DNA from: Plicaturopsis crispa FD-325 SS-3
Taxonomy: Eukaryota; Basidiomycota; Agaricomycetes; Amylocorticiales; Amylocorticiaceae
Reading direction: 5' to 3'
DNA length: 64,000 nucleotides
Assembly (NCBI GenBank): GCA_000827205.1
Contig: KN832562.1
Location: 248,001-312,000 of the forward strand
The position numbers and the translations under genes are program-made. Below the pieces are notes generated by a model. The model did not search any database, had not been told where the DNA came from, and saw only the letters and a program-made list of their open reading frames with translations. Positions 1 to 64,000 of the stretch are shown here, piece after piece (the stretch's first letter is position 1; each line of letters opens with the position of its first letter).

Positions 1-1442
1 TCGCGGGCTCGTACCCCATGTCGATAAAGTACTGGCGCGCACGGTCCGCGGGCCCGTAGTACACCATGCGGCCCTCGTAGATCACGCAGACCTTGTTGAA
101 GAGCTCGTAGAGCGACTCTCCGGCCTGGTAGATCGACACGATCGTCGACAGCCGGCCGATGTCCGTCGCAATGCGCAGGGCCTGCACGAACTCGAGCGCC
201 GTGGACGCGTCGAGACCACGAGTGGAGCTGTAACCAGATAAGCATCCATCGCGCGAGCATGCGGGGGGAAGCACTTACTTGTCCCAGGCGCCGAGGCACG
301 AGCGCGTCGCGAGCGCCTCGCTGATACTCACTCGCTTCTTCTCACCTCCGCTGACACCGCGGATCGCGGCGTCGCCGACGGGCGTGTCCTTCGCGTGGCG
401 CAGACCAAACACCGTCGAGAGCGACGTCGTGATGAGGTCCACGTACTGGTCGCGCGTGCGCTCCTCCACGCGCACCTGCGGGGCACGCGTCTTGGCTGCG
501 AACTTAAGCGTCTGCGAGACGGTGAGGGTGGGGAAGTGCACGTCGTCCTCCGGGCAGTACTGCACGTCACCGCGGTAGTGCTTCGCGATGTCGTCAGGGG
601 AGAGCGAGTCGTAGTGCACCTCGCCCGTCACGGAGTGGTACTCCCCGCGCTGGTTGGCCAGCGTCTTGAGGAGCGTGCTGCAGCCGGAGCCGGGGCGGCC
701 CAGAACGACTGCACAGGTGAGATAAGCGAAATTCTTGGGGTATAATACGCAGAAAGGGGCTTACGCAGCATTTCTCCGGGACGGACGACACCCTCGAATC
801 CGTCGAGGATGTCGCGGATAGGGGGGTGGCGCATGGTTTGGATGGACTCGAAAATGCGCAGGGGGTTCAGCATCGACCCGAGCGTGGGCAGGTACGACGC
901 AGAAGCGCCGAGACCAGTCACTTTGAGGTCCTTGAAATACACTCCAAGTTCACGGGACTTGATGTTCGCCTCGTCCCGCCTACCAAACGCTTATCAGTAA
1001 GAAAATCAGGCGGAAATGCAAGTACTACGCACTTTTTGACCATGGAGCGCAATGATTTCTCGAGATCAAAGGCTCCCTCACCGCCAGTGAGCGTCTCGTC
1101 CGAATTAATGGACACCTTCTCGCCCTTGTGCTCCGAGCGCGCCTTTTGCGCAGCGGCATCCTGCTGGCTCATGTGGCTCAGGGTGCGGCGGAGCTGGTTG
1201 ACTCCCGCCGGGTCGAAAAACCCTATGTCGACATGGGACGCCGAGGAGCTGTTGCTGCGTGCGCGAGCGAGGGGGCGTCCGCTATCGGCCGTGCCATGTT
1301 GGAAAGTGACCGGGGGGTGTGTCGGGGTGTGGTGGAGCTGGGGGGTGCGCTCGTGCTCGGCGATCTCGTTGTTCGGTGTGGTGTTTGCGGTCTGCTCCTC
1401 GCGAATGTCGTCGAGCTCGTTCTCGTGCTGGCGATCCGCCAT
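1..1442 (-). CDS. PDR-type ABC transporter, N-terminal part (cut by window edge)
   Basis: Full-size pleiotropic-drug-resistance (ABCG) efflux pump of the plasma membrane; only the cytosolic N-terminus and most of nucleotide-binding domain 1 lie in the window. The start at 1442 opens a serine-rich leader of about 170 residues typical of the family. Further on are a PDR-type Walker A, GRPGSGCST (about 650-720), the ABC signature SGGEKKRVSI (about 320-350), and AWDN followed by STRGLDAS, split by an intron of about 40 nt at 237-275. The Walker A lysine is replaced by Cys and the Walker B acid by Asn; this asymmetric, degenerate NBD1 is normal for fungal PDR pumps and is not damage. Other short introns lie near 710-770 and 980-1030. 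The membrane domains and NBD2 lie beyond base 1. Substrate cannot be told. Confidence 0.93.
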
Positions 1443-2769
1443 GGCGGTCGGTTATTAGGAGAGGGAGTAAGGAATAGAGGAAACCCGGACGACGATGGGG
1501 AAAGCGAAAGGAGGAGGGGGTGGAGATGTTTTATCGGGGCGGGCCAGCCATCATAATATAAGGGTATTTTCAGGTGTTCCGGTGCTACGCGTCAATTAGC
1601 CCTGCACGTTGGTAACGATTCGCGGATTTCTGCATCCGCCATCGTAACCGTTATGACTGTACCGTCGGAACAATTATAAGGGGGTCTCTTTCTGCACAAA
1701 GACACAGCACTCACCTGCGTTCATCCGGACAGACGGATAATTTTCGTGCTCGACGACGACGACGGAATTACGAGGTGGGCTTTGCAGAGCAAAGGGCTTC
1801 GAATTCCGTGAAGTGTAAGGAATAATGTCCGACTAAAATGCTCTAAAATGCCGCTGCAATCGCTTTACATTTGGCTCATCAATCTTATCAATTATGAATC
1901 GCTAAGTATATGTGATCTGCAGAAAAGCATCTACCCGGCGACTAGGTCGCATACCAACTTCAGGTAGTACGAGGAGGAGGAGGAGAAATTTTAATTTTGG
2001 CATCGATATCCCAGACCGTCGGATTTGAAGCACTCTAGGCCGAGGGCCTGCCACACTTTGTAATCAACTTTCTCCTTTATAATGCTTGCTACTCCTACGA
2101 TGAGACGCCGAGCTGATTCACAGCCTCGGCAGCCAACCTCCTTCGTTCTATTGCCAAAAGTTGTTTGCCAGGCCTTCAAGGTGCGGCGACTGCGACGAAA
2201 CGGGGCCATGGCAATTAAAGTTCAGTTAATAAACCGGTGACGCAGCGACGTCGCGTTGTCCGACGGTAGGTAGCTACCAGAGCAAACGCGGAGTGCGGTA
2301 AGTGACTACATTGTGAACAGTAAATAAGATGAGTGTACTTACTGGGCGGAACCAGAGATTCGAAGCATACGCACCTCCTCCTCTCTCCACCGCCACATAA
2401 CGTGGCACTAACTACTGCACGTCAGTTGCGTACAGCTAATCATCCGAATATACATGAGTTGGCATAAATGATTAATGGCATTGTCAATCACTAGCAGCTT
2501 ACGCACTTTTGATTCATTTAGTCGTTGTGGAACAGTTCTCCGAGATGGAGAGCGAGCAACAACGAGCTTTCGCAACGTCAAATCTCTCCCGGCTTGATCT
2601 GTGCTCGAAAGGAGTGCGGAGATCCCAATCAACGCCGCGGACTTTTTCAACCTGGTAGCGTCGCAAGACATTAGACAACTAGACAAGACTCATATTAAAC
2701 GCACGAATCGATTCGCATCCTGTAAGTAAGCAAAGTCCACACCTATACTTTATCACAATCACAGTCTAG
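1443..2769. other. Intergenic, no gene recognised
   Basis: About 1.3 kb between the starts of the ABC transporter and the 3' end of the RabGAP gene. It should hold the pump promoter. Open frames near 1991-2209 and 2408-2686 on the minus strand show no family resemblance and no codon pattern that convinced me. Confidence 0.6.
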
Positions 2770-2771
2770 TG

Positions 2772-4833
2772 TCACCACACCATAAAGCCATCCAGCACCC
2801 TCTCCCCGATCCCAACCAGCGCTCCCCCAACCAGTCTACCCAGCCTCCGCAAATCCTTCCGCCTCACATGCCCGAGCGAATCCGCCCCGCCCCCAGGCGC
2901 CCGCGCACGCATCCCGTACACCGCCATCGCAACCCCGAGCACCAGCACCGCGCCCGCCAACATCGTCCGGCGCTCCACATGGAACCGCCGCGCTTTCCGT
3001 AGTTTGCGCCTCCGACGGTGGTGAGGGCGGCCCTTCTCGTCCGCATCGTCCTCGGGCTCCTCGATGAAGGGGTGCACGATGAGCTCGGGGTGCGTGACCA
3101 TGGCCTCCGCCGCGTCCGCGGGCGGCATCGCGGACGGGTCCTCGGACCACGTGAATATGACGCTGTTGGGGCCCATGATGGTGTCTACGGCGAGCGCGGG
3201 GTGGGTTGGAGGGTGGGCTGCGTATAGCTCGTCTGCGTGCTTGAGCAGGGCGGTTAGGGATATACGTGTGCGCTGGAGGCCGGGAGACGAGGGCGGGGAG
3301 GATGCGGGTGTGGAATCCTTCTCGTCGTATTCGTCTTTTATTGGGTCGACCGGTTTCTCAGAGTCTTCAGGTCCTGCCGGTGCTGTAGATGGGTCGTTAG
3401 CGGAGGCGGTGACATTCTCATGATATTCCTCTGTAATCGGGCCGGATGGTTTCTCGGAGTCGAGAGGTACTACCGGTGGTAAGGACACAACGGGAGACTC
3501 GTCTGGTGTGAGCGAAGGCGCGGGGGCCAAAGTATCATTCGGTGTCGATTCGTCGACCACCGCAGGGAGCGACTCTCCATCGGAGGGTTTAGGGCCGTCC
3601 GAGTGTTCACCTGTTTTCGGGGGTTCCCTATGTTCCTCTATAGTCTGTTCAGGCAAAACGCTTCCATCGACAGGTTCAGGTTTGACCGTAGGAGCATCCA
3701 GATCATCGCCAGACAATTCCGCTTTGGCCGAACTCGGTTCTTCCTCGTCATCAAACAGGTCAGGCAGCCCGCTCAGTAACGAGTGCACCATGCCCTCTTC
3801 GCCCTCTTTTTCCAGTCTCTCGACCTCATCCTTCCTCGACAAAATTACCTGAAGGATATCAGGGTGTGTGATTCAAGAGTCGCGCGAGTGAACGTACTGA
3901 GGCAGCCAAGTAAACGACGATTATAGGCGGACGGCATAGCAAATAGTCAAAAACGTGCCGAATGAGCGCTAGAGTGGGCATATCGTGCGAGAAGAGGGTC
4001 AGCAGATTCGATAGCGCGTAGAAGGGCAGCGGGGAGTTTCTGCATCGCACTTTTCAGTGCTGCCATCGACATGAATATCGAGAATTGGACGCACCGCTCC
4101 AAAAGGGCCGCGTAGCCTGGATCAGCTAGACGAAGCAAATTCTTGAGTATCCTGAGGCGTGTCTTATTAGGCATAGGGTTGTGTATTTCGGGGAGTTGCT
4201 ACGCACCGTAGAAGACCAAGAACAGGTTCGAGGGTAGCCCCCATAGAGTCGCGGACTCTCTGGAGGCTTAGTTGTTCTGCACACAGAAACTGCATATCAG
4301 GGGGCAGCGTAAGGAAGATCACGGTGATAATGTCGTGATATCCCTGGAAATAGCTCAGTTTGCGCCTTGCTCGAAATATCGAGACGAGCAGCTCGTGGAG
4401 TTGTGCTTGTAGGACGTGTCTCTGCTCCTTGCTCTCGTTGTGTTCTGGGATTAGGGTTCAGACATCGAATACCGTTGCGGCAGTGGACGACGGTTCACCT
4501 ACTGGATAGAGCACGAAACTGCGTTCAGTATCGAGGCCTATTTGGCGTTCGTCCTGGTGGATTGACGAAGCATCCGCATTGTCCTGCGCAACCTCAGCCC
4601 GCTCTGGTTGTGATACATCGTCTACTGCTTGCGTCGACTTGACGTGCAGGAGCTCTGGCCTAGACATATAGAATTAGGCGCGCATGAACAAGCCTCCAAC
4701 AGACATATCCTGACCACAATCGAGCTCTGTCGTCGCGAAATCCTCCTGGCTCCAAGCTACGACGTCGGAGCGCTTCCCAGTCGAGCTCTTCGGAGCCTGT
4801 TTTGGAGCCTGGTTCCGTTTCGCGCGAGGACAT
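2772..4833 (-). CDS. Gyp8/TBC1D20-like RabGAP with C-terminal membrane anchor
   Basis: TBC-domain GTPase-activating protein for Rab GTPases of the early secretory pathway, expected at the ER/Golgi membrane. I read five exons. The first (4715-4833) starts MSSRETEP and carries the Gyp8-type entry motif SLEPGGF, then splices (intron 4660-4714) so that the codon for W of WPELLHV is completed. The arginine finger is visible in IGLDTERSF and the glutamine finger in SYFQGYHD, so the domain should be catalytically competent. The TBC core ends with [12 protein letters not shown] and [12 protein letters not shown]. After it comes a long acidic Ser/Pro/Glu-rich region and, near the C-terminus, a hydrophobic segment ([16 protein letters not shown]) that fits the tail anchor of TBC1D20/Gyp8. 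It faces RPB10 across a 178-bp gap. Clear at family level; the exact Rab target is inferred from orthologues. Confidence 0.92.
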
Positions 4834-5011
4834 TTCCGTGAGCTAGCCGTGTACAATGTCTGGACTCCAGGTCCGTTGCAGTGCAAGCATAGGTATGTGG
4901 CGGCGCGCAGTATGAAGTATGCGGTAAACATCGAGGCTCGCGCTCAAGAGGCCGGACTTTCGTCTTCGCTTTCTTCCCACGCCTGCTTTTCCTCTTTCCT
5001 CGACGTCCATC
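4834..5011. promoter_or_regulatory. 178-bp divergent promoter region, RabGAP / RPB10
   Basis: The start codons of the RabGAP gene (minus, 4833) and RPB10 (plus, 5012) are only 178 bp apart, so both 5' UTRs and core promoters must fit here. I saw no clear TATA box. Shared control of the two genes is an inference. Confidence 0.6.
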
Positions 5012-5432
5012 ATGGCAAGCTCGTCGTTATTTTCTGGCCTTTGCCCTTGGAAATAATTGGTTTGAGACCACAGATCATCCCTGTTCGATGCTTCTCGTGT
5101 GGAAAGGTCATCGGTGACAAGTGGAACGCGTATCTGGCATTGCTTTCCAAAGACACGAGCGAAGGGTGAGTGCTCGCTCAACATCTACCCATGTGCGTAC
5201 AAAACGATCTCACCGACCTTGTCGTGCTGTAGAGAAGCTCTGGATGAGCTTCAGCTCAAGCGGTACTGCTGCCGGCGCATGGTGTTGACGCACGTCGACC
5301 TCATCGAAAAATTACTTCATTACAATCGTGTGTCTCTCCTTGCCTTTAGGTCTGCGCTGAATCGCTCACCTAGCCGTTCTGCTAGCTATGGAACGTACGA
5401 AGGATAAAAATGCTTTTGCGAATCCGTCGTAA
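5012..5432 (+). CDS. RPB10: RNA polymerases I, II and III subunit RPABC5 (Rpb10)
   Basis: Small zinc-binding subunit shared by all three nuclear RNA polymerases. The 78-residue product contains the invariant start [12 protein letters not shown], the paired cysteines of YCCRRM and the block [13 protein letters not shown]; length and sequence match the family along the whole chain. Four exons: the first is only the ATG (5012-5014), followed by a 59-nt intron 5015-5073 with a GC donor (gcaagc...cag), then introns 5166-5232 and 5328-5385. Reading through without the first intron soon meets a stop, so that intron is needed to join Met to IIPVRC. The C-terminus [10 protein letters not shown] fits the fungal form once the third intron ends at 5385. 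Confidence 0.96.
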
Positions 5433-5755
5433 ATGTATTGTCATGTACGCTCTATGTATCATCTCCAATAATGTCTAATCTGTCCCGTGGTGGCCGCCAA
5501 TTGCCATGTGTGCCAGGAAAATTCGCGACCCACTTATTCACCAGTCCTGCTTACATATGGTTGTTTCAGTGAGTTGGCCTGCAAAGGCATGGTCGTGACG
5601 ATAGGGGATGGAAGCGGCGGCTCGTACGATGTCCCGCACTGGGAAATTAGCCTCCACCCTGCATACCGTTTGGTTCCGCGCTTCACCCGCTCAGACGACA
5701 TACTTAACCTTGCAGTGCGCATTCCACTCCCCAGTGAAAGCCACTAACAGCGACC
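5433..5755. other. Intergenic, 3' of RPB10
   Basis: About 320 bp between RPB10 and the next plus-strand gene. An open frame over 5487-5747 has no recognisable homology and no clear start context. I take it as untranslated or promoter sequence. Confidence 0.5.
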
Positions 5756-6618
5756 ATGCCTCTCTGCAGCAACCGTCCCCCGCTCACAGTCAGTTTGTTT
5801 CTGGGAATTGAGAAAATCGTGGACACTGACATTCACATTGACTTCTCCAGGGCTCGCCTTCGTTGTGCACTCTTGACTCGGCGCTCGTGCCCTTGCCCTC
5901 GTTTCTCCTGGTCGCCGCCCTCATCGTCCTCGTTGTTACCCACTTCGCATACCCGAAGAAGAGGCAGGAATGCCAGGCTCCTCGAATCCTACGGCTCGTC
6001 TATTTGGCGCTTGTGCTGGCCGCATTCTGCATGAATCTGGTCGAGATCATCCGTCTGTCTCTACAGAGAGAGGGGGTCGGATTAATCCCCATGAACCTCG
6101 TCGGCCTCGCTATCATCCTCGGCAAACTGTACCACGAAAAACACGGAAGAACACGCCCCCTAATCATGGTATGTCCGTCGCCGTCTTATAGATTGAAGGT
6201 GTCTGACGTCGCCTGGCGTGTAGCTTTTTGCAGCATATTTCGGGCTCCTCATAATATTCCAAGCCATCAAAGTCAAACGCCTCCACGAGCTCGTCATCGT
6301 TGGTTTCACATATCTGTCGCGACAGAGAGCGACTTACTACGACACGGCACAGCTCACCGACAACGCCATAACAGTTCGTCGAGATTACCCCTATTCTACT
6401 TTGTCGACTTACTGACGACCGTTACGTAGCTTGGTTTTTATTGCGTGTGCTTCATCATTGAGTTGTCGACTGTTCTCTTCGTGGTTGCCAAAGCTCCAGT
6501 AACTGAATCGGTAGAGAAGATTCACGAGGGATACCCGGAGGTTGACCCTGAGACAAATGAGCTCACGCGCGCCCGCACAAACGAAGTCTCCCCCAATGCT
6601 CTGAGGCTGAGTATATAA
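5756..6618 (+). CDS. Small 5-TM membrane protein resembling a lone ABCC TMD0
   Basis: Family not certain. Four exons (5756-5788, 5851 onward, then two more) joined by phase-0 introns give about 215 residues starting MPLCSNRPP. There are about five hydrophobic segments: LPSFLLVAALIVLVVTHF, LVYLALVLAAFCMNLVEI, GLIPMNLVGLAIILG, LFAAYFGLLIIFQAI and FYCVCFIIELSTVLFVVA. It ends in a charged tail, NEVSPNALRLSI, then stop. The arrangement, a short Cys-containing extracellular N-terminus, five helices and a linker rich in E, P and N, is like the TMD0/L0 region at the front of fungal ABCC transporters, but no ABC core follows. It may be a stand-alone TMD0-like protein, a truncated gene, or an unrelated 5-TM protein. 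The splice frames are clean and there are no internal stops, which favours a working gene. Confidence 0.7.
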
Positions 6619-7072
6619 TCCAGGGCACCGCCGGTATAAACCTTATCCGATTTTGATTTCCACCAGCCATGTTCAGTGGTATATCGTTAATATATAATGT
6701 CGTATTGCAGGTACCACTGTATAACGATCACGATCACATTTTGGCCATGAGAACAGAGACTCGTGAACTTGTCCTGTCCATCAAGGCTTGTGCGACGGCA
6801 CATCTGTTTGCAGACCACTGCGGTCAACGAGGCAAGCTCCCCGACAGTGTGGTCACCGCGCTCGCCGCCATTCAAATTATGACCACTACGGATGTCAATA
6901 TTCCCCTCCTGGTGCTCAATGAAATGGAGTCAGCCGCTATGCTTACACCTCTATGAATAGGAATGCTGACCAGAACGAGTTCTACTGGCCTTTTTCGCAG
7001 GATACCCCGACGTTCGTTGCTTTCGTTCGCACCCCACACTCCTTTTGTCTCGCTATCCTCTTCACCCCCGCG
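6619..7072. other. Intergenic between two membrane-protein genes
   Basis: About 450 bp. An open stretch 6669-6956 starts with ATG and is fairly hydrophobic near its end, but it shows no family and no splice connection to the next gene. I leave it unannotated. Confidence 0.5.
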
Positions 7073-7908
7073 ATGCCTGCTACCGCTATCGATAGACTGA
7101 AGGACTCCCTGTTCGGACATGGGGGCATGTCACTCACAGTCGGCCCAGACGTCAATGGACAGATGGTCTCCGTCGAAGTAGCACCTGTCAACACCTTCAG
7201 TAGTGAGTTTCGTGAACGCAGTCGTCATATCGCTCGACACTTACCAAAACATTTGCACTCCCAGTTCTCGTTGTCGCCATCGCTGTCGTCCTGTTCCTCG
7301 TCTTCATGTACTTCTATCTCTCCCCTCTGTTCCGAGCGTATGTCGAGGCGAAGAAGCGGAAACTCGAAGAGGACAACGAAAGCTCCGAAACTGGGTCCAA
7401 CGCGGGCAACCCGTACAGGACGGTACGCGACGACCGACCTGGCGTCGCGGAAGACACCGAAAAACGCGCGCTCGCATCCTGGATTGTCCATCAGTCGCAT
7501 GACAAATTCGCAGCAGACCGCAAAGCCAGCTTCGCCCCGCGCCCCCTGCTCCTTCAACGTCCCTCCGGTTCCGGGTTCTCGCAAACCCTCACATCCCCAC
7601 CCCCGGTCTACACCACGCCACCCAGCACACCCTCTGGAAACCATCAGTTCCGTATGGCACTCCCAGACATCACAGTCTCATTCGCCTTCGGTCCTCCCGA
7701 CGCCACCTCCGCGGCCTTTAGGCCGCTGACGCCCCCCACGCCCGCCATGCTCGCATCCAACATGCCCGCGATGACCTACCCGAGAAGCCCGACGTCGTTC
7801 GACACAATGCGTCCGTTTCGACAAGGCTCAGCGATAGGAGATTGGGCAGAGAATGACCTGGAGGCGCAACGGACAGACAATCATCCTATATCTGAACACC
7901 GGTTCTAG
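7073..7908 (+). CDS. Single-pass membrane protein with proline-rich tail, unknown function
   Basis: Not recognised. Two exons (7073-7202, 7265-7908) encode 257 residues. The first gives a short polar N-terminus starting MPATAIDRLKDS. The second opens with one strong transmembrane helix (LVVAIAVVLFLVFMYFYL), followed by a basic/acidic juxtamembrane stretch and a long low-complexity tail rich in Pro, Ser and Thr (TSPPPVYTTPPSTPSG, PLTPPTPAML). No signal peptide is evident, so the tail is probably cytosolic. It sits just downstream of the TMD0-like gene on the same strand. Splice frame, codon use and clean stop support a real gene. Confidence 0.72.
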
Positions 7909-8433
7909 CTGTAGCGGTGGATCATGGCGTATGAAGGGGGAGCGCGCCGGGAGGAGCACTCACAAGTTTACGAGCTATCGTAACCACATTCTTTTAGTCG
8001 AACCGAGTTGTAATGCTTTTTTGCCTTCATGTCATTGTCTCGCTATCTATGAGGGTTTTTTGAAAGTAATTCGCGTGTCTAAATTTTGTCCAGGGTCCGT
8101 TACAGAATGGAGGTACGACTGTTGGTGACAGGTGTCTGTCTATAGGAGAGACTAAGGGTCCGTTACCTTCCGAATCGAGAAGGTCTTTGGGAACAGATTG
8201 TCCAGGAACGACTCGGACTCCTTCGAGCTTCAGCCTCGGCTTCTTTGTCAACCCTTGCTCTCCTCTAGCTCTAAGTACATATCTGTACGTGCGAAGTGGC
8301 TGCCTAAACCTTAGCATACTGACGAACTGTACAGCGTGAAGGTCAGCATTTTGCTAAGCTTTGCCTTATATTGCCGTGTTAACTTCGACACACATATGCA
8401 ACTGCTATCTTGTAACACCAACCTCTGTCTAGC
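7909..8433. other. Intergenic upstream of amidase
   Basis: About 525 bp, taken as the 3' end of the preceding gene plus the amidase promoter. No coding signal recognised on either strand. Confidence 0.55.
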
Positions 8434-10705
8434 ATGTCGGCATCCTTATGGGAAACAGCATGTGCTACGCGAAGAAGGAAGCAACTTGAATCTATCCCTT
8501 CGGAATGGATCGTTCAAACGCCGGAAGATCCTCTCAGCGGGAATGTCATGGATGTACCCATTTCAAGCGGCCTATTGTCCCCTCGAGAGATCGAGATCAC
8601 CGAGACTACAGATGTTGGAATCCTTCTGGAAAAACTAGCGTCTGCCGAGTGGTCGTCTGTAGAGGTCACGACCGCCTTCTACAAACGCGCTATCATAGCA
8701 CACCAACTCGTTCGTGCCAATGTCATATATTGTCTTCCAATCTGACACTTTTGATAACAGACGAACTGTCTCACTGAGATATTTGTTGAGCGCGCTCTGA
8801 AGCGTGCTCGAGAAATGGATGATCATCTCAAGACTACCGGATCAGTTGTAGGACCCCTACATGGGCTCCCCGTATCGTTGAAGGATCAATTTACTATGAA
8901 GGGCCTTGAAACGATAATGGGTAGGCGCTTCCTTGAAATAGGCACTACATAAATCTGACAAGCCTCCGCAGGGTACGCGGCATGGATCGGCAACTATGCC
9001 GAGTCGGACTGTGTTCTGGTTGAGACCTTATACGAGCTAGGAGCGGTGCCGTTTGTCCGCACGAACGTCCCACAGACTTTGATGGTGTGTGCTATACTCC
9101 ATGCACCGACATTTTTTCCACCGCTCACCAAATTCTACTTCTACCAGTGGGGTGAAACGCATAACAACGTATTCGGGAGGACTACCAACCCTTATAACCG
9201 ATATCTTACGCCAGGGGGGTCATCTGGTGGCGAGGGTGCACTAGTGGCTATGAAAGGATCACCGCTGGGCGTTGGTACAGATATCGGCGGGCGAGTGATT
9301 TGCTCATCATCCTCTGCGCGCAGCTCACTCATTCGTTCCACTATCGCACAGGTCTCTTCGCATTCCTAGTGCATTCTGCGGATTGTACACCCTCCGCCCC
9401 TCTTACGGGCGCTTCCCATACTCAGGCGCCGCCAATGCTCTGGAAGGGCAAGAATCCATTAGTTCCGTCCTCGGCCCCATGACGAATTCACTTTCCGGCT
9501 TGAAAGTCTTCACCAAGGCAATTTTCGACACCAAACCATGGCTCAAAGATCCCTTGGTGATCAACAAGGAGTGGTCCCAGAAAGAGTACGAGCTTATCAA
9601 CCACGGAGGGGGTAAACAGCTTTGCTTTGCCATAATGTAAGTAACAGCCTACGACCTTCGAGTGCGTTCGCTGACTCATAGAGGCTGTAGGTGGGATAAT
9701 GGTGTCATCGTTCCTCATCCGCCCTTACGACGTGCAATGGAAATGACCAAGAAAGCACTTGAAAGGGCAGGCCACAAAGGTCTCGTGTGTCAATATCCAA
9801 TTATCGTTTATTTAACTCACCGGAAACTCCAGTGATCGATTGGGAATGCCACAGGCACCTGGAGATATACAAGAACGCCGTACGGATATTCTTTAGTCGT
9901 TTATTCCGCCCAGCTCAGTAGTCCTGGCTTGTAGGAAACCATATTTGTTGCGGACGGTGGCCACGACTACGGACTGGAGTGTAGAAAGTCAGGCGAGCCG
10001 CTGATAGAGACGATGCTGCCAGAGGTCAATGCACACCCAACGGCACTTGATAAGCCACTTGTCAAGCACCTCACCGGTGAACCGTACGCTCGTAGTGCCT
10101 GGGAGGTGTGTCCGTCAACAACTCATCCGGCGTGTATCCACTGACGAAACATTTACAGCTCTGGCAGCTGCAGAAGGAGAAACGGGAGCTTCGCAAGTCG
10201 CATCTGGACCATTGGCAAGCTACAGTAAGCCGCACGGGCACCGGCCGCCCTGTGGACGCCATCATATCCCCTGCTGTCCCGTACACTGCTGTACCACATG
10301 GATTGAACACGTTAGAAGTCCCCACGCATGCCCAAACCCGAACTCGCTGACACTGTCTAATTCTCATCTAGTGACGCATTCTACACGACCTTATGCAATG
10401 CCATGGACTACACGACCTCTGTATTCCCCGTCACCTTCGTCGATCCAAAGCTGGACCAGCCGCATCCACCCCATGATTTCCATAATCACGAAGACGAGGC
10501 GATCTATAAACTGTGTATGCCCGAAAGTCTTCATTGTCGTCTGTGTCTCAATGAGTTGACCATCCCCACAGATGCTCCAGAGCTATTCCCCGGCATTCCC
10601 GTCGGTCTCCAGCTTATAGGGAAATCACAAGAGGAAGAAGCTGTCATTGCCATGACGGAGGTCGTTGATGCAGCGTTAAGCAAACTGAAGGCGGAACTTG
10701 TCTAA
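8434..10705 (+). CDS. Amidase-signature-family hydrolase (acetamidase / fatty-acid-amide-hydrolase type)
   Basis: Hydrolyses an amide bond with a Ser-cisSer-Lys triad; the substrate cannot be told from sequence. The start at 8434 gives MSASLWETACATRRRKQL and the family's N-terminal helix region (EWSSVEVTTAFYKRA). The triad is visible: Lys in LPVSLKDQFTM, cis-Ser in the glycine-rich GGSSGGEGAL, and the nucleophile Ser just after VGTDIGG in SLRIPSAFCG. The last junction depends on an intron at about 9292-9350 with a GC donor (gcgagt...acag); a GT donor there would lead to an early stop. Further short introns interrupt the rest. The C-terminus contains the usual PGIPVGLQLIG. No signal peptide, so probably cytosolic or peripheral. 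Fungal genomes carry several such paralogues, so I give no symbol. Confidence 0.93.
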
Positions 10706-10944
10706 ATGAAACTGATGTACAAAGAATAATATCCGATGTATGGTGTGTTCTCGACAATGTATCATGCTCCTAACCAAACGAAATACCACGCTCCTCATGG
10801 CGGACTGCGATCCACGAGCGGCGTCGCGCGATCGCTCGTGTGGTTTCGTACTCTTTCATTGAACGCACATTACTCGACTTTGCAGAGATCGTGTTGACGA
10901 CACGGTTGGGTGGGGGCTGAAGAGACACGGGGGTAGAATCCTGA

Positions 10945-12717
10945 CTACTGGCCGACACAGTTCGGAAATTCAGGATGAAGTAGGTCTATCCCATTTATCA
11001 TCAGTACCACGGACATGCCATCCTTCCGTATTTGCATCAACTCGCGGAAAACGTCGCTGCGTAGCAGCGTCGGGACATCTTCTGGAGGGGCCCATCCCAC
11101 CACTACAAGGCGAGCGAGGGGAACAGCGTGTTCATTAACAACTTTGACGCGAGCGCGCGAGCGGAGCATCTGCACAATTTCCTCCGACACGTCGGCGGGA
11201 AAAGTGTCTAACCAGCCAACCTTCAGTTGAAGTGATTGAAGGTTGGGGGCAAGATCGGTGTCCCAAGGAGTCGTCGCTAGCGAAGTCGAAGATGTGGAAG
11301 AAATGTGTGTGTTTCGCGTAAGGGAGGAACATATTAGGTCCATTTGTAAGCGCCGACCGGAAATGGTGAGCTCGACAAGCGAAGGAATCTGTTGAAGACA
11401 TTCCACCAGGCGTGATACATCCTCCGTCTTAGATAGCATCAGGCTGAAGGTTTGGATCGGGCAATGTGATCGCTGCAGGAAGGATATGAGGCACATCTTG
11501 AGTTTCTCGACCAAGTTTAAGTAGGTCCCGTCATCGTCGTAACCGCCACCTACAAAGGGATACTGTGGTAGGCCGACGTCAAGGTATTCCAGATTTGGTA
11601 ATGTGCAATAGACGAGCGCAGGGTAAGTCTCGAGGGGACCAGACTCGCGGATAGTCAATGTCACCAGTCGGGAATGTGTGATGGGGGCGGGAGCGGGGGT
11701 CGACATTGTATATGGCTGCCATGTAGAGCGGGCATCTTTCATGTCGCCACCGTAGTGGCCTACTAAGGTGCAGCGGCCAAGATTGGGGAGGTGCTGGAGA
11801 ATGAAGGACATGGATTTACTGTCAAAACGGTCCACGTATAGGTCAGTTATCTGACTCCACGGGAACGTTGTAGACGATGTCAGATAAATCTGATCCATGT
11901 GCAGATTCGTGAGGCGGGGTGCGCGGGCAACAACCTGAGACACCCGTTCGATACGTTTGACGTCAAGGTACTGCCCCCATGGGGTATATTCAATTTGAAA
12001 AGTGTGCAGAGTCGGTAGTTGCCCGCGGGTTTCATAGAGTTTATCCAACACAAAGTCCCCTAGGCCTCGCACATAGTGCAGAATTTCCCAGCGTCGACTA
12101 TGCGCGGCAAGGATGTCAATCCAGGCCCGCGACTCCCCAATATTGCACTCTTGATCGTACAATTCGAATTTTAGTGACAATGGGCTTGGCATCGAGCGTT
12201 CCAGCCACATTTCGAGGAGACGGCGCGGCTCAGCGGGGATATATTCGCTGCGAGTTTGGATGATAATCGTCGACCAAAGTCTCGACGTAGAAAGTGCGAC
12301 CGCGCGCCACCTTCGGCAGACCTGTGCCAAGATCATAGGTGTTCTTCCACTATGCCGCATGAAGGAGGTTTGCTCCTCTGCAGGAGATATACTCTGCAAG
12401 AAGATTTCCGACAATATTTCCGGCGGGACGCGACGAATATCGGCTAGTGGACCAGTGTGATCCTGCAAGAAGCCGACCAGGAGCTGGCGACGAGTGACCG
12501 CACGATCGAGAGCATCTCGCATCCGGGCTACCTCGACGTCTATGTGCGCGACGAGTTGCTTGATGGCTGGAACGGAGTGCTCGTAGTCGCCGGCTTCTGG
12601 AGGAAAGACCACACTGTCCTGACTCCCGGACAGCGTAGATGCGGCACTAGGCGTAGGGATGTCGATGACAGCGGCACCACATTTTCTGCAGCAAAACGGA
12701 TTTGGATCTGACGACAT
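10945..12717 (-). CDS. F-box protein, basidiomycete single-exon type
   Basis: Probable substrate adaptor of an SCF ubiquitin ligase. Uninterrupted 590-codon gene. The N-terminus has a CCRKCG cysteine motif and then a helical stretch (HIDVEVARMRDALDRAV) that commonly precedes the F-box in Agaricomycetes. The F-box-like motif is RRVPPEILSEIFL with the following CRRWRAVALSTSRLW. The rest is leucine-rich and irregular, like the degenerate LRR ligand-binding part of these proteins. Such genes form very large, fast-evolving families in this group, so the target cannot be predicted. Confidence 0.88.
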   Translation of the reverse strand: MSSDPNPFCCRKCGAAVIDIPTPSAASTLSGSQDSVVFPPEAGDYEHSVPAIKQLVAHIDVEVARMRDALDRAVTRRQLLVGFLQDHTGPLADIRRVPPEILSEIFLQSISPAEEQTSFMRHSGRTPMILAQVCRRWRAVALSTSRLWSTIIIQTRSEYIPAEPRRLLEMWLERSMPSPLSLKFELYDQECNIGESRAWIDILAAHSRRWEILHYVRGLGDFVLDKLYETRGQLPTLHTFQIEYTPWGQYLDVKRIERVSQVVARAPRLTNLHMDQIYLTSSTTFPWSQITDLYVDRFDSKSMSFILQHLPNLGRCTLVGHYGGDMKDARSTWQPYTMSTPAPAPITHSRLVTLTIRESGPLETYPALVYCTLPNLEYLDVGLPQYPFVGGGYDDDGTYLNLVEKLKMCLISFLQRSHCPIQTFSLMLSKTEDVSRLVECLQQIPSLVELTISGRRLQMDLICSSLTRNTHISSTSSTSLATTPWDTDLAPNLQSLQLKVGWLDTFPADVSEEIVQMLRSRARVKVVNEHAVPLARLVVVGWAPPEDVPTLLRSDVFRELMQIRKDGMSVVLMINGIDLLHPEFPNCVGQ

Positions 12718-13418
12718 AGCACCGGTCCTGCGATGGGTAGATCAGTGACTAGGAATTCGAGAAACAGTAAAACACGAACAGACATTAGAGAGTAGTTGGA
12801 CTGTTGGAGTGCTAAACAAGAACGAGTGTAACCAGTACTTTGCTACAAGTCGCCTGTATCGCCTCGAGGCCAGCTGCCAGCAGCTAGGCTGACGGGCCGA
12901 AACCTGCCTTCTTTAATCTATGGAATGAACCGTGCATGCGTCGCTAGACAAGGGTATTCAAGTTGCAAGCCTGTGAAGCCTTCAGGTTCAGCATCTGCAT
13001 GATGAGGAACCGGTAAGTACCGGGATTTGACTCGGAAATGCACGCGGCGGCTCAATCCACTGGCGCTTGAGCACTTACCACTTGAGGATTGTGGTCGTTG
13101 CCCATAATTGAGCGTCAATATACTTAACACGAATGTAATTGATGTGTACAGTGCTGGATGTGCGTGTAAGAGGGTATGCAGATATAAAAACGCGTTGAGG
13201 GGAGAGACGGTGGCGCGCAGTATAGTCTATCAATACCAGTCGTGGAAGGTCGTGAGGGAAACATGACAATGAGGATACACAGGGAATGGAAAATATGATA
13301 GACGGGATAGGACACAATAGAAAGCGCCAACAACCCGGCAGCCACAACGAGAGAGAATGTGTCGACGTGGAACGGCCTATCGCCACCCGCGAGCACGAAT
13401 AACACTAGTGCGAGATCG
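12718..13418. other. Intergenic, F-box promoter and Polo kinase 3' region
   Basis: About 700 bp between the start of the F-box gene and the stop of the Polo-like kinase gene. Open frames on the minus strand at 13075-13405 continue past the kinase stop without a family and probably reflect 3' UTR. Confidence 0.55.
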
Positions 13419-16086
13419 TCATCGCAGCGACACCTTCGAAGGCCTAGTGCTCATCGTAGGTATCTGGCCGGGCGCGGGGGCGTCAGCCAATGCTCCTGCC
13501 TCGTCGCCACCGCTGGCGGAGCGGATCGACAGGAGCACCTCCTTGCAGTACTTGAGCTTGTCGATGAGGCGCTGGTGCAGCTTCGCCTGGTCCGGGTCCG
13601 CTACGGGCGGGCGCATCGAATGAGCGATGATTTCCGTAAGCGTCCACCGCGTCATCTTGTAGTTCTTGTCGATGTGTGTCACCAGCAGCCCCTGGGAGGA
13701 GAGTATAACTTTTGAGTGGTCGTAGAAATTAAACTGCGAGCACACAGTGATCAGCATCCTGTCGCCGATCGATAACCTTGGACAACGGATCACGCACCTG
13801 TAATACGTCATGACTCATCTTAAAAACAATAACGTGCTTCATGCGCAGGTACTTTTGCACAAAGTCCATCCCCTTGGTCTTGTCGACGTCCTCGTACGTG
13901 TAGTCGTAATCGCCGTACAGGCGGTCCATGATGTACCGCTCGAAATGCTTCAGGAGATACACCTTACTCTTGAGATCATCCGGATAATCTCCGACGGTGT
14001 GGCTCTTCCTCACGTACACAGCGCCTTGCTTGCGCGCAGAGATATAATCGAAATGTCTGCCCAGATGTGAGTGAACTATTTTTGCATGCACACCGGAATA
14101 GACGTACTGTTTGTCAGCGGAGAGAACCAGGCTCGTGCTGTCGTTGAAGTGCACGCCGACAGAGCCGTCAGTCATCGCGTAGCCCATGCCATACTTGTTG
14201 CAGTAGTCGACCCAGGACACAATAAATAGCCTCTCCTCTGGAAGGACGGCGTCGTCTCGGGGGTCACGGAACAGCCTCCCATTCGCTTTGGCCTCGAACG
14301 CGAGGGTTAACGTATTCGCCGCGGCCTCGAAGCCACTCAACTTGACGGCAGGTGCAACATCTAGGACAAGAAGCTTAGCCATGTCTTCACATGAGCGGAC
14401 GATGCATACACACCTAGCTCCGGCTCCTTGATGAGCTCCTTGGCTCTGCTCACTTTGCGTACAGGCGCGATGTTCTCTTGGTCATTCCTCCTATGCACCG
14501 GGTTGCTCTGCGGCGCCATCTGAGCAACGATACGCGCCTTTTGCGCCTCGAGCTCTTTTCGCCTCACTTCTTCGTCTCCACGCTCCCGGTCGCCCCTTGG
14601 CACATGCGCGTCGTCCTCCTCCACGATACCTTGGAGACCACGGCGGCCCGCGCGCGCAGGCGAGTCCTTCGCCACGGCCTGCAGCTTGCGCAGCAGAGGT
14701 TCTTCGCCCCGCATGGACTGGCCGTTGGTACCCATCATGAGTGGCTGCCTGGCGGAGCTGAGCAGCGCGGATATCGGACTGCCCGGCTGTACAGCCTTCT
14801 GGAACTCCTTCTCCTGCTGCGCCAAACTCGAGCTGTGACCCCGGCTCTTGTTCGTGGGGCCAACAGTCGTGCTATTCGCAACCGCGCTGGGCACGGAAAT
14901 GCTCGTGATCTGGTCCTCGTCGAGTAGCGAGCAACGGCGGAGACGGGCCAAGTTCGCAGCAGACACGGTGCGGGATACGTGTCGGTAGTCAGGCGCTGTA
15001 TCATGTGCCGACGCGGGGATGAAGTTTGGGACAGTGCCCTTGACGAAGAACGCGTGGTCGACGATTTCATGGAGCGACGGGCGCTCCTGCGGGTTCGGGG
15101 TGAGGATGAGCTGGACAAGCTCGCGGGCATCGCGAGAGACCTCGCGGTCAGTAGGGAAGTCATAGTCGTTGTCACGGATACGCTTATAGATGGTCTTGAC
15201 ATCCTTGGTCTGGAACGGCGGACGACCAACGACGAGTGTGTAAAGGATGACACCAACGGACCAGGTGTCGACCTCGAAACTGTGGCCGTTGGCGGTATCG
15301 AAGAGGACCTCGGGCGCAATATAGTTGGGGGTGCCGCAGATTGTCTTCTTACGCTCGCCAGGGTTCTCGATGAGAGCGGCAAGGCCAAAGTCACCAACTT
15401 TGACGTTCATATTCGCGTCGAGGAAGAGGTTTCCAAGCTTGAGGTCACGATGAATGACCTGGTGGGTGTGCATGTAATGGCAGGCGCCGATGAGCTGGAC
15501 CATGAAGAAGCGGGCCTCGGGCTCCGTGAAGCGGCGACGACGGCGCAACATGTCCATGAGCGAGCCACTTGGGCACAGCTCCAGCGTCATGTACACGTTC
15601 TCCTCATCCTCGAAACAGTCGGTGAAGCGCACAATGTTTGGGTGATCGAGCGCGCGGTGAATCTTGATCTCGGCGTACAACTTCGTCTTGGCCTTTTTCG
15701 TCTTGAGGGAGTCCTTGGTGACTACTTTGCATGCCAGACGTGCCCCACGGACATCCTTGACTTCATACACGCGCGCGAATCCACCCTTTTGAACGTCGTC
15801 GTCAGCTTGCCGCAATGTGGCGCACACTCGGCTGACTGACCTCTCCAAGGAAACCAACACGGTGGAACTGGACCGAGCGGTTCTTGTCGCTGATGATCTT
15901 GGGTGGCGACGGCGGTGCAGTCTTAGTATTCTGCCTAGGTAGAGGAGGCTCAGCTGCCGGCTTTTCGACAGGCTTGGGAGATGTTGGTCGCGCAGGGTGG
16001 TTTACGGCGTTGGAAAGTGGATGGCGTCGCGAGGGTGGTAGACCGGAGACGGCTGGAACTCTGTTGTTGTAGACTTGGGCAGACAT
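13419..16086 (-). CDS. Polo-like kinase (Cdc5/Plo1/PLK1 orthologue)
   Basis: Mitotic Ser/Thr kinase controlling mitotic entry, spindle poles and cytokinesis. A basic, proline-rich leader (start MSAQVYNNRVP at 16086) precedes the kinase domain. An intron near 15790-15842 falls inside the glycine loop, restoring GEGGFARVYEV. Visible elements: ACKVV lysine, catalytic loop HRDLKLGN, DFGLAA, activation segment KKTICGTPNYIAPEVL with the T-loop Thr, and the ERPSL end. A linker with Ser/Thr-rich stretches leads to two polo boxes. PB1 holds the conserved Trp of FIVSWVDYCNKYGMGYAM; PB2 keeps the His and Lys phosphopeptide pincer in YDHSKVIL. Every diagnostic residue is present, so the protein should be fully functional. 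Only one Polo gene is usual in fungi, which makes orthology safe. Confidence 0.97.
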
Positions 16087-16830
16087 CGTTAAAGGGCCTA
16101 ACGCCGTCGATATCTGCGGTCAGAAAAAGAGAAAATGTGTATGTTGTGGGCGGAAGCAAGACGTAGACCGTTGGCGGGGTCGATGGCGGGCAGAAAAGTC
16201 GTGTTTCGCGCGTGTTGAACTCAGTCACGGGTTCGCGGCGGAGCGGAGTTCGAAGCTCGGCGGGCTTTCGACGGAGCTTGAAAACTCCTCCGCGGCGATT
16301 CCTTCACAATCGCGTCTCTTGTCTTCGACCATCTCTGCGCGTTCTCTCTGCGAATGCATCGCGTTGACCGTCGATCTTGTCTCTTCTTGCATCCACAGGC
16401 CTTTCAACGCTTTTCAGATACCAGCTGGGGTACTCTTGTCGCGATGACCCCCGTTCAAATAGCTGGCAACTGAGCGCTATGGCCATCTTGGGGCGCGCCT
16501 TTGCCCCCATTCATGCAATACCACACCTGCGCGACGGAATGACCTTTGAAGGGAACACGAACCTCTCGGACCTCGATTTCACCAGGCCGTCCGCAGCCAA
16601 ACATCTACAGCTTTGGCCTTTCTGTGATTTCGTGCGCCTTTCTTAACTGTATTTGCTGAAACATGCCATCCATAATGCTCCTATCAGCTTGCACAAGCTA
16701 CTTACAACTATGCGAACCCTGCACCTCGCAGGGTGGCCCGAAGATAAAGCAGCACACCTATAAAAGTGGTCTCTAAAAATGTTCTCTCTTACACCCTCCA
16801 CTCTCTAGCAACCCTCCATTCTCATAACTC
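16087..16830. other. Divergent intergenic region, Polo kinase / unknown gene
   Basis: About 745 bp between two divergent start codons. It should contain both promoters. Apart from the TATA-like box at its right end I see no clear element and no coding signal. Confidence 0.6.
16759..16766 (+). promoter_or_regulatory. TATA box (TATAAAAG)
   Basis: A good TATA consensus 65-72 bp upstream of the ATG at 16831, a sensible distance for the downstream gene. Confidence 0.6.
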
Positions 16831-17665
16831 ATGATGCTCTCGTCATCGATCCCGCGTTCTGCGTCTCCATCTGGAGCCCTTCTACCTGCCGCCCCGATAA
16901 GTACGCCCGTTCCGACTCTACCTCCGATATATCTTGGGCCGTACGACCCGCCACAGTTTGCTGTTGGCGAGCCAGCTCTGGTACGCCGTTACATAAACGC
17001 CAGATACACACCATGGAGGCTTGCAAGCATTGAAGAATGCATTCCCGTGAAAACACAGGTGCGCCCTGGTCACCTCTATGACTGTATTTCATTAACGTCG
17101 ACGTGCTGTCAGACTGGAATGCGGAGCTACCAGTTTGCTGCCCGACTTTTTGTACGTCCGGGTGAGGACTACTGGATTGCGAGTAAACTGTTCCTCTTTT
17201 CGCCGTGGCTCGGAGAATTGCAGCATCCTCCCAATCTGGCTGCTGATTGCAGACCGACTGCGAGCTTCCAAGAAGAATTACAGCGCATCCATGACCAGCC
17301 GCGCCCGCGTTTGCCACCAGTCCGTCATTACTCTGTCCGTCTTTGTATCTCTCACTGACTCGGAACCTTAGACGGTGCTGTATGCGTATGTCTTATCTAA
17401 TGACTGCGATCCCCCTCAATTTGAGTGGCACCCTGCCATATTGCGGGTATGTTCGTCATGTCGCCCATATTTTCGTAGCTAACAGTGCATCACATAGTCT
17501 GACCCACGGCACGATCGAATCATCTCCGTGTGTCTGGTTGGTGGACCGTATTCCGGATTCCCGATGATTGCGAAGAAGCTTCTGCCGTTCACGAGGGAAA
17601 CAGCGAAGGGACGCAAGAATGCGGGTGAGCTTGTCAACGAGACGGGCTCCGTCCCAACTATATAA
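16831..17665 (+). CDS. Unknown protein, probably lineage-specific
   Basis: Not recognised. Three short introns of about 50-55 nt (first donor just after 17058, second near 17320-17371, third near 17450-17500) join four exons into about 220 residues. The N-terminus is Pro/Ser rich (LLPAAPISTPVPTLPP) and the core is more structured, with aromatic motifs such as YDPPQFAVGEPALVRRY, YWIASKLFLFSPWLG and YVLSNDCDPPQFEWHPAI. No signal peptide or membrane segment. Clean frames across all junctions and a TATA box upstream argue for a real expressed gene. Confidence 0.65.
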
Positions 17666-18256
17666 GACGCTGGTATGGAAAGCCTATCTTCGAAAACACC
17701 ACTACTGCTTACTCTGTTCAACTTCTTTCCAGTGTTTTGTGTGTATGTTATTTGTGGCGTTTACGCAGGTGTGCACTTTCAATGATGCTTAGTCGCACGA
17801 TGACTGACAGACGTATCAGTGATAAAAGTCTTGTATTGTCAGGCAACGAATACAACGATTGTGCACTGTTTGATATGTTGAAGTTCGAACAAGGCGCATC
17901 GGCACCGGATATCGGATTTATTGTCGACTTGATGGAAGCTCCCTGCGCTTTGGCCTTCTCTCCGCTTTGCCCTGTCCTTGTTAATTGTCCAGGATCACTT
18001 ACTATATCTATCTCTTGCACAGCCGCTCTGCCCCTTTGGCGCCCCTTTGCCCTCCACCATATATATAAGAACCATGGACACCGCCCGTGCTATTCCCCAT
18101 ATCAGCTATAAAGCTAATCGTACACGCGATCCATATCCCTACTACGAGGACAACAGGACAGCTTACGCATTCACTAACGTGAGTGTCTCAGTTGGTCCCG
18201 AGTGTAGAAGTCCGCCTGAATGTTGAACACTATGTCCAGTGAATCCGGACGCGAGC
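17666..18256. other. Intergenic / possible 5' exon region
   Basis: About 590 bp. A TATA-like run at 18060-18068 sits just before an ATG at 18074 that opens 35 codons and ends at a good donor (gtgagt, from 18179). I could not join this exon in frame to the next gene, so it may be a 5' leader or an upstream ORF. Confidence 0.45.
18060..18068 (+). promoter_or_regulatory. TATA-like box (TATATATAA)
   Basis: Strong TATA consensus about 190 bp upstream of the chosen ATG at 18257 and only a few bases before an ATG at 18074. The short distance to 18074 suggests that transcription starts after that ATG and that it is not the main start. Confidence 0.45.
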
Positions 18257-20114
18257 ATGGCGTCTACATATACAAGAACTGCGCGTGCCAGAACGCGGAT
18301 GATAGAAGACATCGTTCTGGGAGGAACAGCCGCTGGACTCGCCACGCAAGGGTCGATCGCCACAAATTCGGCGCATATGCCAGCATCGACTCAGCCTCCT
18401 ACCAGGCCTCCGCTTACGAGGCAGGATACCGAGCCAGCCATAGACGATTCCGCCACACCTCTGCACGCTGAAGGAGAGGCACGGGCTCTCACAAAGCAAG
18501 ATACCGAACCTACGCTTGAGGACCTACTCCAGATCGGAGGAAGCGGGATCACAAGTAATGGGAGCTCGATGGCCAGAGACGACGGTGAACCTGCGACGTA
18601 CGATGTGCCCACAGGAAGCCAAGACGCCACAGAAGACCATCCGCCATCGACGCATGATATCGATGCGATGTCCGCATTAGTCTCCCAAATTGAACTTGCA
18701 TTGGCAGAACTTGTCCCCACGTGGAATGGAGCCACCGCCCCGCCTCCTGGATGTGGGACGGATCCGTCGACGCTTGAGTACGCTTGTTCCCATACATGCA
18801 TGTGTTCCACCTCTGACATCCTTGCAGGGATCCGGGCATGGAGGTCGTCTCGCACGCAGCGGCTGTAGCCGTCCCTACGCCCCAGTCGACTGCGCAGATA
18901 CTACCTGGGGTTCTCTGTCAACCGCCATACGCGCCCATACCCCCTTCTTCGCATACACTCGTCGTTCATCGACACATAAGGAGGAGAAAATGCACACACC
19001 ACGAGCCGCACGCGCCGCTTCCGCCATGCACGCGCCATCTGCCGTGCACCCGGCTCGCTCCGGACGCACCTGGACAGAGACACCGCACCGTTCTCAGCCG
19101 CCTCCATGCCGCCCAGGCCAAACGCGACGCACGACGAAACACGCCAAGACCACGGTGGAAGCCGGACGATGAGTGCTGGAATGTATGGGGTGTCCCTGGT
19201 GTGAGCCTCATCCTGCACGGTGTCCCTGTCCCGCGTCGCTGGCACAGATACCTTCAGAGGGCTGTCGACCCAGCGGCAATGGAGGTTGATCCTGAAATTT
19301 GGTACCCGGTCCAAATTCCCGGTACTTCGACACCGTCAACAGTGCCAACTCCCTCTGTACCACAGCAGCAGCCGGATTCATTGCACGTCTCTCCTGATCT
19401 AGAGACGGGTATGGAACAGAGTATTGAGGGGCAGTCTGCGCGACCTCCTAGCCATAGTGCAGAGCGCTCGGAGCCGCCTGCCACGCCCTCCCTGCTCACG
19501 CCCGCCGAGGTCGAGCCACTCACCCCGAGCCCCGTGCAGTCCTCCTGGTGGGACCACTTCGACACCTCCACTACCGCCAGGGACCCTTTGCAAAGGACGA
19601 ACATATTCGCATCGCATGACACGCGTGGAGACATTTCCTCTGCTCGCGTAGCGGCTCAACCTCGATATCGCACAGCTTCGCAGTGGAGTCAAGTGGAGGA
19701 TGCACATCGTGGCCCTCTGCGTCTTCGCGACGATGCACTTGGTACGAGAGTTGCAGAAACTAGTTCGGTCCGGCGTATGGTCAGCATTGTCTCGAATCGT
19801 GTCGGCATGCATAAATCACTAAATACCTGCGACCATAGGGTATTGACGAGCGAGACCAAGAGCTATCATCGGGTGTAACTATCGAACCTCCAAGACGACG
19901 AAGAACAGTCAAAAGGCCTAAATCGGCAACGTCGACACCCAAGGCAGACATCCATCTGTCTTCGCATGCTCCGATGCGACTGAGCCGCGGCGTTGTGCGT
20001 GACACATGGGCTGAGGGAGGAGGGCTTGCGGCGTGGTTAAGCAGTGGGGCGGAGCGTCTGATAGACGAAATGGGTCTGACTTGGCGCTCTTCGACTTCGT
20101 GGCTACTTGTATAA
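18257..20114 (+). CDS. Large disordered protein with repeated QDTEP motif, unknown function
   Basis: Not recognised. Three exons (18257-18777, 18828-19779, 19839-20114) give 582 residues with correct phases. Most is low complexity and rich in Pro, Ser, Thr and Arg. A short motif recurs: RQDTEPAIDD and KQDTEPTLED, about 35 residues apart. A His/Cys/Arg-rich patch (RRRKCTHHEPHAPLPP) is followed by the only compact-looking block, ECWNVWGVPGVSLILHGVPV with RRWHRYLQRAVDP. The C-terminal exon has a basic PPRRRRTVKRPK patch that could be a nuclear signal, then a Trp-containing end. No membrane segments. The start is the least certain part; an upstream exon may exist. Confidence 0.62.
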
Positions 20115-20399
20115 TTTTGACCTGGCTGCTTGCAGACTGCTGCGTGTAAATGAAGGATTTCGGTTGTGCTCGTCGCTCATACTTTTCCCCCGAACTTCAG
20201 CTGCCCTCAGAGCGTAGGCGTTCTTTACGGTCAATGTGCAAGAACCAAGCGTTGGTTAAGGCAAGAGCAGCCGGGCAATACATTTACTATTAGTCTATGT
20301 GTTGGACATATCGATACAGGTTTATAAGGGTGACGTCAACCAGTAGATCAGTTGATGATACGAACTGGCCACTTTTAAATCGACAGGCGACGAGCGATG

Positions 20400-22526
20400 T
20401 TACGACGTCGTCGCAGCCGCCTCAGCCGCCTTCAGGGCAAACTCTACTCCCCTCAACAGCTCATCCTTGTCTTCCATGCCTACGCTTATACGCACTAAAT
20501 CCCGTGTTACGCCATACTTTGCTGCCCAATCCAACTCCACGTAATGCGCTAGGATAGTGTATGGGCTCGCGAGAGTGAAGCTCGTTCCCAAGCTGGGGCC
20601 CTTGAGACAAGGAAGTGCGTCATAGAAGGCCTGCGACGCGGCGAGCGACGTGAAAGTCACGGAGAAGAGCCCGCCGTAGCCGCCATCTCGACGCGGCGTG
20701 GACGCGTCCCCTCGGGATGGGCGCGACTTGATACGACAGTGCTCATAGTGCTCGGGCGTGCTCCATTTCGGGTAGTAGATTTCGTTGATGACGGCGGAGG
20801 AGACACCACCAGCCACAGAGTGGGCGCGCAGATAATCGCAGATCGCCTCCGTGTTTTCGTCGATAGTCTTGACGCGGGATTGGAATGGCCGTGAATTCCG
20901 CTCCATGTAAACAGCATCCTCGTCGAAATATATATCCTCGAACGTAGATACCAAGTGTGATTTCAGTTTTTCATAGTGACGGCCTTTGGGATTGAGCACC
21001 AAGCTGTAAATAGACTCAGTGCGTTAGAGTCGATTCGCTAGTAAGCAGCGTGCATTGACGTACCTTCCTCCCATGACGTTGGCGTCACCACTGAAAACTT
21101 TGGTCAAGCTGCTCACGACGATGTCTGCATACGGCATTACTTCTACATTGACGAAGTTTCCGATAGTCTCGTCTATAACGATCAGGAAATCATACTTGTC
21201 CGCTAAGCGACGTAGTCGTGGGAGGTCGGCTGAGCGTAGTAATGGGTTCGAAGGGAACTCGGTGAATAGTGAGAGGATCGGCGGCGTTGAAGAGGAAGCT
21301 GCCTCGCGTTCGAGAATAGTCTCGAGGGTATCTATGTCAGAGTCAAGGCCGTTGCCGAGGAAATGGCAGCCCGGACCCCACTTTTCGAGGATCTTAAGGG
21401 TATCGATGTAGGGAAATCTTAGAGGTGCGCGGTTAGCGGCTGGTAAAGCATGGAAAATTATATGTCGACTAACCCAAAACAAACACTCTTCGCTGGAGGT
21501 CTAACCGCTGACGCCAGATGGTGTGCATTCCAAATTGCAGCCATTCCTGTTGGATACAAGAAAACGTCGCTTTCCGACACAGCGTCAACCCCCCTAGAGC
21601 TGGGGCCAACCTCGACATCATTGCCGCCCGCGCATGGACCTCCAGAACAGTCATCTGGGCTGTCTTGTACCAAAACGCCCGCTATGCGACGTCGGAGAGC
21701 TCTCTTCGCAGCAGATGCAGAGGTGATAGGAAGGTTCCGGCCAAATCTCTCTTCAAGATAAACGCTTTGGTCCTTGCTGAGATCTTCCCGTGGCGCGACC
21801 TTGGACGATGATAGACCGCCAGCACCCGACAACGATTTAACAGAGTAATGCCTGTTACTGCCTTTCGATGGCAGACGATTTGTTTTAGGGGCTAGGACGT
21901 CGGGCCGTGGGGATTCGGCTGGTAGAAGAGAAAGACAATGCTCTGCCAATCGACTAGAAATCCCCATGCCCGAATGCTGCCAAAATAGTTTCGCAACAGG
22001 AAATGCCGCCGCGGGGAAAAGAACGATATGGAGTTCCGTGCATTTAGACGTAGGAGGTGCAGGAGACGGACTGCAGCCGCAGTCTGTGTCCAAATCCTTG
22101 TTCTCCTTGTCTTCGGGACAAATGAGGAACTCGATTAAGCGCACGTTGACCGGAGTGTCCGACTGATCCAGCATGAATGATCTGCACAAATCCGCAACCT
22201 TCTTGGTTGGCAAGAGCAGACAGAGTTCGCCATTCACGCCGAATTTCTGCGCGCAGACGTGCGCTAGCTAATTAAGAGGCGGTAAGCAGCGGTCTATTCA
22301 ACACGAGACCATTATAACTCACCTTCTGGATGATCAAGTTGATGAAGAACCTAGGATATCCAGATACCATCGTGTCAACCACGCGCTGTTCGCCCTCCTC
22401 GTATCCAACAACATCCTTCCATGTCGGTAATGACACAGATATTGCGTGGGCGGTGAACGGAGGGACGGCTGACCCTAAGGCGCCGCCTTGGTCACTGAGG
22501 ACGGTCGTCGTTGTGGTTGTGGGCAT
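20400..22526 (-). CDS. Cystathionine gamma-synthase
   Basis: PLP enzyme of the transsulfuration pathway joining cysteine to an activated homoserine to give cystathionine (fungal STR2/met-7 type). The start at 22526 opens a threonine run ([15 protein letters not shown]), then [13 protein letters not shown], a hallmark of fungal cystathionine gamma-synthases, followed by the fungal extra N-terminal domain of about 250 residues. In the PLP fold, [14 protein letters not shown] corresponds to the cofactor phosphate region, [12 protein letters not shown] to the strand holding the PLP-pairing Asp, and SSLTKVFSG contains the Schiff-base Lys. The C-terminal domain contains GLFSVTF and [12 protein letters not shown]. 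Introns are near 22260-22325, 21425-21478 and 21006-21062. Complete and probably cytosolic. Confidence 0.95.
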
Positions 22527-22934
22527 CCTCGAAATAAGCCAAGAGCACGACCGCGTATGGTACGAGACAGAGAAATACACGATACGATTTACAGTGCGCA
22601 AGACTTTGGCAAGACTCAAGATGACTCTACGTCGGCCGATAAATCCGACATCGCAATCAAACTCTTGCCTCGATTCTCGACACTACGACTAAGTAGGAAT
22701 AAGTAAAAGGTTGCTACGAAATGAACGAAGGCCACAGATAGTTGCATTATCGACCTGACACAGTAGTAGATATTTGTAGGGTAACATTATACGGCAAGGT
22801 AAAGTCGTTTTTTGAGTACTTCCACGCCGCCCCGGCTCATTGACGACTCGGAGTGCGTAGGATCTGGGCGCATGTATACATGCCCGACTCTTGGAACAAG
22901 AGAGAGTAACATCACCGAGATTCTGCGGATCGCA
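22527..22934. other. Intergenic
   Basis: About 400 bp upstream of cystathionine gamma-synthase and 3' of the next minus-strand gene. No gene recognised. Confidence 0.55.
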
Positions 22935-24684
22935 TTAGCCATTGACATGCACCGATCTGTGACAAAGCTCACCAGTAGATAGCGCGTCCGGGGGCGGCAT
23001 GAGGAAATCCAAAACATATATGGCATCCCCCTCTTCGGTACACGCACAGAATCTTCCCGACATAGGACAAAACATGGCATCGTGCGTATGCGTCCGGATG
23101 GGAGTGGGGATCAAAAAGCCCGCAGTGGACACTAGCGGGTCTCGCTGCTCAGCCGAGCGGGACGTGACCACAGTTGCAGTAAGTATTTCTTCGTCGTCGG
23201 GCGTCTCAGCGAGGAATATGACCTCGTCGTCACTGGACTGGAAGGACGCCAGGGATCCTAGGTCACCGACATCTCCCAAGGACACTGGCACCGGGTCGTC
23301 CAAGACAGGAATGCAGCTCGGTAACCCGCCGCCTTGATTGATATCGTGTATCGTGTATCGGAGGAGGTCAACTTGAGCAACCTGGGAGCTCGGGGTCGGA
23401 CTGGTTGAGAACAAAGAGCGACAACGGTATGGCGACTGGAGAACACCGGACCACGGGCTCCGGTAGGGACTGTGATGCCAACCCGAGGCCCACGGAACCC
23501 TGAACAGCAGGCGCACGCGGTCAACAAACCCGGTGTCGTCAGTTGTGTGCCGACGTGGCTGCAAGGGGGGAATCCGCCAAACCGAAATCTGTGCACTGTC
23601 CGAGACGATAATGTCCGGCCCCGCAAGGATGAACTAAGACATAAGGTGGTCAACAATCTGGTCAAGCACGCCCTATTATGCGGCGACGGTAATAGAAATT
23701 TACACACAAACTCTCCAATGTGGCTCTGCCAGCTCGACCGCCACCGTACCCAGGTGTCGCATCGGAAATCCCATACAACGACATCGTCATCTGCACCGTA
23801 TATGAGCATATTCTGGCTGAGAACACACCGCTGCCTAGGATATCTATCGAGAAGTTTTCCCAGGCTAACAAACTTTGCGGTAGCCCAGGGATATATTTCG
23901 TATACTTCCCAAAATCGGTTCTCGCCGCTGAAATGCGTAAACCGGTCAGTACGATGTACGATACACGGTATCACAGGGCAGAAAATGCAAGATATGGCTC
24001 ACATGTCAGACACGGTTGCAACAAGCAGACCCTTTCCGTCGTCCGTAGGATATGTAGAGGGCTCAAAATCGTCCACGCCCACTCCCCCCAATTTGATAGA
24101 CGCGATATGATAGGGATGATCCTTGGCGCCAAATCCGAGATCCCAGAGTGCCAAAAGATCTGTGGTAGACTGTGTGACAAGGAACCGACCACCGGGGACA
24201 ATTTGCGAATGAGTGAAAGTGACGAAGTTGCTAATGTCGTTGGCCTGCGGGACCCTGATGGTCCGGGTTGACATCGGTTTCATCGGTTTGGCCGTCCCGT
24301 GGGTTTGGATCCTGGAAATAAGTCGACGAGGTGCTGTGGCGGCATGCTCCAATTGCGACAAAGTCATTTCTTTGACGGGGAAGGTCAGACCGAAGACTGC
24401 TGCTCCAGGCTGCGAGGTCACTTGATGAAGTGCATTTATCCAGACGATCCGTATCTGAGTGATTTCCCGCAATGCACGAGAACACTTTGGGTGGAGAGCA
24501 TGAGTATGTGTCGCGTATAAGATCCACGCAGTGTACAGCTTACTTTTCGGAGGGCGATCAGATCTTGAGGTGCTATGTATGACATGACATGAATCCAGTC
24601 ATCGATGGATAGCACTGCGGACGACAATGACCGGGGACTCTGATCGTCGATCAACATATCTGTTGAGGATAAGTTATGGTGCAT
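22935..24684 (-). CDS. F-box protein with propeller-like C-terminal part, copy A
   Basis: Probable SCF substrate adaptor. The start at 24684 gives MHHNLSSTDMLIDDQ and a degenerate F-box, WIHVMSYIAPQDLIALRK. The first intron lies directly after this Lys and the next exon begins CSRALREITQIRIVWINAL. The large C-terminal part contains FTHSQIVPGGRFLVTQS, LLALWDLGFG, WEVYEIYPWA, VVVWDFRCDTWV and SVWRIPPL, spaced like strands of an irregular beta-propeller. It is clearly paralogous to the plus-strand gene at 28910-30638 along its whole length, sharing IVWINAL, EEM/KEMTL, FTHSQ.VPGGRFL and the first intron position. The last exon runs about 20 residues past the copy B end; an unseen 3' intron is possible. 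Confidence 0.8.
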
Positions 24685-27156
24685 GATAGTATATATCGAG
24701 TTGAGACTCAGGAATACAGGAAAACCTGAAATTTACCGACGCGATCACGTGGAAGTGTTAAACGCGCCTCTTTTCAAGTCCTTTTGAAGTTGGAGGCATT
24801 CCTCGAATGCACTTTGCTGGTAAGTCTGCGACGCCAGCCGGTGAAGGGACGCATCGATACAGACGATACTTGTCTGAATGGTGCCTCGAGTCAGTCATCT
24901 AGCAGTGCGCGTTGTTGACTACGACTTTTGCACGAAGACTCACGACTTGAATGCGCAAATTGGATAGCTTGGCTCGGGTGCCAACTCTAGCTTTGAAAGA
25001 TATGACAGTGTGGGGCCGCAGCAGCGAATTATCGACTGGTAACCTGACCTACAATCTGAGCTCCTGCCCCCACAATAGCAGTGCTACCTGACCTACTTTT
25101 TCCATCGGGTGAGCTTTGCTTCTCCGAGTCCGATTCCGGTTTCGAGTTGCCATCCAAATGCTGGCGCTTATCTATTTTGCTGTGAGCGATGAGAACGTCT
25201 AGAACGGACTTACCTGAGTGTAGCAACCCTCCAAATCGTGTACGATGAGTGCAACTTGTAACTTGAAGTTGGTGGTTCCAAATGTGGTGCCGCGTCGGTC
25301 ACCAGCGCGACGCGCCGCGACCCGCGCTCTTCTTCTTCCCCACCACCATGACAGCATGTACTCGGGCTCGCCTGCAGACACTGCACTTATACATGCAAAC
25401 TACTTGAAGGTTACCCTCACTTTCTCTTCTTCAGACATACTGTAGACGTTCAACGAATAGGATATCCTCGTCCCGGCCAATTTCGCTGCCAACTCCAGTA
25501 ATCGCTAGCGCGACTGCGCTGCCATTGGGCTACCAAACGTCTGCACCCAGCTCAGCCTAGGTCATCGGCCTCCCCATGCACTCCTTACACGTCTGAACGC
25601 GTATTCATTAACACATGTATTGCAGCACCATCGTCGTTTGAGTCGGATTCGCCGAGAAACTATGCTTAGTGAGTCTATGTCGTTGTCCGCAGACTGCATC
25701 TGACCGCTTTGAATCCAGGCCTGGATGAAGATCTCAGACGTAGCTATACAACGTCACTCTGGTTCCACGGAAATCCCCCGGATGATGCGTATAGGACCAC
25801 ACCATCTTCAAGCTGGAAGACCACTCTCGGGCCTCTGTCTCATCGGGTTGCCAAAGGCGTGCCGTGGATGATTGCTCTGAATATCGCGGTCTATACTAAG
25901 GGTAGGGGGCTGCGTGCTACACAGGTATGCAACTGCTATATCTGAGTCGTGTTTGTTACTCACAGTCTCACTACCTCCATTCTGAAGCTACATATCTTCT
26001 GACGAGACTTGGACAAGACTATACATCTCGTTCGACCACCGGGTATGATTCCGTGCAAACCGGATACCGGATGAGACTCGGAAATTACATGAAGGACCGG
26101 GTTCATGTGTGAGACCGGTAAGCCCATTTCTGACCTTGTTCATCCGACATACGACGGGTTTTGGTGCTTCCACAACGCATCTCACGCGGCTTGTGATACG
26201 ACACGTTTCAGCCCCAAATTGTGAACTCGAATACGAAAACTGCATTCCGACAAGTGCTCCGCCTGGCTAGACGCTCGCGTCTTTTTCCCATCGGGCCGCG
26301 CATCTTTGGAGCCAGGCTCAATAGCAGCAATTGCAGGCCGTCTTTCGTCATGTCTCGCGCTCCCTCGGCCCTGTCGTTATCCAGTTCAGTACATCGGTTT
26401 CAACGTCTCTCTTGGTGCATTTTGGCAAACACATGTTGTGGCTTATCATGCTAATCGTGGGTCAGGCTGCAGTCGTACCTGTGCCGAGGGAACATCGATG
26501 CCACTCGCCTTACGGTCGATTTTTCTTGCCATGCAGGACGTCGTTTTTAGCCACCCTTTGAGAGGTCCAGGAGTTGACTGGCCAAGTCCAAGCACCCGCG
26601 TGTAGTTTTGCTGCGCCACACGTGTATGCGCTTGGTCGGGCCTGTGATTCTCGATAGCGACGTGATTTCGTCCGAGGCGCTGTCCAGCCTATGGCTCTAT
26701 ACATTCTAGTGGCCCCCTCGTCTGGATTGCTCTCGGGATTGCCAATCGGATTTATATTGAGCATGTACTCCTCTTGCGCTTCCTTTGTCCCGAATCGCAA
26801 ATGCACTTGATTGACGCCCTGCTATCTCGTTGACAGGTGATGGAACGTTTCGCAATGCAGAACCCTATGCCTGTGAGATCTTTATGTAGTAGTCTCTAGG
26901 GTCCGTTGAGAAACTGAACTCCTTGTTGTAGGTCTACCGTATAGCGATAGATAAGAATCAATTAGCGAAGGACTGTGGCGACTTGGTGGCGACTCCGAGA
27001 AAAACGACGGCGCCGGAGGAAATAGCGAATTAGACGGACGACTTCCTAATTGGGACACCTCGCAGCAATTTATCACATGCGAATGGAGGCCAGTACAAAT
27101 GCACGTCTCCCTCCACGAAAACACACGCCCTTATCTCCTTTTCTTTCTCAACCACC
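24685..27156. other. Gene-poor stretch, about 2.5 kb
   Basis: Between F-box copy A and the perilipin gene. All frames are broken by stops at short intervals and I could not build a multi-exon gene. A few hydrophobic strings (for example around 26640-26800) are too short to assign. It may be decayed coding sequence or simply intergenic. Confidence 0.5.
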
Positions 27157-28185
27157 ATGACCACCGAAACTCACACCGTTTCTCAGCCTGAGGTCAGTAC
27201 ACAGGACTCAACCTCGAAAGGCGCGTTACTGACCGAGCTACAGATCTCCGTGATCCAGCGTCTGTCTGCTATCCCGCTTGCATCGTGGTCCCTATCCACG
27301 CTGCACACGCACCTCTCTGAAAACGCATACACCAAATCCCCATACTCTACCGCCACCTCTGCGTACAACAAGCTCGCATCCTCCCCTACTTACACAAAAC
27401 TCGTCGGCTCGCCGCTTGTCGCGAAAGCGGACGGCTACGCGAACAAGGGTCTCGACGCGGTTCAGAGCCGTTACCCTTACCCGTTCGAGGCCAAGCCCGA
27501 CGATGTTGCGAGCTACGTCCGGGAGCGGAGAGTCAGTGCTGGGAAAGCAATTGACGAGCGCGTGAAGAGTCCCGCGGTGCACGTTGCCCAGGGAATCGAC
27601 CAACGCTTCGCCCCGATCGTTGACTATTTCGAAGTCGCGGTCAACAAGCTTAACCACTCGGAAGCGGAGACGCCGGCAGAGTCGTCTACCTCCCAGTACC
27701 AATACCAGCGCGCGTACCGCCTCTCGCAATCGCTCTACACCTACTCGAACGACCAGCTCAAAGCGCTCCAGGCGCAGTCCACACTCGTGCAGCGCGCCTC
27801 GGAGACCGCCGCGCACATATCCGCACTCGCACACTCGTCGCAGGACCGTGTGGCCGCCCTTGCGCACTCCTCCCAGGAGCGTGTGCATGCGCTGTCCAAC
27901 ACGATGCTCGCCGAACTATCTACTCTCCAGTCGTCCCTCACGCACACCTCCCAGTCGTTCTCCTCGAGCCTCTCGTCTTTCTCAGATACGGCTTCATCCG
28001 AACTGAGGTCCGAGATCACATCAATCCACGAAATCCTGTCGTCGGAAAAACCTCTCGGGGACAAAGCAAAGCTCATTGTCGGCGAAGTTCGTGAGCGCGT
28101 TAGCCCGCTGCTCTCCAAGGTCTCCGAAATCGTCGGTCGCGGGAAGGTAGAGGCCGAGTCGAAGGTGAACGGAGTGGAGCACTGA
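27157..28185 (+). CDS. Perilipin-like lipid-droplet protein
   Basis: Fungal perilipin (CAP20/MPL1 kin) that coats lipid droplets and guards stored triacylglycerol. Single exon, 342 residues, start at 27157 in good context. Visible are the PAT-like N-terminal block ending in LVAKADGYANKGLDAVQSRYP, then AIDERVKSPAVHVAQGIDQR, typical of the basidiomycete family, followed by amphipathic repeats (AHISALAHSSQDRVAALAHS and the near copy ending QERVHALS) and a long Ser-rich helix region that would lie on the droplet surface. No transmembrane segment, as expected. A pyrimidine-rich leader precedes the ATG. It lies between two F-box paralogues with no obvious functional link. Confidence 0.87.
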   Translation: MTTETHTVSQPEVSTQDSTSKGALLTELQISVIQRLSAIPLASWSLSTLHTHLSENAYTKSPYSTATSAYNKLASSPTYTKLVGSPLVAKADGYANKGLDAVQSRYPYPFEAKPDDVASYVRERRVSAGKAIDERVKSPAVHVAQGIDQRFAPIVDYFEVAVNKLNHSEAETPAESSTSQYQYQRAYRLSQSLYTYSNDQLKALQAQSTLVQRASETAAHISALAHSSQDRVAALAHSSQERVHALSNTMLAELSTLQSSLTHTSQSFSSSLSSFSDTASSELRSEITSIHEILSSEKPLGDKAKLIVGEVRERVSPLLSKVSEIVGRGKVEAESKVNGVEH

Positions 28186-28909
28186 AGATGATGTGTACTT
28201 CTGGTGTGCGATACACGGAATGCCGTCGCGTTTTGTTTGGTATGATTTTAGAGTGGGCTCTTAGACTGATCCGCGTTTAGTTTTTGCATCTCTTAGGTTT
28301 TCTCTTTCACCATTGTTATCTCGTCCGTTCATTGTTTGCGGTTACTCGTTCCTCATCACCCCTCATACAGATCTATTGACGGACGGACCGTACATCTGCC
28401 ACGTCCAGCATAGTTAACGACTTCATATATGTCCTCTATAACATTTGTAGTGCCTCTTGTATATGTACAGGCGACTGCACCAATGCATTGATTGGATTTT
28501 AATTTCTATAACCCGTGCTCTCCGTACTATAAGTCCTGCATATCCCTAGGATGCCAATAACTTTTTAGAGAACTGGATGGTTCGCGTCGGGCAGGACATG
28601 CACTGGCAGGACAGGGCAGGACAAGGACAGGACAGGCGCCGCAACTGCGCCACAATACTATGACCTCCGTTTGTCCTCCGTCCTCCGAGGACCGACGGGC
28701 CGCCAGTGCGACGCCGCCTTGCACCAACTTTATCGCTTTGTGCACTTTGTCTCTACCCCCATCGCATCTTCTTCGATCTTTGCTTTCACTTCTGGCAAAC
28801 TACAGTCTACAATCGAATCTGCCAATCTGAAAGGGCGATAGCAGTCCGCCGACGTCTATCATTGGACCAGGCTGGAGAACCTCACCTGGAGGCCGGCAGA
28901 CTAGCTATC
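28186..28909. other. Intergenic with a small GGCAGGACA repeat
   Basis: About 720 bp between perilipin and F-box copy B. Apart from the repeat at 28589-28637 nothing was recognised. Confidence 0.55.
28589..28637. repeat. Short tandem array of GGCAGGACA-like units
   Basis: The motif GGCAGGACA or its shortened form GGACA recurs five to six times within 50 bp, with imperfect spacing. Confidence 0.7.
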
Positions 28910-30638
28910 ATGGAGGGCGTCGTGGGCTTAAGACGGAAAACCGGGATATCAGTATCGCCAATGAACGGGTTCTCTGTAGACAACTTGATCCACATCATGT
29001 CGTTCTTGGATCCGCCGGACATCCTGACTCTAGCGAGCGTAAGTACTCGCACATATGACGCTTTTAACTCAGGCTTAACCCAGCTCACGGCAACCCCATT
29101 TCACCCCTGGTATACGCGCAGTGCAACCGCGCCCTATCGCAAATCGCGGAGAGACGTATTGTATGGATCAACGCGCTCCGACGCGTAACCACGCGCCCCG
29201 GCGCCGCGGTCTTCGCGCACACATTCCCCATGGAGGAGATGACACTCTTGCAGCTGAAGCATGCCGCGACGACGCCCTACCGATTCCTCTGGGCGATAGA
29301 ATGCCAGGGCGCGGATGGCTTCCTTCAGCCCGTGGCGAGGCGCGTGCTCTCCCCGCCGTACCCTAAGGACCCTCCGGGCGCGACGCACGACATCAGCCCA
29401 GTCGTGTTCACTCATAGCCAGGTTGTGCCGGGAGGACGCTTTCTGCTGACACAGTCCAGTGTGTATATGCTGCAGCTTTGGGACCTCGGATATCGACCGG
29501 GCATGATGGTCGACCCTGTGCCGATTGCTTCCGTCAAGATCGGAGTCGAAGTGGACCACTATATCCCGTCTACGTTTCCTACGGAAGACGGCGAGGGATT
29601 GGTTGTCGCGATCGTAAGCGTAGCCCCGGGGACTACTCCGTAGGTGTCTCTCAAACATCTTTGTGAGTGTATGGATCATTTAATACTTCAAATTCACAGC
29701 CCCAAGGCGACATGGGATGTCTTCGAGATATATCCTCTCGCCACGACCCCGGGCTCGAGACGATTCAACCGAATAGGCAGCATCCCGTATGCCAAGCCAG
29801 AAAAATTCGCGCCATTCTTTCATAACTCGGACCTCCTGATCGCTAACCTCGAAGATAACACCGTCTTTGCATGGGACTTTCGAAACGACAGGGCAGTAAA
29901 ATGGGACGTTTCCACGATTGTAGAGGAAGCCGAGACCAGTCAGGTGCGCCAATCCAGACACAATCCCGCGCAGTGATGACTGAACTCGCTTGGTAGATTC
30001 TGCTCTCGGGGCGAGACATAATTCTCGTGGATTCCGCACGGATGTCTGTTTGGAGAATTCCACCTTTAGAGACACATGCCGTATTCGACGGGCCTGGCGA
30101 TCTCCCCGTCACGGATAATACACCCTTGATGCTTATCCCGTTTCCTTTCGATCACGACGACCGAACGTTCCCGTACTGGGTATCTTGGTGCTGTGCGCTT
30201 TCGTCTCCGCACGGCTACCCCGACTTATGCATGGTGGCAGAGACCACGAGCGACGACATCTCCACCGCCTCTATGTACAAGATAAAGAACATTAAAAACG
30301 CGGCGGACGATCCGTCTCCGGATTGCGTGCCTGCTCTAGTTACGCACATCGAGATGACCGACACAGCCATCTCGTCCAGGGCTTTCTTCCAATCCACCGA
30401 CAGCAATAACCTGCTGCTCTCCATCGCGGATGTCGATGGTCGCGTGGTGTACGCCAATGTTTTCTCTCGGCCATCCGTGGCTCGTGAGGAGGCAACGTGT
30501 ACTTCCTCGCGGCTCTGGACCCCATCCCTAGACCACGGAGAAACTCTGGAGAGTATGTTTTGTCCCTTCTCTGCGCGGTTGTGTGTGGTCACGGAGTCTG
30601 GTGAGGTTGAAGTGTGTGATTTCGTGGCCCCACTCTAG
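28910..30638 (+). CDS. F-box protein with propeller-like C-terminal part, copy B
   Basis: Paralogue of the minus-strand gene at 22935-24684. The start at 28910 gives MEGVVGLRRKTG, then a degenerate F-box, VDNLIHIMSFLDPPDILTLA. The first intron ends just before CNRALSQIAERRIVWINAL, the same place as in copy A. Further introns are near 29642-29699 and 29944-29998; the second exon ends in CC and is completed by C after the acceptor. The propeller-like region shows FTHSQVVPGGRFLLTQS, MLQLWDLGY, WDVFEIYPLATT, VFAWDFRNDRAVKWD and SVWRIPPLET. The end, SMFCPFSARLCVVTESGEVE, also matches copy A. No frame damage seen, so both copies look functional. Confidence 0.85.
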
Positions 30639-31793
30639 CCAAAAAATTGGTATCTCCGGTGAGTCTCCTCGCTTCCTGGTTGAGTCGTTACTGTTGCTAA
30701 AGATTCGACTGGTTTGTTTGGCCCCTACAGCAACAGGAGTCTTTGTGCGATGTATCCCGCTTAAAAAATGTCATATTCTCTGTACGTATTCCACCCATCG
30801 GCTGGCATGTACTCTGCGCGCTTGCAGCCGCGCCTCCCAAGATGTAAGTCATCGTTCAAGTGTTCAGTAATAAGTATTCAATGCACACAATTGCCTCGTC
30901 CATATGCTGCGTCCAACCTCAACTTTCAAGCCGTTCGCGTCTCGACACACACCGGATATCAGGCTATCATGTGATTCCCATCGATGATCATCTGGAATTC
31001 TGGCCAAAAACTTTTCTCTTCCTTACCACCACGACAGCTCGAAAGCCGCGAGGCTCACTCCGCACAGGACTATCCAATCCTTTCTCGTGAGCGGGCTAAG
31101 GTCTGAGCATTCTAGTGCCCCCGCAGACAGACTCTAGCAGGGTCCGGTGTCAACACGCCGAGCGACGCACCAGAAAAACGGCGGGCACGCTCTTTGATCC
31201 CGAAGATCCTTCGTGTCAACGGAGGGGAGGGCACGGGCGTGTCGTGCTTTGGGATACGTCGTGGGGACCGAGCGGGGCGGTGTGTGCGGTGTCCGTATGG
31301 GCGCCGTCGCCGTTTCGTTCTTTAGCTCACTTCGCGGCTCGTGAATACGCCATTCATTTGGTCACGAAACTCGATTCAGACTACTCTTGGGCTGTCGTGG
31401 TTCACAATTTTTTCTTCGCGTCGCTCCTCGTGGGCGATTGTTATGGGCAAATACATACTGTAGTCCCGAAGGGCTCACAGGCACAGGTGCGTGTTTCCTC
31501 ATGTAAAGGCATTTCACGGCTGATGATGACATATTGCTGTTTCCAGTGAATAGCCTCGATGACTGCATAGTAGGCCTGCTCATTTCTACTACAGAAAGGA
31601 AATACGGTGTCTGTCTAGGGGAATCTGGCGTGCTACATCTGCCTTCGTTTCCTGAGGTTACTTCGTCGGGAATGTCTTGGTCTTTCCAGTGCTGGTAGGT
31701 TGTGACTCTGAATCTTTTTCTTCCAAAGCATTACTATTATATGTGTAGCACCGTTGAATATGAATGTTATACACTGTGCAGTACATCTTGTCG
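30639..31793. other. Intergenic with possible gene remnant
   Basis: About 1.15 kb between F-box copy B and the 3' end of the prenyltransferase alpha gene. The part 31220-31700 on the plus strand looks coding-like (see the pseudogene entry); the rest shows nothing. Confidence 0.5.
31220..31710 (+). pseudogene. Possible remnant of an F-box/propeller-type gene
   Basis: One frame reads GRVVLWDTSWGPSG followed by DSDYSWAVVVHNFFFASLLV, and after an intron-like gap another reads LISTTERKYGVCLGES and ends SWSFQCW before a stop. The WD and Trp/Tyr pattern is like the propeller half of the F-box family just upstream. The two pieces do not join in one phase at the best splice sites, and no F-box or start was found in front. 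I judge it a decayed gene fragment, with low certainty. Confidence 0.25.
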
Positions 31794-33095
31794 TCACTGA
31801 GCCTCTCGTGCGTCTTTGATACGGTGCTCCCAATATCTTGGTCGATCCATGTCAGTTTCAACGTCAACCAGATAGAGGGTATAGTACTCACTTCTTCCGG
31901 ATGGTATCATGTTCGTCTGCCAGAGATTTCCAAAGCTAAGCATCGAGCGCGTCAGGTTCGTTCTGTGTCTCATGCCGGTATAAACTCACCTCCACTGCCT
32001 TCGCCGTGCTTTCACCTCCCTCGGCTTCATAGATGTCGGCCAGAAATTCGATAGCGGCGACGCATGGCAATTGCGCCTCTCTCGAGGGCAGCGGATTCTC
32101 AAGATCAATGGCATCGGAGGGGTTCTCTTCGTAGGAATGCGCTCGTGTGTATGGAAGGACGAAAGACGAAAGATGTGAGTACGGTGTAGCGGAGTGGTCA
32201 AGGATTCCACGCAGGTAGTTCCACGCAGACGCGTTATTCGGTGCCAGCGAGATTTTCTCTTTCACGAAACTGTGGAATAGACACAATCAGACTCACTGCC
32301 CGACGCCGACAGACAAGCAAAAAACCGGCCATACCCAAGTTCCCTACGCACAACCGCCTCTCTATCCTCCTCGCCCGCCCTAACCCCAGACTGAAACACC
32401 ACAAAGAACCGATGATGCCACGCAGAATTGTTGCGGATATCCTCCCCCAGCATCTGCTCCACCCACGCGCGCTCCCCGGCCCACAGCGCGTCCTCATTGA
32501 AATACGCGAGGACCCACTGTCTGTACGACCACGTGTGGTAGTTCTTCGCGTCCTCGCGGAGGGAGGTGGCGATGAACGCGAGCTCGGGCGCGGGCGTGCG
32601 CAGCTGTGTGACGAGCAGCCGGCGGTGGTGCCATACCTGGTACGTCTTGAGGAAGCTCACGGCGAGCTCGTCCATCAGCCGCAGCTCGACATCTAATGGG
32701 TACTTGAGGGCTAGGAGGGTCTTGTACCGGTATTGCCTGTGGGGCGGTATAGTCTAGCAAGACGATGAAAGGATCAAAGGAGGGGGGGGCTCACCATGCG
32801 GTGTAGTGTGCGGGGTTGAGACGGATGATATGCTCAGTCAAGTCGAGCACTCTGGGGCTCATCTCCCCGGTCTGCACGATACCGCGAAAGTAGTTCGTCG
32901 CATCTTTGTCTGTGATAACGGTGCTGATGCTTTAGATGGATAGATAGATAGAGACGAGAGGAGGAGTATGCACTGACATTCTTCGGTGTAGAATATGGGT
33001 GCTAGTGGATTCACGTTTTCGTATTGCTCTTGTGGTTGTACATCTGCCCACTCCGGCTGGTTGGCATATAGCAAAGGGCGCCCGGCACTAGACAT
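31794..33095 (-). CDS. RAM2: Protein farnesyltransferase / geranylgeranyltransferase type I alpha subunit
   Basis: Shared alpha subunit of the two CaaX prenyltransferases that lipidate Ras, Rho and mating-pheromone proteins. Built of PPTA helical repeats: YQVWHHRRLLV, DAKNYHTWSYRQWVL (with the catalytic-site Lys), NNSAWHHRFFVV and NNASAWNYLRGIL. The start at 33095 gives MSSAGRPLLYANQPEWADV. Several short introns; the last two must be removed to extend SLADEHDTIRKK into YWEHRIKDAREAQ and the stop at 31794, the usual C-terminal helix of the family. Length near 330 residues is normal. It is in the cytosol, paired with the FTase or GGTase-I beta subunit, neither of which is in this window. Confidence 0.94.
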
Positions 33096-33416
33096 CGTGA
33101 GGGTAACAGTGTTCGTGAACGCAAAGCAGATCGTGAAGGAAGTTAAAGAGCATGGTTTGCATGACTATCTCGCAAACAAATAGCAGGCAATTCGTTTTCA
33201 GTTCCCAAATTGACACTTGGATGCCCCTCGATAAGCAGTACTGTATACCAGACTTGCTATATGTTCAAGGTAAAAAAACCACTGGGGATTGTTCTATCAA
33301 TGAGGTTTACAGCAGTCATCATGCATCAAGTAGACGGAAGTGGAGCGTAGGCGTAAGAGGTGTTTATGGAACATAGGGCGGAATACAGTAAGGAGAAGGA
33401 AGAACCGAGCAAGAAA
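33096..33416. other. Intergenic
   Basis: About 320 bp: promoter of the prenyltransferase alpha gene and 3' end of the Yra1 gene. Nothing else seen. Confidence 0.5.
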
Positions 33417-35038
33417 TTAAGCGGCAGTAGGTGCGGCGGGTGCATTGGTAGTGGTATAATCCTGCGACACGATAAGACAAGGTCAGCAACATGACTCAGG
33501 GTAGAAAAAGTAGCAACGAACCTCCATCTCAGCATCGAGGTCAGCGGCGGTCTTCGGAGGCCTGTCACTCTTGCCGCCACGACCCTTTCCACCAGCACCC
33601 CTAGCACCCCTTCTCCCTCCACGACCAGCGGCAGTCCTGCAAACGAGAAAACACATGAGCCCAGTGTTGTGGGTGCATGATGGATGGAACACTGACCTAG
33701 CGCCTTGAGCAGCGTTTGCTGCGGGAGGCGGTGCGACGCGCGATGCGAGTGACGCGGGTGGGGCAGGCTTTCCGGGGTCAACGACGATTTCGATCTTCAT
33801 CGGGCGTTCTAGAGTGCGGTTGGCGTAGAGGTGATTTGTGTAGTGGCGGTTGTGATGGAGGGAGGGAGAGCAGAGGGAAAGAGTCAGTTGCCTGTTAAGT
33901 GGAGCGGGGATAGCAAGCAAAAAGGGAGGGTACGAGTAGAAGCAGTCAAAGGAGACTATAATGCGGGAGTCCAGGTCCAATCCGTTACCAGGGCGCTGCT
34001 TTCATGTCGTTGTGTACTTTGCCCGAGTCCGAGTGACGAGTACGAATCGAGTCTTCGCGCAAGTCGACAAGCAGCCATGCTGGTCACGTTCTCTGCAAGC
34101 GGTTAGGCGGTTCAGACCTCAACGCATCCACCCCCTCCTCATGCCTACATAAGCCACATCCGCATCCACCGCTACTCAGCTCTCGGTCCCACAGATGCAT
34201 CCAACGTGTCTTGCGAGCAACGTTGCCTGCCAAGGGTGTCATACCGAGGCAGGACAGTGATTTGCAAAGGTGATCAGACTTTGCAAACACCGGACATACT
34301 CGCGCTCTGACGAGTCGCCGAGCATCGAGAGATCACCGTGTCGTCCAGGCGAGGCAGCAGACGCGGATGGACCAATACAGAGCGAGATGCGAGCACAGGT
34401 GTTGAGAGCAGCGTCCCCGGCGAACGTAAAGGGTGCCCCATGTGCAGAAATGCAAGCTAACGAGAACGAGATGCAAGTGAAAGCAAGCGATACTAACTCC
34501 CATCGATGAGCCGGTTGTTGTACTGCTGGTACGCTTTGGTGCCGTCTCCTTTGTTGAAGAAGTGTACAGTTGCTACACCCTTCGACCGGCCGTTGCTGTC
34601 GTAATGAAGAGTTACATCACGGAGGCGGCCAACGGTAGTCTGGAAGAGCTCCTAAAAGACGACAAACGAGCCGGTCAGAGCCGTAAAAGTGTGGCAACAT
34701 GCAAAAACGACAAACCTTGACTTGGATTTCATTCACGTCTTGAGGAAGGTTGGATACGATGATCTTTTCGGCGGGAGAGGGGGACGCCTTTGCACCGTTG
34801 GCGGCGGGGACGTTGGCAGCGTGACGTGCACGCGCAGCGGGGCTCACAGCGGGTTTGCCGAGCACTTCAGCACGGGCACCTCCTGCACTACGGCGACCAG
34901 AACCACGACGAGCGCCCTTGGGACGGGTAGCGATGATCTAAATGTCGAAAAACAGGTACAAAGATGAGTATAATGTCGTGTGGCGTTTTTCGCCACGACA
35001 AGAAAAATGAGACGAACGTCGTCAAGAGACTTGTCCAT
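33417..35038 (-). CDS. YRA1: mRNA export adaptor Yra1/ALYREF
   Basis: Nuclear RNA-binding adaptor of the TREX complex that loads the export receptor onto mRNA. Starts MDKSLDDIIATRPK, the N-terminal UAP56/Sub2-binding box, split by an intron directly after the second Asp. The RRM follows: EKIIVSNLPQDVNEIQV with RNP2, then RLRDVTLHYDSNGRSKGVAT containing RNP1. After the RRM come a Pro/Ala stretch, an RGG-type GRGGRRGARGAGGKGRGG region and the C-terminal second Sub2-binding box, TAADLDAEMEDY. The intron at 33809-34497 is 689 nt, more than ten times the local norm; it splits the codon after RLIDG and restores GKRPMKIEIVV. An unusually large intron in this gene is also known from yeast YRA1, where it is needed for autoregulation; the same role here is inference. 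Confidence 0.95.
33809..34497 (-). other. 689-nt intron of Yra1/ALY gene
   Basis: Donor gttagtatcg, acceptor ctctag on the minus strand. No coding sequence, snoRNA box pair or repeat was recognised inside it. Other introns of the same gene are under 90 nt. Confidence 0.85.
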
Positions 35039-35380
35039 TTTGCTGATGATATTGAACAGGGAGAAGAAATGGACTGGACTGTGGGGAGGACGGCCGTAGG
35101 GTAGGACTGTACTGACGTGCGGGCGGTGGGGGCAGATGGTGGGAGGAACAAAGAGGGCGTCGAACAAAGCGCGTCGCACAGCTTGGCCTATTTACATAGT
35201 CCGCTGAGTTTGAACTCCGACAGGCGCTTGTTAGTGACAAGCCTTTTGCACGTTCCACACTTCTTTTGCTTGTCTCCTGCCAATCTATCACCGTATCATC
35301 TTCGTATCATCTATCTCGCGACGCGTACAGGCTTGCACGCACTCGGTCACAAATTTCAGCGCTCGAAATCCGACGCACGA
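35039..35380. promoter_or_regulatory. 342-bp divergent promoter region, YRA1 / RPC31
   Basis: The two genes start back to back at 35038 (minus) and 35381 (plus). The gap is pyrimidine-rich near the right end. No clear TATA box seen. Confidence 0.5.
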
Positions 35381-36311
35381 ATGTCTCGCGGTGGCAGAGG
35401 AGGTGGTCGGGGAGGCGGGCGGGGCGGGTTCGCAGGAGGAAGCAATATGCCTCCCATGGGCCTTACATTCGCCGATATCCAAGCCATGTCTCGGGAGGCC
35501 ACGGCACTGTACCCAGTGCGCGAATCAAATCATTGTTTCGATATTAGTCAAGGACTCAAGCACTTGTGTGTAGCCAATGGATCCATTGCCAGTGCTCACG
35601 ACGTACTCTGAGGAAGAGAAACGAATGTGTGAACTTCAGATCGGCTTTGCGACGCGGTTGAAGACATCGCAGTACTATGTCGTAGAAACAACAAAATCAA
35701 ATGGTAAGTACGCGTCTGCACGCGTTTTGCAAGGACTAACGAAAACTGTATAGAACTTCCTCGTTATTCTGATAAATATCGCCCTTCTCCTGCATCCCAA
35801 CCCACATTAAAACGGAAGGACCTCCACCAACCCTTCTTCCCTACAGAGATATTTGAAGGATATTTCAACCCCAAACGAAGACGAAAAGGTAGATAATTTA
35901 TATCAGTGGTCATAGGCCCTTAAATCTAACCACACCCGTAGTTGTAAAGAAGGTGGATCCAAAACGCATGAACATCGACGAAATGGCGGATGATGCAGAA
36001 GACCAGGTTCGGTTGACACGCCTTCTTTGCCCAGCTTATATTCTTACCTTTCATCCGCGTAGGAGAAATCTGGCGACGAGCGGTCAGACATAGGCTCGCA
36101 AGGGGTTGCCTCCGACTATGATGTCGATGAAGAATACGACAACGACTATGCCGAAAACTACTTCGACAACGGTGAGAATGACGACATGGACGATTTGGGT
36201 GGTGGTGGTGGCGGCGGCGATGAAGGAGGTGGAGGTACGCTTTCAATCATATTTGCGTCTTTTGCGCGTCGTTCACCTCACTAATCCCTTTTGCCAGGTG
36301 ATTATGATTAG
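35381..36311 (+). CDS. RPC31: RNA polymerase III subunit Rpc31 (RPC7)
   Basis: Pol III-specific subunit of the heterotrimer that recruits TFIIIB. The start at 35381 opens an RGG-like leader (MSRGGRGGGRGGGRGG), then PPMGLTFADIQAMSRE, the family's hallmark motif. Next are PLPVLTTYSEEEKRMCELQ and FFPTEIFEGYFNPKRRRK, both conserved in Rpc31. The protein ends in a strongly acidic tail (DYDVDEEYDNDYAENYFDN, then DDMDDL) and a glycine run. Five or six exons with introns of about 50-70 nt; the last exon is very short (GDYD, stop at 36311). All family parts are present. Confidence 0.93.
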
Positions 36312-36635
36312 ACACTATATATCGGCGCGGATTCAAATGGCAGTGCGCTCAGGCGAATTCCGACCCAACAAATGTATACTCAAGATGCTACAATATCATC
36401 TGTGGTAGTTTTCGGGCACTGAGAGCACCTCTCCCGAGTCACCTCCAATCCTCCCCGTTGGTTGCGTTTCGTTGACCATGAGCTGAATTATTTTGATCAC
36501 GTGTAGGACGCATCGTTGAAATCGCGACGGGTGGTGCAAGTCAACCGTCGTGCGTCTCTTCCTTCCCGCCGCGACAGTCTTTGTCTCCTGCACGCTCTTT
36601 CCTGTTCCATTCCCTTCTATTTTTCCCCGCAGACG
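36312..36635. other. Intergenic
   Basis: About 320 bp before the secreted-protein gene; the last 60 bases are pyrimidine-rich, as expected of a 5' leader. Confidence 0.5.
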
Positions 36636-37377
36636 ATGCGTTTCTCCCTAATCAACGCTTTTCTCCTCGCTGCAGTGCCGGTCGCTGTCTCCGCCTGCGA
36701 GGGCGAATGCATCGTCGGTATCACCAACGCCTTCCTCGGCAACTACACCCGCCCAATCCACACTGTGCTAGAAGAAGTCGTGCGTCCCGCTGTTAGCAGT
36801 TTTTTCACCGTGAAACTAACCAATATTTTCTTAGGGCTCTCAAATAGTCCACAAGCTTCTGCCGGACCACGCACACACCGCGGACCCGCTCACGTACCTG
36901 CACCCGCTGATCATCGCATACAACAACGAGTCCTACGCCGCCCTCGAAAACGCCATCTTTCCCTCGTACTTCCACGGCAAGTGCCAGCAAAACGGCGTCG
37001 ACCCCCCGGGCTGCCCGAACCCTGACTGCCCGGTCGTCTGCGGCACGCCCGGCTCGCTCGTGCACTTCTACCCGAAGTTGCGCGAGATCGCATTCGAGGA
37101 GACGCAGAAGCTCCTGAAGAAGCTTGGATCGCCCGGGTCGAGCGCGTACAAGATGATAGAGCGGTCCATCGTGGACGATGCAAAGACGACCGCGGAGCGC
37201 CGGGCTTATCCCCGTTCCGCTGCCCTCTACAGGCGGGACAATGTCCAGGCAGGCTTAGAGGAAATCATGGGCCAAATCCCGGAGCTGCTGGCAAAGGCGT
37301 GCTCGGGGAAATCGAAGGGGCTTTCGGCGTGCAGCTGGGAGGTTGCGATGAAGGAGTTTATCTTGAGCTGGCCTTGA
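36636..37377 (+). CDS. Small secreted protein, unknown function
   Basis: Not assigned to a family. Two exons joined by a 57-nt intron (about 36780-36835) give about 228 residues. The signal peptide is clear: MRFSLINAFLLAAVPVAVSA, with cleavage expected before CEGECIVG. The mature part has an N-glycosylation site (NYTR), a central cysteine cluster (GKCQQNGVDPPGCPNPDCPV, continued by VCGT) and a helical C-terminal half ending KEFILSWP. Paired cysteines suggest disulfides. No catalytic motif seen. The type is common in Agaricomycetes as lineage-restricted secreted proteins. Confidence 0.82.
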
Positions 37378-37791
37378 GACGATCGGAAACTCTTCCTCCG
37401 CGTATACCCATATACCTGTAGCCTTATATTCGCATGGTGATGCGTTTCGTTTCGTATTCTTCGTGCTAGCCTCAACTACTTGGCCTCGACGCCGTTGTTT
37501 TTGCGCGGAGGGTGTTCACGAGATCCGAGATCCGACTGTATACCTCCGTCACCGTTCCCTGCAGCCGCCTGTAGATTCTGCATATTTCTCCAACCCCTGC
37601 TTTCTGCTACATTTCGATCCTGGCTGCGAACAGCAACGGCCCCAGCCTTCCTTAAATTTGAGGTCCAGGGAGCGTGCTTTCACGGCCCTAATACTATCTT
37701 TTGCAAACCGCGCATCCAGGGTGTGTGTGGCATCCCCGCCGCCCGGACACCTCTATTATCGCATATATACACTGCACGCGCGTAGCTAACC
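37378..37791. other. Intergenic, upstream of CNH-less Vps39-like gene
   Basis: About 410 bp. Two overlapping open frames (37463-37789, 37480-37785) show no resemblance to a CNH propeller. It holds a TATA-like box near its right end. Confidence 0.55.
37763..37769 (+). promoter_or_regulatory. TATA-like box (ATATATA)
   Basis: Lies 23-29 bp upstream of the ATG at 37792. It could set transcription start at or just after this codon, which matters for the choice of start in the truncated gene. Confidence 0.4.
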
Positions 37792-40594
37792 ATGCCGCTG
37801 CGACAGTCGACGTTTCCGCGCTCGGGAGTACTGGTTCTTGGGCCAAACTCGGTCCAATCACTATTGCCGTCAACATTAATATCACAGGCGGAATCGCTGC
37901 TGGAAAGCCATAGGATCGAGGAGGCGACCCAGTTGGCAGACCAACAATGGAAAAGGCTGCAAGGAAAGCCTGCTATGGACAGTGACGAGGTGAGCTGCAG
38001 CGTGCGATTGTTCCAGGACAGCTGCTAACGCCACCAGTCCGACGAGTTGCAATATGTGTACCAGCGGATAGGATTCCAATGCCTCGGGGAGACCCTCTTT
38101 GAAGACGCTGGTAGAGCCTTGTTTGCTGGAGAGCTTGACCCGCGTATCCTGGTCAGCTACTTCCCTGAACTCCGCGGCTCCCTTTTCGAGCCCACCGATG
38201 CACTCGACGTGTTCGCGGGTGTCGCGGAACACATGCCTCCAGAGGCATCAATAGACGACCTAAGTGAGTCTCTTCGTTCGTTGTGCGGTCGCGGTTCGCG
38301 GTTCTTCAGGCCCCCCCTCACTCGTCCTTTCTCATCGCCGACCTCACCTCCCTTTTGACATATGTTCTTCTCTCCGCGCACGTTCCCGTTGGAACTGATC
38401 TCAGTTGTGGCCAACCTAGTCCGGAATTACTCGCCCCATCTGTCGCCCAACACACGCTCTGCCCCGTCGACGGCTGAACTGCGCAAGATCCTCGGGTTCG
38501 CCGCGAACGACATGCTCGAGCTCTTCCTACGCAAGTCCCGTACTCGCCAGCCAGAGCAGCAGAAGGGAAACGCGGTTCGTCCTGACCATCTCTGCAGTCA
38601 CCGATTCCTTATGTTTTACAGGTCGTCGATACTGTCCTCGCGAAATTACTTTCCGAGTCTGAGAAGACTACGGACTTGTACAATCTCATTCAAGAGAAGA
38701 ACAGCATCGTTCTTTCCGAGATCGAGCCTGTTCTCAAACGTACAGGCCAATATAACGCGTTATGCATGATATACCGTCAACGCGGCGACGACGAGAAGTT
38801 GTTGGAGACGTGGTCGAAGTGGGTCTCCTGTCTCGCTCTCAATGGACGCCGAGCCTAATTGCGATGCTTACAGACTTGTGGACGGGGAGTGGACGGACGA
38901 GGACATTGCGGAGCCGCTTACAGAAATGTTTACGCTGCTCAGCGCGCGCCGCGATCGAGCCCTGACACAACGATGGGGCATATGGCTAACCAAGCACGAT
39001 CCAGAGCGTGCATTGAAAGTCAGTGTCTGAATAATCTTTTTCCCTGTCCACGTTCTGACATATTCTCGGCCACAAGCTCATCACTTCTCGAGATTCTTCC
39101 GCGCGACGGAAGACTGGGAATGACGGCGACGATGTCGCCCTGCTGCAGCAGATTCGCGACGTCAATGTGGATGCTGGGGCGCAGTTCCTAGAGCACTTGG
39201 TGCTACAGAAGCGGAGTACGGTTCGTACATTCCGTTACTCTAGCACGGGTTGCGTATTGATATTTTTGCTTCTATTCCACGCCAGAGTCGTGAACTCCAT
39301 GCAGAACTGGCTAATGCATACGTTGGCCAGCTAGCTGCGTGTCTTGCCGACTCGTCGACTTCGAAGCTCTGGCGCGCTAAAGGTGCAAGCCCTTTTCAAT
39401 ATGACATCGTATCTTTGCTTACCGTTCCTGGTTGCCTTTAGCGTCTTCCTATGCCTCAAGTCGTAATGAGAGCTCGTTCCTGTCATACTTTGCGTCAACA
39501 ACGCCGGAATCTGAACACAAACGCGTACGGTTAAAAACAGCATTATTCCTCCAAGGTTCTGCGCTCTACGATGTCGGTGTTGTCCGCGAGCGATTGACCG
39601 AACACCGGAAAATATTGAGCCTTGAGATGGCCATTCTCGACGGCAAGGTACGGTTCACTACGCAACAGCGAATGCAATTTCTCATGCAATCTGTAGCTCG
39701 GAAACCACCGCGACGCGCTCGCAATCCTCGTGCATGATCTACATGATGCAACCTCCGCAGAAGCCTACTGTACACTTGGAGGAGAGGTCATACCGGGTAA
39801 AACCGCGCAGGCCATCGGGGAGAAATACGGCCTGCAGCTGTGGTCGGGCGCATTTTTTTCGCCTCCGTCCTCTGGCAAGAACAAGAGTGGGGCCACGGCG
39901 ATGTTGCGGCAGCAAAGTGTGGACGAAGGCCTGAAAAGGGAGCTTCTCAAGATACTTCTCGAGGTGTACATGCGTGGCGGGTAAGTTTTATCTACGCTAT
40001 CGTTCTTGTGAAGCCCGTTGATGAAGTCTGGTCGCGCACAGGGAAAGCACCGCTGACCGGACTGCCCATTTATTGAACTCGCAAGCGATGAATCTTGACG
40101 TCGTCGATGTAAGCCATATGTCAAAATCCCCCGACCTAGCATTTTCCTTACGCTATTGGTTTAGGTCATATCCCTTGTTCCGCCAAACTGGCCTCTGACG
40201 GTTGTGTCTTCATTTCTTGCTCGGTCGTTCCGTAGAACGCTACATACAAGACACGAGGGTCAAATCATCAAAGCGATCAGCGCGGGGCAAAATCTAGAGG
40301 TTACTTCATTTTTCTTCCGCGCCAGATGTTACATACTGATTATCGTGATGTAAGGTCGCTGATCGTACTTGGCTCGTGCTGCGAGAACAAGGCGCCTTGG
40401 TTGAAGAGGCCGATGAGGAAGATGGCGACGGCGACGATGGCCAGCACTACGACGAGAAGGATGGCATCGTCGCCGAGAAAGTCGCACTCCAGCTTCAGGA
40501 CATGTCGACGCCCACGCACGACTTGACGGAGACAGCATTAAAATCTGTACCGCACGATTTAGACACGGGGGACGATACGCGTATAGGAACATGA
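37792..40594 (+). CDS. Vps39/Vam6/TGFBRAP1-like tethering-complex subunit lacking the CNH domain
   Basis: HOPS/CORVET-type subunit acting in Rab-dependent fusion at endosomes and vacuole. About ten exons encode the alpha-solenoid part: FPRSGVLVLGPNSVQSLLP and SLLESHRIEEATQLADQQ, then RIGFQCLGETLFEDAGRALF, DPRILVSYFPEL (Vps39 domain 1), and LEMAILDGKLGNHRDALAIL with SLVPPNWPLTVVSSFLARS and IIKAISAGQNLEV (domain 2). Full-length relatives have a roughly 400-residue CNH propeller first; here the solenoid starts almost at the ATG, and only 414 bp separate it from the previous gene. An in-frame TAG lies directly upstream of the ATG. A C-terminal zinc-finger motif was not seen either; the end is acidic (VEEADEEDGDGDD). 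The solenoid frame is intact, so the truncation is confined to the 5' side. Confidence 0.85.
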
Positions 40595-41263
40595 TTCGTG
40601 AGCACGGATGGGTCTACTCTATTTAATGCAATATTTCCTTGGAACGGAGGCTTAAATCGCTGCTTTATCTCATGTACAGGCGAAAGCATAATGCCTTGCG
40701 CTATCCAAGCGCTATCTGCTACTTATCCATGATGTCATGTCCTACCGGCGACAGCCATTCCTTCATGTCCAGAGTCTGTTGACGGACCGTCATCCGCAGG
40801 CACGTATGACTGCACGACCGTGCGCTGCTCAGATTCCGGCCTGTCTGCGCCTGGGCACGGACGGGGACGGGCGGCGCCACTGCGAGGAAACTGAGGTCAG
40901 TTGTCGGATAAAACTCAAAAGGACGAGTTTTGTGAAGTTGCTTCAATGCATCGTATCGATGGCTTGTCGATGGCTATTGAGAGACCTACTTAGAGGAAAC
41001 TGAAAAGTTGAGCATAAAAGGGCGTCGGAGGGCGGCGACCTCATATATGATGCAGGCAGATCAGCGATAGAAGAAACAGGGGTTAATTCTGGGCCTTTCC
41101 CGAAGACAGAGTTGCTATACCTCTTGACCTTGGACCACGACTATCCATATTCGCCCTTTCCTTCTCATAAACAAGCAATCCTTAGATCTGATAGCTGACA
41201 CTATAAATTACTATAGAAACCTGCGCATTCGTCGCGTTAACTCCTTCACTTTCTTCCCTCTCC
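40595..41263. other. Intergenic, promoter of TPS2
   Basis: About 670 bp. Contains a TATA-like box and one AGGGG element near 41078 that could be a stress-response element; a single pentamer is weak evidence. Confidence 0.5.
41202..41208 (+). promoter_or_regulatory. TATA-like box (TATAAAT)
   Basis: Lies 56-62 bp upstream of the TPS2 start codon. Confidence 0.45.
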
Positions 41264-44200
41264 ATGGACAGCTTCTCTGAGCCATACATTCGCATCGGCG
41301 ACGAGATCAGCATCGACGAGGTCCGCGCACAGGTCCGCGCGCTCGAGGATGAGCATCGCGCCCATGGAATCACCCTGTCTGGCCGAGTCCTGCACGTCTG
41401 TCATTATCTCCCCGTAACCGCTACTTTGAATACCCGGGCAGGCGTCCTTAGTCCGCCTGCAACGCCTCCCTCTAAGACCACGGACGTGCCGTCGAGTCCG
41501 ACTACCGAGACAGCGACGACCAGCGCGGATGCAGCGAGTGCTGTGAAATCCGAGGTCTCGTCGCCATGGGCGCTTGCCCCGCGATACGGGCACGCCGCAA
41601 TGATCTCTGGCATTCGTTCACTCTCTGCAACGCACGAGCAACTCATCATAGGTTGGACGGGAGACATTCAGTCTGGTACACCGGGCGAGAAGGTCCTCTC
41701 CAACTCTGTCTCACAGGAGGAACGTGACGCCCTAGACGTTGCTCTTGCCACATACCAACCGCGCGAAGCCGATCCCGACGACGATAAGAAAACCGTGTAC
41801 GTGCCTGTCTGGCAGGACGACAAAGTCGCACACGGTCACTACGACGGGTATTGCAAACAAAGTGAGTGGCCGTTTCTCATCCCTCGACGATTATCTATCG
41901 GAGATCGTGTCCGCCTTACGTCCTGACACTTTCCCTTGCTGTCCCTGTGATACGCTCGCTTTGAGGCGATCACATTCTCTTATTCATCTCCCTTATCGTT
42001 CAACGAGCTACGATGTTATCGTCTTTACTTTCGGGCGCGTTTGTTGAGGCGGTTCGGAGCATGGGACTTGTGTGTTGCATTCAATTCTGTCACGTTCGCC
42101 GGGTCTCGCTGTTTCATCGTTGCTTTTTTTCCCCTGCGCGTCTCCCATGACATTCTAGGCACTCCTTTTTGTCAGATTCCTTAGACGCGTAACACGGTGC
42201 CTCTGCGATTCGAGGTACACAGCTTGCATTCGGTTGTTTGGTTTCATCGACTAGGCAGCTGGTCCGCGATGGGCGAGTCGTATTCTCCGGACCGCTTCGG
42301 CCCTTCGTCTTCTTCGTTCTCACTGTCGCGTTCTCCGCGCATATGAGAAGAATTGCTTATACTGTACATCTCACGTCTGCTGCCCTCGGCCCGTCTCTCT
42401 CATGTGAATAGCACTGACCAACATCTATAACAGCTCTCTGGCCTCTCTTCCACTACCTCTTATGGCAAGACGTCGCGACCGAGTATTCTTCCGCAGATGC
42501 ACCCTGGTCTGCGTACGAGTCCGCCAATGCTGCGTTTGCGCGGCGTATTGCGGACGTGTACCGTCCGGGCGACCTGGTCTGGGTGCACGACTACCACCTA
42601 CTTCTTGTGCCTAAGCTCCTGCGGCAGCTCGTCCCGGAAGCTGTCATAGGTCTCTTTATGCACACCCCGTTCCCAAGCAGCGAGGTCTTCAGATGCCTGC
42701 CGAGACGGAAGGAGATTCTGGATGGCATGTTGGGTGCGAATCTGGTTTGCTTCCAGGTGCGTGGTCTAGATCCTGTAAGCGCCGCAATCGTATACCCAAT
42801 ACTTATTTTTGCGTTGTGTTTTATCTCATGTCACCGCTAGACTTACTCGTATTCGCGCCATTTCACGTCGACTTGTGTCCGGGTGTGTGGATACGAAATT
42901 AGCGCACGCGGAATCGACAACCAAGGACATGTCACCGCTATCATGCACTGTCCCGTTGGAATCGATGCCGAGCGCGTAGCACGCGATACCCTGCGTCCGG
43001 GCATCGAACCCAAGATCGACGCGCTCCGTACACTGTATGAAGGCAAGAAAATCATCGTTGGCCGTGACAAGCTTGATGTCGTGAAGGGTGTTATTCAAAA
43101 GGTAAGAAAATACTCGTTAGTGCAACTTTGTAACGCTGACGAACATCCCGTATTGCATAGCTTCGCGCTTTTGAAAAGCTCCTAGCCGACTACCCCGAGT
43201 GGATCGGCAATGTTGTTCTCATACAGGTGACATCCCCCGCGCTGACCGACTCGCCCAAATTGGAGCGGCAAGTCTCTGAGCTGGTCGCTCATATCAACGG
43301 CGAGTACGGTTCGCTGGATTTCATTCCTGTGCATCACTAGTAAGTGGGCCAATCGCATTCTCCGCGCGCTCTACCTGATGCAATCCTACCTCCGTAGCCA
43401 TCAAACTCTGAAGAAGGACGAATTCTACGCCCTCCTATCTGTCGCCGACTTGGGCGTAATCACGCCGCTGAGGGACGGGATGAACACAACGTCGATGGAG
43501 TTCGTGATTGCGCAGGAGAAGACGAAGAAGAGCCCGCTCGTCTTGAGTGAGTTCATGGGCATTTCGCAACACATGTCCGAAGCCCTCCAAGTAAACCCTT
43601 GGAATTTAAACGTACGCCACATCTTTTCAACCGATGCTTTTCAGTCTCTGACACCGCCCTGCCTACAGGACGTCGCTGCAGCCATGAACCGCGGTCTATT
43701 GATGTCCGACGAGGAGAAGAATGAACGGAATGCGAAATTATACACGGTCGTCACCACGCACACGTCCCACACATGGGCGGCTGTTCTTGTGAAGATGCTC
43801 CTCGGCCAGATCAACAGCCAAACCGTCGCCCGCCACACGCCCTACATCCCGAAGGAACACCTCGAGGGCCATTACCGCAACGCGAAGAAGCGGCTGTTCC
43901 TGTTCGATTATGACGGCACCCTCGCGCCGATTGTGAAGATGCCCAGCATGGCGGTTCCATCGGAGAAGACTCTCGAGGCCCTCGCTGCGCTCACGGCCGA
44001 TCCGAAGAACTTGGTCTACATCATTTCGGGGCGAGACCAGCAGTTCTTGGAGACGCACCTTGGCCACTTCAAGAACCTGGGCATGTCGGCCGAGCACGGC
44101 GCATTCATGCGCGAAGCTGGGGTACAGGAGTGGACGAGTTTCACGGAGTCCTTGGATATGGACTGGATGGGCGAGGTCCAGGAGATCTTCAAATACTACA

Positions 44201-44967
44201 CGGAGGTTTGTGCCATTCGACGATCTTTGTGAGCATCTTTTCGTTGACATAACTTGATATAGCGTACCACCGGCAGTCATATAGAGATGAAGAAGAGCTC
44301 GATTACCTGGCATTACCGTGGCGCTGATCCCGAGTGGGGGTGAGTGACTTGCATCATCAATCGTCGATGACGACTGACCGACTTGGCTTGCAGTCAATTC
44401 CAGTGCCGACAATGCCAAGATCTCCTGGAGAACAACGTGGCGCACAAACGGCCGATTGAAGGTCAGTAGTATCTGTGCCTTCGCTTTCCAATTGCGAGTA
44501 TTGACATCTTGTTCAGTGCTCGTCGGGAAGAAGAATCTCGAGGTTCGGCCCATTGCTGTCAACAAGGTGTGTACTATATCGATGGCGAATAAACCACGCT
44601 CTTACACTCCATGCAGGGCGAAATCGTGAAGCGCATACTGTACAAAAACCCAGACTCAGACTTCATCTTCTGCGCCGGCGACGACAAGACAGACGAGGAC
44701 ATGTTCAGGGCGCTCCTGTTATTCCCCGGCGGTGCAACGAAAGCAACAATGGAGGCCCCGCTCGCTGTCACCCTGATCGACAAGGATGCGGTCCTGGAGC
44801 CTGTAGAGCTCGCTATCGCGCCGGACTCGGTCTTCACTACTGCTGTCGGAAGCGCCAACAAACGGACACTGGCGTCTTGGCACCTTACGAACCCCGAGGA
44901 GATCGTTGACCATATGCTTCACCTCGTATCGGACACGGCCGACGCCAGCTCGAAGAGCAACTTGTAG
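41264..44967 (+). CDS. TPS2: Trehalose-6-phosphate phosphatase (Tps2), GT20 plus HAD domains
   Basis: Removes the phosphate from trehalose-6-phosphate in the trehalose synthase complex. The start at 41264 gives MDSFSEPYIRIGDE. The N-terminal GT20-like half shows DLVWVHDYHLLLVPKLLR, GLFMHTPFPSSEVFRCLPRR and VGRDKLDVVKGVIQKL; in Tps2 proteins this half is structural. The C-terminal HAD phosphatase half has all catalytic motifs: RLFLFDYDGTLAP with the nucleophile Asp, VYIISGRD, and FCAGDDKTDEDMF with the metal-binding acids. About nine introns, mostly 50-70 nt, but the first (41862-42433) is 572 nt. Splicing it joins DGYCKQ to TLWPLFHYLLW, which is conserved, so the junction is firm. Trehalose supports stress tolerance and carbon storage. 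Confidence 0.96.
41862..42433 (+). other. 572-nt first intron of TPS2
   Basis: Donor gtgagt and acceptor ataacag. The interior is pyrimidine-rich with many stops in all frames. No gene or repeat recognised in it. Confidence 0.85.
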
Positions 44968-45188
44968 GCCGCGCATAGATGGGACGCGCAGTAGAATTCA
45001 TTCATTCTTTCGCTTTCGGGATTTCATGGACTCATCATAATCGGTAGTGGTCTTGGAGCTAGATATTCTGCTTTTTCTAGTTTTGCACCACTTCGCTCTG
45101 TACATGTACTTAGAATATTCACGCGCGCTGAGTATGGTCGAAGCTTGACGGTAAAGAAAACCAATTTGTATTTTGTTTTTTATTCACA

Positions 45189-45196
45189 GACTCGGT
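45189..45196. repeat. 8-bp target-site duplication, left copy (GACTCGGT)
   Basis: Identical to 46119-46126 on the other side of the element. Confidence 0.88.
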
Positions 45197-45419
45197 GGGG
45201 CAGGCTGCGCTTGACCGGCCGTATAAGTGTATACGGTTTTACTAATAAACGCGTTCACGACCTACCACCAAAGCTTGTATACGGCCGGCCGTATAGTTTT
45301 CATGAACCATTGCAGACAACCACAATAGAATAGTTTTCATCCACCATCCGTCCCAAAATGGTTTCTACAAACCATTTTTAAACTTGAAACCGGCAAAATT
45401 GACTTTTTTATTACCATTC

Positions 45420-45512
45420 TGGGGAGTTGAACCCAAGCGCCCAGAAATGAAATGGTTCACAGAAACCATACAAAGTTGCTTGTTGACCGTTTAACCATTA
45501 GACTATCAGGTC
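45420..45512 (-). other. tRNA-like module 1 (A box and B box) inside the hAT-like element
   Basis: On the minus strand TAGTCTAATGGTTAAACGG fits a Pol III A box / D arm and GGTTCAACTCC a B box / T loop, about 60 nt apart. The T stem is nearly complete, but the acceptor arm does not pair, so it is not a working tRNA. It resembles a tRNA-derived SINE head. Confidence 0.5.
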
Positions 45513-45674
45513 TATTCTTCATAATAGATTCTGTTGACCATATTGCAGCCAAAGAAATGGTTTACATGACGCAAATTAACCAGGAATGGTCGTGGTAAAC
45601 CAAAATGACAATTTGGTTTGTAAATACTAAATTTTTGACACGTTATATATATACTGTACCAAAGCAGTGTAGTA

Positions 45675-45750
45675 TGGTCGTTTGGCACAGTGGTCCAGCG
45701 CGCCCGTTTCTTACAGTTGTCGCGCGTTCGATCCGCGGAGGGGTGTACCT
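45675..45750 (+). other. tRNA-like module 2 (A box and B box) inside the hAT-like element
   Basis: On the plus strand TGGCACAGTGGTCCA (45683-45697) fits an A box and GCGTTCGATCCGC (45724-45736) a B box, at normal tRNA spacing. The T stem pairs over four bases; the acceptor arm does not pair. It faces opposite to module 1. Confidence 0.5.
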
Positions 45751-46118
45751 TTTTATTGTGCGGCACAACCATTTTGATTTTGGTTTAGGCGCACTGTTCT
45801 CGAGATGGTTCACGGATACCGAACGCAATACGGTTTCTCTACACCGTTATGACCGACATCAGCTATGGTACTAGAAAACCATTCACATTTTTTTGGTGCC
45901 AGACAACTATATTCTGAAATCGATATGATTCCTGGAGACCATTCATGCCTCTCACCCTCAATTTGGTTTGCACAAACCGTATTCATGTTACTTCTGTGTC
46001 GTAAATGGTACCTCAAAACTATACGACCGGCCGTGAACGATTTTCAGTGTTAGGTCGTGAACGGCTTTATTAGAAAAACCGTATACAGTTACACGGCCCG
46101 CGGTGCGCAACCTATCCG

Positions 46119-46126
46119 GACTCGGT
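46119..46126. repeat. 8-bp target-site duplication, right copy (GACTCGGT)
   Basis: Identical to 45189-45196. Confidence 0.88.
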
Positions 46127-46267
46127 CAAGACATGGGAGTCGAAACAGCGCATAGTGCATAGCTCAGAAGGTAGACCGTCATTAACAAGTGGTACAGAGC
46201 AGGGGTTGAAGGGAGAGGGGAACTAGGTGCAAGAGTTTAAGGTTTTAGTTAGTCGAGAAGAAAAAAA

Positions 46268-48776
46268 TCAAGCCGCGTCAGTCTGGATAGGTATGACCTG
46301 ACCGCCCTTCGCAGCGGTGGGCGTGAAAGTGTGCCAGCGATCGTTGAACCGCACGTCGAGGGGTCGACCACCGTACATGTACTGTTGGAATTTGGCTGCA
46401 GGAAAATGAGCTAGAGCACTAGAAAAATGAGGTCTCGGCAGAGGGACGTACCGATGGCAGTTTCCGCTTCCTGTACCTGCGCGAACTGTACAACGCCACA
46501 TCCTTTTGACCTGGTGCCTTCAAACAATATTTCTGCCAACTCAACCTGACCGGTCGTCTCGAACAGCTCGACCAGATCCTCGTTAGCAGTGGACCAAGGT
46601 AACTAAATGATACGAATCCCAAGTCAGCACCCAATATATGATAAACAGTGAAATGCACATACGTTGCGGACCATGATTTGCTGGCTGGGCTCTGGCTCGG
46701 TGTAGCCCGCGGCGCCAGGGCCGAAACCTGCACCAGCACCTGGGCCTGCACCTGCGTATCCAGCGCCACCTCCACCACCATAGCCGTCCATCCTCAGCCC
46801 TGCACCACCAGGTCCAGTGGGTGCACCTTGATCAGGGCCTGAGTAGTCGGCATACAGGTCCTGGTTGGAGAAGTCGCGCCCTGCGCCTGCGCCACCTCCA
46901 TACCCGCCACGGAAACCACCACCAAACCCACGTCCGCCGAAGCCACGTCCTCCACCACGGAGGCCGCGAAGACCGCCGCGAAAGCCTCCGCGGAAGGCGC
47001 CAGGTCCGGACAAGCCAGCGTAGCGGTCCTGTTCGTACAATTAGCATGCTACTGCAGGAACGTCTGACTTCTACAAACCTCTCGAACTTCGAGTGTCCGA
47101 CCGTACCAGTCAAACCCGTGATACATGGCTATGGGCATTTGAGTAAAGAGCATTGCAATGCGTATAAGCAACAGGCGCACCAATGGCTTGGGTAGCATCT
47201 TTGGGGGTCTCAAAGACAACCGTCCCAGACCCTTTTGGCCGACCATCTGCACCTATGTTGATGTCGGCACGGACGATGTTCCCAGCAGCGCGGAATAAAT
47301 CCTTCAGGTCTTGCCAGCCAGCCTGGTAAGGCAACTATATTGACATGCTCAGCCGTTTTCACAAGGTCAGCTACAGTAACGAAGCACGTACGTTGCCGAC
47401 ATAGAGTTGGTTGCCAGGATTTGCCTGAGCGCCGAAAAAGTTGTGCGAGGGCGGGCGCGGGGGTGGCCCGGCGTTTAGTCCTTGACCAGCCATGGCCATA
47501 CCTATTTTTCCTGGGACCGGGGTGGCACCAAAGCGCGATTCGTTCTCGCGATCCTGGTCGCAAAAGTGTTATGAGTGCGATTGAGTGCAAGTACAGGATC
47601 ACACATACCTCACGGATGAAGACTGGGCGACCGAGAAGCGACATTTCGGAGAGCTCCCGCACAGCGCGTTGAGCGTCTTCGACCGACGCGAATTCCACGA
47701 TACTGATAATGGGCGCGTCAGCATAGGTCCTTGGCTTTCAAGAGGAAAACAACTCACCCGCATCCTTTGGATACGCCGGTCGGTGTGACGAGGACTTCGG
47801 CGAATAGGACCTCTCCAGCTGACGAACCCCAAAAGAAAACTCCCATCAATATCCTCTCAACTCATCCGTCAATCAAAAAACCAAAAATGCATCGCTCTTC
47901 CTCCCCGCAAACTCGGCATCGCACATCGAAATGGAAACCACTTCCGTTCCTCCGCGGCAACGTCCTCTTTAACATGAAACGATCGTGCGCCAACGGGCTC
48001 CACAGTTTGAAGATGGTTCGGAAAAGAATGCTAATTTGAGATGTCCCCCACCCACCTCCCCTCATGAATTCCATCAGGTCCCTGTACTTGACGTCGTAAC
48101 TCAGGTTGCCGACGTAGACCCGGTTTTCCCTCTTGCTGATTTTGGCGAACTCGACGGCCTCCTCGTGGTCCGCGTTCATGGGCCCGCCGAGCGAGCGCGC
48201 GAACGAGTCGGACGGCTTGCGGTCGCGGCTGCGCGAACGCGGCGAGCGCGAACGGGACCGCGGCGAGAAGCTGCGCGAGCGCGAGCGGTGGGAGCGACGG
48301 CGGGGTGAGGCAGACCGTCTCCGCGAGCGAGAACGGGGCGTCCTCGAGCGCTTCCGCCGCTGGTAAAAAAAGACCGGTCAATGATAGGCGCCCGGCAGAT
48401 GGGCGATAAAGCACACTCACGTCGCCGTTGCGCCTTTCCTCGGGCTCCCAGTGATCGCCTCCGCCTCCGCCGCCACGTCTTCCACGGCCTTAGGGATTAC
48501 GAAGATGAGCAAAAGCTGGTATGCGGCGCAAAAGCAAGGACTCGAAGAAAGCGCACCAGACTCACGCCTATGGCTGTCCCTGTCCCTGTCGCTCCGCCTG
48601 CTGTCCCTGTCGCGGTCGCGTTCTCTGTCTCTGTCCCTGTCCTTGTCACGGTCATAGTCACGATCCCGATCCCTGTCTCGTTCACGATCCCGGTCCCTGC
48701 TGCTGCTGCTCACGGGTACAACGGCCGGTTTTTCGTCGACGAGCACCTCGTCTTTTGCCTTCATGTCGACGTCCAT
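46268..48776 (-). CDS. Gbp2/Hrb1-like SR-type nuclear RNA-binding protein, three RRMs
   Basis: Shuttling mRNA-binding protein that links transcription, splicing quality control and export. The start at 48776 gives MDVDMKAKDEVLVDEK and an RD-repeat run (DRDRERDRDRDRDYDRD), then an RS-type domain (RSRSRRRSASPRRRSHRSRS). RRM1 shows RVYVGNLSYDVKYRDLMEFM and GCGIVEFASVEDA; RRM2 shows QLYVGNLPYQAGWQDLKDLF and GSGTVVFETPKDA; a long RGG/GYG-rich linker follows; RRM3 shows QQIMVRNLPWSTANEDLVEL and GCGVVQFAQVQEA. Order and spacing match yeast Gbp2/Hrb1. Several short introns. It is the second mRNA-export factor in the window besides Yra1, but they are not adjacent. Confidence 0.92.
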
Positions 48777-49183
48777 CTTGAGTTTTCCGGCGAGACTAGG
48801 GGGGTAGAGAAAAGAGAGGAAAAAAGGGAGGGATGGTGGTGGTTTGGGGTCAAGAAGTGACTGCGTTTTTCGGGGTCGCGGCTGCGCTCATTTGGCACCG
48901 CGCAGATTTTACTGGCACCGCTGTGGCGTAAGTCCGTGCTCGGATGGCCTCAACTCACTGGCAGCAGACTCGAGGATAGCGAGATAGCGAGTGCATATGT
49001 AACATCTACCAGGAGTTATACACTAATAAGTAATGTACGGGAAGCCGCCGTGTCCATTGCAATGTCCAGAGCAGTAAGTAGAGGGTATATATCCAGTCAT
49101 TTTCCGAATTAAATCTGCTAAAATTTTGGCGCGGCGAATCTGCGCGTCTAGATAGATAGATAGGGTGCATGTAGAGACGCAGG
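48777..49183. other. Intergenic with (GATA)n microsatellite
   Basis: About 400 bp. A GATA run of four units near 49150-49163 lies in the presumed 3' UTR of the MFSD5-like gene. Nothing else seen. Confidence 0.5.
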
Positions 49184-50854
49184 TTATGCGGGGCGGAGGT
49201 GAATTGATTCCGGTCGCGGGTTTTCGTCGACGCGCTCGACGACGACCAGCGCGGTCATGATGCTCGAGAACGTGAGCATGAGCGCGCTCGCAGCGAGGAC
49301 GGCGTTGCGTGCGGATGAGACGCCCGTCAGCAACGACACGACGACGAACACGTTCAGCGGCACGCGGAACAGCGAGGATAACTGCGATACGCACAAAGGT
49401 CAGCCATTTATAGGAACACGGGAGGTAGTACACGAGACTCACTGTTGCACGGTGTTCGTTCGAGATAAGCGAGCCGCGGAGCATGCCCTGCACGGGGTAG
49501 TACATGCCCACGCACGCCTCGAAGGCGCAGAACGCCCAGAAGCGGATCCGCTCGTCGTCGGATTTGATGCTGATAGCGAGCGCGCACGCGCTGACCGCAC
49601 ATACCATGCTGCTAAGCTTCGCGTGCAGGGTGAGCGCAGAGTCTGCCGGCGACGAGGGTGTGGAGGGCGCAGAGTACGACACGATCGCGGTGTACAGGAG
49701 CGAGCCGAGCATCATGCTGACCATGAACGCGGAGAAGATGTACCCGAGGGGGAGGGCGAATTGTGGGTAGTACATAGATGCTTCTTGCAGCGAGGGCACC
49801 CAGAGGAACACAAAGAGGTACATAGAGCCCTCAAAGCACGTCTGCGTCAGCCCGAGAACGAGCAGCAGTGGGTCTGTCGCAGCGCGTTAGCGTTGTTTGG
49901 GTACATAGATCAACACACACCCTCGCTGACAATGCGCCACGCTTGACCGAGACGTTTTATTTGGAATGGGTCAGAGACGCCCGTGGTAGAGGCACCACCT
50001 CCGCCTCCGTAGTTTTCGATCCAGGATCCGCGAATGACGACCCACGCGAGAAGCAGGAGCATTCCACTGACCACAAAGGGCGAGGCAAAGCTTCCGGTCG
50101 ACCCTACTAGCTGGTTGCTGAACACGCCTGCGCCAGTCGCGACAAACCCGTTCACCAGTGTCGCGCGGCCCATGATGGTGGAAAGGTCGGACTGGGGGAG
50201 GGCGAGGCCGTTCGAGGACGAGACAAGCCATGCCTCAAACGCCGAGTACAGGATGGACGTGGAGATGCCGCCCATGACCCGGCCCAACAGCAGAATGGGC
50301 AGCGACGGAAAGAGGATGCATACACAAGTCAATGTGTATGTCAAGCAGAATGCCATGCAAAGCTTTTTGCGCCCGCTGCGGAAGTTTGATCATATGAGGA
50401 GCGGCGCCCGAAGCTAGACTATAAGAGACGTACTGCTGGTCTGCCCAAACACCCACCAGCGGGGCCGTCAATCCTGCAGACACAAAGCCCGTCACGAACA
50501 ATATTGCGACTATCCGCTCGGGAAATGCGTACTGTTCCCTGTAGAGGGAGTATACGTACGGGCCCTGGAGCCAGTCGGCGCCTGCACGGTGTGTTATCGG
50601 CCATGTCACTGCTATATCCGGGCCTACCAGCACTCACCCATGACGATTGCATATACGACTAGGTACTGCCTGGTGAGCTGCGCGAGCACGCTGGAGGTCG
50701 CAGACCCTAACGCCCCGTTCTCAGCGCGCTCTGCCAAACGGTCCTTGGCCTGGGATGCGTGTCGTTTGTTCGACACATGCCGGTCGAGAAGGAGGGCGAC
50801 TCCGCAGACACCCGTTAGGATGATGAGCTGCAGCTCATAGAAAGGAGAGGACAT
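49184..50854 (-). CDS. MFSD5-like major facilitator (molybdate-anion transporter type)
   Basis: Twelve-helix membrane carrier of the MFSD5/MOT2 family, reported in algae to take up molybdate. The start at 50854 gives MSSPFYELQLIIL. Family marks: ADWLQGPYVYSLYREQYAFP, AGLTAPLVGVWADQ spliced onto FGRRKLCMAFCLTYTLTCV, LGRVMGGISTSILYSAFEAW, VIRGSWIENYG, and ACVGMYYPVQGMLRGSLI followed by LFRVPLNVFVVVSLLTG. The match to human MFSD5 is continuous. Six exons or so with introns of 50-60 nt. The molybdate role is carried over from distant homologues and is not shown by this sequence. Confidence 0.92.
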
Positions 50855-51942
50855 GTCTTGGATGAAAGCAGACACTGAATCGTGGCACTGGCGGTGGAGA
50901 CAACAGGTATGTTCCTTTCTATGTCAAAATTACCCCTTATGTATGTCGTGCCCGCCCAAATGCCCGCTGATGTCTGCAAAACTTTCCTACTTCTTGGATA
51001 CACGTCGGATCCACTCCACCGCTCGCTTACAACGGTCAATGCGACCGCCCACTGCAAGTCCTGCTACATCTGTTCGTCGTTGCGCACGTCTCGTATTTCA
51101 TCGAGTGTAATTGACAGCAATATCAACTCTGACTTAAGGACTCGGAGTGAAAGTAGAAGGGCAATGCTATGCTGCATACTTGAGATTTCGCTGTGTTCCT
51201 GCCAAGATATCAATGACGTTGAAGGTTTAATAATCAATATCGGGAAGATCTCGTGGCTTTTGTGGGGTAGACCGGCTATATCAGGATAAAATAGACCGGT
51301 GCTAAGCAGGGCCACTTGAAGTTGAAGGACTGTAAAGACTGCAGCTGGACGGCACAACTTATTGACAATGCGTACGCCGACGAGCACAAAGGGTATCGCG
51401 TCGCGCCTCCGAATGCGACAGTAGGTTTCAAGACGCGGGAGATGAAGCGCATTGCTAGCAGCGCCGCGGCAGCGTGCCACCAACCCCGAATAAAGGCAAT
51501 CTGTATCACAAACTCCTTGCGGCACTCAGAGGCGCTGCAGGACACAGGGAGGGTAATCATGCCCGACCAGAGAAGCGATTGAGGACAGTGTGCAGGGAAA
51601 AGGCGTGACGCAAGGTTCACGGTGCACGAGAGCTGTCAGGTTCGTCGTCGCGCGCATGCTTGTGATTTGACGGGAGATCCAAAACGGAGAGGGCTGCAGG
51701 GACACAGGGCGGGGTATCATGCCCGACCGGAGAGAGTCTGCAGGGCAGAGGTGTCACGGTGCACAAGCATTATCCACATAAAGCGCACTCCGGGCGGTCA
51801 GGGTCAACGCATGATTGACCGCTGATGCAGATGGCGAGCGCTGTTTTGCTGCATGCAAGCTGGCGATGGGACATGTGTGGCTGTTGAAGAGAGAGAGCTG
51901 CGATAGAATTACACACATACATGGATGATACAAACATGATCA
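50855..51942. other. Intergenic with an imperfect direct duplication
   Basis: About 1.1 kb between the MFSD5-like gene and the PCMT gene. Apart from the repeat pair at 51533-51766 no feature was recognised; frames are short. Confidence 0.5.
51533..51766. repeat. Imperfect direct repeat, two copies of about 75-95 bp
   Basis: Copy 1 (51533-51629) and copy 2 (51691-51766) share CTGCAGG, GACACAGGG, ATCATGCCCGACC, AGAG and TCACGGTGCAC in the same order, with gaps in copy 2. Spacing between copy starts is about 160 bp. Confidence 0.75.
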
Positions 51943-52837
51943 TTATTTCGTAGTTTGCTTGACGCGGTCCGTCAGCGGGACGTACTGCGACCCAGCGATC
52001 AGTGTCTTGCAGCGCGTGCGGCAGGCAAGTACGCACGACGACGCCCATGACGCGTTTCTGCGTGACGTTCTCTTCCGCGTCCTTATCGACCTGCACGATC
52101 TCCTGGCTGCTCGTGCCCACGGGAATGAACATCCTGCCGGGGCGCGCCAGCTGCTCGACGAGGGGCGCGGGCAGCGTAGGCGCAGCGGCACCGACATGGA
52201 TAGCGTCGTACGGGCCTGCGCTCGCATATCCCTGCCTGCCATCGCCAACAATCATCTCGATCTGCCCCGCGGCGAGGGCACCTCCGAGGCCGTCTTTCTG
52301 CAGGTTCTGGACAGACCAGTCGACGAGGGCGGGGATGTGGTCGATGCCGACGACCTTTCCGTGCGGGCCGACGAGGTGGTGGAGGACAGCAGTGAGGTAG
52401 CCGGAGCCGCTGCCGACGTCGAGGACCTTTGCACCGGGGCGCAGGAAAGGCTGGAGATGCTCCGCTGCGTGTGCGTGCTGGGCCCGACGTATCATAAGCC
52501 AGGTCAGCGCGACGGGGCATTTGCGTGCGTACCATGTGAGGCGCCGAGATGGTCGCTCCGTGGCCAATGGATCTGTGGGGCAAATCAGAGTCAGTTTAAG
52601 CTGCAACAGGTGGGCGTACTGCGGCGAGTCTTCGTAGGCAGCGCTCTTGACGAGAACGTAGTTTGCGCGGTCTACTTTGGACATGGCCTACGCCAAGAGG
52701 GTGGTCAGTTGCCCTGCGCCAAGCTGGAAAAGCAGGAGGACGAGCACGGTGGAGACTTGGTCGGAATGGATGAGTTTTGCGCGGGCCATGTTCGCGACAA
52801 GTTCAGCGTTCGTCTTGCCCGTGCACGTCCAAGCCAT
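51943..52837 (-). CDS. Protein-L-isoaspartate O-methyltransferase (PCMT)
   Basis: Repairs age-damaged proteins by methylating isoaspartyl residues with S-adenosylmethionine. The start at 52837 gives MAWTCTGKTNAELVANM, as expected of the family (W..SG/TGKTN). After VDRANYVLVKSAAYEDSPQ and IGHGATISAPHMHAHA comes the SAM motif I, VLDVGSGSGYLTAVL, then VVGIDHIPALVDWSVQNL, DGRQGYASAGPYDAIHVGAA and RPGRMFIPVG. The last intron joins VV to YVPLTDRVKQTTK before the stop at 51943. Four exons. Complete and cytosolic. Confidence 0.96.
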
Positions 52838-53125
52838 GGCGATTGCAACGAGATTGCAACGTGTTTTATAGATGATTTTGATATGTTTTTGTGACGGTAA
52901 ATGACGATGAACAGGTCCAAGTCATGACGATGAACTCGGATGCTATGAAAGCGCTGTGCGCCAAAAAAGTCTGGGCTTTGAATCTCTTGGACTCCCTGCC
53001 TGTGCCCGTGCGCCGACCTTGAAAACCGCTGAGCACGTTCGTTTTCTGCCTTTTCGTCCTCCCTTTGCTGTCTTTCGCGTTATAACGTCTTGTTCTGACA
53101 TTGGCCTCTGGTGCTCCGTACTTTC
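52838..53125. promoter_or_regulatory. 288-bp divergent promoter region, PCMT / AEC transporter
   Basis: Start codons at 52837 (minus) and 53126 (plus) share this gap. No clear core element seen. Confidence 0.5.
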
Positions 53126-55263
53126 ATGATCAGTGACACCCCAATAGCCCCTCTGCTAGTCACAGTCTTCACCGTAAGTCACCAGTCCTCCGCGTGAGGA
53201 TCTTATTCGGATCACTTACACCAATTTTGGATCTTTGCAGTCGATCCTAGAGGTGTTTCTGCTATGCCTGGCAGGATATGTGCTAGCTGGTCGCGGTGTG
53301 CTCGATAGGAAGACGCAAAAGGTGTGTCCGCCACAGGCTGCATGCTTGAGGACGCGTAACTGACCTGGACGTGCGCAGCAACTTAATCGCTTGAACGTCT
53401 CCCTCTTCACACCGTCCCTCCTCTTCTCGAAAGTCGCATTTTTCTTATCACCAGGTGCGCGCTATGCTGTATATGCATCAACCTCACTGTCTGACCCGTG
53501 CACGCAGCGAAATTGCGAGAGCTATGGGTTATACCCTTGTTCTTCGTTCTCGTAACCGCAGTCTCTATGGCGGTGTCCTTCACTCTTGGGCTCATCTTCA
53601 GGTTGAAGCGATCACAGCGGTACGCTACGTTTTTTTTATTGGAGCGCGTTTTCCTGATAAATTTGCGGCACTCAGGAGTTTCGGAATGGCTGCGGCAATG
53701 TTCATGAACTCGAATTCTCTGCCTATCGCATTGATGCAGAGTCTCGTCGTGACTGTTCCCGGACTCAAGTGGGGGAAGAACGACAATAAGGATGCCATGG
53801 TCGGCCGTGCACTGACATATCTCGTTCTGTACAGCACGCTCGGGATGATAGTGAGTCTCCATTCAAGTAGCCGGTGGAAAGAGACTGACGAAGCGCAGTT
53901 AAGGTGGAGTTACGGCGTTCGTCTACTGTCCCAAGCGGATCCGGAGCCTGTTACAAAAATGACGAACCCCGACGAAGACCACGAGACGAGCGCTCTCCTA
54001 CCGCCCGACGAAACGGCGTTCCCCGCGTCCAACGCCGAGCAGTGCATTTTGAACCACCCGCACTCGGAAGGCTCGACGCAGGTGGGCACGGATGACGAGC
54101 CTGATCCAAACTTCCTGCCGCACATCGTTATCTCCGACACAGACAGAGAACATATACAGGGACACCTGCAGCGACGGCCACAGCACATTACCGCGCTCCA
54201 TACCCATTCCTCGTTCTTCCACTCCTTCCCGAACTCGCCTGCGCCCTCCCGGCCAGACACACCGGACACCCAAAAACCGGTGGCGGCCTTCACGAGCTCC
54301 CCGACGAGTTCCGATGACGAGGAGGACTACAGTTCCAGCGATGATGGAGACATTGAATCTACGCGACTCCCTCGGCACCGGCCTGCCACGGCACCGACGT
54401 CCACGCGCTTCCAATCACTCATGCGACGTACGGGGCACCGCATAGGCGGGGCCTGGACCACGCTGAACGAATTCATGACGGTCCCGCTGTGGGCGGCGCT
54501 CGCCTCTATCATCGTCGCATGCGTGCGCCCGATGCAGCACGCGCTCGACGTGCACATGCAGCCCGTCAAGGGCGCGCTCACCGCCGCCGGGAACTGCTCG
54601 ATCCCGCTCACCCTGATCGTGCTGGGCGCGTACTTCTACACGCCCCCCGCGCCGGAGCGCGAGCTGGACACGTCGCGGCCTCGGGGGCTGCGGGCTGCTG
54701 TGAGCTCGGCGTCGCTGTACTCGATGGTGCACAGCGTGCGCGAGCTGTTCAAGTTGCGGCCCCGGGATACTGCGGCGCGGCGGCGGATGTCGGGCGACGA
54801 GTCGCTGATGGCTGCGTCAGCTGGGAGCGGGCGGCCAGGGGAGACGACGACGGTCATCATCGCGGTCGTGTCGCGCATGATCATCACGCCGCTGCTTCTG
54901 CTGCCCCTCATGGCGCTGTCCGCACGGTTCGACATACAGGCTGTTTTCGAGGAGTAAGTCCTGCGTGCCTTTACTTTCCTTTCATCGCAGCCTTGTTAAC
55001 TGACCTCTGTATAGCCCGGTTTTCGTTGTGGCGAATGTGCTCTTGATTTCTTCGCCCCCTGCCTTGACTCTGGCTCAGGTACGTACAGCGTTACTTGTTC
55101 TGCTATGCGACTAACGTTTTCTTGCGAACAGATCACACAGGCTGCATCTGGGGATGCCTTCGAGCGGCTTATTAGCCGCACTATCTTCTGGTCATACTGC
55201 GTCATCACCCCGCCAGCCACGATTATATACGTCGTTATCGGGCTCATCCTCGCCAAGCTGTGA
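53126..55263 (+). CDS. Auxin-efflux-carrier-family (AEC/PIN-like) membrane transporter
   Basis: Fungal AEC transporter, kin of yeast Ecm3 and related ER or vacuolar carriers; substrate unknown. The start at 53126 gives MISDTPIAPLLVTVFT, joined over an intron to SILEVFLLCLAGYVLAGRGV, then RLNVSLFTPSLLFSKVAFFL and LWVIPLFFVLVTAVSM. The conserved FGMAAAMFMNSNSLPIALMQ ends the N-terminal bundle. A hydrophilic loop of about 230 residues follows, acidic and serine-rich (DDEEDYSSSDDGD). The C-terminal bundle contains PLWAALASIIVACVRPMQ, GNCSIPLTLIVLGAYFY and RMIITPLLLLPLMALSA. At the end VFVVANVLLISSPPALTLAQ and WSYCVITPPATIIYVVIGL complete it. Two five-helix halves around a long loop is the usual fungal layout. 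Confidence 0.93.
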
Positions 55264-55626
55264 GAACATAGACTTAGATTTCCATATCCTCCAATGCATC
55301 ATTCTCGCCAACTCATTTGTGTATCTTGTCTTCATTTTGCTATCAACTCATGTATATCATGGACGTCGATAATATATCAACAACTTTGGGCGACGTCAAC
55401 ATCCGTTGGACTTGTTCTTACGCTTTTCATCCATCGAGAATTAGCAGTATGTTGTCACTTGCGTGAAGGTACAGCTGTACGTATATAGTGCTATGAGTCC
55501 AATGGCTACGCTGATGATACCCAACTACAGTACTACTAATCACTCTGGAACAAGCCTTTGTATGACAAAGGCGGATATCAAATTGTAAACATTGTAAACA
55601 AGTCTCCGGCGTATGATGACCATAAC
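55264..55626. other. Intergenic between convergent genes
   Basis: About 360 bp joining two 3' ends. Nothing recognised. Confidence 0.5.
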
Positions 55627-56804
55627 CTAGAAAGGCAGAGTCTCCAGCGCGCCCTTCGAGTCGAACTCAAAGTCGAGCATAGCAGGGCCGGCGACAGTGT
55701 GTGTGTCATCCACCGCAGAACCCGTGGCGTTATTTGTCGTGATCAGGGCGTAGACCACACCCTTTAGACCCTCCGGGATCACCACCGTCTTCCCGTCCTC
55801 TCCCAGCGCAACAGACACCGTAGAGCTCAGCAAGCCCGTGAGGAAGGTCGCGAAGAGTCCGCCTTGAGAGCCCGCGGATGTCGCGTTAAACTCCAGGGAG
55901 ACGGAGGCGCCAGGGGCGACGCCGGTCGACGGGAATACGAGCGGGGGGAATGCGGAGACAGGAAGCTGCGCGTTTGTGGATGGACAGTCGACGATGAATC
56001 CGGACGCGATGCTGAACACTTGATTGAGATCGAGGGGAATCTGCGGATATGTCAGAGATGATGGCACAAGATCATGGGACGGACAAACAGACCTCGAAGG
56101 CAGAGAACCACGGACTGCCTTTGCGCACGCTCGAGATGATCCACGAAGACTGGCGCGCTTCGGTGTTCATGATGGAGGCTGCCGCCGTCAGATAATCCTA
56201 CGAGTACAGGCGCTGTACATTAGCCGCACAAATTCGCTAGGCGTCAACTTGTGATACGAACTTTATTGTCAAGGAATTTTGATGCACCGAGGTATGCAGA
56301 GGTCCCTGTGTAAGGTGAACGCGCGTTAATGCTTCAGACGGGATGAAACAGCTCTACACATCTCTTACCAACGGTTTCCAAAGAGCTGCTCACGTCAACA
56401 AACGATTTCACGTCCGTGTCAGGGCTTTCGGTAACGAGGTTAATTAACACATCCCGGAAGAGGCAGACTTGGAGGAGGACACACAATTTGTACGTGCAAG
56501 CCTGCACCGCGTCAGCACCCAGCGCGCTCTCCAAAAATTGCACATGCGTCGCTTCGTGTTCCGCAATCTCCACGAACCGTGGGCGGACCCAGTCAGGCAG
56601 GCCTGCAGCGGCAAAATCTTCCGCCGTATATTTTGCGAGCCCGCCGGTGTAAAACGCGTTCTCGAGGTGCTCGAGGGTGAGGGCGAACTGCAGGATGCTC
56701 GTGTCCGTTATGTTCTCGGCTGAGCGGATGCTAGCGATGGGCGCGGCTAGTGCATGCGACAGCAGGTGAACACCGAGAAAGCACACGGTGAGGAGGTGAA
56801 ACAT
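55627..56804 (-). CDS. Secreted ferritin-like (Rds1/desiccation-related type) protein
   Basis: Member of the fungal ferritin-like group (Rds1 kin), often stress-linked; biochemical role unknown. The start at 56804 gives a signal peptide, MFHLLTVCFLGVHLLSHALA. The four-helix domain shows ILQFALTLEHLENAFYTGGL and RFVEIAEHEATHVQFLESAL, with Glu and His in the spacing of ferritin-like metal ligands. Introns are then removed to give ACTPDTDVKSFVDVSSSLE, GTSAYLGASKFLDNKDYLTA and SIMNTEARQSSWISSSVRKG, all diagnostic of the family. A C-terminal beta-like region (ASGFIVDCPSTNAQLPVSAF, later VYALITTNNATG) follows to the stop at 55627. Five exons. Complete as read. Confidence 0.92.
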
Positions 56805-58353
56805 TTCGGTTTCTGTTTAATGGGAAGCGGCGGGGGCGAAAGCAACACTCACCTTTTCCGACGTAGCGTATTTATACCTCACGAATATACGGGGCGTCTG
56901 TTTTCCCCCGAGGGAATGGTAGAACCGAGTTGGGATAGCTGCCATCAATATCGGCGGCGTTTCGTGGTGATATGTGGGCCAATATACGGGCGTCAATACT
57001 AGAGGAGAGAAGTAGTCAGAACGCGGCTAATGCTGCATTGCCTCTTCATCCGTCGGATTGACAGTCTCGAGTTTGAAACGAGGTACTGGGTCGACGAGAC
57101 TCGTAACGGAATTTGGTGCAATCGCGTATATTTTCTGAGCCTATTTGCCTGGGCGCATATACAAGCAGCAGAATATCTATGACCGACATCACATATGTTC
57201 AAGGAGCACCTAATTCACGGGAGGGCTCATGCCGTCAGGCTCGTTGATAATGAGGGACAGATGAGCTACTCACATAAGATTTTTCAGACAAACAACCCGT
57301 CATTTGGGCTTGGGTGGAGGGTTGTTGCTCGGCTTGCCGGGTATATTTGGTCTTCCTTCATCCCGGGCGATGGCGTTACTGGAAAGGCCGAACCTTAGAA
57401 CGGTGAGAGGACGAGTTAGATAAAATGCGTACAGGTTGTCGACTGTCAACATTGTTCGGCACGGATAGGTTGCGCACCGCGGGCCGTGTAACTGGATACG
57501 GGTTTTCACGACCTTAAACTTGAAGTATACGCTGGATAAATCAGCGCTCAGCCTCTGACCGCAAAGCTGATGGAGGATCGGAACTCACCGCTGAGAATGC
57601 TAGATAGCCGCTCGATGCAGCCCCATCTAACGAGGAGCCTTGTGTTTATATATTTCTGAGCGCCGCACTGCCCAGGTTTAAAATGAGTGAAAGGGTGGGG
57701 CGGTGTCCGCAGTTCCATTATTGCAGACACAGCAACCGGATCCTAGAACCCGGTCCCTGCCCAGACTTGCAAGACGCCGAACCCTCGAAGTCGTTTCAGC
57801 TCTTGTTGCGGGCACCTCATAGACTTATCGCGTTGGGATCGACGCCTCCATGACCTTCGTTTGAGTTTCCGAGTCGTTGAACAAAGCTGAGCCGCCAGTA
57901 GGAACAATCGGAACTAGCAGAAGACCGTGCTACCCCGACGAGCCTCGTGTAGTAGGGCTGTTCGGTGCGTTGCTTGTGCATCTGGCCATAGATACAGGAG
58001 GAACAAATCGTAGCTAGACAATGCCGTCTATCGTTATTCCTTGCCATTATTGTGAATTGAGTGCGTTGGAAACCACTGAGTTTTGAAGTTCAGTGTCATT
58101 TAGCCGAGCGTTCAACTAGACGCCGTAGCCAAATAGAGGCAAACAACGCATATTGAGCAGCCTCAAGACGTCCGCGTCAAGGCGTAGTAGCAAGGAAGTA
58201 AATAACAACTTTCAAGGTATGATTGTTATCGATAAATATCCGCATAAAAAGCCGTACAAGGATGACTGGAAAATCCGCGAGACAGGTGTTCCCGGTTTAT
58301 ATCGGGCACGCCGCAGTGCGCACAAGCTACTACTGCGACTTGACCGTTGCTGC
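56805..58353. other. Intergenic, about 1.5 kb, with a transposon-end fragment
   Basis: Between the ferritin-like gene and the aldehyde dehydrogenase 3' end. Holds the hAT-like end fragment at 57462-57525. No gene recognised. Confidence 0.55.
57462..57525 (+). mobile_element. End fragment of the same hAT-like element family
   Basis: From CGGATAGGTTGCGC onward it repeats the right terminus of the 45-46 kb element (reverse-complemented) without a mismatch through CACCGCGGGCCGTGTAACTG, then loses similarity in steps (GATACGG, TTTTCACGACCT). The matching second end was not found nearby, so it is a partial copy. Confidence 0.75.
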
Positions 58354-60812
58354 TTAGTGCTCAAGAGTCTTGCGTTTCATCAGCACAGCGGCCACTGCGA
58401 GGGCAAACGCAAAGATAAGACGTCGTGCCCACCATCGTCCATTGCTCTGTGCCGACGCCGGAGGGGGACCTTTCGGGCGCGCGGGAAGCGAAGGCGTGAG
58501 CTGTGACAGTGCGCGGTCTTTCTTTTCCTGTTATTATCGAGTGAAGAGTTAGTGTCAGGACTGAGCATAGGACGAAGCCACTCACACTGTACGGCGGGAA
58601 ACGAGAGCCGAGGATCAAGTCGAGCCTGCAGAATGTATGTGGTCAAAGATCAGTGTGCGGTTTCGGGTGGGGTGGACGAACCAGCCCGGGGAGTCCATGG
58701 ACGCGCGCAGATGCGTGAATATGTCAAAGGTGAATTTTCCTGTGTGGTACCCCGCTGAGTGTGCGTCGTCGTCAGTCAGTGAGAGAGGAGAAATAGTGCG
58801 CATGAAACTCACATCCACTAGGACCGATGCCCCCAAATGGAAGTCCCTCCGCTGCAGATGTGTGTCAGACGAGCGTCAAAAAGAATGCAAATGGGAGATA
58901 GCTCACCACCGGGATGGATGTTACATTCATTTGCGATAGTCGCTCCGCTCTGAGTATTATCGAATACTGTGTTCACATACCCCGTTAATCACGCACGAAT
59001 TGAAGGCTGTTTCATGTACGACGGACCTTTGGCTTTGAAGGCTGCCGACTGCGAAAATACATATACGACGAGCGGGTGGTCACTGAGTAACACAGGTTCT
59101 TGCTGTCAGTCAATCGCGCTTTGCTGACAATTGATCAACACTCACTGTTTGTTGATGAACGCAATAGCTTCGTCGACATCCTTCACTGGCACAATGGGGA
59201 GCACGGGACCAAAAATTTCCCTTGAAAGAGGGAGAGTAAACTTCTTGGAACATGAAAAATGGAGCGAAATGGAACACACTCGCTCATGAGGGAGTCGTCC
59301 GGCTTTACGTCGCTGACGACGGTCGGTGCGATAAATTTGGTCGCCTCGTCCGCATCCCCTCCAAGCACGATCGTCCCGCTTGTATTCTGAACGAGCCTGT
59401 GCACACGCGAAAAGTGCTGTGGCGTCACCATGCGCGAGAAATCGCTTGACGCGGCGGCACCCTTGGGGTAGAACTCATTGTATCTGCACACCAGTGAGTT
59501 GAGGGAAATAATATGATGTAGACACTGCGCACGTTTTCTTGAGAGCATCCACAAGTTTCCCTTGGAAATGGGCTGGGACTAGCACGTAGTCGGGAGCAAC
59601 ACATGTTTGTCCCGCGTTTGTGAATTTCTATGTGGCTTAGGATAAGCCCGCCTGTAAGCAAATCGGGACAGTAAGCACGTACACCCCATAATAAGCGGCG
59701 TGCGCAAAGGTTAAGGTCGCAAGCGGGATCTATGACGACAGGGCTTTTTCCACCAAGCTGAGATACTGTTAAATTTCTATCTCACCGTAATAAGGGGTGG
59801 AGGGCGTACCTCGAGAGTCACAGGTGTCAAATGCTTCGCTGCTGCAGCCGCAACGATCCTGCCCACATGACTTCCGCCTGCAAAATTCGTCAGTTTGTAT
59901 GTAAATACCTCGCTTGGACTGCTATGTACCGGTGTACAAGACTGGGGTACAAATGAATTAGTTGGAGCACATTTTGATTTGATGAAAGAAAAAGACTAAC
60001 TATGGTCCCACTGCAAATCGAGAATCTGCGAAATGAGCTTAGGGTGCGTTCAAATATGGTGTTGATAATGGCAATTGCTCACCTTTGTGCTCTCCGCGAT
60101 TCCTCCGTTGACGACACGAACAAGATCCTCGTCCAAATATTTCGGGACAAGTTCTGCTATTAACGCACTTGTCGCTGGCGAGTTCTCCGACGGTTTCAGA
60201 CACACCGGAGTGCCCGCAGCCAATGCACCCGCCTGATGACCATTACATCAGAGACCCTTTTCCATACGATACGCGTCGTCGCGTGGACTCATACGCACAA
60301 TAGGTCCGATACTTAGCCACAGGGGATAGTTGAACGGGGATATGATGAGCACGACGCCTTTGGGCTCCTTGCGGATGAGCGGGCGCATCGCAAAGAAATT
60401 GAAGGAGAAGGGCGGCTTCTCCGATTTGGCCCATTTCTCGACGTTTTCGTACGCGGTCTTCGCGTCCCCAATAGTCGGGCCTATCTCTAGCCTACGAGAT
60501 GGCTGTTAAGTGAAGGGGTCAACACATGTAGCAGCATTCATACGCACATGCCAGTCTCGAGCGGTGGGCGCCCAAGGTCCGATGCGAGTGCATCTTTGAA
60601 GCGTTGCTGGTTGTCTTTGACAAGGTACCCGAGCTGCAGGATCTGGTATTTCCTGTACGCGATGGACTTAAGCTTTCCAGAGTTGAACCCAGCGCGGAGA
60701 GCCTCGTGTATCTAGATTATTCGTCAGCCGGGGTATTTGCACGAACAATTTAGCAGAAACTGTATCGAACCTTGTCAATCTCGTCCAATGGCGTGTATGT
60801 TAAAGGTGACAT
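58354..60812 (-). CDS. Fatty aldehyde dehydrogenase, ALDH3 type, tail-anchored (Hfd1-like)
   Basis: Oxidises long-chain aldehydes to fatty acids at a membrane (ER, lipid droplet or mitochondrial outer membrane in relatives). The start at 60812 gives MSPLTYTPLDEIDK. About a dozen short exons follow. Visible: FNSGKLKSIAYRKYQILQL, EPKGVVLIISPFNYPLWLSI with the NAD fold, KPSENSPATSALIAELVPKY, LYTGGSHVGRIVAAAAAKHL, LELGGKSPVVID with the catalytic Glu, and KFTNAGQTCVAPDYVL with the catalytic Cys. The end contains EIFGPVLPIVPV, NECNIHPGGGLPFGGIGPSG and HTGKFTFDIFTHLRA. The last exon adds a Pro-rich linker and a hydrophobic tail (RRLIFAFALAVAAVLM) followed by basic residues, a classical tail anchor. 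Complete. Confidence 0.93.
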
Positions 60813-63800
60813 TGCGTGTTGGTTTCTGCGCGTGCGCACTGCGAATCTCTGCTGATTAGGCTTGGGCAGCGTGCGGAAAGAGACAGCAAATACATACGTA
60901 TATTCTATCTAGGTCGTACCCAATTGGACTATATGTCCCTACGTTGGCTTCGTACGCGTTTGACAGAGAAACAGTGGATGGAGGCAACTCGCATGCAGTT
61001 AAGTCGATCCCGGAAGCAAATGCAGGTCATTACATAACTTGAAGCCGATAACTTGCACTGTGCGCCACAAAATTCGAATGTCAGGCATCGACAAGTGGCA
61101 TTTATACCACTGTGGTTTGGCGAACGAGTACATACTGTACTGCAACAGCTCAGTGAGCTGCAAGACGCTGGCGCTGAACCTGGCACGTCGGCACCAAAGG
61201 ATGGTTAGCAGGCTTTTTACCCCGCATTCGGGGCATTCGGGCGCAATAACCTCGCCGCGGTCTGTCATTCGCTGTCATTCGCAACCAATTCGCAACACCC
61301 GTTTTCTCTCTTTACTCAGAACTCCCATCGTCCAGCGTCTGCTTGGCCGCACGACTCGTTCCACACAAGACAGTCCCTGTCTTTCTTCGCGAGTAGGCTA
61401 TATGTCCTTTACTGTGACTGAAACACCCCAAGACATCCTCATGCGGGAAGGAGGGAAAAGGATCGCAAAACTTTTTTTCGAGTTTATGGGTGGATATTCC
61501 TATCGGCACCAGGTTCGTCGTTTTCGACGAGCAGAAGTCGAGCATCTTCTGTCACCCTTTAGACCACGACAAACATGACTCCGCTCCCTAGGACGGAGGA
61601 GGTACGCGTAATCTGATGTTCGCTGGGCACCCTGCGGACCAGCGATGGTCCGTATTGCTTTGAGCAACATCGGATGAGGTGCCTCAATTGAACATAGGCA
61701 ACCCTCAAGGCCGTCGTTATCTTGTCTTGGCCTTTGCCAGGCCGGATTGGACGACGTTAGGGATGCGGATGGCGCATACGAACAGAAGACGATGGACGCA
61801 TCGTCGGACGGGGGTCTTCCGCATCCTGTCTCCTTTCCGTGCCCACACTTCGTCACATTGGTGCGGGGTGTGTGACGAGATACGACACGCTTTGTTCGAC
61901 AGTGCTGGCCAGCAGGTCCGTCGTGCGTAATCCGCGTCGCTTGTAAGACCTTCGGCGCGGATGCACGGCGTGTACCTTGCGGAGCTGCTTTCGCAACCCC
62001 CATGAATCGGGATCGGACCTGCGATAGCGCCGCTCTGCTTGTCGACCGTCCTCAGACCGAGCAGGATGTAGAATCCTCTCGGTAGTGTTGTACGCCGCCA
62101 TTCTTCCGCCAAGGTTGATGGTGGTCCAGCTCGGACACACGGCACAAGAATGGTCCGTTAAAATGCTCTTAGCGCAAGTTCGCGCGCAGCCGTCGTTCCA
62201 TGTTTATTGTGGTCGCGGTGTACGAGGGAATCTGCACTTGGACTCCTAGGAAGTTCGCGATTCTGAACCATGTGTGGCGTGTGTCCTTCGGACGTATGTC
62301 TCAATGCTGTTCTGAGTCTACACCCAATTTTTCGAAACCTCTGCTCCTCTTCGTGAGGTAGCCCTTGTATCTAGTTTGCTCGGGGGTTGGTTATAGGTGA
62401 GCTCTCATATCCGTTTGCGACTGTCACTAATGTCGTCGTTCGCTGTCTATGACAGGGTGCTTGTTCCTATTCGGGTCTTTCACGCGGACGGCGCTGCGCA
62501 TCGATTTCATTCGCACCATGTACTTTATTCTCGGCCCAATCAACGTCATATTTCTTTCTTCTTTTGGTAAACTTTCGCCCCAACTGAGTTGGAAACATTT
62601 TATCCTCGAGGCCTGTTCGCCGCCTTTTGGCCGCCCACATATATAGATTGAGGTGCGACTCAGTGCTCTTTCTTCTCAACCCCCGTTGACTCTAGGGCCA
62701 CGACACTCGCTCCGCACAGGGTCCGCCCTTTTTTGCGAGTGGTGAAAAGATGCAGTGCGGCCTACATCTCGTTATCCGCCCGAAGACTTCACTTTAGCAA
62801 CGAGGGACATGGATGCGATGGAAAGACCCATCACTATGTCTCGCCTCGGCATCGCCTGGCCTTTTGTCCACTCCATCGGCATCGTGCAGAGGCCTATGGC
62901 CAAGAACTCTGTTGCTCGTGTAGTACACTTGCCTCCCGAGGACGCCATCCGAACCGTTCCGGCTGCCCTTCCACTGGGAATCATGTCGTGCAGCCTTTGC
63001 ATATTTCCTGCGCAGGATGTGTGAACGCAGCATCGCATGGTCCCCTATGCAAGTCAGTCTGAACCGAGGCCCGAATGCTCAGCTGGTTTCCACTGGCCGA
63101 TTGATGGCTTCGTCGCGCGGGAGCAACAAGTCAGGCGACGTCGTCGTAGCGCTTCGTTGGTCCCTACGAACCTCGGGTTCGTCTTCGAGGTTTGACCGAC
63201 CAGTGCAGTTGAGTCTTTGGGTGACATGTAGCCCGTGGACATCATCGGCGAAACGTCCCGGGGGAGATGTACGAGGAGGGGCGTTAGTGCGATTCAAGAG
63301 ACAAACGTTACATATCTCGTGGCCGGACCGACCCTAGTCGGGCCTATCCTACAAGGGTAGCAATTTTTCCCGCGTCGGCGTTGCCTTTACACCTGCAATT
63401 GATACACGATGTGAGAGGTCATTATCTCAATGTACGAGCTATCGTGTCTTATAAGCCGGTCGATTCTCCCTAGCCCGACACGAGAGCAAGCAACCGCGCC
63501 ACAATCCTCGCTCCGTACAGGGCTTATGCTTATGCTTATTCTCGCGAGTCGAGAGTCAGACCTAGCTGTCGACTTGTGCTCTGCACGTCCCAAGACTTGT
63601 TTTTTTGCAACGAGGAACGAGCACAATAGGCAGCCGTCGAGTGCGTGTGTCTCCGTCGACGGCCTGACTATTGCGGTTCGACCAGATGTCAAATAATGTT
63701 TCGTTCCCCTCTCCCTCTTCGCGAGGTGACCTACTCATATCGGTGCGGCCTTGCTCCTGTGGCCCATTACGTTTTGTCAAGCTCAACATTCAGATAAGTC

Positions 63801-64000
63801 TATCTTGGGTTCAATATCTCACACTAACAGTCTGTTGGTCGTGCATAGATTCTGAGGTTAGGCGCCTCTCTCGTTGTACCATTCCGGAGGCCCGAGCCCG
63901 ACAACGCGATGATTCAGTCACCGGGAGGCCGGGGTTGGTCAGAAGGCTGCGAAGGTGGACGACGACGATACTAGCGCCTGTAGACTAGGGCAAATATTCA
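60813..64000. other. Gene-poor right end with degenerate repeated blocks
   Basis: About 3.2 kb with no recognisable gene, although some frames stay open for 100-180 codons (for example 61039-61578). A block of the form ACTCGyTCCrCACA, then 15-25 bases, then a TTCGCGAGTnG-like string occurs near 61354-61395, 62705-62743 and 63506-63552, and a GCAACGAGGrAC string follows two of them at similar distance (near 62797 and 63608). A related TCTTCGyGAGGT string occurs near 62349 and 63717. This suggests old, diverged duplications. Confidence 0.5.

Follow-up and report, generated by a model that had tools for sequence, protein, structure and literature searches.

What are two tRNA-like sequences, pointing in opposite directions, doing inside a single transposable element? 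The question was raised by an initial annotation of a 64-kb window of the Plicaturopsis crispa genome (C9:248001-312000, the whole stretch of DNA analyzed here), which offered three readings of the pair: captured tRNA genes, nested SINEs, or an element that uses Pol III promoters. Both modules are present as described, on opposite strands within one terminal-inverted-repeat element, and consist of the following parts.

45420-45512, minus strand: module 1, a predicted tRNA-like type-2 Pol III promoter, 27.3 bits
45505-45493, minus strand: A box of module 1, TAGTCTAATGGTT
45433-45423, minus strand: B box of module 1, GGTTCAACTCC
45395-45398, minus strand: T4 run, the first downstream of the module 1 A box
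45675-45750, plus strand: module 2, a tRNA-Ala-like head plus B box, 27.8 bits
45683-45695, plus strand: A box of module 2, TGGCACAGTGGTC
45725-45735, plus strand: B box of module 2, CGTTCGATCCG
45750-45754, plus strand: T5 run, 14 nt beyond the module 2 B box and possibly a Pol III terminator

The box scores use A- and B-box weights derived from 50 of the genome's own tRNA genes, with identical boxes counted once; the tRNA set is incomplete, with 53 Rfam tRNA matches from 63 of 681 candidates scored and three places not fetched. Under these weights the 50 genes score between 22.7 and 33.6 bits, and modules 2 and 1 rank first and second over both strands of the window, at 27.8 and 27.3 bits; the next pair scores 17.1 bits. 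The best A/B pair in 200 shuffled windows reached 27.3 bits (mean of maxima, 20.5); a lone module of this strength can thus arise in 64 kb, though not often. A pair of modules in one element exceeds chance: when the element was shuffled 20,000 times and searched on either strand, one module of at least 27.2 bits arose in 3 shuffles and both modules in none. The other fetched loci (83 kb) held one A/B pair of 24.3 bits, at ∼590 to 640 of L095, a locus with a hAT domain; its score is within the range of the tRNA genes.

Not all features of a tRNA gene accompany the boxes. The box spacing, initially called plausible, is 72 nt in module 1, within the tRNA range of 43 to 100 nt; at 42 nt, that of module 2 falls one below it. 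The partial pairing of the T arm was borne out, with 4 of 5 positions paired in each module by eye, and so was the lack of an acceptor stem, for which we counted by eye two Watson-Crick pairs out of seven per module, plus one G-T pair in module 1 or three in module 2. ARAGORN reported no tRNA in the window, a weak negative, as it reported a gene in just 13 of the 30 loci at which Rfam matched a tRNA. Rfam likewise detected no tRNA in the element, though it found all 50 tRNA genes; it gave a sub-threshold tmRNA match over part of module 1 (11.8 bits, E = 0.022). The RNAs fold no better than shuffled sequences (z = 0.19, -0.91, and 1.36). Most of the 50 tRNA genes as printed have introns, judged by eye. 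Alignment to the 50 tRNA genes gave similarity above that of shuffled sequence for both modules (module 2, score of 50 against a best of 38.5 in 300 shuffles; module 1, 41.5 against 36.5). The tRNA likeness is confined to the promoter boxes, and the tRNA structure is gone.

The element that carries the modules is delimited by the following features.

45197-46118, no strand assigned: the whole element, 922 bp, with GGGGCAGGCTGCGC...GCGCAACCTATCCG at its ends
45189-45196, no strand assigned: left 8-bp target-site duplication, GACTCGGT
46119-46126, no strand assigned: right 8-bp target-site duplication, GACTCGGT
45202-45318, plus strand: left terminal inverted repeat, 117 nt, 78% complementary to 45997-46113
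45997-46113, minus strand: right terminal inverted repeat, 117 nt, pairing with 45202-45318
45359-45979, no strand assigned: seven dispersed 16-bp palindromes, YGGT-N8-ACCR, starting at 45359, 45453, 45587, 45806, 45831, 45866, and 45964

A screen of the genome (33.2 Mb in 49 contigs) identified six full copies of this element and one partial copy, L014, whose left side consists of N and which was excluded from every copy count. Intact 8-bp direct repeats flank all six full copies, with a different repeat for each; those at the five copies other than the one in the window are AGTTGCCG, CGGAGCTC, GCCTCGGG, ATTTGCAG, and CTGTTTAC. Since each full copy has its own intact repeat, the copies are independent insertions; the element is treated as nonautonomous because of its size (922 bp). 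The element starts with five G residues in L009, L011, and L012 and four in the other three full copies. L008, L009, and L010 are 99.1 to 99.9% identical and L011 and L012 are 100% identical; between these groups and L013, identity is 93.8 to 95.5%. Most computations were run on the slice 45197-46119, one base longer than the 922-bp element used for the copy comparison and for the reading of ends and duplications. A one-mismatch search for the end pattern of the element performed at chance level (116 matches against 117 in the control) and for that reason was not used for copy counting. Elsewhere in the window, a 46-nt stretch at 57462-57507 on the minus strand repeats the element's right end at 96% identity; this is a lone end or a remnant, and no second end was noticed.

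The initial annotation had called the element hAT-like. That label is not supported and is probably wrong, as both the 16-bp palindromes and the right end have their match at a CxC4/KDZ locus on contig C2. Over approximately 102 nt, the right end has 76% identity with C2:17241-17341, which lies ∼0.9 to 1 kb downstream of a CxC4/KDZ transposase gene; in the open frames of this gene a CxC4 match (E = 5e-47) is followed by a KDZ match (E = 2.6e-4), the latter at 21.2 bits, below the Pfam cutoff of 26.6. The element resembles a nonautonomous DNA transposon of the KDZ (Kyakuja-Dileera-Zisupton) type. The C2 locus shows the right end only, the left end not being seen there, and no complete autonomous partner with both matching ends was found; nor do matching ends occur in the sequence covered around C17 and C24. 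At C24:170501-178500 (L101) there is an apparently complete CxC4/KDZ element with an 86-nt inverted repeat at 95%, flanked by the duplication GCAGCGGC, which is 8 bp long if both ends begin with GGGA and could also be read as 9 bp. By domain search, the genome has 46 KDZ-domain matches, 42 of them above the cutoff; these are pieces, so the genes are fewer.

A MITE of the hAT superfamily would account for 8-bp duplications just as readily, and the genome does contain hAT dimerization domains (18 matches with E values no higher than 1, of which 16 exceed the cutoff). We nevertheless consider this assignment very unlikely. Stretches around the 18 hAT-domain matches, at 16 separate places, gave nothing at E < 1 when compared with the element, against E = 8e-14 for the C2 KDZ locus, although these stretches were only ∼3 kb each. 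The duplications themselves do not discriminate, fitting the descriptions of KDZ (Zisupton and KDZ1) and hAT alike: Zisupton is described as producing 8-bp duplications, which fit hAT equally (PMC12730594), and the duplication length varies among the KDZ relatives described, with 7-bp duplications in two Kyakuja families reported to be without inverted repeats (PMC12730594), 8 bp in Cryptococcus KDZ1, and 4 to 8 bp in KDZ2 and KDZ3 (PMC12810828). The 117-nt inverted repeats of the element are closer to the repeats given for these Cryptococcus transposons, which measure 241, 139, and 169 bp in KDZ1, KDZ2, and KDZ3, respectively (PMC12810828). In its 8-bp duplications and long inverted repeats the element resembles the KDZ transposons described from fungi (PMC12730594, PMC12810828), and it shares an end and palindromes with a CxC4/KDZ locus of its own genome. 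It differs from them in its two tRNA-type promoter modules, which are absent from the stretches around three CxC4/KDZ loci (C2, C17, and C24); since no A/B pair there exceeds 16.6 bits, the modules are not a standard part of CxC4/KDZ elements.

The palindromes were counted as YGGT-N(5 to 10)-ACCR, and all 12 printed cases have N8. The seven in the element compare with a shuffle mean of 0.55, and none of 500 shuffles had as many. Both noncoding sides of the C2 CxC4/KDZ gene (L080, 4571-5170 and 8355-9340) are similarly enriched, with four palindromes in the 600 bp upstream (shuffle mean, 0.26) and five in the 3′ noncoding part (shuffle mean, 0.43), counts that 0 of 500 shuffles reached in either case. 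The coding part of the same gene has none, the C24 CxC4/KDZ element is without these palindromes, and a control of 15 kb from the window gave four against a shuffle mean of 5.06. One palindrome, 45453-45468, sits between the A and B boxes of module 1. The arrays are perhaps candidate transposase-binding sites.

Are the modules kept when the element spreads? Module 2 is found in all six full copies, at 25.5 to 29.5 bits, and module 1 in five of the six, at 27.3 bits, so the pair is not peculiar to the copy in the window, as the initial annotation had allowed it might be. The exception, L010 at C8:1473844, has lost 5 nt of the module 1 A box and has an intact 8-bp duplication around it. Past the module 2 B box, three full copies have T5 after 14 nt and three have T6 after 13 nt. 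The two modules have varied to different extents: apart from the L010 deletion, 0 of 24 box positions are substituted in module 1, and no part of the element varies more than module 2, which differs at 17 of 76 positions compared to 70 of 922 overall. Four of the 24 module 2 box positions differ between the window copy and L013, and the scores are nonetheless 27.8 and 29.5 bits. Simulated random changes retain the module 2 score at a frequency of 0.0001 to 0.0106, a value that varies with the copy taken as the start and with how CpG is weighted; this hints, from four changes, at selection on the module 2 boxes. Because each full copy found keeps at least one module, a borrowed cellular promoter is suggested.

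We then turn to the origin of the modules. A 16-mer from the head of module 2, CGTTTGGCACAGTGGT, occurs exactly at seven places in 33.2 Mb, namely, five copies of the element and two tRNA-Ala(CGC) genes, the anticodon having been read by eye. For module 1, an 18-mer from the A box gave 17 matches against 4 in the control: it is exact in four element copies, has one mismatch in a fifth, and at three mismatches matches four tRNA-Asp genes and eight other places. A tRNA-Asp parent for module 1 is thus suggestive only, the same mismatch level being found at those eight other places. We infer that the modules derive from tRNA genes or tRNA-derived repeats and were acquired before the six copies spread. 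A common origin of modules 1 and 2 was considered and is not supported (window copy, score of 17.0, with 123 of 500 shuffles as good); module 1 compared with the L013 version of module 2 did better, with 2 of 500 shuffles as good, which may reflect the shared B box.

Genome-wide box patterns extended these comparisons. The pattern built from module 2, TGGCNNAGTGGT-N29-59-GTTCRANYC, gave 16 exact matches and none in the control; six are in this element, five in tRNA genes, three in a second inverted-repeat element, and two in a TRIM-like LTR element. The module 1 pattern gave 11 exact matches, again with none in the control, comprising five in this element, four in tRNA genes, and two others, at C1:1468238 and C3:650310, which are tRNA-gene-like by eye. 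Among these 16 and 11 exact matches there was no free-standing copy of either module; diverged copies would escape such a search. Two of the three module-bearing families were found by way of patterns from module 2 and its relatives, so other box variants would escape as well.

The second inverted-repeat element has four copies (C7:88180, C1:1300760, C10:952540, and C10:554380; L109-L112 and L115-L118) and is rich in CCCTTAAG units, six to eight per stretch, a count made with no shuffle control. It has one A/B module followed by a T-rich run, scoring 28.6 to 30.1 bits in three copies; the boxes of the fourth score 18.3 and 11.6. Inverted ends are present in both copies read to both ends, and a 7-bp duplication, GAGATGC, was seen by eye in one of these and not in the other. 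This family is apparently unrelated to the KDZ-like element; its similarity to module 2 (1 of 500 shuffles as good) lies mostly in the A box.

The TRIM-like LTR element (L107, L113, and L114; C5 near 1336000 and C6:617500-618400) is 609 bp long, with 147-bp LTRs bounded by TG...CA; of the two copies that were read, one has the 5-bp duplication GATTC and the other CTTAC. Each LTR contains an A box, and a B box follows closely after the left LTR; the module scores 31.8 bits in the C5 copy, and the 16-mer of its A box occurs at nine places in the genome. Module 2 aligns with it over the A box and GCCCGnTTCTTACAG; two versions of the module score 42 and 48, and 0 of 500 shuffles reach either value. 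Since the shared GCCCGnTTCTTACAG was not seen in the printed tRNA alignments, module 2 may have come through a TRIM-like element. The same source is not supported for module 1, for which 25 of 500 shuffles were as good despite a 13-nt exact stretch.

Of the three readings offered at the outset, captured tRNA-type heads, or an element that may use Pol III promoters, fits best with the sequences compared here. We regard it as rather probable that the element is a nonautonomous KDZ-type transposon, moved by a CxC4/KDZ transposase and carrying two captured, decayed tRNA-type sequences. In such a scheme the CxC4/KDZ transposase would act on the ends of the element and move it, and the surviving part of the modules would be a TFIIIC-binding internal promoter; the captured promoters are perhaps still bound by TFIIIC. 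Because the module 1 A box reads leftwards and that of module 2 rightwards, the predicted promoters would fire from the center towards the two ends. A module 2 transcript of ∼75 to 80 nt would end at the T5 run that begins at 45750 on the plus strand, and a module 1 transcript of ∼115 to 120 nt at the T4 run at 45398 on the minus strand. Alternatively, the modules may do no more than bind TFIIIC, and this could leave the element accessible to its transposase. Binding or transcription of the boxes in vivo is possible, if somewhat doubtful.

How do other explanations of the pair compare? The modules may be passive passengers: pieces of tRNA genes, or of tRNA-derived repeats, taken up as filler DNA when the element formed, with boxes that persist only because the copies are young. 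This explanation falls a little short of probable in our judgment. In its favor, the tRNA structure has been lost, module 2 varies more than any other part of the element, and copies that are 93.8 to 100% identical have had little time for decay. The L010 copy, which lacks an intact module 1 A box, sits in an intact 8-bp duplication, and its deletion may postdate insertion. What filler DNA explains less readily is that the module 2 box scores hold despite four changes inside the boxes, that the two modules point in opposite directions with a T run downstream of each, and that two further repeat families of the same genome bear such modules.

Nested insertion, in which SINEs or TRIM-like retroelements inserted into the transposon and later merged with it, is quite unlikely. 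What speaks for it is that module 2 aligns with the TRIM-like LTR element across GCCCGnTTCTTACAG and the A box at scores that none of 500 shuffles reached, and there is a precedent in the butterfly SINE Metulj, subfamily 4 of which is described as embedded in another, unknown element (PMC4016481). The nested SINEs of the initial annotation are nonetheless a weak reading, as neither exact box pattern gave a free-standing module anywhere in the genome; in addition, no target duplications or tails were seen by eye around the modules, and the match of module 1 to the TRIM-like element is not significant. Least credible of all is chance, by which the modules would be A- and B-box-like strings of no tRNA origin. 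Pairs of 27.3 bits in 200 shuffled 64-kb windows and of 24.3 bits in 83 kb elsewhere show that single modules of this quality do arise, but both together appeared in 0 of 20,000 element shuffles, module 2 has an exact 16-mer in common with tRNA-Ala(CGC) genes, and the composite box patterns had no control matches.

SINEs and some TRIM retroelements, whose movement depends on RNA, characteristically have Pol III promoters. A DNA transposon of the cut-and-paste type needs no transcript of its own, and kept tRNA-type promoters would therefore point to another benefit, such as open chromatin made by TFIIIC or a small RNA. This is directly testable, given six full copies with two defined modules, one copy in which a deletion has naturally removed part of an A box, and the presence in this genome of another, apparently unrelated inverted-repeat family. 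The modules described here resemble tRNA-derived SINEs in having a decayed tRNA-like head in which the A and B boxes are kept and the cloverleaf is lost. They differ in having spread within an element with inverted ends and 8-bp duplications, in the presence of two opposed heads, and in the lack of free module copies among the exact pattern matches. A and B boxes are treated as marks of SINEs in reports on such elements (PMC4016481, PMC4524691). Cassandra, a plant TRIM retrotransposon, is described as having taken over a Pol III internal promoter related to 5S rDNA (PMC10853983), and the likeness is that of a mobile element with a captured Pol III internal promoter, predicted in our case; Cassandra belongs to the LTR retroelements and its promoter is of the 5S type, whereas the present element is a DNA transposon with tRNA-type boxes. 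The TRIM-like LTR element of P. crispa is, by analogy, a tRNA-type counterpart to Cassandra. Dada elements are also DNA transposons tied to tRNA genes, in that they are reported to insert into tRNA and snRNA genes (PMC3706591); there the genes are the target, and here tRNA-like sequence is inside the element. In the titles and opening lines of abstracts of the open-access literature, we found no description of a DNA transposon with terminal inverted repeats that carries tRNA-type promoters; this is weak evidence of absence.

A broader proposal, which we put forward tentatively and consider rather unlikely, is that in this fungus tRNA-type Pol III promoters have been recruited as functional components by two or more families of nonautonomous inverted-repeat transposons, and that the divergent pair, firing from the middle of the KDZ-like element towards both its ends, aids the access and mobility of that element through TFIIIC or Pol III activity (open chromatin or short RNAs). 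If true, it would mean that a trait known for retroelements arose repeatedly in cut-and-paste elements.
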